A stretch of DNA of 64,000 bases. It comes from Flexilinea flocculi. GTDB taxonomy: Bacteria; Chloroflexota; Anaerolineae; Anaerolineales; Anaerolineaceae. Within the stretch, counting starts at the first letter, position 1, and every line of letters begins with the position of its first letter. The stretch covers positions 482,761 through 546,760 of the forward strand of contig NZ_DF968180.1 of the NCBI RefSeq assembly GCF_001192795.1, read 5' to 3'. This document shows positions 1 through 64,000 of this stretch, one piece after another. The notes under the pieces were generated by a model. It saw only the letters and a list, made by a program, of their open reading frames with translations. It made no database searches and was not told the origin of the DNA. The translations under genes and the position numbers were made by a program.

Positions 1-1
1 C

Positions 2-133
2 GGATCCATGGCGCCGAAGATTCAAGCGTGCATCTGGTTCCTGGAAGCTGGCGGAAAACAAGCTTTGATCACAAATCCAGAAAACATCGGTCGTGCCCTG
101 AAAGGTGAATCCGGTACGTTAATTACCGCTTAA
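2..133 (+). CDS. arcC: carbamate kinase, C-terminal fragment (5' end outside window)
   Basis: The open frame entering from the left edge encodes about 43 residues ending KGESGTLITA and stop. The segment GSMAPKIQACIWFLEAGG matches the conserved C-terminal GSM-PK-EAA--F-E-GG block of carbamate kinases, followed by the usual A-LIT strand. Carbamate kinase makes ATP from carbamoyl phosphate at the end of arginine, agmatine or allantoin breakdown, in the cytoplasm. Only the last helix and strand are visible, so catalytic residues cannot be checked. It converges on glutamate dehydrogenase, which suits an amino-acid-fermenting lifestyle. Confidence 0.8.
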   Translation, partial: GSMAPKIQACIWFLEAGGKQALITNPENIGRALKGESGTLITA

Positions 134-152
134 TATAGAAAAGAGATGAAAG

Positions 153-186
153 ACGGGTGTTCTGTGGTATGAGACAGGGCACCCGT
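153..186 (+). terminator. hairpin after arcC
   Basis: ACGGGTG and CTGT pair with ACAG and CACCCGT around a short loop, about 20 nt past the arcC stop. There is no clear T-run after it, so it may be an RNA-stability hairpin rather than a true terminator. Confidence 0.4.
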
Positions 187-230
187 TATAACATGCGGCG
201 TTTATAAAAAAAAAGGAGAAGCAGTACACA

Positions 231-262
231 AAAAAAGCGTTCCATCTTGGAACGCTTTTTTT
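231..262. terminator. bidirectional Rho-independent terminator between arcC and gdhA
   Basis: The perfect stem AGCGTTCCA/TGGAACGCT is flanked by an A-run on the left and a T-run on the right. It can therefore terminate both converging genes. Confidence 0.85.
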
Positions 263-292
263 GTGCCTTTTTGGAGAACGGTTGATAACTTC

Positions 293-1579
293 TTATACCC
301 AACCGCGTAATTTCATTGCAGTGACCACACGTTGAATGGCGACCATATATGCCGCATCACGCATGTAGACGTTTCGTTCTTTCGCCATTCCAAATACAGA
401 ATTGAAAGCGACGGACATCTTATCATCTAATTTTCCGAGAACTTCATCTTCACTCCAATAGAAGTTGGCGTCATTCTGCACACTTTCAAAGTAGGAGCAG
501 GTTACGCCGCCACAGTTGCAGAGGAAATCTGGAATCAGGAATATATTTCGCTTCTTAATCACTTCATCTGCTTCAGTGGTGGTCGGACCGTTGGCTGCTT
601 CCGCAATAATCTTGACCTGTTTGCTGATGGTGTTCACGTTATCCAGCGTGATCTGACCTTCCAGCGCTGCAGGAATCAAGACATCGACATCCAGGCTGCG
701 CCATGCATCACCGGAGAGGATTTCATAGCCATTTTCAGAAGCCAGTTTCTTGTCGATCATACCGTACTGATCAGTAATGCTCATCAGGAAATGAGGATCA
801 ATGCCGTCAGCTTTATAGAAAGTGTAACTGGTTTTATCAATGCGATCCCAGCAGGAAACACATTTGACAATGCCTTTCAATTTTTCGATGTAATTGGTGG
901 CTGTGTATTGAGCAACGTTGCCAAAACCCTGGATAGCAGCTGTGGTGCCTTTGGAATCAATCCCCAATTTTTTCATTGCTTCACGGATACAGACAACGAC
1001 ACCGAAACCGGTTGCCTGGGTACGGCCTAATGAACCGCCAGCGCCGACGGGTTTGCCGGTCACGACGCCCGGTGTGTATTGGCCGGAAAGCTGTGAATAT
1101 TCATCCATGAACCAGCACATCATCTGTGCATTGGAACCCATATCCGGTGCTGGAACATCAGTACGCGGTCCAAAATCTTTCCAGAGGAGCCGTGCATAAC
1201 CGCGAAGCAGTCGTTCTTTTTCTCGATCACTCAGAGCGGTTGGATCTACAACGACACCGCCTTTACCGCCCCCCAGCGGAACATTGGCGACAGCACATTT
1301 CCATGTCATCCAAAGTGAAAGAGCACGAACAGTATCAAAAGTTTCATTCTGGTAAAAACGTAATCCGCCTTTATGCGGGCCTAAAGCATCATTATGCTGG
1401 ACGCGATACCCATCAAAAATTTTTAATTCACCATTGTCCATTCTTACAGGAATTCGAACATGAAATTCTTTTTTTGGCCAGCGCAAGAATGCACGGACTT
1501 CTTCATCTAAATCCAGCATATCTGCCACACGGTCAAATTGTTTCTGTGCTAATTCAAATGGATTGATTTCTTTACTCAT
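293..1579 (-). CDS. gdhA: glutamate dehydrogenase (Glu/Leu/Phe/Val dehydrogenase family)
   Basis: This 428-residue protein has the normal length of a hexameric NAD(P)-dependent glutamate dehydrogenase, which interconverts glutamate with 2-oxoglutarate and ammonia in the cytoplasm. Visible motifs are GPHKGGLRF (substrate-binding Lys), PLGGGKGGVVVDP (catalytic Lys), PAPDMGSN, the dinucleotide-binding loop IQGFGNVA, and AEAANGPTT. The start ATG is preceded by AAGGAGATC at good spacing. Coenzyme preference cannot be read reliably. It is monocistronic, converging with arcC and divergent from the transaldolase-like gene. Confidence 0.93.
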   Translation of the reverse strand: MSKEINPFELAQKQFDRVADMLDLDEEVRAFLRWPKKEFHVRIPVRMDNGELKIFDGYRVQHNDALGPHKGGLRFYQNETFDTVRALSLWMTWKCAVANVPLGGGKGGVVVDPTALSDREKERLLRGYARLLWKDFGPRTDVPAPDMGSNAQMMCWFMDEYSQLSGQYTPGVVTGKPVGAGGSLGRTQATGFGVVVCIREAMKKLGIDSKGTTAAIQGFGNVAQYTATNYIEKLKGIVKCVSCWDRIDKTSYTFYKADGIDPHFLMSITDQYGMIDKKLASENGYEILSGDAWRSLDVDVLIPAALEGQITLDNVNTISKQVKIIAEAANGPTTTEADEVIKKRNIFLIPDFLCNCGGVTCSYFESVQNDANFYWSEDEVLGKLDDKMSVAFNSVFGMAKERNVYMRDAAYMVAIQRVVTAMKLRGWV

Positions 1580-1934
1580 TAAAAATTGATCTCCTTTTTG
1601 ACCAAAATATTGTTACACAAAACCGTAATGTTAGTTTAGAGTCATTTGAGGAAACCGGCAATTGACAGAATTCGGTTAATACTCTGATTATGATCACCAT
1701 AATAATATGACAATTGTTACTTTTTTCTGTCATATTCACCGGCAGCTGAAGACAGCTTGATTGCTGAATCAATGATGAAAAAATATTCTTTCATATATGA
1801 TTTTGACATGAAAACAAATTGGTGATAGATTTATTTCATCAATCCGCAATTTGAAAAATGATTAAACCTTCAATATAAGAAGAGCAATAAAAAAATGTGG
1901 ATTGGTATGAAATAATTGGTATGGAGGAATTGTA
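1580..1934. promoter_or_regulatory. divergent intergenic region with a candidate promoter for the transaldolase-like gene
   Basis: This 355-bp AT-rich region separates two divergent genes, so it should hold both promoters. For the plus strand, TTGACA at 1803-1808 is followed after 17 nt by TAGATT at 1826-1831, a moderate sigma-70 match. No clear partner was found for gdhA. No gene is seen here. Confidence 0.4.
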
Positions 1935-2594
1935 ATGAAATTATATGGCGATACTGCGAATCTGGATGAATTGAGAGAGATGGAATCGATGGGATTATTA
2001 AGCGGTGTAACGACAAATCCAACAATCCTTTCGCAACAAGGGGCAGATGCTATGGCGACACTGCGGAAAATCACAGCGTTGCTGCCGGATTACCCGATTT
2101 TTGCTCAGGTTACAGCGCAAGATCATCAAGGAATGATCGAGCAGGGTAAGAAGATTAACACTGCCGGCAGTCACATGGTTGTGAAAATTCCTGCAACAAA
2201 TGAAGGTTTGAAGGCCATTGCAGCGCTGCGAAAAATTGGCATCAGAACTTGTGCGACTGCAATTTTGACCTCTGCGGAGGCATTGTTGTGTTCTCTGGCT
2301 GGGGCTTCTTATGTTGCTCCTTATACCGGTCAAAATGAACAAGTCGGTTTCAGCGGCATTCAAACACTCAAAGAGATTGTCACAATCCTGAAAACGGCAG
2401 ACACCGATACAGAAGTTTTAGCTGCTTCTATCGAGAAACCGCAGGAGCTGGCAGAAGTTGCAATGACGGGCGCTCAGATTGCAACGATTACTTATCAGCA
2501 AATGATGGATGTTTGCGGAAGAGCTGCGCCTCTGACCGGTTTCTATGTGGATCGCTTTTTCAATGATTGGAACCGGAATCATTGTTATTTTTAA
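1935..2594 (+). CDS. fsa: fructose-6-phosphate aldolase / transaldolase-like protein (FSA/TalC family)
   Basis: The 219-residue length is typical of the short transaldolase subfamily 3A/FSA. The N-terminus MKLYGDTANLDEL and GVTTNPTIL are the family signature, and MVVKIPATNEGLKAI carries the Schiff-base Lys (K84). SGIQTLKEI and VLAAS further match FSA. Known members either cleave fructose 6-phosphate to free dihydroxyacetone and glyceraldehyde 3-phosphate, or act as transaldolases. The dihydroxyacetone kinase genes about 6 kb downstream favour the aldolase reading, by inference. GGAGGAATTGT precedes the ATG. It lies just upstream of a sugar importer with its own promoter. Confidence 0.85.
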   Translation: MKLYGDTANLDELREMESMGLLSGVTTNPTILSQQGADAMATLRKITALLPDYPIFAQVTAQDHQGMIEQGKKINTAGSHMVVKIPATNEGLKAIAALRKIGIRTCATAILTSAEALLCSLAGASYVAPYTGQNEQVGFSGIQTLKEIVTILKTADTDTEVLAASIEKPQELAEVAMTGAQIATITYQQMMDVCGRAAPLTGFYVDRFFNDWNRNHCYF

Positions 2595-2628
2595 TCATTG
2601 GTAAAAAAAATTTTATTTCTTATCGATA

Positions 2629-2657
2629 TTGACATCATATTTTCGCCATGATAGAAT
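2629..2657 (+). promoter_or_regulatory. sigma-70 promoter of the sugar importer operon
   Basis: TTGACA at 2629-2634, a 17-nt spacer and TAGAAT at 2652-2657 lie about 36 nt before the binding-protein ATG. Confidence 0.7.
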
Positions 2658-2693
2658 TTTTTCACAACTAATTTTTTCAGAGAAAGGAAAAAT

Positions 2694-3944
2694 ATGAAAA
2701 AGAATTTGTTAAGTGTTTTGTTGTCAATTGTATTGTTGGCATCTTTCTTAACGGTGCCGGTTTTTGCTGAAGACCCTATCACACTGGAGTTTTCCCAATG
2801 GTGGGAACCGGAACTCCCCCAAGGAGCTTTCCGTCAGTTGATCGATCAATTCGAGGAACAAAATCCTGGAATCAAAGTTGAACTCTTGAGTGGTCCCTAT
2901 TCTTCAACAAAAGAACAGATTGTCGCCGGCGCTGCAACTGGAACGATGTCGGACGTTGTAGGTCTGGATGGAGCCTGGGTCAATGATTTTGTCAAACAAG
3001 GCGCGATCACCGATTTGTCCGCACTGATGAAAGAAGCTGGTTATGATGAATCGCAGCTTGCTTCGCAGATTCAGTTGAACGGTTCGACCTACATGATACC
3101 GGTCGTCAATTTTGCATCTTTGTTGTTTGTCAACAATGATCTCCTGAGTGGAGCCGGTATTGAAAAGATTCCTTCCACACGGACTGAATTTTTCGAAGCC
3201 GCAAAAGCGATTACGAATGCCGAAAAGAATATTTCCGGCTGGATTCTGCCAATTTCACTGGAAACTCCCAACGGTATCCAGAATGATGTGATGCCATGGG
3301 CTTGGGCATCCGGAAAAAGCATGATGAAAGATGGAAAACCGGATCTACTCAATGCGGATGTAAAAAGCGCTGTTGAGTATGTAAAGAGTCTGTATGATGC
3401 TGGTGTGATTGCTCCAGGCGCCTTCAATATGAAGGAACAGGATAAAGTTGAGGAATTCACCAATGGACGCGTTGGAATGATGTTCGATACGCTGGCTCAC
3501 ATTAATCTGATCCGCGAGCGGAATCCTGAATTGAACTTTAGTGTTGCAGCAGCTCCGGCTGAAGATAGCTATACTGGTGAACGGGGAATCACCTATGCTT
3601 CCTGGGGTATTGGTATCGCTGAAAACAGCGAACATAAGGCAGAAGCCTGGAAACTGGTGGAATTCTTGATGAGCCAGGATATCAATGCAAAATTAGCGAC
3701 CATTGCCAATGCATTCCCGGGTAACGCCAATGCAGCTCCTGATCTTTCAAAGAGTGATCCGTTGTTCAGCGATGCATTTAAAGTCTATCAGGCTGGACAT
3801 CCGGCGAATGAATTTGTCGGTCTGCCGGTTGCGGAGGATCTGATGCGGTCCTTCGATGAAGAATTCCAACTGATGTTGGATGGCGATCAGACAGTTGATG
3901 AAATGCTTGCTAACGCACAAGCAGCCTGGGAGAAGGAATTCTAA
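2694..3944 (+). CDS. ABC sugar transporter substrate-binding protein (family 1)
   Basis: This 416-residue protein starts with a clear Sec signal peptide (MKK, a hydrophobic core, cleavage near VFA-EDP). There is no lipobox Cys, unusual for a monoderm, where binding proteins are normally lipid-anchored. The mature part has the family-1 pattern: an ITLEFSQWW start, the EEQNPGIKVELL strand and a WKLVEFLMS segment near the C-terminus. It should capture an oligosaccharide or sugar phosphate ester outside the membrane and deliver it to the two following permeases. AGAAAGGAAAAAT is the ribosome-binding site. The ligand is not predictable from sequence. Confidence 0.88.
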   Translation: MKKNLLSVLLSIVLLASFLTVPVFAEDPITLEFSQWWEPELPQGAFRQLIDQFEEQNPGIKVELLSGPYSSTKEQIVAGAATGTMSDVVGLDGAWVNDFVKQGAITDLSALMKEAGYDESQLASQIQLNGSTYMIPVVNFASLLFVNNDLLSGAGIEKIPSTRTEFFEAAKAITNAEKNISGWILPISLETPNGIQNDVMPWAWASGKSMMKDGKPDLLNADVKSAVEYVKSLYDAGVIAPGAFNMKEQDKVEEFTNGRVGMMFDTLAHINLIRERNPELNFSVAAAPAEDSYTGERGITYASWGIGIAENSEHKAEAWKLVEFLMSQDINAKLATIANAFPGNANAAPDLSKSDPLFSDAFKVYQAGHPANEFVGLPVAEDLMRSFDEEFQLMLDGDQTVDEMLANAQAAWEKEF

Positions 3945-3963
3945 TTTCGGGCAACGATTATGG

Positions 3964-4004
3964 ATATGATCACACGATTGATATTTCGTGTGATCATATT
4001 TTTT
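3964..4004 (+). terminator. strong terminator-like hairpin inside the importer operon
   Basis: A 14-bp perfect stem (ATATGATCACACGA at 3964-3977 with TCGTGTGATCATAT at 3986-3999, 8-nt loop) is followed directly by a T-run. It sits between the binding-protein stop and the first permease. Partial termination here would make more binding protein than permease. Confidence 0.8.
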
Positions 4005-4026
4005 GAAAGAGAAGAGAAAACAAGTG

Positions 4027-4923
4027 ATGACGTTGAAAAGCAGACCAGGTTCTCTGGGGAAAAGGCTGACGCCTTATCTTTACCTATCCCCTACGATGGT
4101 GTTGATGATTATTCTGATGCTTGTTCCAATTGTGATCGTGATTGGTTATTCTTTTTACGACAATGTCATCATGAATAAACATCCGGTTTTCATCGGAATT
4201 AAGAATTATGCGGAAATATTGACCGACAAGAATTTCCACCAAACGATTTATAATACGGCGTTTTTTACAATTTCGAGTGTGGTTTTTCATATGATCATCG
4301 GTCTGACTTTTTCGATGCTGCTGAATTCAAAATTGCTCCATCAGACAACCAGATCGATTTTTCGTGTTATTTATGTTTTACCTTGGGTTTTTACAGCAGC
4401 AATTATTGCCATTTTGTGGCGGTTGATGCTGAATCCAAATGGTATTGTAAATTATTTTCTGAATATATTTGGAACTATTGATTCAAAAGTTGAATGGCTC
4501 GGATCCAGAGATACAGCACTCTATGCGGTGACGTTCATCAATATATGGTCCGGATATCCTTTCTATATGGTCAGTTTGCTGGCAGGACTGCAAGGAATCT
4601 CGATCGATTTGTATGAAGCGGCTGAAGTAGACGGTGCAAATTCAGTACAAAAATTTCTCTATATCACAATTCCGCAGTTAAAACCAATTATTGTCAGTAT
4701 GGCGATGCTGGATTGTATCTGGACGATGCAGCAGTTTTCATTAATCTGGATGACGACTGGCGGCGGTCCGATTCGGGCGACGGAAATGTTGAGCACCTAT
4801 ACATATAAATTAGCTTTCAGTAAATATGAATTCTCTCAAGCTTCATCCAGCGCTGTGATCATCCTGATTTTCTCGATGCTTTTGGCGTTTATTTATGTTC
4901 GAAAACAGAAAGCGAGAGATTAA
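4027..4923 (+). CDS. ABC sugar transporter permease, first subunit (MalF/UgpA type)
   Basis: This inner-membrane permease of about 298 residues has six predicted hydrophobic segments and the BPD-transporter EAA loop LYEAAEVDGANSVQKFLYITIP, which docks on the ATPase. I chose ATG 4027, after GAGAAGAGAAAAC; an in-frame TTG at 4003 and GTG at 4024 are alternatives, but the TTG overlaps the terminator-like hairpin. It forms the heterodimeric channel with the next gene. No ATP-binding subunit is encoded nearby. Confidence 0.88.
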   Translation: MTLKSRPGSLGKRLTPYLYLSPTMVLMIILMLVPIVIVIGYSFYDNVIMNKHPVFIGIKNYAEILTDKNFHQTIYNTAFFTISSVVFHMIIGLTFSMLLNSKLLHQTTRSIFRVIYVLPWVFTAAIIAILWRLMLNPNGIVNYFLNIFGTIDSKVEWLGSRDTALYAVTFINIWSGYPFYMVSLLAGLQGISIDLYEAAEVDGANSVQKFLYITIPQLKPIIVSMAMLDCIWTMQQFSLIWMTTGGGPIRATEMLSTYTYKLAFSKYEFSQASSSAVIILIFSMLLAFIYVRKQKARD

Positions 4924-4927
4924 TCCA

Positions 4928-5767
4928 ATGTCAAAGACAACTGGCAGAAATATTGGGAAAATAATTGTCATCATAATGTTGCTGATCGGCGCAGTTTATG
5001 CAGGTTTTCCGGTAGTCTGGATGTTCCTTTGCTCATTCAAGCCGAACACGGAGATCTTTGCTTATCCGCCGACATTTATCTCTGATACTTTCTCGTTGAA
5101 TGCATATCGCTCGATTCTGACTAATTCGGAAAAAATTCGCTTTTTCCTGAACAGCTATTTTGTTTCTTCTGTGGTGACAATTCTTACGCTGTTTGTTTCG
5201 GTTTTGTCTGCATATAGCTTCAGCCGTTTTGAATTCAAGCTGAAGAAAACATTAAATATGTTGATTATCAGTGTTCAGGCTGTTCCTCCTATTACGCTTT
5301 TAATACCGTATTTCGGTTTAATCGTCGCCTTAAAACTGTATAACACCTATTGGGCGCTAATTTTCACCTATATGGTATTTACATTGCCATATGCGATTAT
5401 CATGATGACGGGATATTTTAATACCCTTCCCAAAGAATTAGATGAAGCAGTAATGATTGATGGAGGTAGCCGCTTATTGGCTTTATGGAAAGTGCTGATT
5501 CCGATTTCAATTCCCGGCATGATATCAGTCGGAATGTATACTTTTATGCAAGCCTGGAACGAATATCTTTTCGCGTTGACGCTGACAAAAACCATTGAGA
5601 TGAGAACAGTGCCGATTGGTATTCAACAGTTGATGGGTCAGCATTCTTATGAATGGAATGAGATGATGGCAATGAGTATTTTGGGCTGTTTGCCAGTTCT
5701 TTTATTGTTCCTGTTCTTCCAGCGTTATTTTATCGAGGGAATGACGGCAGGATCCGTAAAAAGCTGA
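4928..5767 (+). CDS. ABC sugar transporter permease, second subunit (MalG/UgpE type)
   Basis: About 279 residues with six hydrophobic segments and the EAA loop ELDEAVMIDGGSRLLALWKV. The start at ATG 4928, four bases after the upstream stop, gives the usual short N-terminus (MSKTTGRN). An ATG at 4895 inside the previous gene is possible but less likely. It is translationally close to the first permease. The partner ATPase must be supplied elsewhere, as in MsmX-type shared-ATPase systems. Confidence 0.87.
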   Translation: MSKTTGRNIGKIIVIIMLLIGAVYAGFPVVWMFLCSFKPNTEIFAYPPTFISDTFSLNAYRSILTNSEKIRFFLNSYFVSSVVTILTLFVSVLSAYSFSRFEFKLKKTLNMLIISVQAVPPITLLIPYFGLIVALKLYNTYWALIFTYMVFTLPYAIIMMTGYFNTLPKELDEAVMIDGGSRLLALWKVLIPISIPGMISVGMYTFMQAWNEYLFALTLTKTIEMRTVPIGIQQLMGQHSYEWNEMMAMSILGCLPVLLLFLFFQRYFIEGMTAGSVKS

Positions 5768-5806
5768 TTAAAATTATTGATCTACAAGAAAAGGAAAAAT
5801 AGAAAT

Positions 5807-6670
5807 ATGTTAATGAATATGAAAAACTTGCTGGCAGTGGCAAACAAAAATTACTTTGCAGTGCCTGCTTTCAATATCAGTGATTATTCCATGCTGAATG
5901 GAATTTTCGAGGCTTCGGAGGAAAAACAATCTCCGCTGATTATTGCCATTCATCCGGATGAATTAAGTTTTATCGGGGTCGAGGTGGTAAAAGCAGTGAT
6001 TGAAAAAGCAAATAAAACATCGATTCCTGTCTGTATTCACCTGGATCACGGATCAAAATTTGAACAGATTGTATTGGCAATTCAAAGCGGTTTTACATCC
6101 GTGATGATGGATGCGTCCCATTTTTCTTTTGAAAAAAATATTGAAGTCTGCAGAAAAATTGTTGAAACGGCACATGCTGTGAATGTCTCGGTTGAAGGAG
6201 AACTGGGCACCATCGGTTCAACGGATGCACAGGCTGAAGCCGGTGCCGCGCAGATTATTTATACAAATCCGGATGATGCCGTTCAATTTGTTGAAGCGAC
6301 CGGAATTGACTCACTGGCCATAGCGATCGGGACATCTCACGGTATCTATCCAAAAGGAATGAAGCCGGAACTGAAACTGGATTTGCTAAAAATTATCAAA
6401 TCGAAAGTCTCTGTCCCCCTGGTTTTGCATGGCGGTTCTAACAATCGGGACGACGAAATTGCTGAATCTGTCAAACTGGGTATTAATAAAATTAATATTT
6501 CCAGCGATATTAAGGTGGCTTATTTCGATAAGATGCGAGAAGTATTAAAAGATAGCAGCTTGAGAGAACCCAATGTCATCGAGCCATCTTGTATTCAGGC
6601 GATGAAAGAAACGGCGTTCCATAAGATTGAATTATTTAACGCAACCGGTAAAGCTCTTCTGTATAAATAG
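5807..6670 (+). CDS. class II ketose-bisphosphate aldolase (FbaA/GatY/KbaY family)
   Basis: This roughly 287-residue zinc-dependent TIM-barrel aldolase has CIHLDHGSK (catalytic Asp and first Zn His), SVEGELGTIGS, GTSHGIYP (Zn His), LVLHGGS (Zn His) and the phosphate-binding INKINISSDI. It should cleave a ketose 1,6-bisphosphate such as fructose or tagatose bisphosphate into DHAP and an aldehyde. ATG 5807 is preferred because AAGGAAAAAT lies about ten bases upstream; a TTG at 5777 is open but has no such site. As the last gene of the importer operon it probably processes the imported sugar after phosphorylation. The exact substrate is unknown. Confidence 0.87.
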   Translation: MLMNMKNLLAVANKNYFAVPAFNISDYSMLNGIFEASEEKQSPLIIAIHPDELSFIGVEVVKAVIEKANKTSIPVCIHLDHGSKFEQIVLAIQSGFTSVMMDASHFSFEKNIEVCRKIVETAHAVNVSVEGELGTIGSTDAQAEAGAAQIIYTNPDDAVQFVEATGIDSLAIAIGTSHGIYPKGMKPELKLDLLKIIKSKVSVPLVLHGGSNNRDDEIAESVKLGINKINISSDIKVAYFDKMREVLKDSSLREPNVIEPSCIQAMKETAFHKIELFNATGKALLYK

Positions 6671-6785
6671 GCTGAGAGAAAAAACAGGGTAGGGAATCGG
6701 ATTCAGACATTTTCGCGGATTCCTTCCCTTCCCGAAATTTGATTTGAAAGCGCTCTTTTCACAAGCGTTTAAAAAATAAGAAAGA

Positions 6786-6862
6786 TTCATCGTTGTTGTG
6801 TTGTTTTAATTTTGAAAAAAAAACACAACAACAATAAATTCTTTTCATATTTCAAATTATTG
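6786..6862. repeat. variable-stem hairpin repeat, copy 1
   Basis: An 11-bp stem GTTGTTGTGTT (6792-6802) with AACACAACAAC (6822-6832) is followed by the family right arm ending TTTCATATTTCAAATTATTGG. The left arm is eroded. Confidence 0.75.
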
Positions 6863-6912
6863 GAATCGTATAAATGATGCAGGATACAATTAAAGAATCG
6901 GAACAATTCTTC

Positions 6913-6943
6913 GGTTATCTATAAAAGTTGTGCATAGATAACC
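6913..6943. promoter_or_regulatory. perfect inverted repeat upstream of the RpiR regulator gene
   Basis: GGTTATCTAT (6913-6922) is repeated inverted as ATAGATAACC (6934-6943) about 115 bp before the regulator ATG. It could be its operator or a small RNA hairpin; no T-run follows. Confidence 0.4.
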
Positions 6944-7059
6944 CGCTACAAAATTATAAGAAACGAGCACAAATCCGATCGAAGTTTTTCGAAAAAGAAA
7001 ATGATGCAAGCAAGTACAAAGAACGCTTTTGATTCTTTTTTTATTTCGGAGAAAATAAC

Positions 7060-7905
7060 ATGGGCATAATTCAATCTAAATCCGTCATCGAAACTATCAA
7101 AGATAATTATGATCAAATCTTTTCGTCAGAAAAAAAGATCGCTGATTTTATTTTAGCTTCTCCTGAATTGGCAGTGAATGCCAATGTCTCTGAATTGGCA
7201 AATTACAGTAATGTCAGCGATGCGACGGTTATACGATTCTGTAAACATATTGGTTACCAGGGATATTACCAACTGCGGATCAACCTTTCCAGAGATCTGG
7301 GGCGGAAACAAAGCCGTTTTATTGAATCCACGAATGGTGAAGCGGATACAGTTGACAACCTATTTAAAATGATTGCAGCGGACATGATGCGGATCGGACA
7401 AAACATTGATCAGAGCACCATGGTCAATTGTGCTAATTTAATAAAGAAATGTAATCACGCTCATATTATTGCGGTTGGAAATACCAGTCCGTTTGCTCAA
7501 TATATGGGTTTTCGCTTAGGCAGACTGGGGATTAAATGCTCCTATGGAATTGTGGCTGAATATTTTATGAATCACATCAATTTGGCTGAAAAGGGTGATA
7601 TTGTGATCGCAATCAGTCAATCCGGCTGTTCAAAACAGGTTGTCCAGGCGATGGAGCTGGCAAAAGAAAAATCATTGAAGCAAATAGCGATTACTGCCTA
7701 CAAATATTCCCCGGTCAGCAGCCTTGCGGATTATTTGCTGCTATCAGATGTCGGCGAACGAACTGTTTACTCTTCCAAAAATTACTCTCACCTGTATGAA
7801 GCTGCGGTAATTGATGCTTTGTTATACTTCGTAACCAATGAAGAGACAATCAATGCCAATGATGCGGATAAACCCGAAATTATTTTCTCGGAATACAAAC
7901 TGTAA
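7060..7905 (+). CDS. MurR/RpiR family transcriptional regulator
   Basis: This 281-residue protein has an N-terminal RpiR-type helix-turn-helix (residues about 10-80, including SEKKIADFILASPE and VSDATVIRFCKHIGYQGYYQLR) and a C-terminal SIS sugar-phosphate-binding domain (about 125-260, with IIAVGNTSPFAQYMGFRL and DIVIAISQSGCSKQVV). Family members sense phosphosugars and regulate adjacent sugar genes. Its position after the importer-aldolase operon and before DhaKL suggests control of one or both. It is probably transcribed alone from the 389-bp upstream region. Confidence 0.88.
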   Translation: MGIIQSKSVIETIKDNYDQIFSSEKKIADFILASPELAVNANVSELANYSNVSDATVIRFCKHIGYQGYYQLRINLSRDLGRKQSRFIESTNGEADTVDNLFKMIAADMMRIGQNIDQSTMVNCANLIKKCNHAHIIAVGNTSPFAQYMGFRLGRLGIKCSYGIVAEYFMNHINLAEKGDIVIAISQSGCSKQVVQAMELAKEKSLKQIAITAYKYSPVSSLADYLLLSDVGERTVYSSKNYSHLYEAAVIDALLYFVTNEETINANDADKPEIIFSEYKL

Positions 7906-7934
7906 TATATTATCTCGCTGATCCGGACGGTGCA

Positions 7935-7953
7935 ATTGTAAGATCCTTACAAT
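7935..7953 (+). terminator. small palindrome after the RpiR gene
   Basis: ATTGTAAG and CTTACAAT pair around ATC, about 30 nt past the stop. It lacks a T-run, so terminator function is uncertain. Confidence 0.3.
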
Positions 7954-7959
7954 GTCCAA

Positions 7960-8078
7960 TCATTCGGAATATGAAAGAATACTTGCTGATCTCATGGCTT
8001 TTATGCTTCGTGAAAAGGTATGAGATCAGCAAGTTCCCTCTTTTTGTTCGAAAGGTTTATCCATATTTCAAACAACAG
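7960..8078. repeat. variable-stem hairpin repeat, copy 2
   Basis: The left arm (ATTCGGAATATGAAAGAAT) leads into a 15-bp perfect stem, ACTTGCTGATCTCAT (7981-7995) with ATGAGATCAGCAAGT (8020-8034). The loop contains GCTTCGTG. The right arm ends CCATATTTCAAACAACAG. Confidence 0.85.
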
Positions 8079-8137
8079 ATGAAAAAAATTCAACATCCAA
8101 TAATGAAAATTGAATTCTATTTTCGCAGGAATTGCTG
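8074..8137. repeat. 64-bp secondary repeat module (partner at 33289-33353)
   Basis: From CAACAGATGAAA to GGAATTGCTG this segment matches 33289-33353 with only scattered differences. It abuts a hairpin repeat in both places. Confidence 0.7.
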
Positions 8138-8220
8138 ATCGCTGGATATCGAAATATTCAATCAAGAAAAAGCAAATTATAATTTGTGTATCTTATGTGT
8201 TACCGTATCAGATAACCATG

Positions 8221-8340
8221 CAGGAATTCGAAATTTAATCAGATTTTGAACAAAGAGGGCGTGTGATCGATTATTCGGTTTTTTTGCGCTTTGAGCAAAA
8301 AACGAAGAACCAAACACCTTTTTCATATTTCGAAATGCTG
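8221..8340. repeat. variable-stem hairpin repeat, copy 3
   Basis: The left arm CAGGAATTCGAAATTTAATC and right arm TTTCATATTTCGAAATGCTG flank an imperfect stem (TTCGG plus T-run with A-run plus CGAA) around GCGCTTTGAGC. It ends 27 bp before the tatA ATG, so it lies in the tatA leader. Confidence 0.7.
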
Positions 8341-8367
8341 ATCAACATGAAACGAGGATGAAAGCTT

Positions 8368-8571
8368 ATGTGGAGACCAGGTATTGCTGAAATTTTGATT
8401 GTTTTGGTGATTGTCATATTATTATTCGGACCCGGTCGTATTGCGAAAATCTCAAAAGAATTGGGGAGCAGTATCAACGCCTTTAAAGAAGGTCTTTCCG
8501 GTGAAAAGAAAGACGATCAAGAAGAAAAAGCCAAAACTGATCAGGATTCCGATCAGAAGTCAGAAAAATAA
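8368..8571 (+). CDS. tatA: twin-arginine translocase subunit TatA/TatE family
   Basis: This 67-residue protein has the TatA layout: a short extracytoplasmic N-terminus, one transmembrane helix (residues about 6-20), the FGPGRI hinge, an amphipathic helix (KISKELGSSINAFKEGL) and a charged acidic tail. TatA oligomers form the pore for folded twin-arginine substrates. No tatC lies in the window, so the receptor is elsewhere or the protein is an extra paralogue. GAGGATGAAAGCTT precedes the ATG. Confidence 0.88.
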   Translation: MWRPGIAEILIVLVIVILLFGPGRIAKISKELGSSINAFKEGLSGEKKDDQEEKAKTDQDSDQKSEK

Positions 8572-8695
8572 TCTGAAAATCAGCATTTGAATCGTCAATT
8601 CAATTGATTCAAGCGAATTTTGCCTGCAGTCCCGATATTCATTGAATCTCATCTTGTAAATCAATGGCCAAATCTCTATAGAGGAAAAGAAAAAG

Positions 8696-9697
8696 ATGAA
8701 AAAAATTATTAACAATGCGGATCATGTTGTCCAGGAATCAATAGAAGGACTTGTTAGCGCTTACGAACGTTATTATACAAAACACCCCGAAGTGAATGGC
8801 ATCATTTATCGAAATCGGCGGAAGGGAAAGGTTTCCCTTGTGGTTGGCGGAGGCAGCGGACACGAGCCTTTATTTGGAGGTTTTGTCGGAAAAGGCATGG
8901 CTGATGCAGCGGCATGCGGCAACATATTTGCATCACCGGATCCAGGTACGATTTGTCAAACTGCATATGCGGTAGATGAGGGCAAAGGAATTCTGTTTGT
9001 TTATGGCAACTATGCGGGTGACAATCTGAATTTCGATGCAGCAGAGGAAATATTGGCCGAAGAGGGTATTCAGACAGCTCATGTTCGCGTTTGGGATGAT
9101 TGCGCATCAGCTCCACCGGAAAGGACTGAAGATCGCAGAGGTATTGCCGGTGATGTATTTGTCATGAAGATCGCCGGTGCTGCTTGCGATGCCGGGCTGA
9201 CGCTGGAAGAAGTCAAAACTGTGACCGAAAAAGCCAGAAACAATACGCGTTCTATCGGAGTTGCCACTTCGCCAGGTTCAATCCCCGGTTTGAATAAACC
9301 TACTTTCGAATTAGGCGAGAACGAAATTGAGTACGGCATGGGATTGCATGGAGAACCGGGAATAAAAAGAACGGTCATGGAACCGGCAGATGTATTGGCT
9401 GAAACACTGTACGTCAATTTACTGAAAGATATGCCTGTACAATCCGGTGACGAAGTCTGCGTTTTGGTTAACGGATTGGGTTCCACGACTGTTCTTGAAT
9501 TGAGTATTATTTATCGCAAAATCAAAGAATTATTAGATCGGGATGGTGTGATGGTTCATGACGCGGAATTGAAAAGCCTCTGTACCTGCCAGGAAATGGG
9601 CGGCTTTTCGGTTTCGATTATGAAACTGGATGCTGAGTTGAAATTGTATTTTGATCAGCCTTGTTTTACTCCCTACTACGCGAAGGAAGGAAGATAA
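8696..9697 (+). CDS. dhaK: dihydroxyacetone kinase subunit DhaK
   Basis: This 333-residue Dak1-domain protein has VVGGGSGHEPLFGG near the N-terminus, NYAGDNLNFDAAEE in the middle, and GMGLHGEPGIKR, which holds the His that forms a hemiaminal bond with dihydroxyacetone. DhaK binds the substrate and DhaL transfers the phosphoryl group, giving DHAP. GAGGAAAAGAAAAAG precedes the ATG, and dhaL follows after four bases. No DhaM is present, so the phosphoryl donor (PTS through a remote DhaM, or ATP) is open. Related kinases act on erythrulose or other ketoses. Confidence 0.92.
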   Translation: MKKIINNADHVVQESIEGLVSAYERYYTKHPEVNGIIYRNRRKGKVSLVVGGGSGHEPLFGGFVGKGMADAAACGNIFASPDPGTICQTAYAVDEGKGILFVYGNYAGDNLNFDAAEEILAEEGIQTAHVRVWDDCASAPPERTEDRRGIAGDVFVMKIAGAACDAGLTLEEVKTVTEKARNNTRSIGVATSPGSIPGLNKPTFELGENEIEYGMGLHGEPGIKRTVMEPADVLAETLYVNLLKDMPVQSGDEVCVLVNGLGSTTVLELSIIYRKIKELLDRDGVMVHDAELKSLCTCQEMGGFSVSIMKLDAELKLYFDQPCFTPYYAKEGR

Positions 9698-9701
9698 AAC
9701 T

Positions 9702-10358
9702 GTGGAGACGCTCTCGGTTAACAAACTGAAAGAAATGATCCTGTATGTAGCGGATCAAATCATCGAAAGCAAACCACTTCTGACAGAATTGGACAGTGCC
9801 ATCGGGGACGGAGATCATGGAATCGGCATGGAAAAAGGTTTTCTGAAAGTTAAAGAAAAAATTTCGGCCATGAATCCAAGTGAGAATGTCTATGATGTCT
9901 TTACTGCGACTGGCAGAGCTTTGCTTATGTCCATGGGAGGCGCCTCCGGCGTTATGTTTGGTCATTTCTTTGCTGCAGGAGCAAAAAACGCAGAACCGAA
10001 AACATTTCTGAATCCTGAGGATTTTATCGCGCTAATGCAGAAAAGCCTGAATACCATCAAAGAAACCGGTAAAGCGAACATCGGCGATAAAACCATGGTC
10101 GATGCATTAGAACCGGCGGTCCAGGCAATGAAAATGCAAGGAGGGACATCCTTCATCGATCTGTTCAGAAGCGCTGAATCAGCAGCAAAAGAAGGCGCTG
10201 AGAAGACAAAAGCATATCAGGCAAAGTATGGCAGAGCAATCTTTCTGATGGAACGTGCAATCGGGCATCAGGATCCAGGCGCCACATCAGTCTGGATCAT
10301 TTTCAGGTCTTTGCGGGAATTTGTTGAAAAATTTACTGAAGGAAAGCAGGCGGGATAA
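9702..10358 (+). CDS. dhaL: dihydroxyacetone kinase subunit DhaL
   Basis: This 218-residue Dak2-domain nucleotide-binding subunit has AIGDGDHGIGMEKGF, carrying the Mg-binding aspartates, then SMGGASGVMFG and the C-terminal GHQDPGATS. I chose GTG 9702, four bases after the dhaK stop and preceded by AAGGAAGG; the open frame extends upstream into dhaK without a good start. It works with DhaK to phosphorylate dihydroxyacetone, plausibly the product of the FSA-like aldolase at 1935. Confidence 0.9.
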   Translation: METLSVNKLKEMILYVADQIIESKPLLTELDSAIGDGDHGIGMEKGFLKVKEKISAMNPSENVYDVFTATGRALLMSMGGASGVMFGHFFAAGAKNAEPKTFLNPEDFIALMQKSLNTIKETGKANIGDKTMVDALEPAVQAMKMQGGTSFIDLFRSAESAAKEGAEKTKAYQAKYGRAIFLMERAIGHQDPGATSVWIIFRSLREFVEKFTEGKQAG

Positions 10359-10378
10359 CTGCGGTTATTTCTGCAGCC

Positions 10379-10487
10379 GGATTTCAATTTATTTATAAAA
10401 AAACTTTTTGTTGTTCTTATCGTTTTACGCTTCGTGCAAAACGATAAGAACAACAACGATTATTCCTTTCCCTGTTTGGAATTGATG
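10379..10487. repeat. variable-stem hairpin repeat, copy 4
   Basis: A 19-bp perfect stem, TTGTTGTTCTTATCGTTTT (10408-10426) with its complement at 10438-10456, encloses the loop ACGCTTCGTGC. The right arm is TTCCTTTCCCTGTTTGGAATTG. It occupies the gap between two converging genes and could act as a shared transcription end. Confidence 0.88.
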
Positions 10488-10488
10488 C

Positions 10489-11898
10489 TCACCACAGAAC
10501 CGTAGTCCAGAGATAATTGTACGCCGCTGCATCGTTCGCTTGCCATTTCTCGCGGACAAGATTCACATCTCCGCTTAAACAGCGATAGGATGCACTTTCA
10601 ATTTCCCATGGTCGAACGGTATTGGGGATTCGCTTGCCAGGGTTGATATGCTGCGGTTGACAGTATTCTCGCGTGAACCCAGTTCCGCCTTGCGAATATA
10701 CGCCGTTCTCCAGTGTATATTCAATAGCTGCTCTTACATTTTCGGGGTTGATGTCATTCAGCATTAATGCGGACGCATCCAAAATATAGTCGCCTTCGGG
10801 TTTCATTACAGCAAACAGTTCTTTTAAATGGCTGCGAACATCATTTTCATTACCGCGAGCCAGTATTTCATATCGGACGCCCCCGCTGATTGCAAATTTC
10901 CCTTTAAATGCCTTGGCACAGGTTTGCAGATCACCCTTGTCCAGATGATAAATCAGACTTCCTGTCGGCAATTCTTTTAGAGAATTGTAATGTGTTTCCC
11001 AATTACCCTCACCATAAAACAAGATTTGATATCCTTTGGAGATAATCTCCTCAAATATCGGTTTAAGCGTCGGCCAGAAGATTGTGTCAAACGTTTTTCT
11101 GGTAAAGAACGGCACACAACCGCGATGTGCCCAGATGGTGATAGGTACTTTTTTATCAGGATCAGCAGAACCCAATGCATTCGCAATAATATGCGGGATA
11201 AGCGCCTCGCATGCTTTCAGAACATCAGCAGGCCGTTCGATTGTATCAATTGCCGTTTCAATGTAACCGCGGAATTTATCAGCCAAAATATCCAGAGGCG
11301 CTTTAATCATGCCCGCGTTAGCGCTTACCACACCTGACTCATATTTTAATTTGGCTGCTGCCGGACCGAAAGCATTCATGTAATTTGCATATGCGAGCGC
11401 TCCCGAAATAAGCGCAACGTTATGATCCATTGTCACCGGTTCACCGATGTTTGCCAATCTTGTGGTTGCACGTGGGAACCATTTTGAAAATAGGAAAGCA
11501 GTCGGGTCATCAGAGAATTCATCGTATTCGTTCTCAAACATGAACAATTGTTTCTTCTCAGCTGGTTCACCAAACTGATTGACGCTTTTTATATCTACAT
11601 CCACACCCGGGCAATACAGATATTTCCAACTTGCAGATTTTGCGAGCCCATAATTACTCCAGATCGCATTTAGCATGACCGCATCATTTCCCATTTCCTC
11701 TGCCATTTTTCGAGTACAGTCAAATGCCAGTTGATAGTCACAGGCTACTTGTTGGTTGGTCAAACCGGCATATCTTGCCGCTACTTCCTGGTAGAGAAAT
11801 CGAATTGGAATACGATCTGGTGTCCCACCATTCATCGCAGTTATATACCGTCGAAATCTTTCCTGATATTTCTTTTCAATTTCTTTGGATTTAAACAT
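10489..11898 (-). CDS. uroporphyrinogen decarboxylase (URO-D) family protein, function unassigned
   Basis: The 469 residues are about 100 more than a true HemE. The fold is recognisable from the N-terminal RFRRYITAMNGGTPDRIPIRF, the central GYIETAIDTIERPADV and the C-terminal LKELFAVMKPEGDYILDAS and NPENVRAAIEYT blocks. HemE itself is unlikely given the length and the sugar-gene neighbourhood. Relatives include corrinoid-linked methyltransferases (MtaA/CmuA type) and uncharacterised proteins in sugar loci. It lies 11 nt downstream of the Gfo/Idh gene on the same strand, so the two are probably co-transcribed. A role in demethylating an O-methyl sugar is only a guess. Confidence 0.75.
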   Translation of the reverse strand: MFKSKEIEKKYQERFRRYITAMNGGTPDRIPIRFLYQEVAARYAGLTNQQVACDYQLAFDCTRKMAEEMGNDAVMLNAIWSNYGLAKSASWKYLYCPGVDVDIKSVNQFGEPAEKKQLFMFENEYDEFSDDPTAFLFSKWFPRATTRLANIGEPVTMDHNVALISGALAYANYMNAFGPAAAKLKYESGVVSANAGMIKAPLDILADKFRGYIETAIDTIERPADVLKACEALIPHIIANALGSADPDKKVPITIWAHRGCVPFFTRKTFDTIFWPTLKPIFEEIISKGYQILFYGEGNWETHYNSLKELPTGSLIYHLDKGDLQTCAKAFKGKFAISGGVRYEILARGNENDVRSHLKELFAVMKPEGDYILDASALMLNDINPENVRAAIEYTLENGVYSQGGTGFTREYCQPQHINPGKRIPNTVRPWEIESASYRCLSGDVNLVREKWQANDAAAYNYLWTTVLW

Positions 11899-11909
11899 TT
11901 CTTGTCCCT

Positions 11910-13016
11910 TCAGTTAACCTTTACCCATCTTCGTGTCTTGCTGCTTTCGAAAATCGCTTCGATCACGCGCATTTCCTGCAGTCCGTCTGAAAAAGTTGCA
12001 TATTCACGGATCATATCCGGATGATCCATCGAGTCATAGAAATGTTGAAAATGGTTTTTAAAAGCATCCGGAAATCCTTCAACATGTCCTCCGGGATATC
12101 CGGAAAGCGCGGCTGCAGGCGCAGAAAGGAGGTTGGGATCTTTGGTAATAATCCTGTTTGGCTGCTCCCGAAAACCGATTTCCAGATTATTGGAGTCTTC
12201 GCTGTCCCAGGTAAGAGCGCATTTTTTTCCGGCGACTGTCAGAAACGTCTTATTTTTCCTTCCAGCCTGCATAGAAGATACAAAACAACTGCCCAGCGCT
12301 CCGTTTTCAAAGCGGAGAAGAATGGCAGCCATATCCTCTGTATCGACAGCAATACGTTTTTGATTGCCATCTTTATCCGTAAAAATCCTTTCGGGGTAAA
12401 CGCAATTGAACTCAGCCATAACTTCTGTGATTTTCAATCCAGTCACATATTGAGCCAGATCGATCCAATGAGAACCGATATCTCCGACAATACGTGTCAG
12501 TCCGGAATTTTTACTCAGTAGTCTCCAATTGAAATCCGTCTCAAATTGCAGCCAATCTTGAACGTAACCGCCCGTAACGGCAATAATTTCTCCCGTTTTT
12601 CCTTGATCAATTTGGCGTTTCATCTCATTGGTCATCGGGTAAAAACGGTTATGCAAGTTTACTCCAGCTGCAATATTGGTCTCTTTCACCGCAGCGGCTA
12701 ATTTCTCAGCTTCATCAACGTTCGTTGTAAAAGGTTTTTCGCAGATTATGTGAATTCCGTGATTGATTGCGCACATTGCGATGGGGAAATGCGTGTGATT
12801 AGGCGTACAAATATGAACTGCATCTAAAGGTATTTGATTCATCATGTCTTGATAATCTGTGAAAGCGTGCGGGATATGATAAAGCGCAGCTTTTTCTTTG
12901 ACATTTTCTGTATCACACAGAACAGAAATCTCAACATTCTTGGTTCTGCGTAACGCATCGATATGCGCGAGACCGATAAAACCGGTTCCAATGACACCAA
13001 CTTTCTTCATTGACAT
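11910..13016 (-). CDS. Gfo/Idh/MocA family oxidoreductase
   Basis: This 368-residue two-domain NAD(P)-dependent dehydrogenase has the N-terminal Rossmann motif GVIGTGFIGLAHIDALRR, the hinge motif EKPFTTNVDEAEKL (catalytic Lys) and the C-terminal GDIGSHWIDLAQYVTG with the usual D-x3-H arrangement. Members oxidise a hydroxyl of a sugar, inositol or sugar acid. It is divergent from a ribose-type importer and upstream of the URO-D gene. Substrate unknown; a polyol or rare sugar delivered by that importer is the natural guess. Confidence 0.88.
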   Translation of the reverse strand: MSMKKVGVIGTGFIGLAHIDALRRTKNVEISVLCDTENVKEKAALYHIPHAFTDYQDMMNQIPLDAVHICTPNHTHFPIAMCAINHGIHIICEKPFTTNVDEAEKLAAAVKETNIAAGVNLHNRFYPMTNEMKRQIDQGKTGEIIAVTGGYVQDWLQFETDFNWRLLSKNSGLTRIVGDIGSHWIDLAQYVTGLKITEVMAEFNCVYPERIFTDKDGNQKRIAVDTEDMAAILLRFENGALGSCFVSSMQAGRKNKTFLTVAGKKCALTWDSEDSNNLEIGFREQPNRIITKDPNLLSAPAAALSGYPGGHVEGFPDAFKNHFQHFYDSMDHPDMIREYATFSDGLQEMRVIEAIFESSKTRRWVKVN

Positions 13017-13121
13017 GTTTCTGTTCTCCCTCTGCTGTTAAAAGAAGTTTCTAATTGAATATCTGATAGAGAAAGTTATTTTTATTCCTTTTTGATATGA
13101 CAAGTTTCTCTTTAGAGACAC

Positions 13122-13151
13122 TTGATTTTTCATCTTGAGATGCGGTATACT
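13122..13151 (+). promoter_or_regulatory. candidate promoter of the ribose-type importer
   Basis: TTGATT (13122-13127), an 18-nt spacer and TATACT (13146-13151). A TATATCA palindrome lies about 20 bp past the -10 box. Confidence 0.5.
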
Positions 13152-13170
13152 CTGAAATATCATCACTCAT

Positions 13171-13186
13171 TGATATAAATATATCA
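13171..13186. promoter_or_regulatory. TGATATA-AA-TATATCA palindrome, candidate repressor operator
   Basis: A perfect 7-bp inverted repeat just downstream of the candidate importer promoter. The same TATATCA half-site recurs in opposite order at 19927-19945 and singly in the ROK promoter at 20180-20186, which suggests control by that ROK repressor. Confidence 0.5.
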
Positions 13187-13368
13187 TACACCGTTTTTGC
13201 AGCAAAAGAACCGTCATCGATATCGACAATTCACAAATTAGATGGATGATCAAATCATCACTGATACTAAAAATCTACATATTTATTGAATTGTCCTATC
13301 GATATCATCATTTTCGGTCTAAGGAGTGTCAGCTTCTTTTTTTGAAATTAATGAATGGAGGGATATAA

Positions 13369-14432
13369 ATGAAGAAAATTCTATTTTTGTTGTAACCCTT
13401 GTTCTGTTATTAACATTCGTTTCAGCAGCATCAGCTGAAAGAGCGGCGTTAGAAACACAGGGTTTGAAAGTAGCCTCCATAAACTGGACAAATGCCCATG
13501 GCTGGCGATCAGTTTATGATGCTCAGCTTCGTGAAGTTGCAGAAGAATACAAAAAATTGGGGATCATCTCACAATATGATGAATATTGTCCCAATATGGA
13601 TTCTGCTCAGGAAGTTGCCATGTTTGAAACAGCAATCAATGAAGGATATGACATCATCCTGATCAATGCTGGCGGATCTTCCGGATTGGATTCCTGTTTT
13701 GAACAGGCAGAGGAAGCCGGAATTCTGGTTGTCCCGGTTGATAATCTTTATCCCTGGGCTGGTTCTATCGGAGTGCAGACTGATCAGACTATCTGGGCAG
13801 GAAATAGTTGTAAAGCATTGTGTGAAGGAATCGGCGGGAAAGGTGATATCCTCATGTTCCACGGCCAGATGGGCGCGACTGGCGCCGGTATCCGAGGAGA
13901 TGTCTGGCAAAAATGTCTTGCAGATTATCCCGATATTAAAGTGGTTTATGAAGGCGCTCATAACTGGAGCCAAACCGAATCCAAGAAATTAATGGCGGAA
14001 GTGCTTGCATCCGGGATCAAATATGATGCAATCCTGACTGAAGAAGCCTGTGTCGGTATTTTGGAGGCTATTGAAGAAGCAGGAGCCCCATATCCGAAGT
14101 TCATGACATCTGACGAAGAAGTTGGATATTTGCGGATGCTGAATCGGATCAATGCCGAAAAGAAAGTTATCGATTTCTATATTATCGAGAATCCCCCGGG
14201 AATTGGCGCCAGCGCTTTGAAACTTGCAGTCCGAATGGCAGCTGGCTGGGAATTTGCTGATGGCGTGTTGAAGGAAGGTACCGACGGAAATCAGGTCTAT
14301 TATTACACTCCGACCTACATTGTTACTCCGGACACACTCTCCAAGGCGATTGAAGATACGGCAGATATGGCTGACACGGATCAGGTTTCTGCATATTTGA
14401 CCGAGGAAGTAGCTAATGCTGCTTTCAAATAA
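13369..14432 (+). CDS. ribose-type ABC substrate-binding protein with apparent 1-nt frameshift in the signal peptide
   Basis: The mature part, from ERAALETQG onward, is a periplasmic-binding-protein type 1 sugar receptor of about 345 residues (VASINWTNAHGWR; PVDNLYPWAGSIGVQTD). GGAGGGATATAA precedes ATG 13369, but that frame reads MKKILFLL then stop at 13393. The downstream frame continues as VVTLVLLLTFVSAASA. One extra T in the run at 13385-13389 would give a perfect signal peptide joined to the mature protein. The frame open from GTG 13326 gives a charged N-terminus and has no spaced ribosome-binding site. This is either an assembly error, a recent mutation, or a switchable homopolymer. It starts the importer locus. 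Confidence 0.8.
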
Positions 14433-14481
14433 AATGCTTTGCACGCTTTAGACCGGATTATCGGTAGTTTGTAACAGAAAT

Positions 14482-14520
14482 AAAGCCTACGAGCCCGTGA
14501 AAAATGGCTCTGTAGGCTTT
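14482..14520 (+). terminator. hairpin terminator after the binding protein
   Basis: AAAGCCTAC (14482-14490) and AGCC pair with GGCT and GTAGGCTTT (14512-14520), with a short T-run at the end. It separates the binding-protein gene from the ATPase and permease genes. Confidence 0.65.
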
Positions 14521-14562
14521 ATGAAATCTAATGCAGCAACATGAAATGTGGATGAAACCTTG

Positions 14563-14664
14563 TCGAAGGCGCGAAGCAATCTCCTGACACACGCGAGAAC
14601 AGATTGCTTTGTCGGTCTACCGCTCTCCTTGCAATGATAGATTAATCCATGAATGATTCATCAT
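14563..14664. repeat. GCAATGACA-type palindromic repeat, copy 1
   Basis: GAAGCAATCTCCTG, then AGATTGCTTTGTCGG, then CTCCTTGCAATGATAG, followed by ATCCATGAATGATTCATCAT. The last 43 bases match 59911-59953, and the AGCAATCT/AGATTGCT arms match the copy near 46600. This type of GCAATCTC/GCAATGAC palindrome is known from many unrelated bacterial genomes. Confidence 0.75.
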
Positions 14665-14761
14665 ATCAATCTTTTGCCGAATCGCAAAACTATTTGAAGA
14701 ACTACGAATTTTTTGTAATTCGAATTTATAAATCTAAAGAGAAGCAGGAGGATCGAAACTT

Positions 14762-16264
14762 TTGCTCGAACTATTAAATATTAAAAAGAAATTTGGTGCG
14801 GTGACTGCGCTGGATCGTGCTTCATTTGCCATGGAGAAAGGTGAAATTGTTGCATTACTTGGCGCTAACGGATCAGGAAAATCTACTTTAGTCAAAATAT
14901 TAGGCGGTACAGTCAAAAAAGACGCCGGCACTATCAAAATCGATCAAAAACCGGTCGAAATACGAAGCAGTGCTGAATCACGAAATCTCAAAATTGCGGT
15001 CGCTTATCAGGAATTGAGTTTGATCCCCAAAATGACAGTTTATGAGAATGTCATGATGGGACACTTCATTAAGGGCAAATTCGGTCAAGTGGATGAGCGA
15101 AAAAACCGGAGCTTCGTTGCCAGTCTATTGGAGAAATACGGCGCAGATTGCGGCCTGGATGAATACCCCAAGGATCTTCCTTCTTCAACACTCAGCATAA
15201 TTGAGATTGTCAAAGCGGTATCCTGGGATCCGGATATTCTGCTTCTGGATGAAGTTACTGCTGCATTGCACCACAATGAAGTGGAAATCCTTTTCTCTAA
15301 CTTGCGGGCGCTATCCGAAAAAGGCGTTTCTATTGTTATGGTTACCCATCGGCTTGGAGAAATATTCAATATCGCTTCACGAGCTGTCATTCTGCGGAAT
15401 GGAGAATCGGTTGCGGATGTTGATCTGAAGAAGACGGATATTAATAAAATTGTTTATTATATGACGGGCAAAATCCCTGAAATTGTCGAAAATCCATCGG
15501 ATGAAAAGCGTTCCGGAGAAGATGCGGTTCTTATTGTGGATAACCTGACAATCGGAGAGTCGGTCAGAAATGTCAGTATGCGCGTAAACCGGGGTGAAAT
15601 CATCGGATTAGGTGGATTGGAAGGTCAGGGGCAGTCTCAATTTTTGCGATCAATCTATGGAGCGATACCCTTGGAGAGCGGGTCAATCACAATTGCTGGC
15701 AGAAAAGTCGATTATAAAAGTTCGGCGGATGCAGTTAAGGATGGAATCGGCTTTATTTCCGGTAATCGAAATCGCGAATCCATATTTAATCTGCGGACAA
15801 TCGGGGAAAATATATTCAGTGCAAAAATGTCGATGGGGAGAGATTTTTCCCCTATATCGAATCGAATGATTATTCAGCAGGCCAATCAAATAGTCCAGGA
15901 GTATGATATAAAAATCGGCCAAATTAACGATCCGATCACATCTTTGTCAGGCGGAAATCAACAGAAGGTGGTTTTCGGACGCTGGATTCTTGTTTCTCCT
16001 GCAATTCTATTACTGGATGATCCAACAAAAGGCGTCGATGTGTCCTCCCGTCGAGAACTGCATAATTTCCTTCGTAAAGCCGCTGATCAGGGAATGACGG
16101 TTTTGATCGTTTCATCCGATAATGATGAATTATTAGAAATTGCAAACCGTATCTATGTGTTTTATGAGGGGGGTATTCATTGTATGCTCTGCGGTACAGA
16201 CTGTACTGAGGAGAAGCTGGTATCAGCCATGATGGGCATGACAGTAAAGGACTCAGCAAAATGA
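14762..16264 (+). CDS. ribose-type sugar ABC transporter ATP-binding protein (RbsA/MglA family)
   Basis: 500 residues with two fused ABC cassettes. The first has Walker A GANGSGKST and Walker B ILLLDEVTAAL, but its signature is degenerate (LPSSTLSIIEIVKA). The second has a degenerate P-loop (GLEGQGQSQFL), the intact signature LSGGNQQKVVFGRW and Walker B AILLLDDPTKGVD. This asymmetry is normal for the family. The start is TTG 14762, preceded by GCAGGAGGATCG. It overlaps the next permease gene by four bases. It energises sugar uptake with the two permeases and the binding protein at 13369. Confidence 0.92.
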   Translation: MLELLNIKKKFGAVTALDRASFAMEKGEIVALLGANGSGKSTLVKILGGTVKKDAGTIKIDQKPVEIRSSAESRNLKIAVAYQELSLIPKMTVYENVMMGHFIKGKFGQVDERKNRSFVASLLEKYGADCGLDEYPKDLPSSTLSIIEIVKAVSWDPDILLLDEVTAALHHNEVEILFSNLRALSEKGVSIVMVTHRLGEIFNIASRAVILRNGESVADVDLKKTDINKIVYYMTGKIPEIVENPSDEKRSGEDAVLIVDNLTIGESVRNVSMRVNRGEIIGLGGLEGQGQSQFLRSIYGAIPLESGSITIAGRKVDYKSSADAVKDGIGFISGNRNRESIFNLRTIGENIFSAKMSMGRDFSPISNRMIIQQANQIVQEYDIKIGQINDPITSLSGGNQQKVVFGRWILVSPAILLLDDPTKGVDVSSRRELHNFLRKAADQGMTVLIVSSDNDELLEIANRIYVFYEGGIHCMLCGTDCTEEKLVSAMMGMTVKDSAK

Positions 16265-17301
16265 TGGAAAAGACAAAATGGTTTGACAGATTTAAAAGGC
16301 AGCCTGAGTATATGGGTGTAATCCTATTAACCGCTGTGATCATTCTCAACATTATCACACAGGGTTCAAGCTTTTTTAAGACGTCATCGCTGCAGACGCT
16401 TTTATCCACCAACACGCCGTTGATCATCCTTACGATGGCTCAATGTATTGTCCTGATATCAGGTAATATCGATATTTCAACCGGTATCACGATGACGCTG
16501 GTGAATGTATTTGCCGTGATGATGCCAACGAAAGTCTCCTGGATGCCGGTTTGGGCGGCTTATGTCATTGCATATTGTCTTGCGGTTTTGGTTGGATTTA
16601 CGAATGGTGTACTGGTGGGATATTTTCGAATTCCTCCAATGCTCGCAACTTATGGAATGTCTTTTATTGTATCCGGAACCTGCCTTCTCATCAGCGATCG
16701 CCCGCAGGGTAAAGTCGCTAAAGAACTTTGGAAGATCTATAAAGGCAATTTTCATGGAGTTCCGAATTCATTATTCCTGGTTATTGCTCTGATTCTCACC
16801 TGGCTGGTTATTCGAAAATTTAGCGGGGTAAAAGAGATTTACGCCCTGGGCGGCGATGAAAAAAACACGTATTTAACCGGGGTCTCTACCATCCGGACGA
16901 CAATTCGGGCTTACACGATCAGCGGAATTTTTGTCGGAATAGGCGGAATTGCCTGGACACTCATGCTGGCATCTTCCAATCCGTTGACAGGCGAGGCTAA
17001 GACGCTTCAGTCGATTGCAGCAGCATTGCTCGGGGGAACCTTAATCTCTGGAGGTTGGGGCACAATGATCTGCGGCGCATTGGGCGCACTGTTTTTTGGA
17101 CTTGTAACCAACACAACAACCTATATGTTTATCAAGTTTATTCCTAAATTTGTTCCTGGATTTTCTGTTTCAACATATTATCAGGATTTTGTTGCTCAGA
17201 TCATCATTTTGCTCGGTATCACACTTTCAGTTTTCGTGAGTAATCGAACCAGAAAACTTGTGAAACGGGCTGTCCGGATTAAGAGAGAGGATGAACTGTG
17301 A
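16261..17301 (+). CDS. ribose-type sugar ABC transporter permease (RbsC family), first
   Basis: 346 residues, strongly hydrophobic, with the family landmarks VLISGNIDISTG, GFTNGVLVGYFRIPPMLATYG and LGGTLISGGWGT. It forms the membrane channel with the next protein. It begins in an ATGA overlap with the ATPase gene and overlaps the following permease, so the three are translationally coupled. Confidence 0.92.
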   Translation: MMEKTKWFDRFKRQPEYMGVILLTAVIILNIITQGSSFFKTSSLQTLLSTNTPLIILTMAQCIVLISGNIDISTGITMTLVNVFAVMMPTKVSWMPVWAAYVIAYCLAVLVGFTNGVLVGYFRIPPMLATYGMSFIVSGTCLLISDRPQGKVAKELWKIYKGNFHGVPNSLFLVIALILTWLVIRKFSGVKEIYALGGDEKNTYLTGVSTIRTTIRAYTISGIFVGIGGIAWTLMLASSNPLTGEAKTLQSIAAALLGGTLISGGWGTMICGALGALFFGLVTNTTTYMFIKFIPKFVPGFSVSTYYQDFVAQIIILLGITLSVFVSNRTRKLVKRAVRIKREDEL

Positions 17302-18260
17302 TGATTCTTAAAAAAATAAAATCTTTTTTCAACAATACTGCGCTGATGGCACTCGTTTTGTCTCTTTTGTTGTATATAACCATGGTAATTTTCCGCCCTA
17401 CTGCGCTCAGTCTCAACTCCATCGCGACAATATTCTCAACGGCTTCTATGCTGATTTTTGTATGTGCCGGACAAATGATTGTCATAACTTCCGGTGACGG
17501 GATTGATCTTTCTGCTGGTGCGATGATGTCCACGACTGCCTGCATCACGGTCGAATTGATGAAAGGGGACAACGAAAAATTACTACCCACAATCCTGGTG
17601 TGTATGGCTTTTGGATTTTTTATCGGAATTCTTAATGGGCTCGGAGTTACCTACATCGGGATACCTGCGCTTATTATGACGCTTTGTATGTCCACTGTTC
17701 TGACAAAATTACAGATCGTTATTTCCAACGGTGCACCGCGCGGTACTGTATCGAAAGAATTGTCATCCAGTTTGACGACGAGGTTTTTTGGCGTGATACC
17801 AGGGATTATGATCTGGGCATTCTTGTTCTTCCTGGTTGTGGTTCTGTTCCTTAAATATACAAAATTCGGACATCGTTTGAATCTGATCGGCACGAATTTT
17901 GAGGCGGCCAATCTTTCCGGGATTCGGGCAAAACGTGTTCGTATGCTTGCCTATGGACTTGGCGGAATGATGGCGGGTATCGGCGGACTTGTTGGGGCAG
18001 GCTATTTTCGTCAAATGCAAGTTTCGACCTTCAACAGCTATACGATGCAGTCTATTTCAGCTGTTGTTATTGGCGGCACTATGCTTTCAGGCGGAAAAGC
18101 GAATTATCTGGGTACTGTATTTGGCGCTCTGCTTTTAACCGTACTCAGCCAATTCCTTTCTTCCATTAATACCTCCGTGGCGATGCGTAATGTGATCATG
18201 GGAGTCATGCTGATTATTCTTCTTATCGCGTACAATCGTAAACCGGCAGTTCGGCAATAA
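17301..18260 (+). CDS. ribose-type sugar ABC transporter permease (RbsC family), second
   Basis: 319 residues and hydrophobic, with ITSGDGIDLSAGAMMS, GLGVTYIGIPALIMTLCMS and VIGGTMLSGGKANYLGT. The ATG at 17301 overlaps the upstream stop by one base; a GTG at 17298 is an equally well spaced alternative after AGAGAGG. Two different RbsC-type permeases with one RbsA-type ATPase imply a heterodimeric channel. Confidence 0.92.
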   Translation: MILKKIKSFFNNTALMALVLSLLLYITMVIFRPTALSLNSIATIFSTASMLIFVCAGQMIVITSGDGIDLSAGAMMSTTACITVELMKGDNEKLLPTILVCMAFGFFIGILNGLGVTYIGIPALIMTLCMSTVLTKLQIVISNGAPRGTVSKELSSSLTTRFFGVIPGIMIWAFLFFLVVVLFLKYTKFGHRLNLIGTNFEAANLSGIRAKRVRMLAYGLGGMMAGIGGLVGAGYFRQMQVSTFNSYTMQSISAVVIGGTMLSGGKANYLGTVFGALLLTVLSQFLSSINTSVAMRNVIMGVMLIILLIAYNRKPAVRQ

Positions 18261-18395
18261 ATGGCCCTTTTTTCAGCGATTCAAATCTTGGGGGAATTTT
18301 TTATTATTGGATTGATCTTGCATTTCACGCAAGTACAATTTTTCCGGATTGATTAGAAACGTAAGTCTTTATTGGAATGGCTGAGGCTGCTTGGT

Positions 18396-18466
18396 CAATA
18401 ATTCGAAAAATGGATTAACTTTTCGAACAAAAAGAGGAAATATGATGTGTATATTTTGAATTATTG
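18396..18466. repeat. stem-less remnant of the hairpin repeat, in the 376-bp gap 18261-18636
   Basis: The long-form left arm AATAATTCGAAAAATGGATT...TTTTCGAACAAAAAGAGGAAA is followed almost directly by a right arm ATATTTTGAATTATTG, with the central stem missing. The rest of the gap is AT-rich and holds no gene that I can see. Confidence 0.6.
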
Positions 18467-18636
18467 TTACTTGGTGATACGTTGCGATATCGAAGTAAAA
18501 TTGATCAAAGATCGTTTTTGTACCAATGGGCAACTGCCCCGACCTATTTTATGAACAATTTCAAACAGGTAATTTAAGTGCTGTGCGTTTTCTACAGCCT
18601 AAATTTAACAAATAATAAAGAAACAGGAAGTTTGAT

Positions 18637-19629
18637 ATGACAAGGCCAATTACTTTAGCAGCAGGACAATGGGGTGATTTGCCCCTGGAGGAATTATGTA
18701 AAATCGTCAGCAGATTTGGGCTTGATGGTTTGGAATTGATGTGTAATGAGAATATGTTTGATGTTGAAAAAGCGGCAGTCAGCAAGACATATTGCGATGA
18801 TCTTCATGAAATGCTTGAAAAATATCATCTTAATATGTGGGCTGTTTGTGCCGCTTTAATCGGCCAATGTGTGGGCGATTTATATGACCAGCGGCTTGAT
18901 AACTTTGCTCCGCAAAAATATGCCGGTAAGCCGGAAGAAATACGTGCCTGGGCGATTGATACCATGATGAAGATTCCAACTGCCTGCAGGAATTATGGGC
19001 TGAATATTGTGACCGGATTCCTGGGATCGCCGATTTGGAAGTTTTTCTATTCTTTTCCGCAAACCACCGAGGAAATGGTTGAAGAAGGATTCCAGGAAAT
19101 TGCCCGATTATGGATTCCGATTCTGGATGAATTTAAAAGGAAAGAGATTCAATTTGCATTTGAAGTCCACCCGACTGAAATCGCCTATGATTACTATACA
19201 ACACAGCGTCTATTTAAAACGCTCAATAATCATCCTGCATTTGGCTTGAATTTCGATCCCAGTCATCTGATCTGGCAGGGCGTCAATCCGGCAGTTTTCC
19301 TTCAGGATTTTTCCAGCCATGTGTTCCATGTCCATTTAAAGGATGCGGCCGTCGTTTATGATGGAAGAACTGGCATTCTTGGTTCTCATCTGCCATTCGG
19401 CAGTACGCGGCGTGCCTGGAATTTCCGTTCATTGGGACATGGCCATGTGAATTTTGAGGAGATTATCCGCATTCTCAACGAAACCGGTTATGACGGACCA
19501 CTTTCTATCGAATGGGAAGACAATGGCATGGATCGCTTGTTCGGATTAGAAGAAGCGGTCAAATTTGCCCGAAAAATAAATTTTCCGGCTTCTGGAATTG
19601 AGTTTGATTCTGCGCTGAAAAATCAATAG
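18637..19629 (+). CDS. sugar phosphate isomerase/epimerase (xylose-isomerase-like TIM barrel)
   Basis: A 330-residue AP-endonuclease-2-fold protein. Metal-ligand motifs are in family order: FAFEVHPTEIAYDYYT (Glu), LNFDPSHLIWQGVNP (Asp, His), VFHVHLKDA (His) and LSIEWEDNGMD (Glu). Relatives include inosose dehydratase, hydroxypyruvate isomerase and ketose 3-epimerases. The gene follows the ribose-type importer and precedes the ROK repressor, so it most likely acts on the imported sugar or its oxidised form. AAACAGGAAGTTTGAT precedes the ATG. Confidence 0.87.
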   Translation: MTRPITLAAGQWGDLPLEELCKIVSRFGLDGLELMCNENMFDVEKAAVSKTYCDDLHEMLEKYHLNMWAVCAALIGQCVGDLYDQRLDNFAPQKYAGKPEEIRAWAIDTMMKIPTACRNYGLNIVTGFLGSPIWKFFYSFPQTTEEMVEEGFQEIARLWIPILDEFKRKEIQFAFEVHPTEIAYDYYTTQRLFKTLNNHPAFGLNFDPSHLIWQGVNPAVFLQDFSSHVFHVHLKDAAVVYDGRTGILGSHLPFGSTRRAWNFRSLGHGHVNFEEIIRILNETGYDGPLSIEWEDNGMDRLFGLEEAVKFARKINFPASGIEFDSALKNQ

Positions 19630-19680
19630 AAACCGACAATATTTAATTGAGAATAAACCGTTGAGATGGTATTTCTGACC

Positions 19681-19781
19681 AACAATTCGAAATACGAAAA
19701 GTATTCTTTGTTGTTCTTATGGTTTTATACGAAGCGCTCAACCATAAGAACAACAATTTTTTTTCATAATTCAAAGGGTTG
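19681..19781. repeat. variable-stem hairpin repeat, copy 5
   Basis: The left arm AACAATTCGAAATACGAAAA leads into a 17-bp perfect stem, TTGTTGTTCTTATGGTT (19708-19724) with AACCATAAGAACAACAA (19740-19756). The loop contains ACGAAGCGC, the reverse complement of the GCTTCGT loop motif in copies 2 and 4. The stem is nearly that of copy 4. The rest of the 611-bp gap 19630-20240 holds the palindrome and promoter listed separately and no gene. Confidence 0.88.
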
Positions 19782-19918
19782 TTTCAAATTCCGCGTTCTG
19801 ATTTCTAATCTGGTAAATCCCATCTCTCGTATATGCTTTTTCAATAGGATTTTTTTGTGTGGCATTTCTGAATCATGAAATGCGAATCAACTGTCAGACG
19901 CTTTTGAATATCCTATTC

Positions 19919-19953
19919 CGCTCTTTTATATCACTTGTTGATATAAAAGAGCG
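19919..19953. promoter_or_regulatory. 15-bp perfect palindrome containing TATATCA half-sites
   Basis: CGCTCTTTTATATCA (19919-19933), a 5-base loop, then TGATATAAAAGAGCG (19939-19953). No T-run follows, so it is not an obvious terminator. It shares the TATATCA half-site with 13171-13186. Confidence 0.55.
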
Positions 19954-20179
19954 ATAGTGAAATAGGCAGATAAAATTTTCCGGGTATATATACCATTATT
20001 TACATAAACAGATGTTCTATTAAAGCGATGTTTTATAAATTTTCTGACGATTTGATATATGAACAGGACGATTCATTTTTATGATTTTTTTTGTTTTATA
20101 TAATAAATTACAGCAAAAAGGTCTCTCCCGTTGTTCGGACAGTAAATTAGAATTTCAAAATGCTGATCTATATCGGATT

Positions 20180-20200
20180 TATATCAATGTGTAATATAAT
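20180..20200 (+). promoter_or_regulatory. ROK gene promoter -10 region with an overlapping TATATCA half-site
   Basis: TATAAT at 20195-20200 lies 40 bp before the ROK ATG. TATATCA at 20180-20186 would sit between the -35 and -10 boxes. No good -35 hexamer is seen. Confidence 0.4.
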
Positions 20201-20240
20201 ATTTTTATACTTTCAATATTTAATACATTAAAGAGGCGAG

Positions 20241-21473
20241 ATGGCTGGTTCCATTCAGAAATCCACAATTAAAGACAACAATCTTCAGACGATTTTTCGG
20301 ATTATTCAGCGCTATGGCCCTCTTGAACGCAAACATATCCAGGAATATTCAAAATTAAGCTGGGGAACTGTTTCCAAATTTACTGCTTTGTTGGAACAGG
20401 CAAAAATCATTGTTCAAAATCCAAATCCAGTCAGCAATGTGGGTAAAACGCCATCTTTGCTGGACATTAATGGAGAGGATCATTATATTGTTGGTGTTGA
20501 TTTAAATTTTCGGGATATTCGCATTGTCATTGTTGACCTCAAGGGGAATATTATTCGCTCTCAAATTGCTGGTGTTCCGGACAGCAGTCAGATGATCCAA
20601 TTACTTTTGGAACGATTGGAGACGACTATTCAGCCATATCTTGCGAATAAAAACTTGATTGCCATCAGTATTGCCACTCAGGGCAACATTGACAGCGAAA
20701 AAGGAATTGCTCTTTATCTTACATTTGCGCCAACCTGGCGCAATATCAGACTGAAAGAAATTGTTGAAGAGAAGTTTCATATTCCTACCTATATCTTCCA
20801 CGATCTGGACTGTGTATTAATTGCAGAAAAATATTTTGGTAATTCAATTGATGACAGCTACCGAACGGTAATTGCGCTTAATACAAATTATGGCATTGGT
20901 ATGTCGCTGATGATTAATTCTCAAATTTATGCAGGTGCGAATCATCGCAGCGGTGAATTAGGACATTCAGTGGCTGTACCAAACGGCGCTCTTTGCAGCT
21001 GTGGAAAACGTGGTTGCCTGGAGGCATATGCATCAAAAGTTGGTATAACCAATCGATTCATTGATGCTGTAAATAATGGAACGCCAACGATGATGAATGT
21101 CGCTGATTCTTTCAGTATTAAGTATGATTCAATCAAACGATTTGCCAAATCGGGAGACTTGCTGTGTCAAAAATTATTTGAGGAAGCTGCGTTTTATCTT
21201 GGTATTTCTCTTGCCTCTTTAGCATCTGTTCTGGATCCGGATGTGATTATTTTTTTCGGAGAACTTGCGGATGATCGGGAATTGTTTCAAGAAAAATTGT
21301 ATAAGGTTTTTTCTGAAAATGTTTATCCGGGGAATACATCCAAAATTATCTTCTCATCGTTGAAAGGTTCTGCTGTTGCTCTCGGTGCTTCTTTCTATGC
21401 GTTGGATGAAATACTCAGTGGATTTCTCAAACAGAAAACAGGTCATGACGATGAAGATGATCAGGCAGCTTGA
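20241..21473 (+). CDS. ROK family transcriptional repressor (NagC/XylR type)
   Basis: 410 residues. The N-terminal winged helix-turn-helix spans about 10-75 (IIQRYGPLERKHIQEYSKLSWGTVSKF), followed by a ROK kinase-like domain with VGVDLNFRDIRI and SGELGHSVAVPNG. CSCGKRGCLEAYAS is the ROK zinc site CxCGxxGCxE. Members sense sugars and repress sugar genes. It sits between the importer/epimerase genes and the fucose-isomerase-like gene and probably controls them. AAAGAGGCG precedes the ATG. Confidence 0.9.
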   Translation: MAGSIQKSTIKDNNLQTIFRIIQRYGPLERKHIQEYSKLSWGTVSKFTALLEQAKIIVQNPNPVSNVGKTPSLLDINGEDHYIVGVDLNFRDIRIVIVDLKGNIIRSQIAGVPDSSQMIQLLLERLETTIQPYLANKNLIAISIATQGNIDSEKGIALYLTFAPTWRNIRLKEIVEEKFHIPTYIFHDLDCVLIAEKYFGNSIDDSYRTVIALNTNYGIGMSLMINSQIYAGANHRSGELGHSVAVPNGALCSCGKRGCLEAYASKVGITNRFIDAVNNGTPTMMNVADSFSIKYDSIKRFAKSGDLLCQKLFEEAAFYLGISLASLASVLDPDVIIFFGELADDRELFQEKLYKVFSENVYPGNTSKIIFSSLKGSAVALGASFYALDEILSGFLKQKTGHDDEDDQAA

Positions 21474-21506
21474 TTTATTAGTACTCGTTTTCAGAAAATA
21501 GGACAT

Positions 21507-21523
21507 GTGGTTTCCGAAACCAC
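21507..21523. promoter_or_regulatory. short palindrome GTGGTTTC-C-GAAACCAC
   Basis: A perfect 8-bp inverted repeat about 55 bp upstream of the fucose-isomerase-like ATG. It could be an operator or a weak RNA hairpin. Confidence 0.3.
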
Positions 21524-21577
21524 GATTATCGTGATTTCTGCACGAATGATGCAGCAATACAGAAAGGCAGATTATTT

Positions 21578-23008
21578 ATGAATCACAAACGCAAAATCGT
21601 TTTAGGTCTTGTGCCAACACGAAGAGATGTCTCGGGCGAGTTCTTTTGCAGTATCGAAGTTGCTCTGAATCGTAAACGGGCAGTTGAAAAGAAGCTGAAG
21701 GATATGAAAATTGATTTCATTAATATCGATTTTCTCAATGAGGAAGGGCTGATCAGAAAAGGGTTGGATGCTCAGAAAATCGTTGATCATTTCAATTCAA
21801 AGGGAGTGGATGCGATTTTCTGTCCTTTTGTGAATTTCGGTACGGAAGATGCTATTGCGAAAATTGGCAAGCTGTTGGGAAAACCGTTACTGCTTTGGGG
21901 ACCGAGGGATGATGCTCCGGATGCAGACGGAAACCGCTGCACAGATACGCAATGCGGTCTTTTCGCTGCTGGAAAAGTGCTTCGGCAGTTTGGTGTGCCA
22001 TTTACCTACATGACGAACTGCTCGCTTGATGATCCGATTTTTGAGCGAACGTTGAATAACTTCCTGGCAGCAGCTCAGGTTGTCAAGAGTTTTCAGCATA
22101 TGCGGATTGGACAAATTGGTGTGCGTCCGGAGACTTTCTGGTCTGTGAAATGCAATGAAATTCAACTGTTGGAAAAGTTTGGCGTAGAGGTGGTTCCGAT
22201 CACTATGATCGAATTGCAAAATATTTTCAATGATTTTTACCAGAATCGGAAGCATGAATTACTGGATATTGTTCAAAAATACAAAAACAATTTTTTAACT
22301 ACTGTCAATGACGATTTTTTGCTTAGAACCGCAGCTTTGAACCGTGCTATTCGTAGTTGGGCGGACGAAAATGAGCTGGATGCAGCGGCTTCGAGCTGCT
22401 GGGGAGCGATGCGTCAGATCGGCGGCATTGCATCCTGTTTTACCTTCGGGGAATTGACGGATGAAAAACTGCCGGTTGCCTGCGAGGTGGATATCCATGG
22501 CGCTATCACTTCCATCATGGCTCAGGCTTCGACTGGTTGGACAAAATCATCGTTTTTGGCAGATTTGACGATTCGCCATCCAACCAATGACAATGCGGAA
22601 CTGTTTTGGCATTGCGGTGTGTTTCCGGGTTCTACGGCTTCGAAGGCGCATAAACCGGAGATCGGAAATAACTTCGATGAAGGACGACCTACCGTCGGTA
22701 ATTTTCGAATTGCTGACGGGGACGTGACGCTTTGTCGGTTTGATTGTTCGAATGACCAATATCAGTTGTTAATGATGGAAGGGAAAACCGTTGACGGACC
22801 AGCGACATCAGGCACATACGGCTGGATTGAATTCAAGGACTGGCCAAAAATTGAACACAAAATTGTAACTGGGCCATACATCCATCATTGTGCCGGTGTT
22901 CATGCCAGGACGGCACCGGTGCTTTATGAAGCCTGTAAATACATTCCGGGATTAATTCCTGATCCGGTTGAACCATCCAAAGAAGAGATCTTAGCGTCCC
23001 TTCGCTGA
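21578..23008 (+). CDS. L-fucose/L-arabinose isomerase-like protein
   Basis: This 476-residue protein has the layered alpha/beta architecture of the FucI/AraA superfamily: an N-terminal IVLGLVPTRRDVSGEFFC, RMGQIG-like strand MRIGQIGVRPETFWSV, SSCWGAMRQIGGIASCFTFG, and the C-terminal GVFPGS and HHCAGVHAR blocks. The length matches the shorter uncharacterised branch rather than the roughly 590-residue FucI. It probably interconverts an aldose and a ketose for the neighbouring importer. GAAAGGCAGATTATTT precedes the ATG. The substrate is not identifiable. Confidence 0.8.
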   Translation: MNHKRKIVLGLVPTRRDVSGEFFCSIEVALNRKRAVEKKLKDMKIDFINIDFLNEEGLIRKGLDAQKIVDHFNSKGVDAIFCPFVNFGTEDAIAKIGKLLGKPLLLWGPRDDAPDADGNRCTDTQCGLFAAGKVLRQFGVPFTYMTNCSLDDPIFERTLNNFLAAAQVVKSFQHMRIGQIGVRPETFWSVKCNEIQLLEKFGVEVVPITMIELQNIFNDFYQNRKHELLDIVQKYKNNFLTTVNDDFLLRTAALNRAIRSWADENELDAAASSCWGAMRQIGGIASCFTFGELTDEKLPVACEVDIHGAITSIMAQASTGWTKSSFLADLTIRHPTNDNAELFWHCGVFPGSTASKAHKPEIGNNFDEGRPTVGNFRIADGDVTLCRFDCSNDQYQLLMMEGKTVDGPATSGTYGWIEFKDWPKIEHKIVTGPYIHHCAGVHARTAPVLYEACKYIPGLIPDPVEPSKEEILASLR

Positions 23009-23038
23009 TTTCCATCCTTTTTTTCAAACTGAAGTATT

Positions 23039-23086
23039 GCGAATCATGGATTCTAATTTATACAAGACCCATGATTCGCTTTTTTT
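23039..23086 (+). terminator. Rho-independent terminator after the isomerase-like gene
   Basis: GCGAATCATGG (23039-23049) pairs with CCATGATTCGC (23069-23079), followed by seven T. Confidence 0.88.
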
Positions 23087-23089
23087 GAA

Positions 23090-23242
23090 TCATTGATCAA
23101 CCTTTTTACGCATACCACAAAACCAACACAATAATAATCAATCCTTTTCATATTCAGCAATTTGAAATATGTATTATCGTTTCGAATATAGAAAGAGTCC
23201 TTTTCATATTTCGAATTACTGTTTTATATTTCAAACTACTGT
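23090..23242. repeat. decayed cluster of hairpin-repeat arms
   Basis: Three successive arm fragments are seen: CAACACAATAATAATCAATCCTTTTCATATTCAGCAATTTGAAATATG, then TCCTTTTCATATTTCGAATTACTG, then TTATATTTCAAACTACTG, in pieces. No complete stem remains. The rest of the 372-bp gap 23009-23380 shows no gene. Confidence 0.55.
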
Positions 23243-23380
23243 TCTCTAAGTGATTTCTTGATTTACAATAAAAACAGATTAATTTCATTACGGTTTTTTT
23301 CAGAAGTACAGATAGAAAAGAGCATCTGCGATTTGCAGTTGCTGTTTTAACAAGGAGACATCCTTAGAAAAGGAAAAATT

Positions 23381-24535
23381 ATGCAATATCGAAAATTTGG
23401 AAAAACTGGAGAGACTGTTTCAGCATTGGGTTTTGGTTGTATGCGGCTACCCATTTTGAATGAAAAATCTGAAAACATTGATGTGAAACGAGCTGAGGAA
23501 ATGCTCAATTATGCCTATGAACATGGCGTAACTTATTTTGATACCGCGTATGTATATCACAGACCGATGCATCAGGGAATAAGCAAAGGTTTCAGCGAGA
23601 ACGTTCTGGGCAATTGCTTTCAGGGAGCAAAACGTGAAAAAATTTTTTATGCAACGAAATTGCCGACCTTCGTGATTCAGTCCCCCGATGAATTTGAGAA
23701 GACACTGCATGAGTCACTCACATCACTAAAAACAGACCGGATTGATTTTTACCTGGCTCACAGTCTGACGAAACAAACATGGGACCGGATGATACAAATG
23801 GGTATGCTTGAATTTTTACAAAAAGCCAAAGAGTCCGGAAAAGTGCGTCATTTAGGATTTTCGTTCCATGATGAACTGCCTGTATTTAAAGAGATTGTGG
23901 ATTCTTTTGACTGGGAATTTGCACAGATCCAATACAACTACCTGGATATAAGAGTTCAGGCAGGAACAGAAGGCTTACATTATGCTGCCAGTAAGAATTT
24001 GGGTATGGTGATTATGGAACCACTGCGAGGTGGAAAATTAGCAGTTACGCCGACTGAAGAGGTCAGAAACATCTGGAAAAAATCCCAATATGATAGGTCA
24101 ATGGCACAAAGAGGCCTTTTGTTTGTCTGGGATGATCCCGCTGTCTCTGTTGTTTTGAGCGGCATGAGCACGTTGGATCAGGTGAAGGAGAATGTCCGCT
24201 CAGCAGATTCGGCAATAGCAGGGACGCTTTCGGATTTCGAGCGCTCTCTTTACGCAGAAGCCCGGAAGGCATATTGGAATCGAACAGTTGTACCCTGTAC
24301 CGGATGCGAATATTGCCTCCCTTGTCCAGCAGGTGTGAACATTCCCTCCAATCTGAATATTGTGAATGAACTGGCGATGTTCGGAGATGTCACCCTAAGC
24401 AAAGGCAACTATGAATTTCAGCCTCCGAGTGAAAGATCGGAGAATTGTGTTCAGTGTGGTGTCTGTCTCACAAAATGTCCGCAGCATATACAAATTCCGG
24501 ATCATCTGCAAAAATTGACAGAACAAATGAAGTAG
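23381..24535 (+). CDS. aldo/keto reductase with C-terminal ferredoxin-type Fe-S motifs
   Basis: 384 residues. The N-terminal 280 form an aldo/keto reductase barrel with YFDTAYVYH (catalytic Asp54, Tyr59), FYATKLP (Lys) and LAHSL (His). The C-terminus carries CTGCEYCLPCPAG and CVQCGVCLTKCPQ, two cysteine clusters that look like 4Fe-4S ligands. This fused form is common in anaerobes and is annotated as a putative oxidoreductase. Electron flow between the Fe-S centres and an NADPH-type active site is inferred. GGAGACATCC and AAAAGGAAAAATT precede the ATG. Confidence 0.9.
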   Translation: MQYRKFGKTGETVSALGFGCMRLPILNEKSENIDVKRAEEMLNYAYEHGVTYFDTAYVYHRPMHQGISKGFSENVLGNCFQGAKREKIFYATKLPTFVIQSPDEFEKTLHESLTSLKTDRIDFYLAHSLTKQTWDRMIQMGMLEFLQKAKESGKVRHLGFSFHDELPVFKEIVDSFDWEFAQIQYNYLDIRVQAGTEGLHYAASKNLGMVIMEPLRGGKLAVTPTEEVRNIWKKSQYDRSMAQRGLLFVWDDPAVSVVLSGMSTLDQVKENVRSADSAIAGTLSDFERSLYAEARKAYWNRTVVPCTGCEYCLPCPAGVNIPSNLNIVNELAMFGDVTLSKGNYEFQPPSERSENCVQCGVCLTKCPQHIQIPDHLQKLTEQMK

Positions 24536-24539
24536 ATAG

Positions 24540-24711
24540 CTCTCTCCTTGGAAGAGAGAAGGAAAAAAGTATCTCTCTCCTTGAAGAAGGCAGGTCAGGT
24601 GAATCGGTAGCGCAAGGCTGCACAAGATCGAAAATGGTGTTTGATGGTGGGAAAAAGACTCTCATCCTACCCCTCTCCCTGGAAGGGAGAGGGGTAGGAC
24701 ATCTGAGGGGG
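24540..24711. repeat. CCCTCTCCC-type intergenic repeat with hairpin
   Basis: CTCTCTCCTTGGAAGAGAGAAGG and ATCTCTCTCCTTGAAGAAGG pieces precede a 13-bp perfect hairpin, CTACCCCTCTCCC (24667-24679) with GGGAGAGGGGTAG (24685-24697). It fills the gap between the convergent reductase and valS genes. Similar CTCTCCCTGGAAGGGAGAG repeats occur in many bacteria, from general knowledge. Confidence 0.6.
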
Positions 24712-27420
24712 TTACATTCCGGCAATTTGATTTTTCAAATTTTCGGCAGTGCTTATGTACTTTTCAAGTTTTTCACGCTCGTTAGCAACAACTTGCGCAG
24801 GAGCTTTCTCAGCAAATGGCGAATTGAGCAGCTTTTCCAGACGCTCTATTTGGCTTTGTGTTTCATTTAACTCGCTTTGCAACCGTGCCAATTCTGCAGT
24901 TTTATCAATAGTGTCTGCAATTTCCAGGTAGATTCCGCATCCGGATGTTGCCGTTGTTACAACTCCTGCTGGAATTTCTTTCAGTTGGTCAACGATCTGT
25001 AATTTTTCCTGATCCAAATGCGCCAGTGATGAGAGAATGTTGGCATATTTTCTGAAAAGATCCGCTTTTTCCGCTGCTGCAATAATGGCTGGAATTTGTT
25101 TCCCCGGTTTTACATTCTTTTCTGTTCGAATATTGCGGATTGCTCGAATCACATCCTGGAGCTGCAGCATATCAGCAATGGCTTGATCATCACCTGATTG
25201 TTTCTCTTCAGCAACAGGCCAGTGAGCAATGATCAGCGCATCTTCCCAACCGCCGGCAGGCGCGTAGGCATCCGATAGATCAATTGCCGCTTCTTTGAGC
25301 TTTTGCCAGATCGCTTCCGTGACAAACGGTGTAAAAGGATGCAACAGTCTCAGGCAGGTGTCTAAAACGCGCACGAGGATACGCGATGTATTGAATGCGA
25401 TATTGCCACCCTGTGCCGTCTGGTTCTTAGCGATTTCCAGATACCAGTCAGCAAATTCACTCCAAATATAATCATAAATTTGCCGTCCGGCTTCACCATA
25501 TTGGTGGCTTTCGAACAGACGCTCCACATCGGTGATCAGATACTGCAGCCGTGCCCAGATCCAGGTATCCGCCAATGTAGGTTGAATCGGCTCTGAGCGG
25601 TCAGGTTCGGAAGGGGTTTTTTCAATACAACCCAGGACAAATCGCGCAGCATTCCAGAGTTTATTCGCAAAATTACGGTTTGCCTCAACCTTTTTGACGC
25701 TTAAATTGGTATCATTTCCGGCTGTCGATCCAACCAGCAGTGTGAATCGGAGGGCGTCGGTTCCCAGTTCATCCATCACGGTCAACGGGTCCACCACATT
25801 GCCTTTAGTCTTGCTCATCTTTTTACCATGTTCATCGCGAACCAGTCCATGCAGATAAATCTGACTGAACGGAATCTTGCCGGTGAAGTACATTCCGCTC
25901 ATGATCATTCGGGCAACCCAGAAGAATAGAATATCGTAGCCGGTCTCCATCATCGTGGTCGGGTAGAAATACTCATAATCCGCGGTTTTTTCAGGCCATC
26001 CTAATGTGGAAAATGGCCAGAGCCAAGAGGAAAACCAGGTATCCAGCACATCCGGATCTTGTTCAACATTCTTGCTGCCGCATTTGGTACAGATTTCAAT
26101 GTCAGTTCGGGAAACCATCATTTCACCGCAATCCTGACAGTACCAGACTGGAATTCGATGTCCCCACCATAATTGGCGGCTGACACACCAGTCTTGAATG
26201 TTTTCCAGCCAGTTGTAATAGACTTTTGTGAAATGTTCGGGAATAATTGTAATTCTGCCATCCCGGACGGCTTCCAAAGCCATGTCAGCGAGCGGTTTCA
26301 TGCGCGCAAACCATTGGGTTGAAACCATCGGTTCAATAATTTCACCGCTTCGCTGTGAACGGGGTACGTTCATCTTATAAGCTTCTTCTTTGATTACCAG
26401 CCCCGCGTCTTTCATATCTGCCCATAATTTTTTTCGGCATTCAAAGCGATCCAATCCGGTATAGGGGGCTCCGGCTTCATTGATTTTTGCGTCTTTCGTA
26501 AGAATATTGATACTTGGCAGATTGTGTGTCAGACCAATTCGATAGTCGTTTGGATCGTGTGCCGGTGTAATTTTGACAGCGCCGGTGCCGAATTCCCGAT
26601 CGACATACTCATCTGTAATGATCGGGATAACTCTGCCGATAATCGGGACAACCACCATTTTTCCAACATATTTTTTGAACCGATCATCCTCCGGATGAAC
26701 AGCAACAGCCGTATCGCCCAATATCGTTTCCGGACGAGTGGTTGCGACGGATAAAAACTCACCGCTTCCATCTGCAAGCATATATTTAAAGTAATACAGA
26801 AAACCGGATTCTTCCGAGTATTCCACTTCCAAGTCTGATACAGCGGTCTGCAATTTGGGCGACCAGTTGACAATCCTGGGTCCGCGATACATTAATCCAT
26901 CTTCATAAAGTTTTACAAAGACTTCACGGACTGCTTTTGAAAGACCTTCATCTAATGTGAAACGCTCTCGATCCCAATCACAGGAAGCGCCTAAACGCCG
27001 GATTTGCGTCACGATCCGGTCATGGTATTGTTTCTTCCATTCCCAGGTTTTTTCAATGAATTTTTCTCGGCCTAAGTCTTCTCGTTTGATCCCTGCCGCA
27101 TTCAACGATCGTTCAACCACCATCTGCGTAGCGATACCGGCATGATCGGTTCCGGGAACCCAGAGCGTGGGGATCCCTTTCATCCGATGATAGCGGATCA
27201 TCAGATCTTCCATGGAGACAAACATGGCATGTCCAAGGTGTAATTCGCCAGTGACATTCGGCGGTGGGATTGAGATCACATATGGTTTGTGATCCGGATC
27301 AAAATCTGCTTTTGCAGGATCATTGGAGGGTTTGAAATACCCCTTGTCCCACCACCATTGATAAAGTGATTCCTCAGTTGCAGCGAAATCATAAGTTTTT
27401 GGAAATTCTTTATGGCTCAT
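24712..27420 (-). CDS. valS: valyl-tRNA synthetase
   Basis: 902 residues, normal for bacterial ValRS. It has the HIGH-type motif PPPNVTGELHLGHAM, the catalytic KMSKTKGNVVDP, an editing domain with TTRPETILGDTAVAVHPED, a CQDCGEMM/CTKCGSKN zinc ribbon, and the C-terminal coiled coil (ELARLQSELNETQSQIERLEKLL). It charges tRNA-Val. A T-box leader at 27480-27757 controls it. Confidence 0.97.
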   Translation of the reverse strand: MSHKEFPKTYDFAATEESLYQWWWDKGYFKPSNDPAKADFDPDHKPYVISIPPPNVTGELHLGHAMFVSMEDLMIRYHRMKGIPTLWVPGTDHAGIATQMVVERSLNAAGIKREDLGREKFIEKTWEWKKQYHDRIVTQIRRLGASCDWDRERFTLDEGLSKAVREVFVKLYEDGLMYRGPRIVNWSPKLQTAVSDLEVEYSEESGFLYYFKYMLADGSGEFLSVATTRPETILGDTAVAVHPEDDRFKKYVGKMVVVPIIGRVIPIITDEYVDREFGTGAVKITPAHDPNDYRIGLTHNLPSINILTKDAKINEAGAPYTGLDRFECRKKLWADMKDAGLVIKEEAYKMNVPRSQRSGEIIEPMVSTQWFARMKPLADMALEAVRDGRITIIPEHFTKVYYNWLENIQDWCVSRQLWWGHRIPVWYCQDCGEMMVSRTDIEICTKCGSKNVEQDPDVLDTWFSSWLWPFSTLGWPEKTADYEYFYPTTMMETGYDILFFWVARMIMSGMYFTGKIPFSQIYLHGLVRDEHGKKMSKTKGNVVDPLTVMDELGTDALRFTLLVGSTAGNDTNLSVKKVEANRNFANKLWNAARFVLGCIEKTPSEPDRSEPIQPTLADTWIWARLQYLITDVERLFESHQYGEAGRQIYDYIWSEFADWYLEIAKNQTAQGGNIAFNTSRILVRVLDTCLRLLHPFTPFVTEAIWQKLKEAAIDLSDAYAPAGGWEDALIIAHWPVAEEKQSGDDQAIADMLQLQDVIRAIRNIRTEKNVKPGKQIPAIIAAAEKADLFRKYANILSSLAHLDQEKLQIVDQLKEIPAGVVTTATSGCGIYLEIADTIDKTAELARLQSELNETQSQIERLEKLLNSPFAEKAPAQVVANEREKLEKYISTAENLKNQIAGM

Positions 27421-27479
27421 TTTTTCTCCAGGTTCTTAATTCTTCCATCAGGTCTGTTTCTTTTACGAGTATACAGAAT

Positions 27480-27757
27480 AAAAAAAGCTCTCGTCCAAGA
27501 GGACGAAAGCTTCATTCTTCCGCGGTACCACCTCAATTCACACGAAATGAAATCCAAATCGTATGCACTTTGTTTACAGTAGTTCGATAACGGGCTTTTC
27601 CGGATCGGTCTAATCCCACTTTTCAAAGTGGTTTCTTCGATCATCTTTTGCCAGAGGACTTCTTCAAAAAATCTAACTTCGGGATTTCTCAGCGTGTACC
27701 CGTCTCTGTAAGCGATTTTATGATTACTTTTTCTGACAGATTTTATTCTTAAAACAG
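27480..27757 (-). promoter_or_regulatory. T-box riboswitch leader of valS
   Basis: On the minus strand the leader carries the T-box core GGTGGTACCGCGG (27520-27532) and then a terminator hairpin, AAGCTTTCGTCC with GGACGAGAGCTT plus a T-run (27480-27512). Upstream lie Stem-I elements such as AGAGACGGGTACACGCTGAGAAA. GAAGTC around 27657-27662 offers a GUC valine codon as specifier, which fits valS, though I could not fold Stem I. Uncharged tRNA-Val should stabilise the antiterminator and switch valS on. Confidence 0.9.
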
Positions 27758-27763
27758 ACAGGT

Positions 27764-27792
27764 ATTATACAAAAAACTCATCCAGCCGTCAA
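27764..27792 (-). promoter_or_regulatory. sigma-70 promoter of the valS T-box leader
   Basis: On the minus strand TTGACG (27787-27792), a 17-nt spacer and TATAAT (27764-27769). Confidence 0.85.
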
Positions 27793-27809
27793 CATTTCAA
27801 TGACATGCT

Positions 27810-27932
27810 CAGAAATTCGATATATGGGAAGGATTCTTTGATGTTGTGACATTTTTGCATTTTGTGTAAAATGTCACAACATCAAATTTTTCCCTCTTTA
27901 TTTAAATAGCAGTTCAATATTATAAATTGCTG
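27810..27932. repeat. variable-stem hairpin repeat, copy 6
   Basis: The left arm CAGAAATTCGATATATGGGAA leads into a 19-bp perfect stem, TTTGATGTTGTGACATTTT (27837-27855) with its complement at 27868-27886. The right arm ends ATAAATTGCTGG. It sits directly upstream of the valS promoter. Confidence 0.88.
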
Positions 27933-28034
27933 GTCTTTATGTCTCGACAAAAAAATGAGATGACCTTATCATTTTTGTTTTCAAGCGTAAATCGATTTTT
28001 CTGAAAAAATTCCCGTCTTTCAATGAATCTATGG

Positions 28035-28685
28035 TTAATCGGTTTCGGAAGAATCCGAATCGTGACCTTCGTGGGATTCAGCAGACTCCTCAATTGTTTT
28101 TTCTGCTGATTCGCCGCCAACATAAGTGCTTTCTTTGACTTCCGACACAACATCGCCTTCTGTCATGCTTTCTGCGGACATTTCCAGTGTGATTTTATCT
28201 TCTGGATTTATTGTTTGTTCAGAAGTATCGTGAAATTTTTTCCTTGGTGCAGTGTCAGTACTTTCGCTTTGGAGATGTCGGATCACTTGATGATGCGGTT
28301 CTGTTTCACCAATCACTTTTTCGGCTGATTCACCGCCTATATAGGTGCTTTTCGATCCCTGTGTTTCAATATCATCATCAATCGAATCTTTAACCTTCAT
28401 GTCATAAGGAATTTCGACCTCTTGCGAAGCTGTTCCGTTTGACTTAATTTCCTGATCGGAACGAGGCAAATGATCGGATGTAGCGGATTGTGATGGGTTG
28501 ATAGGATTTGATTTTGGCACTGTATTCACAGTCTGATACTTTTTTGGCAGTGTAGTCAAAATCTCGGCAGCTCTTTCAGCTAAATGTGAATCTTCCTGTT
28601 CGGCTTTGGGTTTATTCTTCATTGCTGCCCACCATACGACAAACGCGATAACCAAAACTACGACAATGGGAATAATAATGATCAT
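28035..28685 (-). CDS. membrane-anchored acidic protein with an internal repeat, function unknown
   Basis: 216 residues: an N-terminal transmembrane helix (about 1-20, very rich in I and V, ending VVWWAA), then a long low-complexity Ser/Glu/Asp-rich region. A 15-residue unit recurs: STYIGGESAEKVIGE (113-127) and STYVGGESAEKTIEE (186-200). I recognise no domain. The protein is probably a single-pass protein with a disordered soluble tail; its orientation and partners are unknown. It stands alone between valS and rnd. Confidence 0.65.
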   Translation of the reverse strand: MIIIIPIVVVLVIAFVVWWAAMKNKPKAEQEDSHLAERAAEILTTLPKKYQTVNTVPKSNPINPSQSATSDHLPRSDQEIKSNGTASQEVEIPYDMKVKDSIDDDIETQGSKSTYIGGESAEKVIGETEPHHQVIRHLQSESTDTAPRKKFHDTSEQTINPEDKITLEMSAESMTEGDVVSEVKESTYVGGESAEKTIEESAESHEGHDSDSSETD

Positions 28686-29066
28686 CGTTTTTCTCCTTTC
28701 TTGATTTCACGAGGATTCGGACCTGAGATTGGAAATATGGGAGAATACTTTCTGATTCTATTGCTTCGCTTTGCGGCGCTATTGAATCCTGTTTTTTGAC
28801 TCTTAATTTCCGAAAGACTGCCCCAATTTCAGAATTCCGATCCTGCCGTGCAACTTCCTTTGAATTTCAACTACAATTTCTCTCTTTTTTCGAAAAAGGC
28901 TTAGTATATTTCGAATTATTGCTTATCAACAGCATGGCTTATTTTAAATTAATTATATACGCTGCATATTGAAACAGTGATTCGGGATTTGGGGAAATAA
29001 TGATTATGGCATTTTTTCGTGAAGCGTAAAAATTAAGATCTGAACCGTAACATTGTGTAACAACTG
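28686..29066. repeat. 381-bp intergenic region with decayed hairpin-repeat pieces
   Basis: At 28750-28795 an imperfect stem (CTGATTCTATTG with CTATTGAATCCTG) surrounds GCTTCGCTTTGCGGCG. At 28890-28925 only a right arm (TATATTTCGAATTATTGC) is left. At about 28967-28990, TTTTTCGTGAAGCGTAAAAA is another loop-like remnant. No gene seen. Confidence 0.5.
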
Positions 29067-30203
29067 CTATCGGATTACGGATAGGATTTGTTCAGAAAAA
29101 TGCTGATATCTCCAGGGAATGTCGTTCATGATGAGCTTCAGGTCTTCTTTCCCCTTCGGATTCTCTGATGCAATTTTTTCAAGAATATCCTTTGGTAAAA
29201 TGACATCTGAAGGGACGTCGTACTTCAACCCCATTTCTTTGCGCCAATTTTTTAATAAGTCTTTTCTGTTCAATACATCCATGGATGGTCTTGGAATATT
29301 GGCAGGTCTGGGCAAGGATCGAGCGTTTTTACTGCTTTCGATGGCTGTTAATATCGATTTGCCATATTTTTTTATAATGAATTTTGTCAGCCCTTTTATT
29401 TCGGATAGGTCAGTTTCAGTTACAGGTTTCTGTAAAGCCAATTCGACGAGGACATCATTTTGAATCACTTTAAACAGCGGAAGGTCCATTTTTTTTGCAA
29501 TCTGTTCGCGCAGGACGCAAAGATTTTGCAGCGCGGCTGCTTGCTGAAAGGTCAAATCTCGGTTATTTCCTGCAATACGCCACCATTGGATAGACACTGG
29601 TTCTGCCGCTGCAGGGGGCGATTTGCATACACGATTGAAATCCTCCTGTGCCAGTGCCATTAAATCACGATCGATCAGTTCTTTTTCTAAATGGTCACGC
29701 AGATCAATCAAAAAACTGGTGTCCAGTGTGGCGTAGAGCAGCATATCTTCAGGAAGCGGACGAAGTCCCCAATTCGATTTTTGAAATTTCTTTTCCAGAT
29801 GAATCCCAAATTCCTGTTCAATCAGCGAACCCAGTCCGATTTCTTTCCTGCCAAGAATCCTTGCTGCAATCATTGTGTCAAAGACGTTGTTGAAAGTAAA
29901 GCCGTAATCTCTTTTCAAACACATGATGTCATATTCGGCGGCATGAAAGATTTTTAGGATTGATTTTGATTCGAAAAGCGGATTCAGATGATCAAGATTC
30001 CCTAAAACCAGCGGATCGGCAATAAAATTTCTGGATCCGTCTGTGAGTTGAAGAAGACACACTTTTTCATAATACACAAATAAACTGTCCGATTCCGTAT
30101 CGACAGCAATAACCGATTTATCTTCAAGCCATTTAATTGCATCTGTCAATAATTCAGGAGAATCCAACAGCTTTATTTTCTGTGATTTGATGACGATATC
30201 CAT
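29067..30203 (-). CDS. rnd: ribonuclease D
   Basis: 378 residues. The DEDDy exonuclease domain has AVDTESDSLFVYYEKVCLLQLT (Exo I), KIFHAAEYDIMCLKRDYG (Exo II) and LYATLDTSFLIDLRDHL (Exo III, with the Tyr of DEDDy). An HRDC-type helical domain follows at about 205-285, containing LQNLCVLREQIAKKMDLPLFKVI. RNase D trims 3' ends of tRNA and other stable RNAs. It is monocistronic. Confidence 0.92.
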   Translation of the reverse strand: MDIVIKSQKIKLLDSPELLTDAIKWLEDKSVIAVDTESDSLFVYYEKVCLLQLTDGSRNFIADPLVLGNLDHLNPLFESKSILKIFHAAEYDIMCLKRDYGFTFNNVFDTMIAARILGRKEIGLGSLIEQEFGIHLEKKFQKSNWGLRPLPEDMLLYATLDTSFLIDLRDHLEKELIDRDLMALAQEDFNRVCKSPPAAAEPVSIQWWRIAGNNRDLTFQQAAALQNLCVLREQIAKKMDLPLFKVIQNDVLVELALQKPVTETDLSEIKGLTKFIIKKYGKSILTAIESSKNARSLPRPANIPRPSMDVLNRKDLLKNWRKEMGLKYDVPSDVILPKDILEKIASENPKGKEDLKLIMNDIPWRYQHFSEQILSVIR

Positions 30204-30392
30204 GGCTCGTATTATAACCCACGGAACGAGCAGGATTTTGTCTCTGCCTGAAAAATAAGTAATTTCACATGTATAAAGTTAGATTTATTATTGCGTTGGT
30301 TTGGCGCTTCTCGTAAAAAAAACAATGCAACAACCAGTTTTCTCAATTGATTTATAAGACAAGTCAGTTTTCCGAATTGTGGATACGCTATC

Positions 30393-30515
30393 CAGTAATT
30401 TGAAATATGAAAAGTATTCATAATTATGCTTATGGTTATGTGCTGTGCATAGAACCATAAGCATAACGAATTTTCTTCCTTTATTCGAAAAACCAATCCA
30501 TCTTTCGAATTGCTG
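30393..30515. repeat. variable-stem hairpin repeat, copy 7 (long right arm)
   Basis: The left arm CAGTAATTTGAAATATGAAAA leads into a 14-bp perfect stem, TTATGCTTATGGTT (30424-30437) with AACCATAAGCATAA (30453-30466). The long right arm is TTTATTCGAAAAACCAATCC then ATCTTTCGAATTGCTG. A decayed piece, TCTCGTAAAAAAAACAATGC, lies at 30309-30328. The 382-bp gap 30204-30585 holds no gene. Confidence 0.85.
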
Positions 30516-30585
30516 CGCTCTATCACAGATGAGAAAAATTCGTTATTATTACGTATAATAAAAGTAGATAAATATAGGGGAGGCT

Positions 30586-31551
30586 ATGTTTTCTGAAAAT
30601 AAACTGTTCGTTTTCTTGAATCCAAAAGCCGGTTTAACCAAAGCGGACGCTTTGGAACAAAAAATACTGGATTGGGGAAATGCGAATGAATGGGATATAA
30701 GCATTCACAGAACTTCAATTGGCGAAAATTTCTCTCCAATTGTTAAAAAGGCAGCTTCAGATGGATTTAAGATTTTTGCTGCTGCGGGTGGTGATGGTAC
30801 AGTATCAGAAGTAATTACAGCTTTGAAAGAAGTGGATTTCCCATTATTAATTATTCCAACCGGATCCGGAAATGTGTTTGCGCGTAATTTTTATATTCCC
30901 TCGGATATTCACCGTTGTCTGAACTTGTTGAAACAGAATAGCCAGATCATTGCAGTTGATTTGATGCTGGTGAATGGCAGGTATCGCATGCTAAATGCCG
31001 GTGTCGGATTTAACAGTCGTCTGATGCAATTTACCACGCGGGAAGAAAAACGGCGATTTGTTTTTTTCGCATATTTAAAGAATATTGGAAGATCGCTGCG
31101 TGATATTTTGGCAACTGATTTCAATTTAACAATCGATGGTGACCAAAAACAAATTCGAGGCGCTGATGTTTTCATTGCCAATCTTGGTTTTGGATTCCAT
31201 TCCTGGATCGAAGAAAATGAATTCAATCCCAATGATGGGGTGGTTTCCGTGTTTGTCACACGTCCATCCAATTTTTCGAGTCTATTCCAAATCTTGAAGA
31301 ATGTACTCAGACGGAAAAAACATGAAAATGAAGTGATTTGCCATTTCAATGTGTGCCATGAAATCACGATTCAAAGCAAAAGGCGTCTTCCAGCACAGGC
31401 GGATGGCGAGTTAATCGGTGAAACGCCTTTAACGATTAAAGTCATTCCTTCGGCATTAAATCTGATTGTTCCCTTGAAAAGTGACTTAACTCTCGGACTC
31501 GATTCAATCAACAAATATTTTTCTGAGATGTTTAATCACTTTGGAGCATGA
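30586..31551 (+). CDS. diacylglycerol kinase family lipid kinase (DagK/YegS type)
   Basis: 321 residues with the catalytic-domain motifs LNPKAGLTKADAL and AAGGDGTVSEVITAL (the GGDGT nucleotide site), PTGSGNVFARNF, and the C-terminal QADGELIGETPL. Family members phosphorylate diacylglycerol or another lipid at the inner membrane face, recycling lipid or making a signalling lipid. GGGGAGGCT precedes the ATG, and ATAATA boxes lie 25-35 bases upstream. Confidence 0.9.
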   Translation: MFSENKLFVFLNPKAGLTKADALEQKILDWGNANEWDISIHRTSIGENFSPIVKKAASDGFKIFAAAGGDGTVSEVITALKEVDFPLLIIPTGSGNVFARNFYIPSDIHRCLNLLKQNSQIIAVDLMLVNGRYRMLNAGVGFNSRLMQFTTREEKRRFVFFAYLKNIGRSLRDILATDFNLTIDGDQKQIRGADVFIANLGFGFHSWIEENEFNPNDGVVSVFVTRPSNFSSLFQILKNVLRRKKHENEVICHFNVCHEITIQSKRRLPAQADGELIGETPLTIKVIPSALNLIVPLKSDLTLGLDSINKYFSEMFNHFGA

Positions 31552-31560
31552 AATTCGTAA

Positions 31561-31678
31561 CAGTAATTCGAAACATGGAAATACATTTCGAATAAAAAAA
31601 TGTGTTGTTATGCAATGTATGCGCTTAACTCTATCATTCCATAACAACACATAATTCTTTCCATATTTGGGATCACTG
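31561..31678. repeat. variable-stem hairpin repeat, copy 8
   Basis: The left arm CAGTAATTCGAAACATGGAA leads into a 13-bp perfect stem, ATGTGTTGTTATG (31600-31612) with CATAACAACACAT (31640-31652), extended by AATG/CATT past a mismatch. The right arm is ATTCTTTCCATATTTGGG. A further isolated right arm (TATATTCCGAATTGCTG) lies near 31720-31736. The 363-bp gap contains no gene. Confidence 0.87.
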
Positions 31679-31914
31679 GATTTGTGAGCTTATTGATTCA
31701 TAATTGGAAAAAAACCTTTTTATATTCCGAATTGCTGCTGAATCCCGAATTACCTTAATGTGAATTGGAATCTTTAAAAATCCCTTTTTAGCTGAGCAGG
31801 AAATTTCCTCATATTAATCAATAAATGAAAATATCGTATAGCCAGATTTTGGCATAGTACTTGCATTTTTTATTGGAAAGTAATTGGTTCTGTTGATTAT
31901 GATGAGAAAAAATA

Positions 31915-33021
31915 ATGGAAAAGCTGAGAAAAGAAGCGGTTTTTTTCATAATGAGTCTTGCTGTTTTGTTTTGTTCTTCCTGTAATTCAGGATTCAGGGA
32001 AGAGAAGCGAATTGAAGCAGAAATTTCAACTTTTGTTGCTTCTCGACAAAATGGATCGATTCCAACCATACCAGCTACCACAATAATATTGACAGCCACA
32101 GAAACCGCGATACCTGCGATTCCGACAGTTCCGAGAGTAACGCCATGGATTGCCACGCATGTTCCTGAACAACCTGTAGTCCATTTTACTGATGCAATTG
32201 AAAAAAGCGCTATTGTGCAGAACGCACCATTGCAGCAGTCTACCTCGCAAGAGATCGACCAAAAATATACACCGATCATTGTCGATGCCAATCCATCTGC
32301 TTCAGACTGGCGCAATTGGCCGGTTGTACCTCAACTTTCGAAAACGGCTGCTGATATTTTCTGGTTTGGTGTGAACCATATGGGTACCCGCGCAAATTAT
32401 TTTTCCAAAGTAGGGGATTGTCAGTCCTATTCAAATGTTTTTTTAGGGAATTATGATCAGATTGCCGGTTATTACGAGTTATCCGATGATGAATTGTATT
32501 TAGAAGATGCTATTCATTTTTTCTCCAAAGCATTTGGTGCAGAGAGTCTTGCCGTCAATAATGGAATGAGTGTGGCATCCGTTTTGACATCAACCTGGGC
32601 AGATCCTTCATTCTGCAATCCATATGAGAGTATGATTCAATGCGAATTACGTGTGAATAAACCTTCCATTATTTTTGTCAATCTGGGGACAAATTGGAAT
32701 GTCGATTGGGAAACCAGTATTTACTATGATTACCTGGATGAACTGGTGTATACAATCATTGAAAATGGGACTCTGCCCATTTTATCCTCCAAAGCGGATG
32801 ATGTGGAAGGAGGACACGAAATTAATGAAATTACTGCTCAAATTTCAAAGAAATATGGTATTCCTTTCTTTAATTTTTGGTCTGAAGCGCAAAAATTGGA
32901 GAATGGCGGGCTTGATCCACAACGCGAAAATATCTACTTGTCTATGGAAGCATGGAAAATCCGCAGTTATTGGGCTTTGAAAACATTGCATCATGTTGGA
33001 ATCAGTTTGGGATTGTTTTAA
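31915..33021 (+). CDS. lipoprotein with SGNH-like domain, block-I Cys (paralogue of the gene at 36468)
   Basis: 368 residues. A signal peptide ends in a lipobox-like FCSSC (Cys23), followed by a Thr/Pro/Ile-rich linker (about 45-90) and a globular domain (about 125-365). That domain aligns with the protein at 36468: FSKVGDC (Cys169 where SGNH enzymes have the GDS Ser), ASVL, VNLGTN (block III), LPIL-KAD and FFNFW. The C-terminal DxxH of block V is not conserved here (RENIYLS), so catalysis is doubtful. It may be a surface polysaccharide-binding or acyl-handling partner of the downstream Dlt-like cluster. Function is inferred only from that. Confidence 0.7.
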   Translation: MEKLRKEAVFFIMSLAVLFCSSCNSGFREEKRIEAEISTFVASRQNGSIPTIPATTIILTATETAIPAIPTVPRVTPWIATHVPEQPVVHFTDAIEKSAIVQNAPLQQSTSQEIDQKYTPIIVDANPSASDWRNWPVVPQLSKTAADIFWFGVNHMGTRANYFSKVGDCQSYSNVFLGNYDQIAGYYELSDDELYLEDAIHFFSKAFGAESLAVNNGMSVASVLTSTWADPSFCNPYESMIQCELRVNKPSIIFVNLGTNWNVDWETSIYYDYLDELVYTIIENGTLPILSSKADDVEGGHEINEITAQISKKYGIPFFNFWSEAQKLENGGLDPQRENIYLSMEAWKIRSYWALKTLHHVGISLGLF

Positions 33022-33047
33022 TGATTGATAGATTGTTTATGAAAAAT

Positions 33048-33170
33048 CAGTAATTCGAAATATCAACTTGCTATTCGAATCAATTGGGAAAAACTTGTTG
33101 TCATTTAGTTTAAAAGCGAAGCGTAAAAAAATTGCATTAACAAAGAATCTTCCCCCTATTTCGATTTGTA
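33048..33170. repeat. hairpin repeat, copy 9 (imperfect stem)
   Basis: The long left arm CAGTAATTCGAAATATC then TATTCGAATCAATTGGG leads to TTGTTGTCATTTAGTTT, the loop AAAAGCGAAGCGT, and a poorly matching right strand ending AACAAAGAATC. The two stem strands have diverged. Confidence 0.65.
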
Positions 33171-33208
33171 GGCGAATAATTTGAAGTAATCTGTTTTATA
33201 ATGGGAAA

Positions 33209-33295
33209 CAATAATTCGACATTTCGGTTGATTTTTCGAGAAGCGCCAAATTCTCTTTCTTAATTCGAAAAATCAATCCACATTTTGAACAGCAG
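33209..33295. repeat. hairpin repeat, copy 10 (stem deleted)
   Basis: The long left arm AATAATTCGACATTTCGG-TTGATTTTTCGAGAAG (in two pieces) runs straight into the long right arm TTAATTCGAAAAATCAATCC then ACATTTTGAACAGCAG. This shows the outer arms are themselves terminal inverted repeats of about 40 bp. Confidence 0.7.
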
Positions 33296-33353
33296 ATGAA
33301 AGAAATTACACATCCGATCATGAAAATTGAATTCTATTTTATAGGAATTGCTG
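33289..33353. repeat. 65-bp secondary repeat module (partner at 8074-8137)
   Basis: From CAGCAGATGAAA to GGAATTGCTG it matches 8074-8137 at most positions, including an identical ATGAAAATTGAATTCTATTTT. It ends in another GAATTGCTG element end. Confidence 0.7.
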
Positions 33354-33413
33354 AATAAGCTTCCATTTTTCGAATCTTTAGGCATTTATAATTACTCTGG
33401 AGTAAACAAAGAT

Positions 33414-33803
33414 ATGAAGCAACTTCGAATCGTAATACTTTTCTGTTTGGTAATACTCATTTGCAGCGCCTGTAACGCATCCTCAAAGGAATCCGGAGCT
33501 GCCAAAGTTGTAGAGTCGTTTTATCATGCGATCGTCAATCAGGAGAGAGATCAAGTGGGCACAATTGCTTGTGCAGCATGGGAAAAAACCGCATTGCGTG
33601 AAATTGATGCATTTATGGGGGTAAAAGCTGAACTTTCTAATGTCACTTGTTCTGTAAAAGAAACCAACGGCGATACGGCTTCTGTAATTTGTACCGGAAA
33701 AATTGCGGCTTCATATGGCAATGAAATTACTGATTTCCCATTGGATGGAAGAATTCACACTGTTGTCAAAGAACAAGGCGAATGGCGTCTTTGCGGGTAT
33801 TAA
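33414..33803 (+). CDS. small lipoprotein, NTF2-like or DUF4878-like
   Basis: 129 residues: a signal peptide with lipobox-like ICSAC (Cys20), then a compact alpha/beta domain beginning AAKVVESFYHAIVNQERDQVG, reminiscent of DUF4878/NTF2-like lipoproteins. Assignment is tentative. ATG 33414 is chosen because it starts the signal peptide; an upstream open frame adds 22 unlikely residues. It is eight bases upstream of the DltX-like microprotein and probably heads the acyltransferase operon. Confidence 0.65.
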   Translation: MKQLRIVILFCLVILICSACNASSKESGAAKVVESFYHAIVNQERDQVGTIACAAWEKTALREIDAFMGVKAELSNVTCSVKETNGDTASVICTGKIAASYGNEITDFPLDGRIHTVVKEQGEWRLCGY

Positions 33804-33811
33804 TAAACCGG

Positions 33812-33928
33812 ATGAAATCTCTTTTTTCACGTGAAAACTTGGCTGCATTGCTGCTGGCATTGTTAATCATTGGATTAATCATCTTTACGGTAGATGAGGC
33901 ACCGCAATGGATTTATCAGGGGTTCTAA
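33812..33928 (+). CDS. DltX-like 38-residue membrane microprotein
   Basis: ATG 33812 to TAA 33926-33928 encodes 38 residues: a short charged N-terminus (MKSLFSRENL), one strongly hydrophobic helix (about 11-27) and the C-terminus DEAPQWIYQGF. Firmicute DltX proteins have the same plan, one helix and a C-terminal aromatic-I-Y-N-x-F motif lying at the DltB active site. The stop abuts the MBOAT ATG, and the MBOAT ribosome-binding site (CAGGGG) lies inside its last codons, so the two are coupled. DltX identity is inferred from size, position and motif, not from a search. Confidence 0.75.
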   Translation: MKSLFSRENLAALLLALLIIGLIIFTVDEAPQWIYQGF

Positions 33929-35344
33929 ATGCTGCTTTCCGACATTCTGATCTTAGCTATTGGCTTGATACTTTTGCGTGTACTGCCGCGAAAAATGCAG
34001 CGCAAATTATTTTTGTTTTTTACTGTTCTTTTTATATTTAAACTCCAACCGGCTGTTCCGATTCGGAATTTTGATTTCTGGTTCCCATTTCTTTCCCTAT
34101 CTGTAACTATCCTTTGCTGGCAACTATGCTCCCGAAGCAAACAAAAAGGAGATTTTACAGATCTTTTGGTCATTCTTGGTGCGATAGCAAGTGTCGAATT
34201 AACACGATTGTTGGATATTTCGAATTTCTTAACAAAAACCAGACCGCCGCAGATCCAGTTATTTCTTATCGGTCTCCTGATATTTTTACTTTTATTGTGT
34301 CTGGCAAGATTTCTGCGATTTCGAAATCAGAAAATCATACTTACTTCAGGAATTGTTTTCCTGATTTTTCTGTTGATTCTATTAAAAACTCCATCCTTGA
34401 CACTGGATATCAGCCGCTTTCTTCGGATGATTTCCGGACAATCTGCAGAAAACGCTGCGATTTCCGATGTGCGCTGGCTTGGCATATCTTATCTTGTTTT
34501 TCGCCTTCTTGCGGTACTGATCGATACAAGAAACGGACGGAAGTTTTCAATGCCTCTCGGGGATTTTTTGATTTATGTCTGTTTCCCACCCGCACTTTCA
34601 GCCGGACCGATTGATCGCTATGACCGGTTTTCTAAAGATCTCAATGCTGTTTCCGGCGAATTGTCCGGCGATTTTATGGCAGCGTTTGAACGGATTTCTG
34701 TGGGATTATTTAAAAAATTCATACTCGCCGATTCTCTTTCCATTGTCGCTTTGTCTTCTCAGAACTCACATCTGTGGATTCATCCATTCTGGGCATGGTG
34801 CGCATTGTTCTTTTACGGACTCCAGATTTATTTCGATTTTTCAGGATATTCTGATATTGCCATCGGATTAGGTCGATTGATTGGAATTCATCTTCCTGAG
34901 AATTTTCAACATCCCTACTTAAAACCGGATATTTCTAAATTTTGGAATAACTGGCATATGACCCTGACACAATGGATTCGCTCCTATGTTTTTAATCCTA
35001 TGACACGAAAGATGCGATCGAATAAAGCACATCCATTGCCGCCGTGGCTGATTATTCTTGTGACGCAAATGACAACGATGCTCATAATCGGTTTATGGCA
35101 TGGCGTGACAGTGAATTTTCTGATTTGGGGAGCCTGGCATGGCTTCGGATTGTTTTTCCACCAGCAATATTACCAGATTACGAAAAACTTGATTACAGAA
35201 TTGCAGGAACACAAACGCTTGCTGTATCACGCTTATACCATCCTCTCAACGACCGTCACCATTTTTTTCGTCATGGCAGGCTGGATATGGTTTGTTATTC
35301 CAAGCACCGGTGATGCCTTACAATTTTTCAGCCGATTATTTTAG
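33929..35344 (+). CDS. MBOAT-family membrane O-acyltransferase (DltB/AlgI/PatA-like)
   Basis: 471 residues with many hydrophobic segments and the MBOAT core: AGPIDRYDRF, FYGLQIYFDFSGYSDIAIGLGRLIGI, FWNNWHMTLTQWIRSYVFNP, then IGLWHGVTVNFLIWGAWHG. His391 and His404 are the conserved MBOAT histidines. Such proteins move an acyl group from a cytoplasmic carrier across the membrane to an extracellular acceptor. The next four genes (two SGNH proteins and a carrier protein) resemble a Dlt-type chain. The acyl group and target polymer are unknown. It starts directly after the microprotein stop. Confidence 0.9.
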   Translation: MLLSDILILAIGLILLRVLPRKMQRKLFLFFTVLFIFKLQPAVPIRNFDFWFPFLSLSVTILCWQLCSRSKQKGDFTDLLVILGAIASVELTRLLDISNFLTKTRPPQIQLFLIGLLIFLLLLCLARFLRFRNQKIILTSGIVFLIFLLILLKTPSLTLDISRFLRMISGQSAENAAISDVRWLGISYLVFRLLAVLIDTRNGRKFSMPLGDFLIYVCFPPALSAGPIDRYDRFSKDLNAVSGELSGDFMAAFERISVGLFKKFILADSLSIVALSSQNSHLWIHPFWAWCALFFYGLQIYFDFSGYSDIAIGLGRLIGIHLPENFQHPYLKPDISKFWNNWHMTLTQWIRSYVFNPMTRKMRSNKAHPLPPWLIILVTQMTTMLIIGLWHGVTVNFLIWGAWHGFGLFFHQQYYQITKNLITELQEHKRLLYHAYTILSTTVTIFFVMAGWIWFVIPSTGDALQFFSRLF

Positions 35345-35353
35345 AAGGTCGTT

Positions 35354-36457
35354 ATGGAAAAAATTTTCCGTATTTTTTGGAAATCTCTGCTCTTTCTTTT
35401 GATTCTCCTGGCACTATATTCGCTGATTCAGCCAGTTCAATGGCTTGGAAAAATCAGCCTTTATAACAGGATTTATCCAGGCAGAGAAAGGCTGCCTTTT
35501 GGTGAAAATCCGCGGATTGCCTATAATTTCAGCCTGAACAACCTGGATGCGATGTTTGCTTCCCATAAGCTGCATCGTGCAGAAAAACAAGATGATGATT
35601 TTCGAATTCTGTTTATCGGTGATTCATCTTTATGGGGAACTTTGTTGAAACCGGAAGAGACCCTTGCCGGACGATTGGATCAGCAGGAAATGATGATCAA
35701 CGGTAAAAAAAGGAAACTTCAAACTTTCAATCTTGCGTATCCGACATTGGCTTTATCTAAAGATTTGTTAATTCTTAATCGTGGTTTGCAGTATCAACCT
35801 GATCTGATTGTCTGGTCATTGACGATGGAATCCTTCCCCTATGACAAACAACTGTCAACTCCATTGGTTAACAATAATCTGCCTGAATTTCTCTATGTGG
35901 CGCAGAAAAGCAATCTGTCAGCTCCCTGGCTTCCATCAACTACCTCACAGTCTTTTTATTCCAGGACATTGTTAGGGCAGCGGCATGACCTGGCAGATCT
36001 GATCCGTCTGCAGCTTTACGGATTTATGTGGGCAGCGACAGGAATTGATCAGGATTACCCATCCGATTATCCAAAACCAAAGACGGATCTTGATGCGGAC
36101 TCAACGTTTCATGGTGTCGAAGGTCCTTATCCTGACGAGAAGATGGCATGGGATCTTTTGACTGCAGCCCACCATCTGGCAGGGCAGATACCAATCTTAA
36201 TCATGAATGAACCAATATTAATTAGTCATGGAAAAAATTCAGAAATCCGCTATAATTTCTATTATCCGCGGCAGGCATATGACGTATGGCGTGAATCTTT
36301 GTTGGAAACCTGTAGATCAAATCACTGGCCTGTCCTCGATGTGTGGAATGTTTTACCGACATCTGATTTTACAAATAGCGCCATACACTATGATGCAAAT
36401 GGTGCTGAAAAATTAGCAAAGTTATTGTCAGATGCTATGGAAAGCATATTTAATTGA
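35354..36457 (+). CDS. membrane-anchored SGNH-fold protein (DltD/AlgJ-like)
   Basis: 367 residues: an N-terminal transmembrane anchor (about 9-28), then an extracytoplasmic SGNH domain with block I LFIGDSSLWGT (Ser91), FNLAYPTLALSKDLLIL, and a C-terminal His345 in SAIHYDANGAEKL. The layout matches DltD and alginate AlgJ/AlgX, which accept the acyl group delivered by the MBOAT partner and pass it to the glycan. AGAAGGTCGTT precedes the ATG, nine bases after the MBOAT stop. The gene's last codons overlap a possible upstream start of the next gene. Confidence 0.8.
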   Translation: MEKIFRIFWKSLLFLLILLALYSLIQPVQWLGKISLYNRIYPGRERLPFGENPRIAYNFSLNNLDAMFASHKLHRAEKQDDDFRILFIGDSSLWGTLLKPEETLAGRLDQQEMMINGKKRKLQTFNLAYPTLALSKDLLILNRGLQYQPDLIVWSLTMESFPYDKQLSTPLVNNNLPEFLYVAQKSNLSAPWLPSTTSQSFYSRTLLGQRHDLADLIRLQLYGFMWAATGIDQDYPSDYPKPKTDLDADSTFHGVEGPYPDEKMAWDLLTAAHHLAGQIPILIMNEPILISHGKNSEIRYNFYYPRQAYDVWRESLLETCRSNHWPVLDVWNVLPTSDFTNSAIHYDANGAEKLAKLLSDAMESIFN

Positions 36458-36467
36458 TTTACGAATC

Positions 36468-37337
36468 ATGAAAAAACCCAAACCCCATCATTTATACAAT
36501 TCTCTTATTCTGATATGTATTTGTCTCCTTCTGTCAAGTTTTTCGTATTATCAGACTGCTGCCGATCCGAAACCATCCGATTATGGCAGGACCTGGCAAA
36601 ATCTCCCGATCATTCCTGAATTATCCGATACAGCCAAACGCATTTTAGCAGATGGACTGCGTAGAGGAAACAATCCGAATGCTTTTTCCAAAGTTGGTGA
36701 CTGTGATACCAGTACAGACTGGTATCTCAGCAATTACGATTTGGATGAGCGTTATTATAATCTGGGCGAATATGCAGACCAATTTCGACCGGTAATCGAT
36801 TTTTTCCGAGGATCTTTTGGACGGCGCAGCCTGGCGGCAAAACCGGGTTTTTCTGCTGCCTCCGTTTTGTCAAACTATTGGACGGATTATTCGATTTGTG
36901 AAACTGGAGAGGTTCCGATCACCTGCGAATATCGAATCAATAATCCTGCTTTTGTATTAATTTCTCTTGGTACGAATGATGGGTATAATCCGCCCTCCTT
37001 TAAAGATAATCTCCGTGCGATTATTGATCTGACTATTGAACAAGGCAGGCTTCCGATCTTGATGACCAAAGCAGATAATGTCGAAAAGGATTTTTCCATC
37101 AATCAGGATATTGCAGACCTTGCTGCAGAATACGATATTCCCCTTTGGAATTTTTGGGCTGCCATACAGGAAATCCCCAATCATGGGCTGGTTGAAGATG
37201 GAATTCATCTGACGTTTTATAAAGAAGATTTTTCAGATCCCGAGTCTTTTCAATATGCCTGGACTTATCGGAATCTGACTGCAATGCAATTGCTTGATAA
37301 AGTACGAAAAATAATTAAAGACATTTCAATAAATTGA
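36468..37337 (+). CDS. second SGNH-like exported protein with Cys in block I
   Basis: 289 residues: an N-terminal signal anchor (about 10-28), then a domain with FSKVGDCDTS (Cys79 at the usual GDS Ser position), ISLGTNDG (block III, Asn170) and EDGIHLT (block V, Asp244 and His247). Apart from the Ser-to-Cys change this is a textbook SGNH set, so a Cys nucleophile is possible. It is paralogous to the lipoprotein at 31915. ATG 36468 follows the previous stop by ten bases; an ATG at 36432 inside the upstream gene is also open. The role is presumably acyl transfer or de-acylation on the same polymer. Confidence 0.75.
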   Translation: MKKPKPHHLYNSLILICICLLLSSFSYYQTAADPKPSDYGRTWQNLPIIPELSDTAKRILADGLRRGNNPNAFSKVGDCDTSTDWYLSNYDLDERYYNLGEYADQFRPVIDFFRGSFGRRSLAAKPGFSAASVLSNYWTDYSICETGEVPITCEYRINNPAFVLISLGTNDGYNPPSFKDNLRAIIDLTIEQGRLPILMTKADNVEKDFSINQDIADLAAEYDIPLWNFWAAIQEIPNHGLVEDGIHLTFYKEDFSDPESFQYAWTYRNLTAMQLLDKVRKIIKDISIN

Positions 37338-37346
37338 AAGGAAATA

Positions 37347-37601
37347 ATGAACCAAACCATTGAAATTCTCACTGAAAAGATAAAAAATGAAATCATCCGG
37401 CAGCCAAAACGATCACTGCAATTTGATGAACCGTTAATCTCAAGCGGGTTAATTGATTCATTCAATCTGGTCGATTTGGCGCTGATGGTGGAAGAAATTT
37501 TCGGTGTTCATATTGATGATTATGAATTGAATTCCGATACTTTTGATACGATCGAAGATTTGGCAATGTTGATCATTGAAAGACAAGAATCCGGGGTTTG
37601 A
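37347..37601 (+). CDS. acyl carrier protein (DltC-like)
   Basis: 84 residues, the usual size of an ACP or PCP. Ser38 in SSGLIDSFNLVDLALMVEE is the predicted phosphopantetheine attachment site (DSxxxxxL motif). AAAGGAAATA precedes the ATG. As the last gene of the MBOAT/SGNH operon it should carry the activated acyl group as a thioester to the MBOAT protein, as DltC does for D-alanine. No adenylating enzyme (DltA) is encoded nearby, so the loading enzyme and acyl group are unknown. Confidence 0.85.
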   Translation: MNQTIEILTEKIKNEIIRQPKRSLQFDEPLISSGLIDSFNLVDLALMVEEIFGVHIDDYELNSDTFDTIEDLAMLIIERQESGV

Positions 37602-37614
37602 TTTAAGAAAATAT

Positions 37615-38118
37615 TTAAGATTCTTCCGAAAAGCTATCGAAATCTAACGGTTTTAAAGGAATTCCTCCTGGAAAGTTTTCTATGAAAAATTGAATAGGTT
37701 CTTTCATAGGGGGATAAATTCTACTTTCTGGAATATTCCAGGTTGCAAAAAAACGCATTTCCCGTTTTAAATTCTTTTTTAAAACACCGCGCACCCTTTT
37801 GGGAAGATACATCGCCATGACGGCTGATATATTTGCATTATCATCAGAGACAAAGTTCAGGTTTTTACCAGAAAATAATCTTAGAAATACAGCGCTCTCC
37901 AAATAAATGCCGATTTTATTGAAAACTGAGCGCCGCAGACAGTTCATTGAACTTTCTCCGGGCAAAATTTTTCCTCCCGGAAGTCTCCAATATCTGTCGC
38001 TTTCCTCTTGAATCAGTAACAGATTCCCTTGCGGATCGGTCAGACAAAGCAAAGCTGAAAATTCGACTATCGGAAAACTGCCGATAATTCTATGAAAATT
38101 TTGATAATAATCATCCAT
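37615..38118 (-). CDS. Nudix-fold protein with degenerate catalytic box
   Basis: 167 residues. The Nudix box region GGKILPGESSMNCLRRSVFNKIG keeps G-x5-E and the first Arg, but the REUxEExGU part reads RSVFNKIGI, so the metal-binding glutamates are lost. It is probably non-catalytic, perhaps a ligand-binding or regulatory Nudix domain. It starts one base after the rpoD stop and would be co-transcribed with dnaG-rpoD. It converges on the acyl carrier gene. Confidence 0.7.
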   Translation of the reverse strand: MDDYYQNFHRIIGSFPIVEFSALLCLTDPQGNLLLIQEESDRYWRLPGGKILPGESSMNCLRRSVFNKIGIYLESAVFLRLFSGKNLNFVSDDNANISAVMAMYLPKRVRGVLKKNLKREMRFFATWNIPESRIYPPMKEPIQFFIENFPGGIPLKPLDFDSFSEES

Positions 38119-39663
38119 TTATGAAAAATACTCCCGAAGAAGTCTGCTGCGCATCGGATGACGCAGTTTTCGAAGTGCTTTCGCTTCAATCTGTCGTACC
38201 CGTTCCCGTGTTATGTCAAACATCTTGCTGACTTCTTCCAGTGTCCTTTCCTCGCCATCCGTCAATCCGAATCGTAATTCGAGCACCTGACGTTCTCGTT
38301 CGGTAAGTATATCCAGTGTTTTTTGAACTTGATCCCGCAATAATTCACGAGAAGCTGCGTCCATGGGTCCCAGTGCATCTTCATCTTCAATAAAATCTCC
38401 CAATTGACCGCTTTCTTCATCACCTACTGGATGTTCCAATGAAATTGGCTCTTCTGCGGACTGAAGAAGTTTTTGAACCTTGATAATGGCAGCAGAAACC
38501 CTTTTTTGCAATTCAGGATCTCGGGGCAGATTATTCTCTTGAAGCTTCGCAAGTTCCCGGACATCATTTGCATCGATGAACTGCGCTTCTATTGCCAATT
38601 CTTCCAAAAGCGGATTTCTGCCTAATTTTTGCACCATATTTCGCTGGATTTTCAACAATTTTGACACGGAATCAAACATATGCGCCGGAATCCGTATTAA
38701 TCTCGCTTGTTCAGCAATATAGCGGCTGATAGCCTGGCGGATCCACCAGGTCGAATATGTGCTGAATTTGAAACCGCGGCGTGGATCGAATTTATTGACA
38801 GCTCTTAAAAGGCCTATATTACCTTCTTGAATAAGATCCAAAAACGAGATTCCCCGTCCCATATAATGTTTTGCAATACTTACGACTAACCGCAGATTTG
38901 CTCTGATTAGCACCTGGTTGGCAACTTCAGCCTGAATCTGAACTCTATTGATCTGCGCTGCAAGGTCAATTTCACTTGGAATTAAAGAAATCAGATCTTT
39001 TGAGGAGGAAAGCTTATTTTTTTTTGTTTTTATCATTTCAACCAGGGAATCCTGCATCATTTCAGGCAGCAGATAAAAATCCAAAAAGGCAGCATATAAT
39101 GGCCTTACAACGGCGCCCCATTTCTGATCTGATCCCCAGACACCGTTGTCCAGATACGCCCGTAAATAGGATGGAGTATCAATTTTCCAGGTTCTGCACA
39201 GTTGTTGCGCTTCTTTAATCAATTTTGGAAAATCCGGTTCTTTCTGATTTGAACCATATATTTTTATCTGTTCTCTGTATTCTTTCCAGTTTTTTATCAA
39301 ATCTTTGCAGATACACTCGAATAATTTTTTAAAATAAACATTTTCTGGAATTTCTTTCAGTGAGTTTTCATGCTTATCCAGGCAACGATCCGCTTCAATA
39401 CAGGTTGCCAAGCGGAATTCACTATCTGTGTCCAGCAGATCAATCAATCCGATTTCCTTCAAATATAGGCGAACCGGATCCTCATAACTGGCTTGTCCTT
39501 CGCTGGTTTCCTCGTCAGAAAAACCGGACAGGATTTCCTCTTCATCTTTTTCGTTGAAATCAAAGGGCAAAATATCCTCTGAATCGAAATCTTGTGCGAT
39601 TGATTTCTCATCAGTTAAAAAATCATCATAATCAGAATTTTCTTTTTTATTCTTTTTTGCCAT
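38119..39663 (-). CDS. rpoD: RNA polymerase primary sigma factor
   Basis: 514 residues. Region 1.2 is [16 protein letters not shown], region 2 is [20 protein letters not shown] then [23 protein letters not shown], region 3 follows, and region 4.2 is [30 protein letters not shown]. An acidic N-terminal 1.1-like segment is present. It directs RNA polymerase to TTGACA/TATAAT promoters, agreeing with those seen in the window. It overlaps the end of dnaG by 17 bases, the classic macromolecular synthesis operon order without rpsU. Confidence 0.96.
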
Positions 39664-41626
39664 ATTCCCCCTGTCTATATTTTGGATTCAGACTATCCAA
39701 TAACTTTTCCAAACAACTTCGCTCTCTTTTCAATTGATCTAAAATTATTTGGTATTCCGATAACTCATTTTCAGGTTTTCCGCTGTCAAGGCAAAGTGTT
39801 TGGATTTCAATGATGTTAAACACACATTTTTCGTTTCGTAAAAAAGCGATGGAACGCGCAATATCTTTATCCAATTCGGCGAGATTTACTCCACCGTGAA
39901 AATTGGGATGTTCAATAACAGCAAATGTATCTTTAACTGTTTCAGGAATATGTTCCCGTATATATTTTTGAGTACTTAATTCTTCATCCTGATTGATGCC
40001 ATAAAAATAACAGGAAACAATTTCGCGCAAGTCAGTCTGTTCAAAATCTTCCTTTTGGAGCGGTTTCAAGTGATATTCACGAAAAATTCGATCAATCTTG
40101 GCAAAAGAACCCGGAGAATCATAAAAATGGTAAAGGTATTGCATAATTGTAATTTCTTTATTATAAAAACCTGCTTTTGGATCAAAAATCAGTTCAGATT
40201 TCGTACCAAGTTTGGGTTTATCGGGAAAAACAGCTTTTGTTTTTTCTGCCTTATTTTTTGCGTAGCTTGCTCGTGAATATCTCAGCAGGCTTTCATCAAT
40301 CTTTAAGAATCGGGCAAGTTGCTGGCGATATGTCTCTCTCTCAATAGCGTCAGGAACTTCAAAAATCAAGGGTAAAATCTGGTCAGCGATGTCACTTTTG
40401 ACTTTTCCATCATTGAGATTTTTCCCCTCGCCAAGAGATTCCATCATGTAGATCACGATAGGCTTGGCATCATTCAGAATCTGATCCCACTCATCGGGAT
40501 TGCGTAGAACGATTTCATCCGGATCCATACCTGCAGGAAGCCTTGTGATGCGAATATCGGTATTCAGTTTGTTCTCATGCCGAATTAGATCCTTGCTTTC
40601 GGCGAGGATATCTTCTTCGGTCCCTTTTAAAGATGTCCGCATCAATTCAATCCCTTTCAGGGTTGCCTGATCTCCTGCTGCATCTGCATCCAGGGCAAGG
40701 ATAATCTGGCGTGATTGACGGGCAATTTGTTTAATTTGGAATTCGCCAAGCGCTGTTCCCATCGGAGATATTGTGTTGGTAAAACCTGCCTGGTGGAGGA
40801 GAATCACGTCTAAATAGCCTTCAACAATGACCGCCTGATTTTTTTCTCGTATTGATCTTTTTGCGCGATCCAAACCAAACAGTGTCTTTCCTTTATCAAA
40901 CAGGACTGTTTGCGGAGAATTTAAAAATTTTGGAGAATCATTCGGATTTAAGATACGTGCTCCAAAACCGATTGGATTGCCCTGCGAATCATTGATCGGT
41001 ATCATGATCCTGTTTCGAAAACGATCATAGATCCGGCCGCCCTGGATGACATCACCTTTTTCATCGCGTTGTTCGCTGACCAATCCGACCTGAATTAAAT
41101 CATCCCGGTTATATCCTTTTGACAACATATTTTGGATCATACTGTCCCAGGACTCCAGCGCGTAACCCAGTTGAAAAGATTCTATAGTCTCAGCAGTTAA
41201 ACCGCGGTTCTTCAGATAATCAATTGCTGGTTTTCCCGCCGGGTGGTGCAGCAGGTTATTCTGGAAGAAAGAAACAGCATCTTCCATCAGCTGAGTCAAG
41301 TGTTTCTGTGATTCTTTTTTCGTTTTATCTTCAGGTACCGTTGATTCAAGCTGAATTCCGGCACGTTTGGCTAAATACTGCAATGCCTGTTGAAAGTCAA
41401 GATTGTCCCGTTTCATGATATAGCTGAATATGTCACCGCCTTCTGCACACTGACCGAAACATCTCCATGTTCCTGAATCTGGGAAAACAACAAATGCGGG
41501 AGTGTGTGTATTGCTGTGAAACGGGCAGAAGCCGATAAAGTTTTTACCGGTTCTTCGCAGTTTTACTGTTTCAGAGACAATATCGACGATATCGATATTG
41601 TTTTTAATTTCATCAATAGCGGTCAA
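39647..41626 (-). CDS. dnaG: DNA primase
   Basis: 659 residues. The N-terminal CHC2 zinc domain has [13 protein letters not shown] then [12 protein letters not shown]. The TOPRIM core has [17 protein letters not shown] and [15 protein letters not shown]-terminal helicase-binding region follows. It makes RNA primers at the replication fork. It is the first gene of the dnaG-rpoD unit and overlaps rpoD by 17 bases. Confidence 0.96.
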
Positions 41627-41778
41627 TAGAATACCTGCAGTCTGTTCATAATGATTTGAAAACGAATTTTGAATTCGATGGTTTTAAATTTGCAAAAATG
41701 AAAACGATTTCTCTCACTGTATTCAAAAAATCAGTCCAATTCTCGCATCGCTTACATTTTCAGGAATAACTGACAATC

Positions 41779-41904
41779 CAGGAATTCGTAATAATGATTT
41801 TCTATTCGAATCAATCGAGAAAATTTGTTGTTGTGATGTTGTTGTGTTTCGCACAACAACATCACAACAACAAAGAATCCTAACCATATTGCGAATTGTT
41901 GCTG
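41779..41904. repeat. variable-stem hairpin repeat, copy 11 (23-bp stem)
   Basis: The longest perfect stem in the window: 23 bases at 41824-41846 pair with 41852-41874 around TTTCG. The stem is built from GTTGTT and GTGATG units. The right arm is CATATTGCGAATTGTTGCTG. Confidence 0.9.
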
Positions 41905-41978
41905 GCAATCAGGATATAATCCTTTCTTGAAGTATTTTATCCTTAATTTTTATAACGATGGTTTGCTGAATCAGTAAT

Positions 41979-42099
41979 CAGTAATTCGAAATTTCGGAAA
42001 CTCTTTTGAAAAAAGTCAGAAAATTTGTTATTCATTCGTTTTTGTGCTCTGCAAAAAAACAATACAATAACAAAAAACTCTCTACATTTCGAATTGCTG
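41979..42099. repeat. variable-stem hairpin repeat, copy 12
   Basis: The left arm CAGTAATTCGAAATTTCGGAAA leads to a near-perfect stem (TTTGTTATT...GTTTTT with AAAAAAACAA...AATAACAAA, 42024-42074) around GTGCTCTGC. The right arm is ACATTTCGAATTGCTG. With copy 11 it fills most of the 514-bp gap between dnaG and the glycosyltransferase gene, which holds no gene. Confidence 0.82.
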
Positions 42100-42140
42100 T
42101 ATTTGAATAAACTGCAGCAACATGTTTATGAGTTAATTGA

Positions 42141-43532
42141 ATGAAAGTTATTTTTTGCTCGCGCCGAAATGATTGTTATCTGATTTTAACGGTACTATTA
42201 TCAATTCTAATCCGTTTTATGTTTTTTGTTATCTTTCTTCGTGCAGGATTTTCAGATGATTTTTCACTGCATCATTATCCCGATTCGGTGACGTATGCAA
42301 TCCCTGCCGATTCAATTCTGAACCAGGGGAAATTTCTCAATCAACAGCAGCAGCCGGAAATTTTCAGAACACCGGGATACCCCCTCTTTCTGGCGTTCTG
42401 CAAATTAATATCTGCTAAGAATTGGATTTGGGCAGCCATCATCTTACAGCTGTTGCTGAATACGGTTTCGGTGGTTGTTCTCTATGAAATCATTTGGGCA
42501 CTTAGCCGCAATTCGAAAGCTTCCTTTTTTGGAAGCTTGATCGCTGCGTTCAATCTGCATGATGTCTATTTTTGCTTTTTCATTTTGTCTGATTCGATTG
42601 CTCAATCAATCCTTATCATTGCTGTCTTTTTCCTGATTCGTTTTTTTCAGAAGCAACAAACAGTGTATCTGCTATTAGCAGCGGCATTGCTTTCAACAGG
42701 AACGTTCATACGTCCAGCCGGATTGTATCTTCCGTTACTTCTTGCGTTTCTCATATTTTTTTATTATGTACAGCAAAAAATGAGCGTAAAAGCGCTGGCT
42801 ATTGCAATTCTCTTTCTTTCCATAGGGTTTATTCCTGAATTTCTATGGCAGCTTCGAAATGAACAGGCAGCTGGATATTCAGGCTTTTCAGCCATTCAGG
42901 AAGAAAATTTATATTCATATCATGCAGCCGGCATTTTTGCAGAAAAAAATGGAACTTCATTCTATCAGGAGCAGGAAAACCTGAAAAATGATCCGAAGGT
43001 TCAAGAATTGACACGGACAATGTCTTTACAGGAAGCACAGCGGAAGATTGCTTTTGAAGTAATTTCTGAGAACTTGCCAACATACCTGTATTTGAATCTG
43101 AAAGGAGCCGGTTATATATTGTTTTATCCCGGACTTTTTGATATTGCTCAAATCTATCCATCATTCCGAAATTATATTGCCAATATGAAATCCGAATTTT
43201 TATCCGATTTCAGTCAGGCAGAACAAATTCGTAATTTTCTTTCAAACCCATTCAGCATCTTGACGTTATTAAATGGTTTTCTTTTAGTGACTATTCTTGT
43301 GTTTACTTTTTGGGGAATTCAACGTTCCTTTTCTTCAGGAATTCCCCTACAGATCAATCTGATGCTGCTTTGTTTCATGATCTATTTTCTATTGATTCAC
43401 GCCGGACCCAACGGGTTTGGAACGTATCCGCGCTTCCGTCTGTCAATTTCGATGCTGCAGACGATATATGTTGGACTGTTTTTTGCGAAGATGAATAAAA
43501 AAGATGGAAAAACGGAAGCAATTGCAGTGTAG
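42141..43532 (+). CDS. GT-C type membrane glycosyltransferase (ArnT/PMT-like)
   Basis: 463 residues with about 10-12 hydrophobic helices. The first extracytoplasmic loop has HHYPDSVTYAIPADSIL and EIFRTPGYPLFLAFC, the D-x-Y and RTPGYP pattern typical of undecaprenyl-phosphate-sugar glycosyltransferases of the GT39/GT83 type. It would transfer a sugar from a lipid carrier to an envelope glycan or protein outside the membrane. Donor and acceptor are unknown. It stands alone between hairpin repeats. Confidence 0.75.
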   Translation: MKVIFCSRRNDCYLILTVLLSILIRFMFFVIFLRAGFSDDFSLHHYPDSVTYAIPADSILNQGKFLNQQQQPEIFRTPGYPLFLAFCKLISAKNWIWAAIILQLLLNTVSVVVLYEIIWALSRNSKASFFGSLIAAFNLHDVYFCFFILSDSIAQSILIIAVFFLIRFFQKQQTVYLLLAAALLSTGTFIRPAGLYLPLLLAFLIFFYYVQQKMSVKALAIAILFLSIGFIPEFLWQLRNEQAAGYSGFSAIQEENLYSYHAAGIFAEKNGTSFYQEQENLKNDPKVQELTRTMSLQEAQRKIAFEVISENLPTYLYLNLKGAGYILFYPGLFDIAQIYPSFRNYIANMKSEFLSDFSQAEQIRNFLSNPFSILTLLNGFLLVTILVFTFWGIQRSFSSGIPLQINLMLLCFMIYFLLIHAGPNGFGTYPRFRLSISMLQTIYVGLFFAKMNKKDGKTEAIAV

Positions 43533-43535
43533 AAA

Positions 43536-43602
43536 ATTTGTTGGTTGTAACAACATTTTTTCCCAATTCAAGCGAATAACAAGTCGATATTACGAATTGC
43601 TG
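43536..43602. repeat. decayed hairpin repeat between convergent genes
   Basis: TTTGTTGGTTGTAACAACA forms only a short stem, followed by TTCAAGCGAATAAC and the right arm GATATTACGAATTGCTGG. Confidence 0.6.
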
Positions 43603-43635
43603 GATACTTGATCGTATTCCCTGATTTTTTATCGG

Positions 43636-45348
43636 TTATAAATCTTTATCAATTTCTGATATCTGGTTCATGATGGCTGTAATCTGCTGGATTTGCGCTT
43701 GAACTCGATTCATGGCGCTTTGAATAAAACGTTGGAATGGTTGGATCGCTTGATTCAAATGATCCACCTGGGAATCGATCTCCAGTCTAAATTCTTTGGT
43801 TAATGAATCTGTCAGACGTAATTTGATCTCTGTCATCTGATTTTCAAATTCTTTTTGCGATTTTTTTCGATAATAGGGCAAAACCAGAAAACCGGCAATT
43901 CCAATCCAGAATGCGGCAACGATACTTAAAATGTCTGCCGCTACGGTCGTAGCGATTATCGTTAAAGCAGCGCCAACTCCAATTGCTGAAACTTCAATTG
44001 CCAATGCAGTGGTGACAGCAGTTTGGATATGTTTCATTCCGATGTTGGCTGCCATATCATGTTCCATCTTTTCCAACATTTCATCAATGGAAGCCTGCAT
44101 TTTTTGAAGAAGCGATGACCTCTCTATTTGCTCTCGCGTTGATATTTCTGTGCCCGGGAATTGCGTCTTGCGTGTTTCAATCTGTTTTCGAAATGATTGT
44201 GTCATTTGCTGTTGTTGTGTGTAAATCATTTCTACGATATCAGTTGTTTTTCGTTCAATCTCTGTCGGTAGATTTTTGAGTACCTGTTCTTGAAAGGCAA
44301 TTTGATTTTTTTCTTTCTTCATGATATTGGGAATATTTTTTGCGCGAAAAAGATTTTCGAAGTAAATAGCTCCCTGTTTTTCGATTTCAAAAAAGATAGA
44401 ATCAATTTCCTTAATCGATCGATCAATTTCATTTTGCATATCTTTTTGATAAATCTGAACCTGACTTTGTATTGAGTTGGCGAGTTCCTGGTCTTCCTGA
44501 TAAAACATAAGTTCACCCGTCAATAGATTCAGACATTGCTTTGCCAGGCGTTCGCCGATCCGCAGCGATGAATCCATTTTCAATTGGAATCGGACTGACT
44601 CATCTAATTTTTCCTGGATGTATTTTTCCAGAAGGCTGAATCCGCTTTGATTCCATAAACCTTCAGAGGCTTCTTTTCGGGCTTGTTTGGCAATTTTCGA
44701 ACTGACGGCAAAAACAGGCACATCGCATTTTAATTGTTTATCTGCATTCTCTTTGACGAAATTAATCACACGTTCAATTTCTTGCTGTGTCTGTATCAAA
44801 TCGATTTTATTGAGCACGATGATGATTTTCTTGCCCCATTCTTTGATATTCAGTAAAAATTTGTTTTCACTTTCCGAATAGGGACGATCTGCGGATGAAA
44901 GGAAAATGACTAAATCCGCTTTGGGGAGAAACCAATTGGTCAGGATTTCATGCTCTGCGATGATTGTATTCGTGCCCGGTGTATCCACAAAACTGATTGA
45001 ATCCAATAAAGGAGAAGGCATTTGGATGGATACGCCCCAATCTTCAATTAATGAAACCTGCGTATTCTCTCCATATCGGATAAGCTGGATATTCGCTGTC
45101 GTTGGAGTAACTCCTTCTTCCAACAATTCTGTATTCAACAGTACATTGACAAAAGATGATTTGCCTGCGTTGAATTCACCGACGACGACAATGAGGAATT
45201 TATCTTCAAGCGCTTTTAGTGTCTCTTTAATCGGATGAATCTGATCGGTTGAAATATTTATCTGAGATGCGGCTGATAATAATTCAGTCAAAGAGTTTCT
45301 TACGGAATTGAAAATCCGTTTCTGCTTTTCAGAATAATTCATTGACAT
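43636..45348 (-). CDS. dynamin-family (bacterial dynamin-like) GTPase
   Basis: 570 residues. The GTPase domain has VVVGEFNAGKSSFVN (P-loop, about 57-64), SFVDTPGTNT (G3) and VLNKIDLI (G4). Coiled-coil helices follow, then a hydrophobic hairpin (about residues 440-490) that should insert in the membrane, then a C-terminal helix. Bacterial dynamin-like proteins remodel or repair membranes after GTP-driven assembly. It is a single gene on the minus strand. Confidence 0.88.
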   Translation of the reverse strand: MSMNYSEKQKRIFNSVRNSLTELLSAASQINISTDQIHPIKETLKALEDKFLIVVVGEFNAGKSSFVNVLLNTELLEEGVTPTTANIQLIRYGENTQVSLIEDWGVSIQMPSPLLDSISFVDTPGTNTIIAEHEILTNWFLPKADLVIFLSSADRPYSESENKFLLNIKEWGKKIIIVLNKIDLIQTQQEIERVINFVKENADKQLKCDVPVFAVSSKIAKQARKEASEGLWNQSGFSLLEKYIQEKLDESVRFQLKMDSSLRIGERLAKQCLNLLTGELMFYQEDQELANSIQSQVQIYQKDMQNEIDRSIKEIDSIFFEIEKQGAIYFENLFRAKNIPNIMKKEKNQIAFQEQVLKNLPTEIERKTTDIVEMIYTQQQQMTQSFRKQIETRKTQFPGTEISTREQIERSSLLQKMQASIDEMLEKMEHDMAANIGMKHIQTAVTTALAIEVSAIGVGAALTIIATTVAADILSIVAAFWIGIAGFLVLPYYRKKSQKEFENQMTEIKLRLTDSLTKEFRLEIDSQVDHLNQAIQPFQRFIQSAMNRVQAQIQQITAIMNQISEIDKDL

Positions 45349-45423
45349 TTTTTGTTTTCTCTCTTTCGGATGTCCCTGTCCTTATTCACAGGATCATTCG
45401 CTGCAGGAGCTTGTATTCAATCA

Positions 45424-46350
45424 TTATTGCTTAGTAAGCCAGCTATAAAGAACATTTCCGACAATTGCTAAACTTTTTTCGGAGATCTGACTGATATCAT
45501 CGGATATCGTGTGCCAGGCATCATATTGAAAATCAATTAAATCTACAGCAGGAATGCCGATGTTGATAAATGGAATGTGATCATCCTGGATACTATATTT
45601 CTCTTCATTCTTAAGAATATTTCCGTATCCTTCCTCTTCAGCGATTTTCCAAATTTCATCTGTTAAGGACGTCGTCGAATTGCTTTCCCGGAAAATTTGC
45701 AGATCTTGATCGCCAATCATATCTACGACAACAACCGCATCTGGTTTCTTTTCTTCCTTTTCAAAATGTTGCGCCAACAGTGTTGAACCGATACACCAGT
45801 GATCCCATCCCTGAATTCTTCCCTGGTCTTCTGCATCAAAGAGCACAATCCATATTCTCTTATTTAAATCTTCGGGCAATGCAGAAGCCAATGCGAGCAA
45901 GACCGAAACGCCGGATGCTCCGTCATTTGCTCCTAACACGGGTTCGGATTGATTTTTTATTTCCGGATCCGAATCGGCTAATAAACGCGTATCATAATGG
46001 GCGCCTAATAAAATCCAGGGAAGATCCTCTTTATCATCATTCCGTGAAGCAATGATATTTGTGATTGGATGATCCCGATATGTGCCTTTCTGAAAGCTGA
46101 CAGTCCATCCCATTTTGGAAAATTCGTCTGTTGACCAGGCAATGAAGTCGTCATGGCCTTTACTGCCGGGGGTTCTGGGACCAAAAGATAATTGTTTTTC
46201 AAGATATGAATATGCCTCCTGTTCGTCAAACAGTGCATTGGTTACTTGAGGGAAAAAGGCTACTACTGTTATGATGATTAAAAGCGAACTTAAAAAGATC
46301 CATCTTGTTTTTCGATGATTATTGTTCTTCATTCCATTAAATCCAGTCAT
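45424..46350 (-). CDS. M28 family metallopeptidase, membrane-anchored or secreted
   Basis: 308 residues with an N-terminal signal anchor (about 17-35), then the M28 fold. Zinc ligands sit in LLGAHYDTR, VLGANDGASG, VLFDAEDQG, VVDMIGD and YDAWHTISDD. This resembles glutaminyl-peptide cyclotransferase and leucyl-aminopeptidase-like M28 proteins. It would act outside the membrane on peptides. ATG 46350 or the in-frame ATG 46332 could be the start; neither has a clear ribosome-binding site. Confidence 0.87.
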   Translation of the reverse strand: MTGFNGMKNNNHRKTRWIFLSSLLIIITVVAFFPQVTNALFDEQEAYSYLEKQLSFGPRTPGSKGHDDFIAWSTDEFSKMGWTVSFQKGTYRDHPITNIIASRNDDKEDLPWILLGAHYDTRLLADSDPEIKNQSEPVLGANDGASGVSVLLALASALPEDLNKRIWIVLFDAEDQGRIQGWDHWCIGSTLLAQHFEKEEKKPDAVVVVDMIGDQDLQIFRESNSTTSLTDEIWKIAEEEGYGNILKNEEKYSIQDDHIPFINIGIPAVDLIDFQYDAWHTISDDISQISEKSLAIVGNVLYSWLTKQ

Positions 46351-46583
46351 TCTCTCGTAATAAACATAAATAATTTACAGGGGCACAGCTTTACCAGTGT
46401 TTTTGGAAAGGATTGCTCCAATGTGTTTTTTATCTCTATATGGTTCGGAATTATACATTAGGCAGACAATTATTACGAAAATTGTGAATTATTGATCGGT
46501 AATTGGCAATACGAAAAATGAAAAAAAATCCCCGATTTTCTCCAGAATTTTTTTGATCAAATTCATATTTGTGACGAATTTTA

Positions 46584-46710
46584 TCATTGCAAGCCCGATA
46601 GTGGCGGAGCAATCTCCTGTAACTTGAGAAAAAATTGCTTCATCGGGCTTATGCCCTTCTCGCAATGACAGATTGTTGTGAGAGTCTCTTAATGGCGGAG
46701 CAATCTCCTG
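46584..46710. repeat. GCAATGACA-type palindromic repeat, copy 2 plus fragment
   Basis: Nested arms are visible: TCATTGC (46584-46590) with GCAATGA (46662-46668), AAGCCCGAT (46591-46599) with ATCGGGCTT (46642-46650), and AGCAAT with ATTGCT. A partial extra copy, GGCGGAGCAATCTCCTGT, follows at 46695-46712. The rest of the 417-bp gap 46351-46767 is AT-rich, with a CGGTAATTGGCAATACGAAA arm remnant near 46497. Confidence 0.8.
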
Positions 46711-46723
46711 TCGTAAGAAAATG

Positions 46724-46758
46724 AAAACCGCCTGTGTTAATTCAGGCGGTTTTTGTTT
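46724..46758 (-). terminator. Rho-independent terminator of ftsH
   Basis: AAAACCGCCTG (46724-46734) with CAGGCGGTTTT (46743-46753). Read from the minus strand it lies just past the ftsH stop and ends in T-rich sequence. Confidence 0.85.
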
Positions 46759-46767
46759 TTTTGTTAC

Positions 46768-48639
46768 TTAATTTTTGACAGGTTCAGATAAGTAATTGGG
46801 TGTGGAGGATCTTTTTCCGTTTGGAGGCGGGAAAAGGGCTTCGAATTCTTCTCTGGATAGTGTTTCCACTTCGATCAGTTTCTGGGCAATCAGATCCAGC
46901 TTGTCGCGATATTCATTGAGAATGGATTTTGCTTTCGCATAGGATTCATCCACAATTCTTCTTACCTCTGCATCAATTTTCTCGGCAATTGATTCTGAGT
47001 AATCGCGTTGTTCAGAAATTTCTCGACCCAGGAAGATCATTTCTTCTTTCTTGCCATACACGATCGTTCCCATTGCTTCGCTCATGCCGAGACGCGTAAC
47101 CATGCTTCGTGCCAATCCGGTGACACGTTCGATGTCATTGGATGCGCCTGAAGTAATATCGTCAAACATCAGTTCTTCTGCCGCACGACCGCCTAACAGA
47201 CTGATCATCTCTGCTATAATCTGATTCTTGGATAGCAGAACACGATCTTCTGTAGGTAGGTGCATTGTGTATCCGCCTGCAGATCCTCTGCCGATGATCG
47301 TAACTTTATGAACGGGATCGCATTCAGGGATGACGTTCATGATCATGGCATGTCCAGCTTCATGATAGGCAATGATCATTTTCTCTTTATCAGAAAGGAT
47401 CCTGCTTTTCTTTTGCGGTCCGGCTACTACTTTTTCAACCGCTTCTTCCAAATCAGCTTTACTGATGCTGTTTTTATTCTTCCGAGCTGCTAAAATGGCT
47501 GCTTCATTCATCAGATTTTCCAAATCAGCGCCCACAAAACCTGATGTAGCACGTGCTAACGTAGTCAGATCTACATCCGGATCTAACGGTTTCCCTTTCG
47601 AATGAACCTTCAGGATTGCTTCCCGACCACCGACATCCGGCCGATCCAGGACAACCTGACGATCGAAACGTCCCGGACGGAGCAACGCGGGATCCAAAAT
47701 ATCCGGACGGTTTGTAGCCGCAATAATAATAATATTCGTATCGGTTTCAAACCCGTCCATTTCAACCAGCATCTGGTTTAATGTTTGTTCTCTTTCATCA
47801 TGGCTTCCACCTAAACCGGCACCTCGCTGACGCCCAACGGCATCGATTTCGTCGATGAAGATGATGCAGGGGCTGTTTTTCTTAGCCTGTTCAAAGAGGT
47901 CTCTGACTCGGCTGGCGCCGACACCCACAAACATTTCTACAAATTCAGAACCGCTGATCGAAAAGAATGGCACGCCCGCCTCGCCTGAAACGGCTTTTGC
48001 CAGCAAGGTTTTTCCGGTTCCTGGTGAGCCTACCAACAAGACGCCTTTCGGAATCCTTGCTCCCAGACTGGTAAACTTCTGAGGCTCTTTTAAGAATTCG
48101 ACAACCTCGCGTAATTCTTCTTTGGATTCATCCACACCTGCGACATCCGCAAATGTTACTGTCGGGTGGTCTCCTTCAAACATTTTTGCCCTTGATTTTC
48201 CGAAACTCAGCGCAGAATTGTTGGTGCCCTGGGTTTGCCGGAAAATAAAATACATCGCTCCGACAAGAAAAATAACTGGAAGCAAATAGCTTAGTATCGA
48301 GAAAATGCCCAACCAACTGGATTCCTCTTTGATTGTTAATTCGATATTATTTGAAGAAAGATTTTCAGGGGTGACTCCTAAAAGCGAAAGTTGCTCCAGA
48401 ATGGTTGCATTTCCTTCAATAACCGATTTGGCTGTTCTGCGGTCTTTAAACAGGACTAAAACACTCGTACCGTCGGATTCAATTTTTGCGACAGTTCCTT
48501 CCTTGATTTGATCCGCTAATTGATTGATTGAAATATTATCGCTGGAAGCTCTATCTCCTGTGAATGAGTATAAAAGGAGTGAAATAATACCCACTAATAA
48601 GAGTAAATAAACAAAATTTGTTTGTCCTCGTTGTTTCAC
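46768..48639 (-). CDS. ftsH: ATP-dependent zinc metalloprotease FtsH
   Basis: 623 residues with two N-terminal transmembrane helices around an extracytoplasmic loop. The AAA+ domain has [13 protein letters not shown] (Walker A), [17 protein letters not shown] (Walker B), a second region of homology ([19 protein letters not shown]) and the pore motif FVG. The zinc site is YHEAGHAM. It degrades misfolded membrane proteins and regulatory proteins. Confidence 0.97.
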
Positions 48640-48783
48640 GTAATAATCCCTCCGTATTTAATTGAATTATACCAATGGATTCATTTGATCATGTGTATTG
48701 CAGGATTATTAATAAATTTCTTTCATTTTTCATTATCTTAGTGAATAGGATAATTCTGTAGTGAGGAATCCTGATAATAAAAA

Positions 48784-48811
48784 AAACAGCGGAAACTCGT
48801 TTCCGCTGTTT
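48784..48811. terminator. Rho-independent terminator of efp
   Basis: AAACAGCGGAAA, CTCG loop, TTTCCGCTGTTT, preceded by an A-run that reads as a T-run on the minus strand. Confidence 0.85.
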
Positions 48812-48840
48812 ATCAGATCTTTGTAAGATGCGTTTGAGTC

Positions 48841-49398
48841 TCAGACTCTCGTCAGATATTCACCGGTGCTCGTGTTGATACGGATGATATCGCCCTCAGA
48901 TATAAAGTTGGGAACCATTACTTTTGCTCCGGTTTCCACGGTCACCTGTTTGGTGACACCTGTCGCCGTATCGCCGCGGACAGCGATATCAGCCTGGATA
49001 ACTTTCAGATCGACGCTGATCGGCAGTTCGACATCAATGATTTCACTTTGATAGAAAGTCAGTTTAACTTCGGTCCCTTCTTTCAAAAAAGGTGCCGATT
49101 CTTTCATAATTTCAGCATGAACAGCAGGCTGTTCATAGGTCTCGGTGTTCATGAAATAGAAGAAATCTCCATCGCCGTACAGGAATTGTACATTTTGGAA
49201 ATCCAGACGCACATCCTGAACACGGTTGCCAGAATTAAAAGTGCGCTCAAAAGTTGCTCCAGTCCGCAGATTTCTGGCTTTAATCCGGATACTGGCATTA
49301 CCGCGTCCTGATTTGTTATGTTCGTAGTCTAATACTTTCAACAGGTTACCGTCTAATTCGAAGGTAACACCTTTTCTTAATTCGTTTACATCAATCAT
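48841..49398 (-). CDS. efp: translation elongation factor P
   Basis: 185 residues, normal for EF-P, with three beta-barrel domains: the start MIDVNELRKGVTFELDG, VDLELPISVDLKV-type domain II/III sequence, and the C-terminal EFP signature-like GDIIRINTSTGEYLTRV. EF-P rescues ribosomes stalled at polyproline. The modification loop reads HNKSGRGNASIR, with Arg32 at the tip instead of the Lys of the E. coli type. No EarP, EpmA or YmfI gene is in the window. On the minus strand TATAAT lies shortly upstream of the start region. Confidence 0.95.
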   Translation of the reverse strand: MIDVNELRKGVTFELDGNLLKVLDYEHNKSGRGNASIRIKARNLRTGATFERTFNSGNRVQDVRLDFQNVQFLYGDGDFFYFMNTETYEQPAVHAEIMKESAPFLKEGTEVKLTFYQSEIIDVELPISVDLKVIQADIAVRGDTATGVTKQVTVETGAKVMVPNFISEGDIIRINTSTGEYLTRV

Positions 49399-49597
49399 AA
49401 ATAACTCTCATTCCCTTAAATTTTCTATTTACTAATCAGAATCATGCCGAAAATTCATTTTAAACGAAGATATTATAACAAAAAATTTTGAAAAGCAAAC
49501 AATATGCGCATAGACGACGTGAATCATAATTAATGTTACCCAAGAAGTATCGGAGAATCAAAATAAATTGTTACCATAAGCTGCGGAGGAAAGGCTG

Positions 49598-50776
49598 ATG
49601 GGTAACAAAATGAGTAAGAAGAGCAGGCTGGAATTAGCAACACAAATACAATCCCGATATCTAAAAGCGAACAATGGGGTAAAAGGAAAAATTCTCGATG
49701 AATTTGTCGAGAGCACTGGTTACCACAGGAAGACGGCGATACGTTTATTGCATTCAGATCTTCGGCCAAAGACATTCAAAAAGAGACCTGGGCGGAAAAA
49801 GAAGTATCCTCGAGAGATAATCAAAAAGTTGGAACGGTTGTACGAGATCAGCAATTATATCTGCGGACAGCGATTACAGCCATACATTTCCGAGCTGATA
49901 GATATACTGGAGCGATGCAATGAAATGTACTTCACATCTGAGGAAAAACGTCTGCTAACCGAGATGAGTTCGGCAACGATCAATCGAAATCTGAGGGAAT
50001 ACAAGAAAAACCATCAAGGAAAAGGCAAAACCATGACGAAGCCCGGCGGATTACTCAAGAAACAGATTGCGATCCGAACGGGGATGGACTGGGATGATAA
50101 TCGCCCTGGATTTCTGGAGATAGACCTTGTTGCTCATTGCGGGCAATCAGCAGCAGGAGCTTTCTTTTACACGTTGACAGCTACCGATGTATGCACCGGT
50201 TGGACAGATAACTTCATTCTCCGGAACAAATCAAAGGAAGCCGTTGTGGAAGTGATGACTTTGCTTGAATCCCTTTTACCTTATCCCATCCTTGGTATTG
50301 ATTCTGATAATGGCTCCGAGTTCATCAACCATCTCCTTTTTGATTATTGCAATAATCAGGAAAGAAAGATAATCTTCACCCGATCAAGGCCTTACAGGAA
50401 GAACGATCAAGCTCATGTTGAACAAAAGAACTGGGCCGTAGTCAGACGTTTGCTTGGATACAACCGCTTCTATACTCCAGACCATTTTTCACTCATTCAG
50501 CGAATTTATCAACTGAACCATGTGTTCAATAATTTCTTCCAACCTGTACGTAAGACCATTGCCAGACCAGATAAAGATGCCGGTGTCTTTTCTCCTAAAT
50601 ACGAATCTGCTAAAACACCTTACCGTCGTATCCTCCTTCAATCTGGTGTCTTATCCATTCCTAAAAAGGCCTCTCTTGTAAACCTGTATATTGCATCAAA
50701 TCCCGTCAAGATCCTTGCAGAAATCAATGATCTGCTCCGTATTCTTGCCGAAACTTCTTCTTATCAAACAAAGTAA
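49598..50776 (+). CDS. DDE-type transposase (integrase catalytic core family)
   Basis: 392 residues. The N-terminal region is basic with a helix-turn-helix (GYHRKTAIRLLHSD). The DDE catalytic triad appears in GFLEIDLVAHCG, GIDSDNGSEF and HVEQKNWAVVRR. The protein resembles the ISNCY/IS481-like integrase-core transposases that often read integrase catalytic region. GGAGGAAAGGCTG precedes ATG 49598; an alternative ATG lies at 49610. The gene is intact, so the element may be active. Confidence 0.88.
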   Translation: MGNKMSKKSRLELATQIQSRYLKANNGVKGKILDEFVESTGYHRKTAIRLLHSDLRPKTFKKRPGRKKKYPREIIKKLERLYEISNYICGQRLQPYISELIDILERCNEMYFTSEEKRLLTEMSSATINRNLREYKKNHQGKGKTMTKPGGLLKKQIAIRTGMDWDDNRPGFLEIDLVAHCGQSAAGAFFYTLTATDVCTGWTDNFILRNKSKEAVVEVMTLLESLLPYPILGIDSDNGSEFINHLLFDYCNNQERKIIFTRSRPYRKNDQAHVEQKNWAVVRRLLGYNRFYTPDHFSLIQRIYQLNHVFNNFFQPVRKTIARPDKDAGVFSPKYESAKTPYRRILLQSGVLSIPKKASLVNLYIASNPVKILAEINDLLRILAETSSYQTK

Positions 50777-50911
50777 CGATAAAAATTGGCTGCTTGGGTT
50801 TTTTCGCTTTAGGCCAATCCCTATCGTTTATGGTAAAATGCCCCTGCACTTCCAGGGAGTAGAGCTCTGCTGGGGAGCAACTCGAGCACTGGATGTGCCC
50901 AATTTACTATC

Positions 50912-50935
50912 GTAGAGATGCCTACGCATCTCTAC
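50912..50935 (+). terminator. GTAGAGATGC hairpin inside the insertion sequence
   Basis: GTAGAGATGC (50912-50921), CTAC loop, GCATCTCTAC (50926-50935), then ATTTTT. It lies about 135 bp after the transposase stop and could end its transcript. The 458-bp stretch 50777-51234 contains this, the right IS end and a hairpin repeat, and no gene. Confidence 0.6.
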
Positions 50936-51021
50936 ATTTTTCGTGGTCGTTGGGTAACATTTTTATTTGATTCTTCGATCCCCTCAAAGTAACATTTTCT
51001 TTTGATACACACCGTAGATAT

Positions 51022-51140
51022 CAGTGATTCGAAATTTGTAAGGTATGCTTTATTATTCATTATTTGTTTGAAATGTAAAAAATTTTGAATAATAAATCTT
51101 CTCACGCTATTGGAAAACCAGTCCATCTTTCAAGTTATTT
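51022..51140. repeat. variable-stem hairpin repeat, copy 13
   Basis: The left arm CAGTGATTCGAAATTTG leads to an 11-bp stem TTTATTATTCA (51049-51059) with TGAATAATAAA (51086-51096). The right arm ATTGGAAAACCAGTCCATCTTTCAAG is in two pieces. Another isolated right arm (TTCTATTCGAATTGCTGG) lies at 51190-51207. Confidence 0.72.
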
Positions 51141-51234
51141 CATTTTCCGACAAGGATTGATAAATGATACTCATCCAAAATATAGACTTTCTATTCGAAT
51201 TGCTGGTTAAAATACTGTTCTGTTGAAATTTTGA

Positions 51235-52989
51235 CTATGCCTTGGATGTCAATGTCATCATGGCTATGCCAATCGGACCGATATCCAGCGTGACATGATC
51301 CATTGGTTTGTAGTTTCTCATTGGAATTTCTTTACAAAAAACTGCTTCCGGATTATCACCCGTATTGACTGAAAATCTGTTTTTTGCTCGCAACACTTTC
51401 GCTTCAGTGGGATGCATATCAGGAAAATTCATAAAATTGACTCGAACCAACGCTCTTTTTCTCGGGTGTCGATTCAGAATAATTACAGTGAGTTTTTTGC
51501 CATCTTCCGAGCGGGAAAAAAGCCCATCCAGATATGGAATCGTATGTTCTTCTGCAATTCCTGGAATTCCAGCCCAACGAAAAGAAGGAATTTCTTTGCC
51601 GGGAATTGTCTTTGTTTTGAGAATCAAATTTTGGAGTGAGCGATTCATGCTGAAAAGGACATAGGGAACTGTCTTCCAATGCTTCCCTTGATCCGATTCA
51701 ATCATACCCATTGGTCCAAACAGGAATCCGGTTTCTACAATTCCGAGACGGCTGGAAAGCTTTCGGATGATATTATTGACGCTCTGAAAATAGAAAGCAT
51801 CCTGTTTTTCGTAACTGCTATCATAAAAACTTTTTTGTAAAGCGGGCTGTTTGAAATAACTCCACGGACTGATGGCAATACGTACGGTTTTGTGAAGATC
51901 CACAGTTCCCAGTTGATTCGAAATGCGTTTGATCCATGCTTCAAACTCCTGTGAAAGACCGCAGACTTGGTCAAAACTGATATTATCTTCGGCCCCATCC
52001 CAGCCTTTTGGTCCGGGAAAAATATTTGATACGCCGATTTGATCCATCCATTCATTACACGACTCGAACAGCTTTTCGTTCCATTGCCTGCCATCGGAAA
52101 ACATAGGATCTGAACCGGGTAAAATCAACGTGGAATCCGGATCAATTGATTTGATGCGTTCTGCAGTTTCACGCAGCAGATTGATTTTCTCTGTGGATGT
52201 CTGCGAATCGAATCCGGTACAGGAAATTTCCCAGATTCGTTGGGGAATCCACCATGGTTTGGAAGAAATGGCTTCTTGGACTTCCTGGATCGTTCCAGAC
52301 AAATTAAGGGATTCTTTCTGTGCAAGCGGCATGATGATATGCGGTGATGCCTCGATCTCAGAACAGATTCGCAGAAAATTCAGAAAAGCTGTCTTGTGTA
52401 ACGGATCTTCATTGGCAGGATTCCAGCGATAACGCAATGTTTTCGGATGAAGATCTTTGATGATTGGAATTACCCATTCATGAATTTTTCCGGTTTCAAG
52501 ATCCATCCATTGGGAGATCGTTTTTGCCGATTCATCGATTTGAAATGCGTACCCAAATTGAAAGTCCTGCTGCTGACCGCAAATGTCCATGGCATCGGCG
52601 ATAAAGTCAGCGCTGAAATTTTTCTTCCAGAGATCAGACAGCTTTCTCATATGGCTGGTTTTCGGAATTTCCTGAACGATTGATTGATTCTGAATAACCA
52701 GTCTGCCGGCTTCTTCTGTTTCGATTTCCACTTTTATATCATCATCGGGAGAAATTTTCTCCAAGGTGCGGATCCTTATCGTTTGATGCAGCTCCCATTT
52801 CAATGAATTTTGATTTAAATCCAGGATATCTATGCCTTCTCGTTGCAGAAAAGATTTCATTAACTTTCCATTCGAACGGACACATTGAGCGTATATCGTC
52901 AGTTGGAAAAGGAAATTTTGAATCTGAATTTCATTGAAATTTTCCACAGAAATTTCAAATGAATTCATTGAACGAGTTGTATTCTTCAT
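51235..52989 (-). CDS. GH51 alpha-L-arabinofuranosidase-like protein, probably catalytically inactive
   Basis: 584 residues, no signal peptide. The central part resembles a GH51 TIM barrel (TLRYRWNPANE, then AFLNFLRICSEIEASPHIIMPL), and the C-terminus a GH51 beta-domain (LTVIILNRHPRKRALVRV; VLRAKNRFSVNTGDNPEAV). The strand that should carry the acid/base Glu as W-x-x-G-N-E reads RIWEISCTGFDS, so the GNE motif is missing. It may bind rather than cleave arabinose-containing glycan, or use other residues. Family assignment is by eye only. It precedes a GT-C gene but in the same direction further downstream. Confidence 0.55.
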   Translation of the reverse strand: MKNTTRSMNSFEISVENFNEIQIQNFLFQLTIYAQCVRSNGKLMKSFLQREGIDILDLNQNSLKWELHQTIRIRTLEKISPDDDIKVEIETEEAGRLVIQNQSIVQEIPKTSHMRKLSDLWKKNFSADFIADAMDICGQQQDFQFGYAFQIDESAKTISQWMDLETGKIHEWVIPIIKDLHPKTLRYRWNPANEDPLHKTAFLNFLRICSEIEASPHIIMPLAQKESLNLSGTIQEVQEAISSKPWWIPQRIWEISCTGFDSQTSTEKINLLRETAERIKSIDPDSTLILPGSDPMFSDGRQWNEKLFESCNEWMDQIGVSNIFPGPKGWDGAEDNISFDQVCGLSQEFEAWIKRISNQLGTVDLHKTVRIAISPWSYFKQPALQKSFYDSSYEKQDAFYFQSVNNIIRKLSSRLGIVETGFLFGPMGMIESDQGKHWKTVPYVLFSMNRSLQNLILKTKTIPGKEIPSFRWAGIPGIAEEHTIPYLDGLFSRSEDGKKLTVIILNRHPRKRALVRVNFMNFPDMHPTEAKVLRAKNRFSVNTGDNPEAVFCKEIPMRNYKPMDHVTLDIGPIGIAMMTLTSKA

Positions 52990-53126
52990 GCTTTTTTCCT
53001 ATTCAGTGTAGTTGCGTCGATGATGGCTTTAGTTTTCTCAAAAAGTCTCTTTGCATTCAGTAATTTAAAATCTAAAAAACTTTTTAAGATAATTGAGAAA
53101 ATATCGTATCGCTGCTTTGTATTTTA

Positions 53127-55019
53127 TCAAAGAGCCCTTCCGAGGAACCACCAATAAATGGATATGGCGTTAATCAGAATGGCTGCGATCGTTAAAATGG
53201 CAAAAACCAATGGTGTCTTTTTTCCGATTCCTTGCGCCATCAGGAAAAACAGCGGAAGGATGAAGTCCATCATATATCGATATCCGATTTGTTCTGCCCC
53301 AGTATTATGATACATCAGCAACAAGCTTAGCGAAACAAGGATTGAAATCCAGGCGCCGACATTCCACCAGTTTTTCCGAAGGTTTCGAAAAATGAAGATC
53401 AAAGGTGGCGTCATGAAAAAGATGCTGTATCCCATAATGCCGGGATTGAAATCGATACCGGAGCTATTAATGCTGATCTGTGGAATGCGAAACAGCATAA
53501 CCGATAGGTTCGTTTTTAGAAAATGGGGGTGGAACATACCATATTCTTTTACTGCAGAAACGATCCAACTGGCTCCGTGAATTGTGACATATCCGAAATC
53601 AAACCAGTTGTTGAAACGCAAAAAATTGTAATACAGAAGTAGAAATACCGAGATGACGATTGGGACCGCTGAGGAGAATGTCCAATGAAAAAGCTGCAAT
53701 CTTTGAATTTTCTGCTTTCCTTTTTGAATAAAATAATAAATTCCCAGCAAAAAAGGATATACAGCAAAAATGTTAGGCCTTGCCAGAATTGCCAGCCCAA
53801 GCATGGAACCAGTCAAAAATGGTGATTTTTCTGACAAAACACTCAGAACAGCCAATTCGCAAAAAGTTACGGTTAACACCTGGCTGACGAACCACATTTG
53901 TCCAAGAATTGAAAGCCACCAATGATTTGTCCCGATAGCAAAAACGACAGTGAGCCAAAGGATTCCTGAGCGGTTATCAGGAATCAGACCTTTTTGAGAA
54001 GCTTTTCTAAAAATCAGGAAAATGAGTCCTGTATTAATTGCTCCAACCCACGTTGAAAATAATGTCGTGTTAAAAGTCCATAAGCCGAAGATTTTGATCA
54101 ACGGCATCATGATAATTGCCGGCAATGGAGGATTTGGTACGAACCAATGTCCATTGTAAAATGTCAGATCATGTGTCGTATCCGGATCGGCCAGGAATAA
54201 TTCCCCGCGAAAAAAAGCATCTGCTAAAAGGTGCCAATATGATTTTGCCGGCGTATTCCAGCGACCAACCCATTGTCCAGTCATTCGATAAACTACAAAA
54301 GTAATGAGTGTGATCTGAAAAAATCCATAAAAGGCGCAAAGTTTTGTGTAGAAACGATGATTTTTAAGAACAGGCTGCAGTATTTTGCCGAACAGAAAGA
54401 TCTGTAATGGCAGGAATACATACCATTCAAAATGTTCAATTCGGTAAAACCAGTTTTCGGTTCCGAGAATCCAACAGAGAAAACCATAGATACTATTTGG
54501 AATGATCAGAAACATTGCTGCTGGAAACAGCGAACTGTGCAATTTCGCCCAGACTTTTTGCTCGACCTTTGATCTGAAGAAAAGGTAGAGCTGCAGCGCT
54601 GATAATACTCCCCAGAACAGCAGCCCGTTAATTCGACGTGAAAGCGCCTGAACTGAGGAATCCCATTTTCGAACAGGTGAATAGATAAGGAACAGTATTT
54701 GGATGGAAAAGAAAAAAACTGAATACAGTGTCAGCAGAATTATAAAAAAAAGTTTTTCATTATGAATCAGGCTGCTAATTCCGGAGCGGATCTTTTTTGT
54801 GTTTAGATGTATCGAAAGGATGAAAGCGGTTATCGAAGCGATATTTCCGAGAAGGATGACGCTGAGAATAGCCAGGCGTGTGTTTGAGAATCCCATGAAC
54901 CCAGATAATCCGGATTCAGGCGGGAGAAAAATCAGCTGTAAAAATACAGCGAGTCCTTCAATCATAGTGAGGAAAAGCATCAGGGATGATACAGTCATTT
55001 CAATTGCTTTATACCACAA
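53127..55019 (-). CDS. GT-C type multi-spanning membrane glycosyltransferase
   Basis: 630 residues with about 14 hydrophobic segments. The loop DPDTTHDLTFYNGHWFVPNPPLPAI is a hallmark seen in uncharacterised PMT-like GT-C proteins. It probably uses an undecaprenyl-phosphate sugar to glycosylate an extracellular acceptor. The specific reaction is unknown. It is transcribed away from the hibernation factor gene cluster, whose terminator lies beyond its start. Confidence 0.7.
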   Translation of the reverse strand: MWYKAIEMTVSSLMLFLTMIEGLAVFLQLIFLPPESGLSGFMGFSNTRLAILSVILLGNIASITAFILSIHLNTKKIRSGISSLIHNEKLFFIILLTLYSVFFFSIQILFLIYSPVRKWDSSVQALSRRINGLLFWGVLSALQLYLFFRSKVEQKVWAKLHSSLFPAAMFLIIPNSIYGFLCWILGTENWFYRIEHFEWYVFLPLQIFLFGKILQPVLKNHRFYTKLCAFYGFFQITLITFVVYRMTGQWVGRWNTPAKSYWHLLADAFFRGELFLADPDTTHDLTFYNGHWFVPNPPLPAIIMMPLIKIFGLWTFNTTLFSTWVGAINTGLIFLIFRKASQKGLIPDNRSGILWLTVVFAIGTNHWWLSILGQMWFVSQVLTVTFCELAVLSVLSEKSPFLTGSMLGLAILARPNIFAVYPFLLGIYYFIQKGKQKIQRLQLFHWTFSSAVPIVISVFLLLYYNFLRFNNWFDFGYVTIHGASWIVSAVKEYGMFHPHFLKTNLSVMLFRIPQISINSSGIDFNPGIMGYSIFFMTPPLIFIFRNLRKNWWNVGAWISILVSLSLLLMYHNTGAEQIGYRYMMDFILPLFFLMAQGIGKKTPLVFAILTIAAILINAISIYWWFLGRAL

Positions 55020-55020
55020 A

Positions 55021-55082
55021 AAACCATAAGAACATCAAATTTTCTCTTTTAGCAAAAGATTTTATCAAATTTCGAATTGCTG
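55021..55082. repeat. half copy of the hairpin repeat
   Basis: ACCATAAGAACATC (like the right stem strand of copies 4, 5 and 7) followed by the right arm CAAATTTCGAATTGCTG. The left half is absent. Confidence 0.6.
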
Positions 55083-55097
55083 TATCAGTTACGAGGG

Positions 55098-55131
55098 AAA
55101 AAAAGGGAGCCCTCCTGTTAGGGAGGGCTCC
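55098..55131 (-). terminator. Rho-independent terminator of the hibernation factor gene
   Basis: GGAGCCCTCC (55106-55115) with GGAGGGCTCC (55122-55131). On the minus strand it is followed by CCCTTTTTTT. Confidence 0.88.
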
Positions 55132-55152
55132 GCATAGAATAATCAAAGAATC

Positions 55153-55725
55153 TTATGCTATTTCGGACTCAATTAAACCATAGGTTCCGTCATTCCGTTT
55201 GTATAACACATTAACGGACGAGGTTGCCACATTATAAAAGACGAAGAATTCTTCATGTCCAAGCAATTGCATTTGTTCCAATGCTTCCATTTCATCCATC
55301 GGAACCATATGAAATTTCTTGCGACGCGCGATAATCGGTCTTTTTTCTGTATCTTCATCCGCTTCACCGGCTTCTGTCGAAGGAATTGTTTCAGCGACGG
55401 ATGTTCCATCCCCGCGAGCTTCTCGTCTCTTTCCCTTAAAGCGGTCGATTTGGCGTACCATTTTATCCAGTGAAATGTCAAATGCAGCAAATATATCTTC
55501 TGCACGTTCTTCAGTCCTTAAAATGTATCCTTTACCGCGGATCGTAATTTGGGCAACGTAGCGATCAGCGGCATTTCTGGCTGATTTCAGGTAGGCAAGG
55601 TCGATTCTGATGTCATCGATGTCTGAGAGAAAACGTTCGATTTTATTAATCTTTTTTATCACGTAATCATTGACACGATCTGATACTTCCATATTTTTTC
55701 CGAAAATTACAGCTTTTGTGTCCAT
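55153..55725 (-). CDS. hpf: ribosome hibernation promoting factor, long form
   Basis: 190 residues: an N-terminal S30AE domain (about 1-105, TKAVIFGKNMEVSDRVNDYVIKKINKIERFL region and a basic GKRREARGD end) and a C-terminal S30AE_C dimerisation domain (RRKKFHMVPMDEMEALEQMQLLGHEEFFVF). Long HPF dimerises ribosomes into inactive 100S particles in slow growth. ATG 55725 is chosen because AGGAGGAACTAT lies just upstream; an in-frame ATG at 55758 adds 11 residues without such a site. Confidence 0.93.
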   Translation of the reverse strand: MDTKAVIFGKNMEVSDRVNDYVIKKINKIERFLSDIDDIRIDLAYLKSARNAADRYVAQITIRGKGYILRTEERAEDIFAAFDISLDKMVRQIDRFKGKRREARGDGTSVAETIPSTEAGEADEDTEKRPIIARRKKFHMVPMDEMEALEQMQLLGHEEFFVFYNVATSSVNVLYKRNDGTYGLIESEIA

Positions 55726-55767
55726 ATAGTTCCTCCTGAAAAGAATTATTTGTGTCAACTGCTTTAA

Positions 55768-56481
55768 TTATAATGTAGTTGACGCTACGCTTAGACAATA
55801 AATCTCTGATGCTCCTGCTTTCAGAAGCGCAGAGGCACATTCATTGAAGGTTGATCCTGTCGTCATCACATCATCGATGATCAATACTTTCTTATTTCGA
55901 ACGATAACCGGTTCAGCGCTGAATGCGTTGCGCAGATTGTTTTTCCGTTCATTCTGATTGAGGCCGACTTGTGGCGTTGTATGAATTGTTTTTTGAATTG
56001 CACCAGAAGAAAAGGGTTTTCCGATTGCTTTTGCAAACGGTTTCGCTATCCATTCCGATTGATTGAATCCTCTGCTTGCAAACCTCTTTTTGTATAGAGG
56101 AACAGCAGTAACCAAATCGACCTCCCATCTTTCTCTTAAGTATACAGAAATAAGGAAGTTTGCAAATAATTCAGATAATCCTAATTGATGCGCATATTTT
56201 AATTTTTTAATTGCCGTGCGAATTGCGCCATCATATAGAAATGCTGCCCTTGCATATGTAAATTGAAAATTACTTTTTTTGCAAAGAGAACAATCCTGTA
56301 GATCGTCAACTGGTTTTCCGCAGATATTGCAAAACGAGTCGATGATCGGCAGAGCTGAATCGATACACTTTGGGCAGATGGCGTATCCATCGCATCCGCA
56401 TGCTACACAGTTTGGCGGGTAAAACCAGTCAATAATTTTCCAAATTGATCCTCGTGGATTGAGTCTAAGCCCGCTTTCCAT
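55768..56481 (-). CDS. comF: ComF family phosphoribosyltransferase-like protein
   Basis: 237 residues: an N-terminal zinc-ribbon part (CVACGCDGYAICPKC and CNICGKPVDDLQDCSLC) and a C-terminal PRTase domain with VLIIDDVMTTGSTFNECA (the PRPP loop). ComF proteins assist DNA uptake in natural competence and have been linked to late steps of transformation. It is 17 bases after a Flp-type pilin gene, and both may be co-transcribed. Confidence 0.88.
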   Translation of the reverse strand: MESGLRLNPRGSIWKIIDWFYPPNCVACGCDGYAICPKCIDSALPIIDSFCNICGKPVDDLQDCSLCKKSNFQFTYARAAFLYDGAIRTAIKKLKYAHQLGLSELFANFLISVYLRERWEVDLVTAVPLYKKRFASRGFNQSEWIAKPFAKAIGKPFSSGAIQKTIHTTPQVGLNQNERKNNLRNAFSAEPVIVRNKKVLIIDDVMTTGSTFNECASALLKAGASEIYCLSVASTTL

Positions 56482-56498
56482 GCAGATCCTGGTCTTTC

Positions 56499-56645
56499 CT
56501 ACACAGGTGCTATCAAATCTGAAATAAACTTTGAGATGGCTGGTCCTAAAAGAGTGAGTAAAACAAATATGACCACTCCTACCAGGATCAGAATAAGCGC
56601 GTATTCGAGTATTCCCTGACCTCTTTCGTATGGTGAAAATGGCAT
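56499..56645 (-). CDS. Flp/Fap-type pilin-like small protein
   Basis: A 48-residue protein: MPFSPYERGQGILEYAL, then one hydrophobic helix (ILILVGVVIFVLLTLL) and a short amphipathic tail. The RGQGILEYALILILV stretch is the Flp prepilin signature (G before the cleavage helix with Glu and Tyr at +4/+5-like positions). Flp pilins are assembled by Tad machinery, which is not in this window. GGGGAATAGATT precedes the ATG. It lies directly upstream of comF. Confidence 0.8.
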   Translation of the reverse strand: MPFSPYERGQGILEYALILILVGVVIFVLLTLLGPAISKFISDLIAPV

Positions 56646-56731
56646 AATCTATTCCCCGTTAGAAAAATATTTTTTATTGTAAAGTTATTGTATTCGTTTT
56701 TTGTGGAAGTTGTCAATTCTTTTCGTAAATC

Positions 56732-56852
56732 CAGCAATTCGAAATCTGGATTGACTTTTCGAATAAGAAAAAGGAGTGTGTTGTTCATATGGTTTTGCGC
56801 AAAGCCCAAAACCATATGAACAACACACTTCCTTTCATGTTTCGAACTGCTG
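56732..56852. repeat. variable-stem hairpin repeat, copy 14 (22-bp stem)
   Basis: The left arm CAGCAATTCGAAATCTGG then TTTTCGAATAAG leads to a 22-bp perfect stem (56775-56796 with 56808-56829) around GCGCAAAGCCC, extended by AAGG/CCTT past a bulge. The right arm is TTTCATGTTTCGAACTGCTG. Its left arm matches the reverse complement of the long right arm of copy 7. Confidence 0.9.
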
Positions 56853-56900
56853 TTCGGTGTTTTTTTATTAACTTTCTACATAAAAACTAAATTAAGCGCA

Positions 56901-58082
56901 CTAACTGCCATCCTGTGTGTCCATAGTCTGCAGCGATAACATGATTCTGCTATAGATCTCAAGAATCGGCAAATTGTGCTCCCTTGAGATTCGTTCACAA
57001 TCCTCGTATTCCGGATGAATCGAAACAGCCTTTCCGTCGATAATCTTCTTTTTTGCACGAATTATTCCAAATTCTGAATTAACCTGGATTATTTCACGAT
57101 CTGCCTCATATCGGTGTATATTCGTAATCCGAACGCCCAGTGTGGTTGTATGCATCAGAATAAGATGGCTGATTTCTTTTTCATCTTCTGCTTTTACGAT
57201 TACTGTTAGTTTCGTACCAGGACGATTTTTTTTCATCTGTATGGACGAAAACGTAACATCTAAAGCACCAGCGTCAAATAATCGATTCATGACAGAACCA
57301 AGCAGTTCAGGCGTCATATCATCCAGATTCGCTTCAATTTCCGAATAATTATTAGATGTTCCTATTTTTTCGCCGATAAAAACACGCAAAATATTGGGAT
57401 GTTCAAAATTTTTTGTTCCGGCGCCATTCCCCATTGTAGAAATCGCCATTTCCGGTTTTTCAAAAGACGCAAAAGCTGCCAAGATCGCTGCGCCAGTCGG
57501 TGTGATTAATTCCGTTTGGATATTTGACGGAATGACAGATGCCTTCATATCCCGAATAAGCCAGGCAGTAGCTGGTGCGGGATTTGGTAAAAGGCCATGT
57601 TGTGTAAGTATCTCCCCTGAACCTAATGGCAACGGTGATGCATATATTTTTTCAATCCCAAAATAATCGAGAGCTGCTGCTGCGCCGACAATGTCCAATA
57701 TGGAATCGACAGCTCCAACTTCATGAAAATGTACTTCCTCTATCGCAACGCCATGAACCGAAGATTCTGCTTCGGCAATTTTTTGAAAAATACGTAAAGA
57801 TTTTTCTTTGACGGATTGTGGAAGCGCACTGTTAATCAAGAATGTCCGAATATCACTGTAATGGCGGTGATGATGGCTCTCAGCTGAAAAATCCAAATGG
57901 ATCTGACCGGCTTGAATGACCCCTTTCATCACTTTTTGAAATGTAACTTGTTTGTATTCTGGAATTTGCAGCGAATTGAATGTTTCCTGGAGCTTATCTA
58001 AAGGATAACCGGCATCGATCATAGAGCTAAGAAACATATCACCGCTGATACCTGAAAAACAATCACAATAAAGAATTTTCAT
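56901..58082 (-). CDS. larC: nickel-pincer cofactor biosynthesis protein LarC (DUF111 family)
   Basis: 393 residues from ATG 58082, which follows AAAGGACTTTCA; an in-frame start nine codons upstream is less likely. The start MKILYCDCFSGISGDMFL is the LarC signature. It continues with VHFHEVGAVDSILDIVGAAAAL, TPTGAAILAAF, a His-rich HHHRH segment, and ANLDDMTPELLGSVMNRLFDAGALDV. LarC inserts nickel into the pincer cofactor of lactate racemase-type enzymes. LarB and LarE are not nearby. Confidence 0.9.
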   Translation of the reverse strand: MKILYCDCFSGISGDMFLSSMIDAGYPLDKLQETFNSLQIPEYKQVTFQKVMKGVIQAGQIHLDFSAESHHHRHYSDIRTFLINSALPQSVKEKSLRIFQKIAEAESSVHGVAIEEVHFHEVGAVDSILDIVGAAAALDYFGIEKIYASPLPLGSGEILTQHGLLPNPAPATAWLIRDMKASVIPSNIQTELITPTGAAILAAFASFEKPEMAISTMGNGAGTKNFEHPNILRVFIGEKIGTSNNYSEIEANLDDMTPELLGSVMNRLFDAGALDVTFSSIQMKKNRPGTKLTVIVKAEDEKEISHLILMHTTTLGVRITNIHRYEADREIIQVNSEFGIIRAKKKIIDGKAVSIHPEYEDCERISREHNLPILEIYSRIMLSLQTMDTQDGS

Positions 58083-58170
58083 TGAAAGTCCTTTTTCTTT
58101 GATAATCATTTATTTTACCAGCAACACGTAGCCTTTTCTCTGATGGGTTTGAATCGCTGCCGATGAGATG

Positions 58171-58223
58171 CAGCGCAAAAACAACACAACAATAAAGCAT
58201 TCTCCCCATATTTCGAATTGCTG
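58171..58223. repeat. half copy of the hairpin repeat
   Basis: GCGCAAAAACAACACAACAATAAAG then CCCCATATTTCGAATTGCTG: loop, right stem strand and right arm, without a left strand. Confidence 0.65.
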
Positions 58224-58296
58224 TAATGCGATGATCTCTGCATTTGATCAATGCTATAATTGATTTATTGTTATTCTGTTTCTGATATTAACTACG

Positions 58297-59574
58297 ATGA
58301 ATCATGTAATCATGTCTGCCTTAAAAAAAGAATCAATCATAGGGTTTTTTCTGCTGTGTTTATTAAGCGTTTTTTCTCCAGTGACAGCAGCGGATTCCCA
58401 TTTGTCGGCTGTAAAGTCAAATGGTGTTTTGTATTTTGGCACCTCATCCGACTATGTACCGTTTACGTTTTATGGTGCAGATGGAACAATCACAGGTTTG
58501 GATATTCAACTGGCAGAGGAAATTGCCAATCGGATCGGTGTGTCTCTCAGAGTGATCGATCTGGCATATGACGGATTGATCGACTCCGTCAGAGTCGGAC
58601 AAGTTGATTTGATCGGAGGTGCTTTATCGAAATCCATCGAAAATGCGCAACTTGTGGATTTTTCCCGCGTATATTTTATGGGAACAGGCAGAATTGTTGC
58701 TTTAAAATCGAAAGAAATTCCCGCTGATATCACGCTTTCTTTTCTGTCCGACAAATCGATCGGAGTTCAGGGCGGAACCAATTTCGAACAATGGGTGCTG
58801 GCAAATCTTGTGACGGAGGATCGTGCTGCAGAACAATTCCTTGTCCGCTATTTAACGATTGCGGATGCGGTAAAAGGTTTGGATCAAGAGGAAGTGGATT
58901 TTGTTTTGATGGACCTGAATACATACAATCGGTACTATAAAAGCAGCGGTAACTACCAGTTGATTCTGGAAGATCAGATCAAAGAGGAGTTTGCATTTGC
59001 TTCTCATCAAGATTCGAGCTTAATACCTGAGGTGAATCGCCAGTTGAATTTCATGATGCTGGATGGAACTGCGCAGCGTATTGCTGAGGATTTCTTTTCA
59101 AATGTCTATCCAATTTCAAATTCGCGGAGGATTCGTCAAAGCATGCCCGATTCTTCGGGATCATCGGTACAAAGTGAAATCTCATGTACTAATGCGATGC
59201 AATTTATTGGTGATGTCACAATTCCCGACGGATCGAAAATTAATCGAGGTGCCAGTTTTACAAAGATATGGCGAATTTATAACCTCGGAAGTTGTACCTG
59301 GAACATGAATTATCGGCTGGTTCCTTATAATACAGTAAATTCTGATCACATGAGTTATCAAATTTCTCGAACTGTCCCTCCGTATTCTGTATATGATTTT
59401 CCAGTGATCATGACTGCGCCTTCAGAGATCGGTGATTATCAAAGCAGCTGGCAGCTTCAAACGTCAGAAGGGAAAAATTTCGGCCAGACAATTTGGGTAA
59501 AAATCAATGTCGTTGAACCAGAAATGGATCAATCTCCTGAAGAATCGTCTGATTTGACTGCAGTTCCTCAGTAA
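58297..59574 (+). CDS. extracellular amino-acid-type solute-binding protein fused to an NBR1-like Ig domain
   Basis: 425 residues. A signal peptide (hydrophobic core about 16-30, cleavage near TAA) is followed by an SBP_bac_3 domain (about 40-275: GVLYFGTSSDYVPFTFYG, GLDIQLAEEIANRIG, VDLIGGALSKS). A linker leads to an Ig-like NBR1 (Next-to-BRCA1) domain (about 300-410: FIGDVTIPDGSKINRGASF, KIWRIYNLGSCTW, SSWQLQT). NBR1-type domains on secreted proteins are common in Anaerolineae. No transporter genes adjoin, so it may be a sensor-like or surface-binding protein. The start codon is uncertain. Confidence 0.85.
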   Translation: MNHVIMSALKKESIIGFFLLCLLSVFSPVTAADSHLSAVKSNGVLYFGTSSDYVPFTFYGADGTITGLDIQLAEEIANRIGVSLRVIDLAYDGLIDSVRVGQVDLIGGALSKSIENAQLVDFSRVYFMGTGRIVALKSKEIPADITLSFLSDKSIGVQGGTNFEQWVLANLVTEDRAAEQFLVRYLTIADAVKGLDQEEVDFVLMDLNTYNRYYKSSGNYQLILEDQIKEEFAFASHQDSSLIPEVNRQLNFMMLDGTAQRIAEDFFSNVYPISNSRRIRQSMPDSSGSSVQSEISCTNAMQFIGDVTIPDGSKINRGASFTKIWRIYNLGSCTWNMNYRLVPYNTVNSDHMSYQISRTVPPYSVYDFPVIMTAPSEIGDYQSSWQLQTSEGKNFGQTIWVKINVVEPEMDQSPEESSDLTAVPQ

Positions 59575-59640
59575 AATCCTTTGACAGCTCCCTCTGTGAA
59601 CAAAAAGGGTATTTTTCAGGTCTGTTGTTTATCGTAGCTA

Positions 59641-59750
59641 AAATGTGGAAAAGACTTTTTTAATAAGGGAGAAAATTGGTTGTGTAGTTTTTGCGTTTTA
59701 CGAATAACAACAGAACAATAAAAGAATGCTTTCCATATTTCGAATCGCTG
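59641..59750. repeat. hairpin repeat, copy 15 (imperfect stem)
   Basis: TTGGTTGTGTAGTTTTT, the loop GCGTTTTACG, a diverged strand ending AACAACAGAACAA, then the right arm TTTCCATATTTCGAATCGCTG. Confidence 0.65.
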
Positions 59751-59910
59751 AAAACAAACAGCGGCTCGCAATATGTGAAACAGGAGAAATGAATAAAAAT
59801 TATCGAAAAATATTATATATTTTTGCCATAATTAATATTGTTATATATAAAATTATATGAAAACAAGTTAAAAGGAATGGATGGACGCTGTGATTATTTA
59901 TTCGAATAAC

Positions 59911-59953
59911 GCTCTTCTCGCAATGACAGATGAATCCATGAATTATTCATCAT
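59911..59953. repeat. GCAATGACA-type repeat, partial copy 3
   Basis: GCTCTTCTCGCAATGACAG then ATCCATGAATTATTCATCAT matches 14622-14664 almost base for base. The remaining part of the 625-bp gap 59575-60199 is AT-rich, with a decayed hairpin arm near 60008-60022 and no gene. Confidence 0.7.
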
Positions 59954-60031
59954 AAAAATCCTTTTCGCGAAGCGGAAAAACCTCACAATGTCCATTAATT
60001 TTTTTTGTATTCGGAAATGCTGGTTTGTTTA

Positions 60032-60060
60032 TTGATATGAGGAACATTCTGTTTTACAAT
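60032..60060 (+). promoter_or_regulatory. candidate promoter of the 60200-61902 gene pair
   Basis: TTGATA (60032-60037), a 17-nt spacer, TACAAT (60055-60060), with a leader of about 130 nt. Confidence 0.5.
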
Positions 60061-60199
60061 GAGAATATCACGATTTTTCTATTTCAAAAATACTTATCGT
60101 GATTGGAAGCAGTAAATTGGCAGCCAATTCGATTCTGTTCTATAGCAGGATTGATCTTTGGAGCTAAATTAGGAGCATCTAAGACAAATTGGAGGTCTT

Positions 60200-60730
60200 A
60201 TGGAAAATCTGAATGAATTTGTAAATTCTCCTGAAAAAAATAAATTTGAGAAATTGTTGGAAAAAATTCCAGGAATCAAGGGATATAAAGAGAAAGAAGC
60301 CCGAAGAGACACAGACAAACTCGTTCGGGAAGCCATCGCAAAACGATTTGAAGAACAATGGAATCGAATTGGCGAAATTCAGCGTGATTTACTGAAAGCC
60401 GGAAATCTTTTGTTTGTCGGCGATTTGGAATCGGCAGCGATTAAGATTCGTCAGTTTATCGATCGGGTAAAAACTGCTTCCTATGGTTATGCGGGCTTAT
60501 TGGATGTCGTAAAGGTTGACGATGCTGCTTTACAACAGCTATATGACTACGATCTTTACCTTTTTAAACTGGCAGAATCCATTAAGAGTGCCGTTGATGT
60601 GGTGGAAAGCAATATTGAAAAAAATGAGGAAATTGAGACTGCAATTCGAAATCTGGTCAGTGTCGCCCAGGAATGTATCACTGCATTTAATCGCCGCTCA
60701 GAGGTGATCACTGGTACTGTGAATTCCTGA
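60200..60730 (+). CDS. helical protein of unknown function paired with the SPFH gene
   Basis: 176 residues, almost entirely alpha-helical and charged by inspection, with no signal or membrane segment. LLEKIPGIKGYKEKEARRDTDKLVREAIAKR at the start and YGYAGLLDVVKVDDAALQQLYDYD in the middle are its most distinctive parts, shown here in pieces only as landmarks. I recognise no domain. It is 125 bases before the SPFH protein on the same strand and may function with it. GGAGGTCTT precedes the ATG. Confidence 0.7.
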   Translation: MENLNEFVNSPEKNKFEKLLEKIPGIKGYKEKEARRDTDKLVREAIAKRFEEQWNRIGEIQRDLLKAGNLLFVGDLESAAIKIRQFIDRVKTASYGYAGLLDVVKVDDAALQQLYDYDLYLFKLAESIKSAVDVVESNIEKNEEIETAIRNLVSVAQECITAFNRRSEVITGTVNS

Positions 60731-60855
60731 AAAATTATTTGATTTCGATTATCGATCATAAAAATGGGCAGTCATCAATCAAGATCAGTTACTGATGCAA
60801 CTTTTTCGAAAACTGATTGACAGCTTTTATTTGAACAAGATGAGGAGAAATTAGA

Positions 60856-61902
60856 ATGGCTCGAATTTTTGATGTAGTTGAATATCCAAGTGAAATGCAG
60901 GATGAGATTGCTCATCATTTTCCAGAAGAAGGTGTAGCTGATCTTCGATTTGGTTCACAGGTGATTGTTCGTGAGTCTCAGCGAGCAATATTCTTTCGTG
61001 ATGGAAAAGCGCTGGACGTATTGGGACCAGGACGTCATACGATTTCTACAGCCAACTTTCCTTTGCTGACGGATCTGTTGGGAAAAGCATTTAACAATCG
61101 GACCCCTTTCACTGCTGAAGTGTACTTTGTCAGTATGAAGGAATTTGCCGATGTCAAATGGGGAACTTCACAACCGATTATCGTCAGGAACGCTGGCGTC
61201 GGATTGGGAATCAGTCTGCTGCAAGGTTTTGGCACATATAGTTTTCAGGTGAGCGATCCTCAGCAATTCGTCACGCAAATTATGGGAGCATCCCAGTCAT
61301 ACTCCCTGGCATCGATTGAAAACCGTCTGCGTTCCATGCTTTTATCCAAGATTCAGGATATTCTGGGAACAACTACTGCGAATCAAAATGTCCTGCAACT
61401 GATTGGATTGACAGAAGAATTGGGAGCTTCCGTAAAGGCAAAAGCTCAGGATGATTTCCTTGCAATCGGTTTGTTATTGAAATCTTTTTATATCGCAAGT
61501 CTGAAACCATCCGAAAAATCCGCTGAAGAATTGAGGGCAATGGGTATGTTGGACATGAATGTCTATACTCAGCTGCAGGCAGCGGATGCATTACGAGATG
61601 CGGCGCAGAATCCGAATGGCGGCGCAGGCTTGACTGCAGGCATCGGAGCCGGAGTAGGTCTGGGCAATATAATTTCACAGGCATATGGCACAAATGCTCA
61701 GCAGCAAGCGCCTGCTGGTGCTCCTGCTGCAGCAGCGCCGGTTGAAAACAATGTGATGACACCCTCCGAAGTTGCTCAGTTGTTAAAAGTCTCTGAAGAA
61801 GATGTGATGGCAGCTATTCAGGCAGGCGATCTGAAAGCACGAAAGATCGGTTCAGCTTATCGAATCAGTAAAGATTCTGTCGATGAATTTTTGAAGGGAT
61901 AA
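60856..61902 (+). CDS. SPFH-domain protein (YdjI/virion-core-like) with C-terminal excisionase-like HTH
   Basis: 348 residues. The N-terminal SPFH/band-7 domain of YdjI type (about 20-210: ADLRFGSQVIVRESQRAIFF, VLGPGRHTISTANFPLL, VKWGTSQPIIVRN) is followed by an Ala/Gly-rich linker (about 245-298). The MerR/excisionase-type HTH (about 300-348) has MTPSEVAQLLKVSEEDVMAAI and KIGSAYRISKDSVDEFLKG. No transmembrane helix is obvious. SPFH proteins form membrane-associated oligomers; the HTH suggests binding of DNA or a self-assembly role. GATGAGGAGAAATTAGA precedes the ATG. Confidence 0.85.
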   Translation: MARIFDVVEYPSEMQDEIAHHFPEEGVADLRFGSQVIVRESQRAIFFRDGKALDVLGPGRHTISTANFPLLTDLLGKAFNNRTPFTAEVYFVSMKEFADVKWGTSQPIIVRNAGVGLGISLLQGFGTYSFQVSDPQQFVTQIMGASQSYSLASIENRLRSMLLSKIQDILGTTTANQNVLQLIGLTEELGASVKAKAQDDFLAIGLLLKSFYIASLKPSEKSAEELRAMGMLDMNVYTQLQAADALRDAAQNPNGGAGLTAGIGAGVGLGNIISQAYGTNAQQQAPAGAPAAAAPVENNVMTPSEVAQLLKVSEEDVMAAIQAGDLKARKIGSAYRISKDSVDEFLKG

Positions 61903-61923
61903 ATTGAACCGGAGGCAATTCGC

Positions 61924-63060
61924 ATGAAGCTCCATGAGTACCAGGCGAAGGCATTTTTTAAAAATTATGGCATACCGATACCGGAAGGTCACGTAACATC
62001 CATCGCACGGGAAGCGAAACAAATCGCTGAGGAGATTGGATGTCCGGTTGTTGTTAAAGCGCAGGTCTTGGCAGAAGGACGCGGGACCTCCGGTGGTATC
62101 CTCTTAGCAAAATCGCCGCAGGAAGCTGAGAAGGCAGCCTCTGAAATTCTATCGAAAAAGATTCATGGATTATCTGTACGCAATGTTCTGATTGACGAAG
62201 CGCTTTCAATCGAAAAAGAGTATTTTCTTCTAATTACATTGGACAGAGAGAAGCGTATGCCGCTGTTAATGATGTATGAATCGGGTACGATTTATATTGA
62301 GACTGCGGCAAATGCATTGTTCGATAATCTTGATCGTGTTTATATTGATCCATTAATCGGACTCCAGCGATATCAGGTTCGACAACTTGCGAATCGACTC
62401 GATTTCCAGCCGAAATATCTACGCGGATTAACTGAAATTTGCCTTGGAATGTGGAAACTGTTCTGCGATATGGATGCGCGGATGGTTGCCATTAATCCAC
62501 TGGTCATTACCAAAGACCAGCGGCTTCTTGTTCTGGATGGAAAAATTACTCTGGATGAGAATGCGCGCTTTCGACAGGAATATCTTGTGGATTTTCGAGA
62601 TTATGATGTGGAAGCATATGGTGAATTCGAAGCCAGAAAACACGGACTTGAATACATTAAGATGGACGGCAATATCGGTTGTCTTGTGAATGGAGCTGGT
62701 CTGACGATGGCTACGCTGGACTGCATCCAGGACAATGGAGGTCACCCTGCCAATTTCATGGATTTAGGAGCAGGAGTAAATATCGACAAAGTGATTGCGG
62801 CATTGGATATTTTACTGAATGATCCTCAGGTGAAAGTGGTCCTGGTGAATATTTTTGGCGGTATGACACGCTGTGACGATATCGCATATGGGCTGCAAGC
62901 TGCCATTGAGAAATACGGAACGGAGATTCCAATAATCGTTCATATGGGCGGAACACATGCAGAATCCGGCATAAAAATTTTGAAAGACCTGGATATCATT
63001 TTCGCCCCGTCAATGATTGATGCAGTAAAAAAGGCTGTGACGATTGTCGGAGGCAAGTAA
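61924..63060 (+). CDS. sucC: succinyl-CoA ligase (ADP-forming) beta subunit
   Basis: 378 residues: an N-terminal ATP-grasp domain (MKLHEYQAKAFFKNYGIPIP, VVVKAQVLAEGRG) and a C-terminal domain with IGCLVNGAGLTMATLD and NPANFMDLG-like HPANFMDLGAG, NIFGGMTRCD. It makes ATP (or GTP) from succinyl-CoA with SucD. GGAGGCAATTC precedes the ATG. sucD follows after three bases. Confidence 0.93.
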   Translation: MKLHEYQAKAFFKNYGIPIPEGHVTSIAREAKQIAEEIGCPVVVKAQVLAEGRGTSGGILLAKSPQEAEKAASEILSKKIHGLSVRNVLIDEALSIEKEYFLLITLDREKRMPLLMMYESGTIYIETAANALFDNLDRVYIDPLIGLQRYQVRQLANRLDFQPKYLRGLTEICLGMWKLFCDMDARMVAINPLVITKDQRLLVLDGKITLDENARFRQEYLVDFRDYDVEAYGEFEARKHGLEYIKMDGNIGCLVNGAGLTMATLDCIQDNGGHPANFMDLGAGVNIDKVIAALDILLNDPQVKVVLVNIFGGMTRCDDIAYGLQAAIEKYGTEIPIIVHMGGTHAESGIKILKDLDIIFAPSMIDAVKKAVTIVGGK

Positions 63061-63063
63061 AAG

Positions 63064-63930
63064 ATGAGCATCCTGATCAATAAATCGACACGGGTCATTG
63101 TACAAGGAATTACCGGGCGTGAAGGAAATTTTCATGCCCGCCAGATGATCAATTATGGGACGCAGATAGTTGCCGGTGTTTCGCCCTCCCGTGGCGGAAG
63201 TTGGGTGCTTGACGAGAAAGTTCCTGTTTTTGACACGATGCAGGCAGCGGTTGAGGTAACAGAAGCCAATGCTTCCATTATTTTCGTCCCGGCACGACAG
63301 GCAACAGACGCTTTGCTGGAAGCTGCTGATTCCGGCGTGGAGCTGGTAGTCTGTATTACGGAAGGAATTCCGGTGCAGGATATTGCCAAAGTGTATCATT
63401 ACATGACGACAAAAGGCGTTCGATTTGTTGGCCCAAACTGTTCCGGCATTATCAATCCCGGCGAAGTTAAAATTGGTATCACTCCGGAGGATTGCGTCAT
63501 TCCTGGAAAAGTCGGCATTATTTCCAGATCCGGAACCTTGAGCTACATGATCATGGAAGCTATGAAGGAACGAGGCATTGGCGTCAGTACCTGTGTTGGA
63601 ATCGGAGGCGATATACTTCAGGGAACTTCTTTCGTCGAAGCTATGGAGATGTTCGAAACTGATCCGTATACAGAACGGCTTCTTCTGATCGGAGAAATTG
63701 GTGGTTTGGAAGAAGAGCGCGCAGCAAGGTTTGCCGCATATCAAATGAGTAAACCAGTTGCAGCATTTCTGGCAGGAAAATCCGCTCCACCTGGAAAACG
63801 AATGGGACATGCCGGCGCTTATATTGAAGCAGGAATCGGGATTTTAAAATCCAAAATAGAAGCCTTTGAATCCGCAGGTGTAAAAGTAGTAACTGAAATC
63901 CCTGAATTATTAAAATTGTTGGAAAAATAA
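63064..63930 (+). CDS. sucD: succinyl-CoA ligase (ADP-forming) alpha subunit
   Basis: 288 residues: a CoA-binding Rossmann domain (VIVQGITGREGNFHARQMINYG, VGPNCSGIINPG) and the ligase domain with GRSGTLSYMI-like ISRSGTLSYMIM, GIGGDILQGTSF, and KRMGHAGAYIEAG, whose His is phosphorylated. It pairs with SucC; together they give substrate-level phosphorylation or succinyl-CoA formation. Confidence 0.95.
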   Translation: MSILINKSTRVIVQGITGREGNFHARQMINYGTQIVAGVSPSRGGSWVLDEKVPVFDTMQAAVEVTEANASIIFVPARQATDALLEAADSGVELVVCITEGIPVQDIAKVYHYMTTKGVRFVGPNCSGIINPGEVKIGITPEDCVIPGKVGIISRSGTLSYMIMEAMKERGIGVSTCVGIGGDILQGTSFVEAMEMFETDPYTERLLLIGEIGGLEEERAARFAAYQMSKPVAAFLAGKSAPPGKRMGHAGAYIEAGIGILKSKIEAFESAGVKVVTEIPELLKLLEK

Positions 63931-63934
63931 AAAA

Positions 63935-63966
63935 AACAGAACTGAAGCACTCGCTTCAGTTCTGTT
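63935..63966. terminator. Rho-independent terminator after sucD
   Basis: AACAGAACTGAAG (63935-63947) pairs with CTTCAGTTCTGTT (63954-63966). An A-run precedes it, so it may also serve a converging gene from the right. Confidence 0.85.
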
Positions 63967-64000
63967 GATACCCGTCTTATTTCGAAAGAATGGTAATCAC

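Follow-up and report, generated by a model that had tools for sequence, protein, structure and literature searches.

A probable Dlt-like acyl relay with a trans-acting candidate shuttle microprotein in an Anaerolineae operon

In Gram-positive bacteria, the Dlt pathway puts D-alanine on teichoic acid. Does a compact operon of Flexilinea flocculi, a host that to our knowledge is not known to make teichoic acid, encode a relay of this kind and, if so, what would it carry? Our analysis covered 64,000 nt of contig NZ_DF968180.1 (the window), where all six open reading frames that an earlier note had described as a Dlt-like cluster were found in place at 33414-37601 and closely packed, with spacings of 0 to 10 nt (Table 1); read from the first of its two candidate starts, SGNH2 overlaps SGNH1 by 26 nt. 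A promoter and terminator scan gave sites no more numerous than in shuffled sequences.

Table 1. Genes of the operon and the upstream SGNH2 paralogue (window coordinates)
Feature	Coordinates	Strand	Remarks
SGNH2 paralogue, 368 aa	31915..33021	+	lipoprotein-like; GDC motif; 392 nt upstream of operon
Small Cys-rich lipoprotein, 129 aa	33414..33803	+	lipobox Cys20; Cys53, 79, 93, 127 invariant
DltX-like microprotein, 38 aa	33812..33928	+	single hydrophobic stretch; C-terminal WIYQGF; Tyr35
MBOAT acyltransferase, DltB-like	33929..35344	+	invariant His391; no C-terminal shuttle motif
SGNH1, membrane-anchored, DltD-like extent	35354..36457	+	GDS (Ser91); His345 invariant
SGNH2	36432 (or 36468)..37337	+	Cys91 replaces nucleophilic Ser
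Acyl carrier protein (ACP), 84 aa	37347..37601	+	phosphopantetheine site GLIDSF (Ser38)

The gene order, which the earlier note had suggested surveying in Anaerolineae, is kept across relative loci in both locus sets that we used, namely 36 relative loci and 80 named Chloroflexota loci (the best 80 of 234 relatives), whose counts are not independent because the sets overlap (L082 is the contig of G010). Alignments A1, A2 and A3 hold 33/34, 23/29 and 32/37 rows, and A6 and A7 hold 60/79 and 56/63. The host had been judged a probable Chloroflexota, with which the closest named relative among the best 80 of 234, a Flexilinea sp., agrees, and a survey of 400 genomes sampled from the phylum met the system solely in the class Anaerolineae.

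The microprotein ending in WIYQGF, another element of the earlier description, is kept in relatives. Its gene precedes that of the MBOAT in all 32 relative loci whose contig covers this stretch, the remaining four of the 36 (L067, L070, L072, L079) lying on contigs that start or end inside the MBOAT gene; the tail reads WIYQGF in 31 of the 32 and WIYSGF in one, and Tyr is kept in each, as it is in 69/69 copies found in the named loci (best 80 of 234 relatives). Among the 12 of 33 copies that are of equal length and were taken for a codon test, differences at codon positions 1, 2 and 3 number 901, 451 and 1463, or 21, 41 and 225 in the last eight codons. Because it is found in 32 relative loci and shows this codon-position pattern, the microprotein is a true gene, beyond chance. 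According to the 2025 PatAB paper (PMC12148441), DltX supplies an FXYXXF 'acyl shuttle' motif in trans, whereas PatA-type MBOATs carry it in cis; a literature search for the motif led to that paper and to a second one that does no more than cite it. WIYQGF is a near-match, with W instead of F at position 1. Sequence homology to DltX is unsupported, the microprotein having zero matches to Pfam DltX and other families, and the DltX model PF12459 touches the genome at two weak places outside the operon (12.8 and 11.4 bits against a cut-off of 25).

The operon MBOAT matches PF03062 at 70 bits (cut-off 27), with His391 invariant in 32 rows, and lacks the motif, whereas the genome's three other MBOATs end in FIYGKF, FIYTKF and FIYSGF. 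C-terminal FXYXXF is likewise absent from the last 14 residues of all 68 cluster MBOATs longer than 380 aa in the named loci (best 80 of 234 relatives), and in a tree of 31 hand-picked rows three groups separate, the motif being present in 9/9 other MBOATs, 0/17 cluster MBOATs and 0/5 DltB proteins. When the PDB was searched with the MBOAT profile at E 0.001, DltB structures were the sole matches (E 6e-64 and 1e-63), while the score against the DltB equivalog TIGR04091 (213.6 bits) stays below its cut-off of 375.

As for SGNH1, the predicted model (pLDDT 93.9) has the SGNH fold with Ser and His, albeit without an Asp three residues ahead of His345. Alignment to the DltD structures 3bma, 6o93, 7dxm and 6pfx extends over 272-286 residues as opposed to 164-224 for the others among the matches listed; Z is nonetheless tied with generic SGNH enzymes and rmsd is high in these DltD rows (5.0-5.8), and the SGNH1 sequence finds chance matches alone among PDB structures. 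Since the microprotein tail is conserved, the motif sits in cis on the other three MBOATs and the alignment with DltD runs along the length of SGNH1, there is good support for a DltX-type relay in trans, as the earlier note proposed, and we regard the operon as likely to encode a transmembrane MBOAT-SGNH acyl relay with its shuttle in trans.

SGNH2 differs in carrying Cys at the nucleophile position, as had been noticed before: GDC occurs in 23/23 alignment rows and, among 93 SGNH2-type matches in the named loci (best 80 of 234 relatives), in 80, next to 8 with GDS and 5 with neither. The lipobox Cys20 and the four further cysteines of the small lipoprotein are invariant in 31/31 rows, and the protein has a weak match, under cut-off, to NCBIfam Rv0361_Cterm. 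In one relative (L068) it is naturally fused to an SGNH2 domain, which suggests joint action of the two proteins. The paralogue at 31915-33021 was absent from the earlier six-gene description; it is 37% identical to SGNH2 over 253 columns, with the GDC motif common to both, and has Tyr at the place expected for the last-block His. Upstream SGNH2-like genes recur among the 36 relative loci (L040, L043 and L059); of the 72 named loci with an MBOAT (best 80 of 234 relatives), 8 have one there in the same orientation.

SGNH2 resembles TesA, and FAAL-ACP pairs (FAAL, fatty acyl-AMP ligase) are common in natural-product clusters. Both points would suit a scheme in which FAAL and carrier take up a fatty acid destined for a secreted lipid or a natural product, the SGNH proteins serving as thioesterases and the microprotein as a small stabilising subunit without chemical role. 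The near-invariant WIYQGF tail, however, fits a shuttle motif, and no synthase was recognised among the recurring flank families, so to our minds this scheme is very unlikely.

Which enzyme, then, would charge the carrier of the probable relay? That DltA is absent, as stated in the earlier note, holds for this genome: no ligase was found near the operon within the 64-kb window, and the genome (G000) has two AMP-binding proteins in total, both on another contig, the larger (the one scanned) with acetate-CoA ligase as best NCBIfam match and the smaller of 445 aa. For the family, the statement misleads, since many relatives have a FAAL-type ligase close to the gene for the carrier. It is present in 13/36 relative loci and in 39/80 named loci, where it sits on the ACP strand and at most 300 nt downstream of the ACP gene in 37 of the 39 (both named counts from the best 80 of 234 relatives). 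By genome, it occurs in 133/151 with the SGNH1 marker against 19/150 without, a comparison whose p-value takes no account of common descent or of gaps in the assemblies; across these 301 genomes, 18 have SGNH1 without the FAAL-type ligase and 19 the ligase without detected SGNH1. Its best PDB matches are FAAL-type and near end-to-end, namely 3pbk (FadD32) and, at ~250 bits, 3kxw, deposited as 'Saframycin Mx1 synthetase B', which we take to be a FAAL. The relatives' ligase carries an insertion that the acetate-CoA-ligase-like enzyme lacks, and in an NCBIfam scan of three such ligases a fatty acyl-AMP ligase model came first in two and a long-chain-fatty-acid-CoA ligase model in one, with the FAAL models below their cut-offs.

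These data bear on whether we are looking at a true but diverged Dlt system, in which an unrecognised ligase would supply D-alanine for a teichoic-acid-like polymer. Its five functional parts would be identical in kind to ours, and the comparison with Dlt profiles that the earlier note had recommended goes part of the way: the MBOAT is nearest DltB and the ACP is weakly matched by DltC models, yet the DltB and DltC scores (for the latter, 27.4 and 24.7 bits against 68 and 52.35) are under cut-off and DltX does not match the microprotein. Moreover, the ligase linked in relatives is FAAL-type rather than DltA, and G000 with its two AMP-binding proteins (the larger acetate-CoA-ligase-like) and G009 with one speak against it as well. 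Hence, we consider a diverged Dlt system quite improbable. As the loading enzyme differs from that of Dlt, the cargo of the preferred relay is probably different, too; given that the FAAL-type ligase tracks the system, it is probably, by a weaker inference, a fatty or other simple acyl group.

For the window's own genome this donor is less certain because the genus is without the FAAL-type ligase (0/14 genomes). The AMP-binding candidate shared by the genus is the acetate-CoA-ligase-like enzyme, encoded away from the operon (G000:C3:365046-366635). It is present in 9/18 SGNH1 genomes without FAAL against 4/133 with it (p 3e-7, ancestry ignored) and, outside the genus, in 4/13 against 4/133 (p 0.002, ancestry ignored); when all 301 genomes are taken, its presence is not associated with that of the system (13/151 against 7/150, p 0.25). 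Its role as FAAL replacement is suggestive only. It may serve other MBOATs, since in G018, G021, G023 and G029 no more than a few kb separate its gene from another MBOAT. AMP-binding matches per genome number 1 in G009, 2 each in G004 and G010, 3 each in G021 and G049 and 6 in G026; G021, G026 and G049 are FAAL-less, system-bearing genomes outside the genus with further AMP-binding proteins. That the genus lacks FAAL and retains this enzyme would also suit an acyl-CoA route of the PatAB or AlgIJ kind for an acetyl or other short acyl group, with the carrier as a bystander from another pathway, and PatA uses acetyl-CoA (PMC12148441). Against this stand the ACP, which stays in the operon and keeps its phosphopantetheine Ser in 55/55 copies found in the named loci (best 80 of 234 relatives), the tracking of the system by the FAAL-type ligase and the place of the operon MBOAT outside the cis-motif group. 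We therefore think an acyl-CoA route unlikely.

The idea that neighbouring GT-C glycosyltransferases could make the glycan found no support: 42141-43532 matches PMT_2, a Pfam search of 53127-55019 gave nothing at E 0.001, and the recurring flank families include no common glycosyltransferase, the one that looks to us like GT2 occurring in 6/80 named loci (best 80 of 234 relatives). Nor is any conserved acceptor gene common beside the operon in these 80 loci (best 80 of 234); families in 15, 14 and 12 of them resemble, to our eye, an ABC transporter, a CTP-dependent lipid kinase and a PIG-L/LmbE deacetylase.

Built on the genes, conservation, motifs, predicted folds and ligase co-occurrence described above, with every chemical step taken by analogy from Dlt and PatAB, the relay may be envisaged as follows. 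In the cytoplasm, Ser38 of the carrier would receive an acyl group from the adjoining FAAL-type ligase in most relatives and, in the window's genus, by another route, for which the acetate-CoA-ligase-like enzyme is a candidate. From the carrier, the MBOAT (His391) would transfer this group to Tyr35 in the microprotein tail at the outer side, whence Ser91 of SGNH1 would take it over and hand it to an acceptor in the envelope. Outside the cytoplasm, SGNH2, the upstream SGNH2 paralogue and the small lipoprotein may act as partners, perhaps in binding the acceptor or in editing. Tentatively, and as a real possibility, we see here a third envelope-acylation architecture, in which a FAAL-charged carrier would pass a fatty or non-amino acyl group via a DltB-like MBOAT and a DltX-like microprotein to an undescribed Anaerolineae surface polymer: carrier-fed lipidation with a trans shuttle and, in the window's genus, a swapped loading enzyme.

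If so, the operon points to an acylated molecule on the surface of bacteria whose class has seen little envelope research, and its family offers a natural test of the shuttle motif. A literature search that did not reach the 2023 Dlt mechanism paper found no fatty acyl-AMP ligase joined with an MBOAT. Such ligases resemble that of the relatives, which aligns nearly end to end with 3pbk and 3kxw; the relatives' enzyme differs in being linked to an MBOAT-SGNH relay and in not reaching NCBIfam subfamily cut-offs. With PatA-PatB, which O-acetylates peptidoglycan, and AlgI-type pairs the operon shares an MBOAT and SGNH relay and a Tyr shuttle motif, but in those systems the MBOAT itself bears the motif and PatA works with acetyl-CoA, whereas the operon has its motif in trans and includes a carrier protein. 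Like Dlt, the operon combines a carrier protein, a DltB-like MBOAT without shuttle motif of its own, a membrane-anchored SGNH protein of DltD-like extent and a separate microprotein ending in aromatic-IYxx-F. Unlike Dlt, it is without DltA (FAAL-type ligase in relatives), has another gene order, and adds the Cys-bearing SGNH2 and the small lipoprotein; none of its MBOAT, ACP and microprotein passes the family models for Dlt. In the 2025 PatAB paper (PMC12148441), MBOAT-SGNH pathways except Dlt are said to have neither a carrier protein nor a DltX-like microprotein; this Anaerolineae-wide family has both, and its ligase is of a different kind, which suggests that a trans shuttle need not go with D-alanine or teichoic acid.

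Six genes, for a small lipoprotein, a 38-residue microprotein, an MBOAT, two SGNH proteins (SGNH1, SGNH2) and an acyl carrier protein (ACP), lie as the earlier note had claimed, on one strand with intergenic gaps of 0 to 10 nt, in a 3.5 Mb genome of three contigs. A Chloroflexota host is borne out by SGNH1, whose nearest named relative among the matches listed is from Flexilinea sp. MO118 (81% identity); titles of the best 80 of 234 SGNH1 relatives in named genomes, our named-locus set, read Chloroflexi, Anaerolineae, Aggregatilineales or their genera, two 'uncultured bacterium' excepted. The SGNH1 family occurs in 34 of 400 sampled genomes of the phylum, all 34 in the window's class. The ACP exceeds the Pfam PP-binding cut-off; SGNH1, lipoprotein and microprotein each match no Pfam family above cut-off.

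Features of the window and of related loci, with their positions
Feature	Sequence	Positions	Strand	Remark
Six-gene operon	window	33414-37601	+	
Second GDC-type SGNH gene, lipoprotein-like	window	31915-33021		upstream of operon; Tyr in place of expected last-block His
Dynamin-family GTPase gene	window	43636-45348		close to operon
ORF, integrase core domain slightly below Pfam cut-off	window	49598-50776		possible mobile element
Lipoprotein-SGNH2 natural fusion	L068 (G057)	5663-6913		single reading frame
SGNH1 far from lipoprotein-microprotein-MBOAT trio	L162 and L140 (Leptolinea sp. HRD-7, 212 kb plasmid AP024711.1)	8380-10359 (L162)		trio all annotated hypothetical proteins, microprotein included
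FkbH-domain protein adjoining small acyl carrier protein	L077 (G000:C1, window's genome)	8026-10154		apart from operon; the usual glyceryl-ACP pair

The microprotein proposed in that note is a real gene: it was detected in 32 of the 36 relative loci fetched, with the tail WIYQGF in 31 and WIYSGF in one, and codon-position differences indicate selection at the protein level. At the other four loci (L067, L070, L072, L079) the contig begins or stops within the MBOAT gene. Among the best 80 of 234 named loci, which overlap the fetched set, 72 have the MBOAT and 69 the microprotein, whose tail varies (WIYQGF 63, WIYLGF 2, WIYQGY 2, WIYQAF 1, WIYQNF 1) around a Tyr unchanged in all 69.

According to a published account of PatAB (PMC12148441), the D-alanine borne by DltX sits on the Tyr of an FXYXXF motif at its C-terminus, whereas PatA has this motif fused to its MBOAT and uses it to bear acetyl. 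Two annotated DltX genes fetched for comparison end in FIYNEF, and the genome's three other MBOATs in FIYGKF, FIYTKF and FIYSGF; the operon MBOAT ends without a shuttle motif. This MBOAT scores 70 bits against Pfam MBOAT (cut-off 27), and the suggested DltB profile does find it, as its sole NCBIfam match, but at 213.6 bits, far below the equivalog cut-off of 375. A tree was built from 31 hand-picked MBOATs: its 17 cluster members, its 5 DltB and its 9 others each make up a separate group with good support (100/99, 100/100 and 100/99), and the motif is carried by all nine others, by no cluster member and by no DltB. Because the groups separate and the motif is confined to the others, the cluster MBOAT is DltB-like in layout, yet a lineage of its own.

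The SGNH1 model (pLDDT 93.9, pTM 0.92) has an SGNH fold plus an N-terminal helix. In VIA-align its alignments with the four DltD entries span 272-286 residues (Z 13.7-14.1, rmsd 5.0-5.8), those with non-DltD rows among the matches listed 164-224 residues; as Z values are tied, the modelled likeness to DltD is one of extent and no proof. All 60 aligned SGNH1 rows keep both Ser91 and His345.

SGNH2 scores slightly below the Pfam GDSL cut-off (30.3, cut-off 32.9) and has a predicted TesA-like SGNH fold (pLDDT 88.8). The Cys postulated at its nucleophile position recurs as Cys91 in 23 of 23 rows of a first alignment and at least 90% of 56 rows of a second; 93 SGNH2-type matches have Cys there in 80 cases, GDS in 8 and neither in 5. 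Neither alignment shows any change at Cys156 or Cys165; the usual Asn or His is absent from some family members, including the upstream gene at 31915-33021. The L068 fusion unites a domain like the lipoprotein (39% over 122 columns) with one like SGNH2 (35% over 252), suggesting that these proteins work jointly. L138 and L161 hold five SGNH2-type genes each, a local family expansion.

That no ligase is present stands for the operon, the genome's two AMP-binding proteins both lying off its contig, but not for the family. Near the ACP gene, 13 of the 36 fetched loci encode an AMP-binding enzyme of 545-595 residues, two bases downstream in L053, on the opposite strand in L066 and beyond an SGNH2 gene in L058. 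Its best PDB match, at E 4.5e-73, is 3kxw, an entry titled 'Saframycin Mx1 synthetase B' that we take to be a FAAL (fatty acyl-AMP ligase), followed by FAAL domains, 3pbk and FadD32; NCBIfam models score it below cut-off. It has an insertion, presumably a FAAL mark, that an acetate-CoA-ligase-like enzyme lacks. Going by these comparisons, the relatives' ligase appears to be FAAL-type. Of the 80 named loci, 39 encode it, all of them among the 55 that have an ACP, and in 37 cases it lies on the ACP's strand and at most 300 nt downstream. The 22 of 61 genomes with the ligase at E < 1e-150 all have the cluster MBOAT, and none of 14 genomes of the window's genus has the ligase at E 1e-40. Among 301 genomes of the order, 151 have SGNH1 and 152 have the ligase; 133 of the 301 have both and 131 have neither (Fisher 3e-43, shared ancestry ignored). 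From the loci, the 14-genome absence and the co-occurrence counts, the FAAL-type ligase is very probably part of the system and was very probably lost in the window's genus.

G009, a 98% complete genome with the system, has a single AMP-binding protein, the acetate-CoA-ligase-like enzyme, common to it and the window's genome. If any AMP-binding enzyme loads the carrier in G009, it is this one, since it is the only one there; statistics over the larger genome set are suggestive only for such a role. Four other genomes (G018 C82, G021 C49, G023 C5, G029 C1) encode the same enzyme only a few kb away from another MBOAT, so it may serve those MBOATs instead, hinting at an acyl supply for their systems.

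To our minds, the operon quite likely encodes a Dlt-type acyl relay; a fatty acyl group as its cargo is a more tentative proposal. The nearest known systems are Dlt and PatAB. Several tests of membership in Dlt came out negative, yet the operon's system, judged by its anatomy, would operate as Dlt does.
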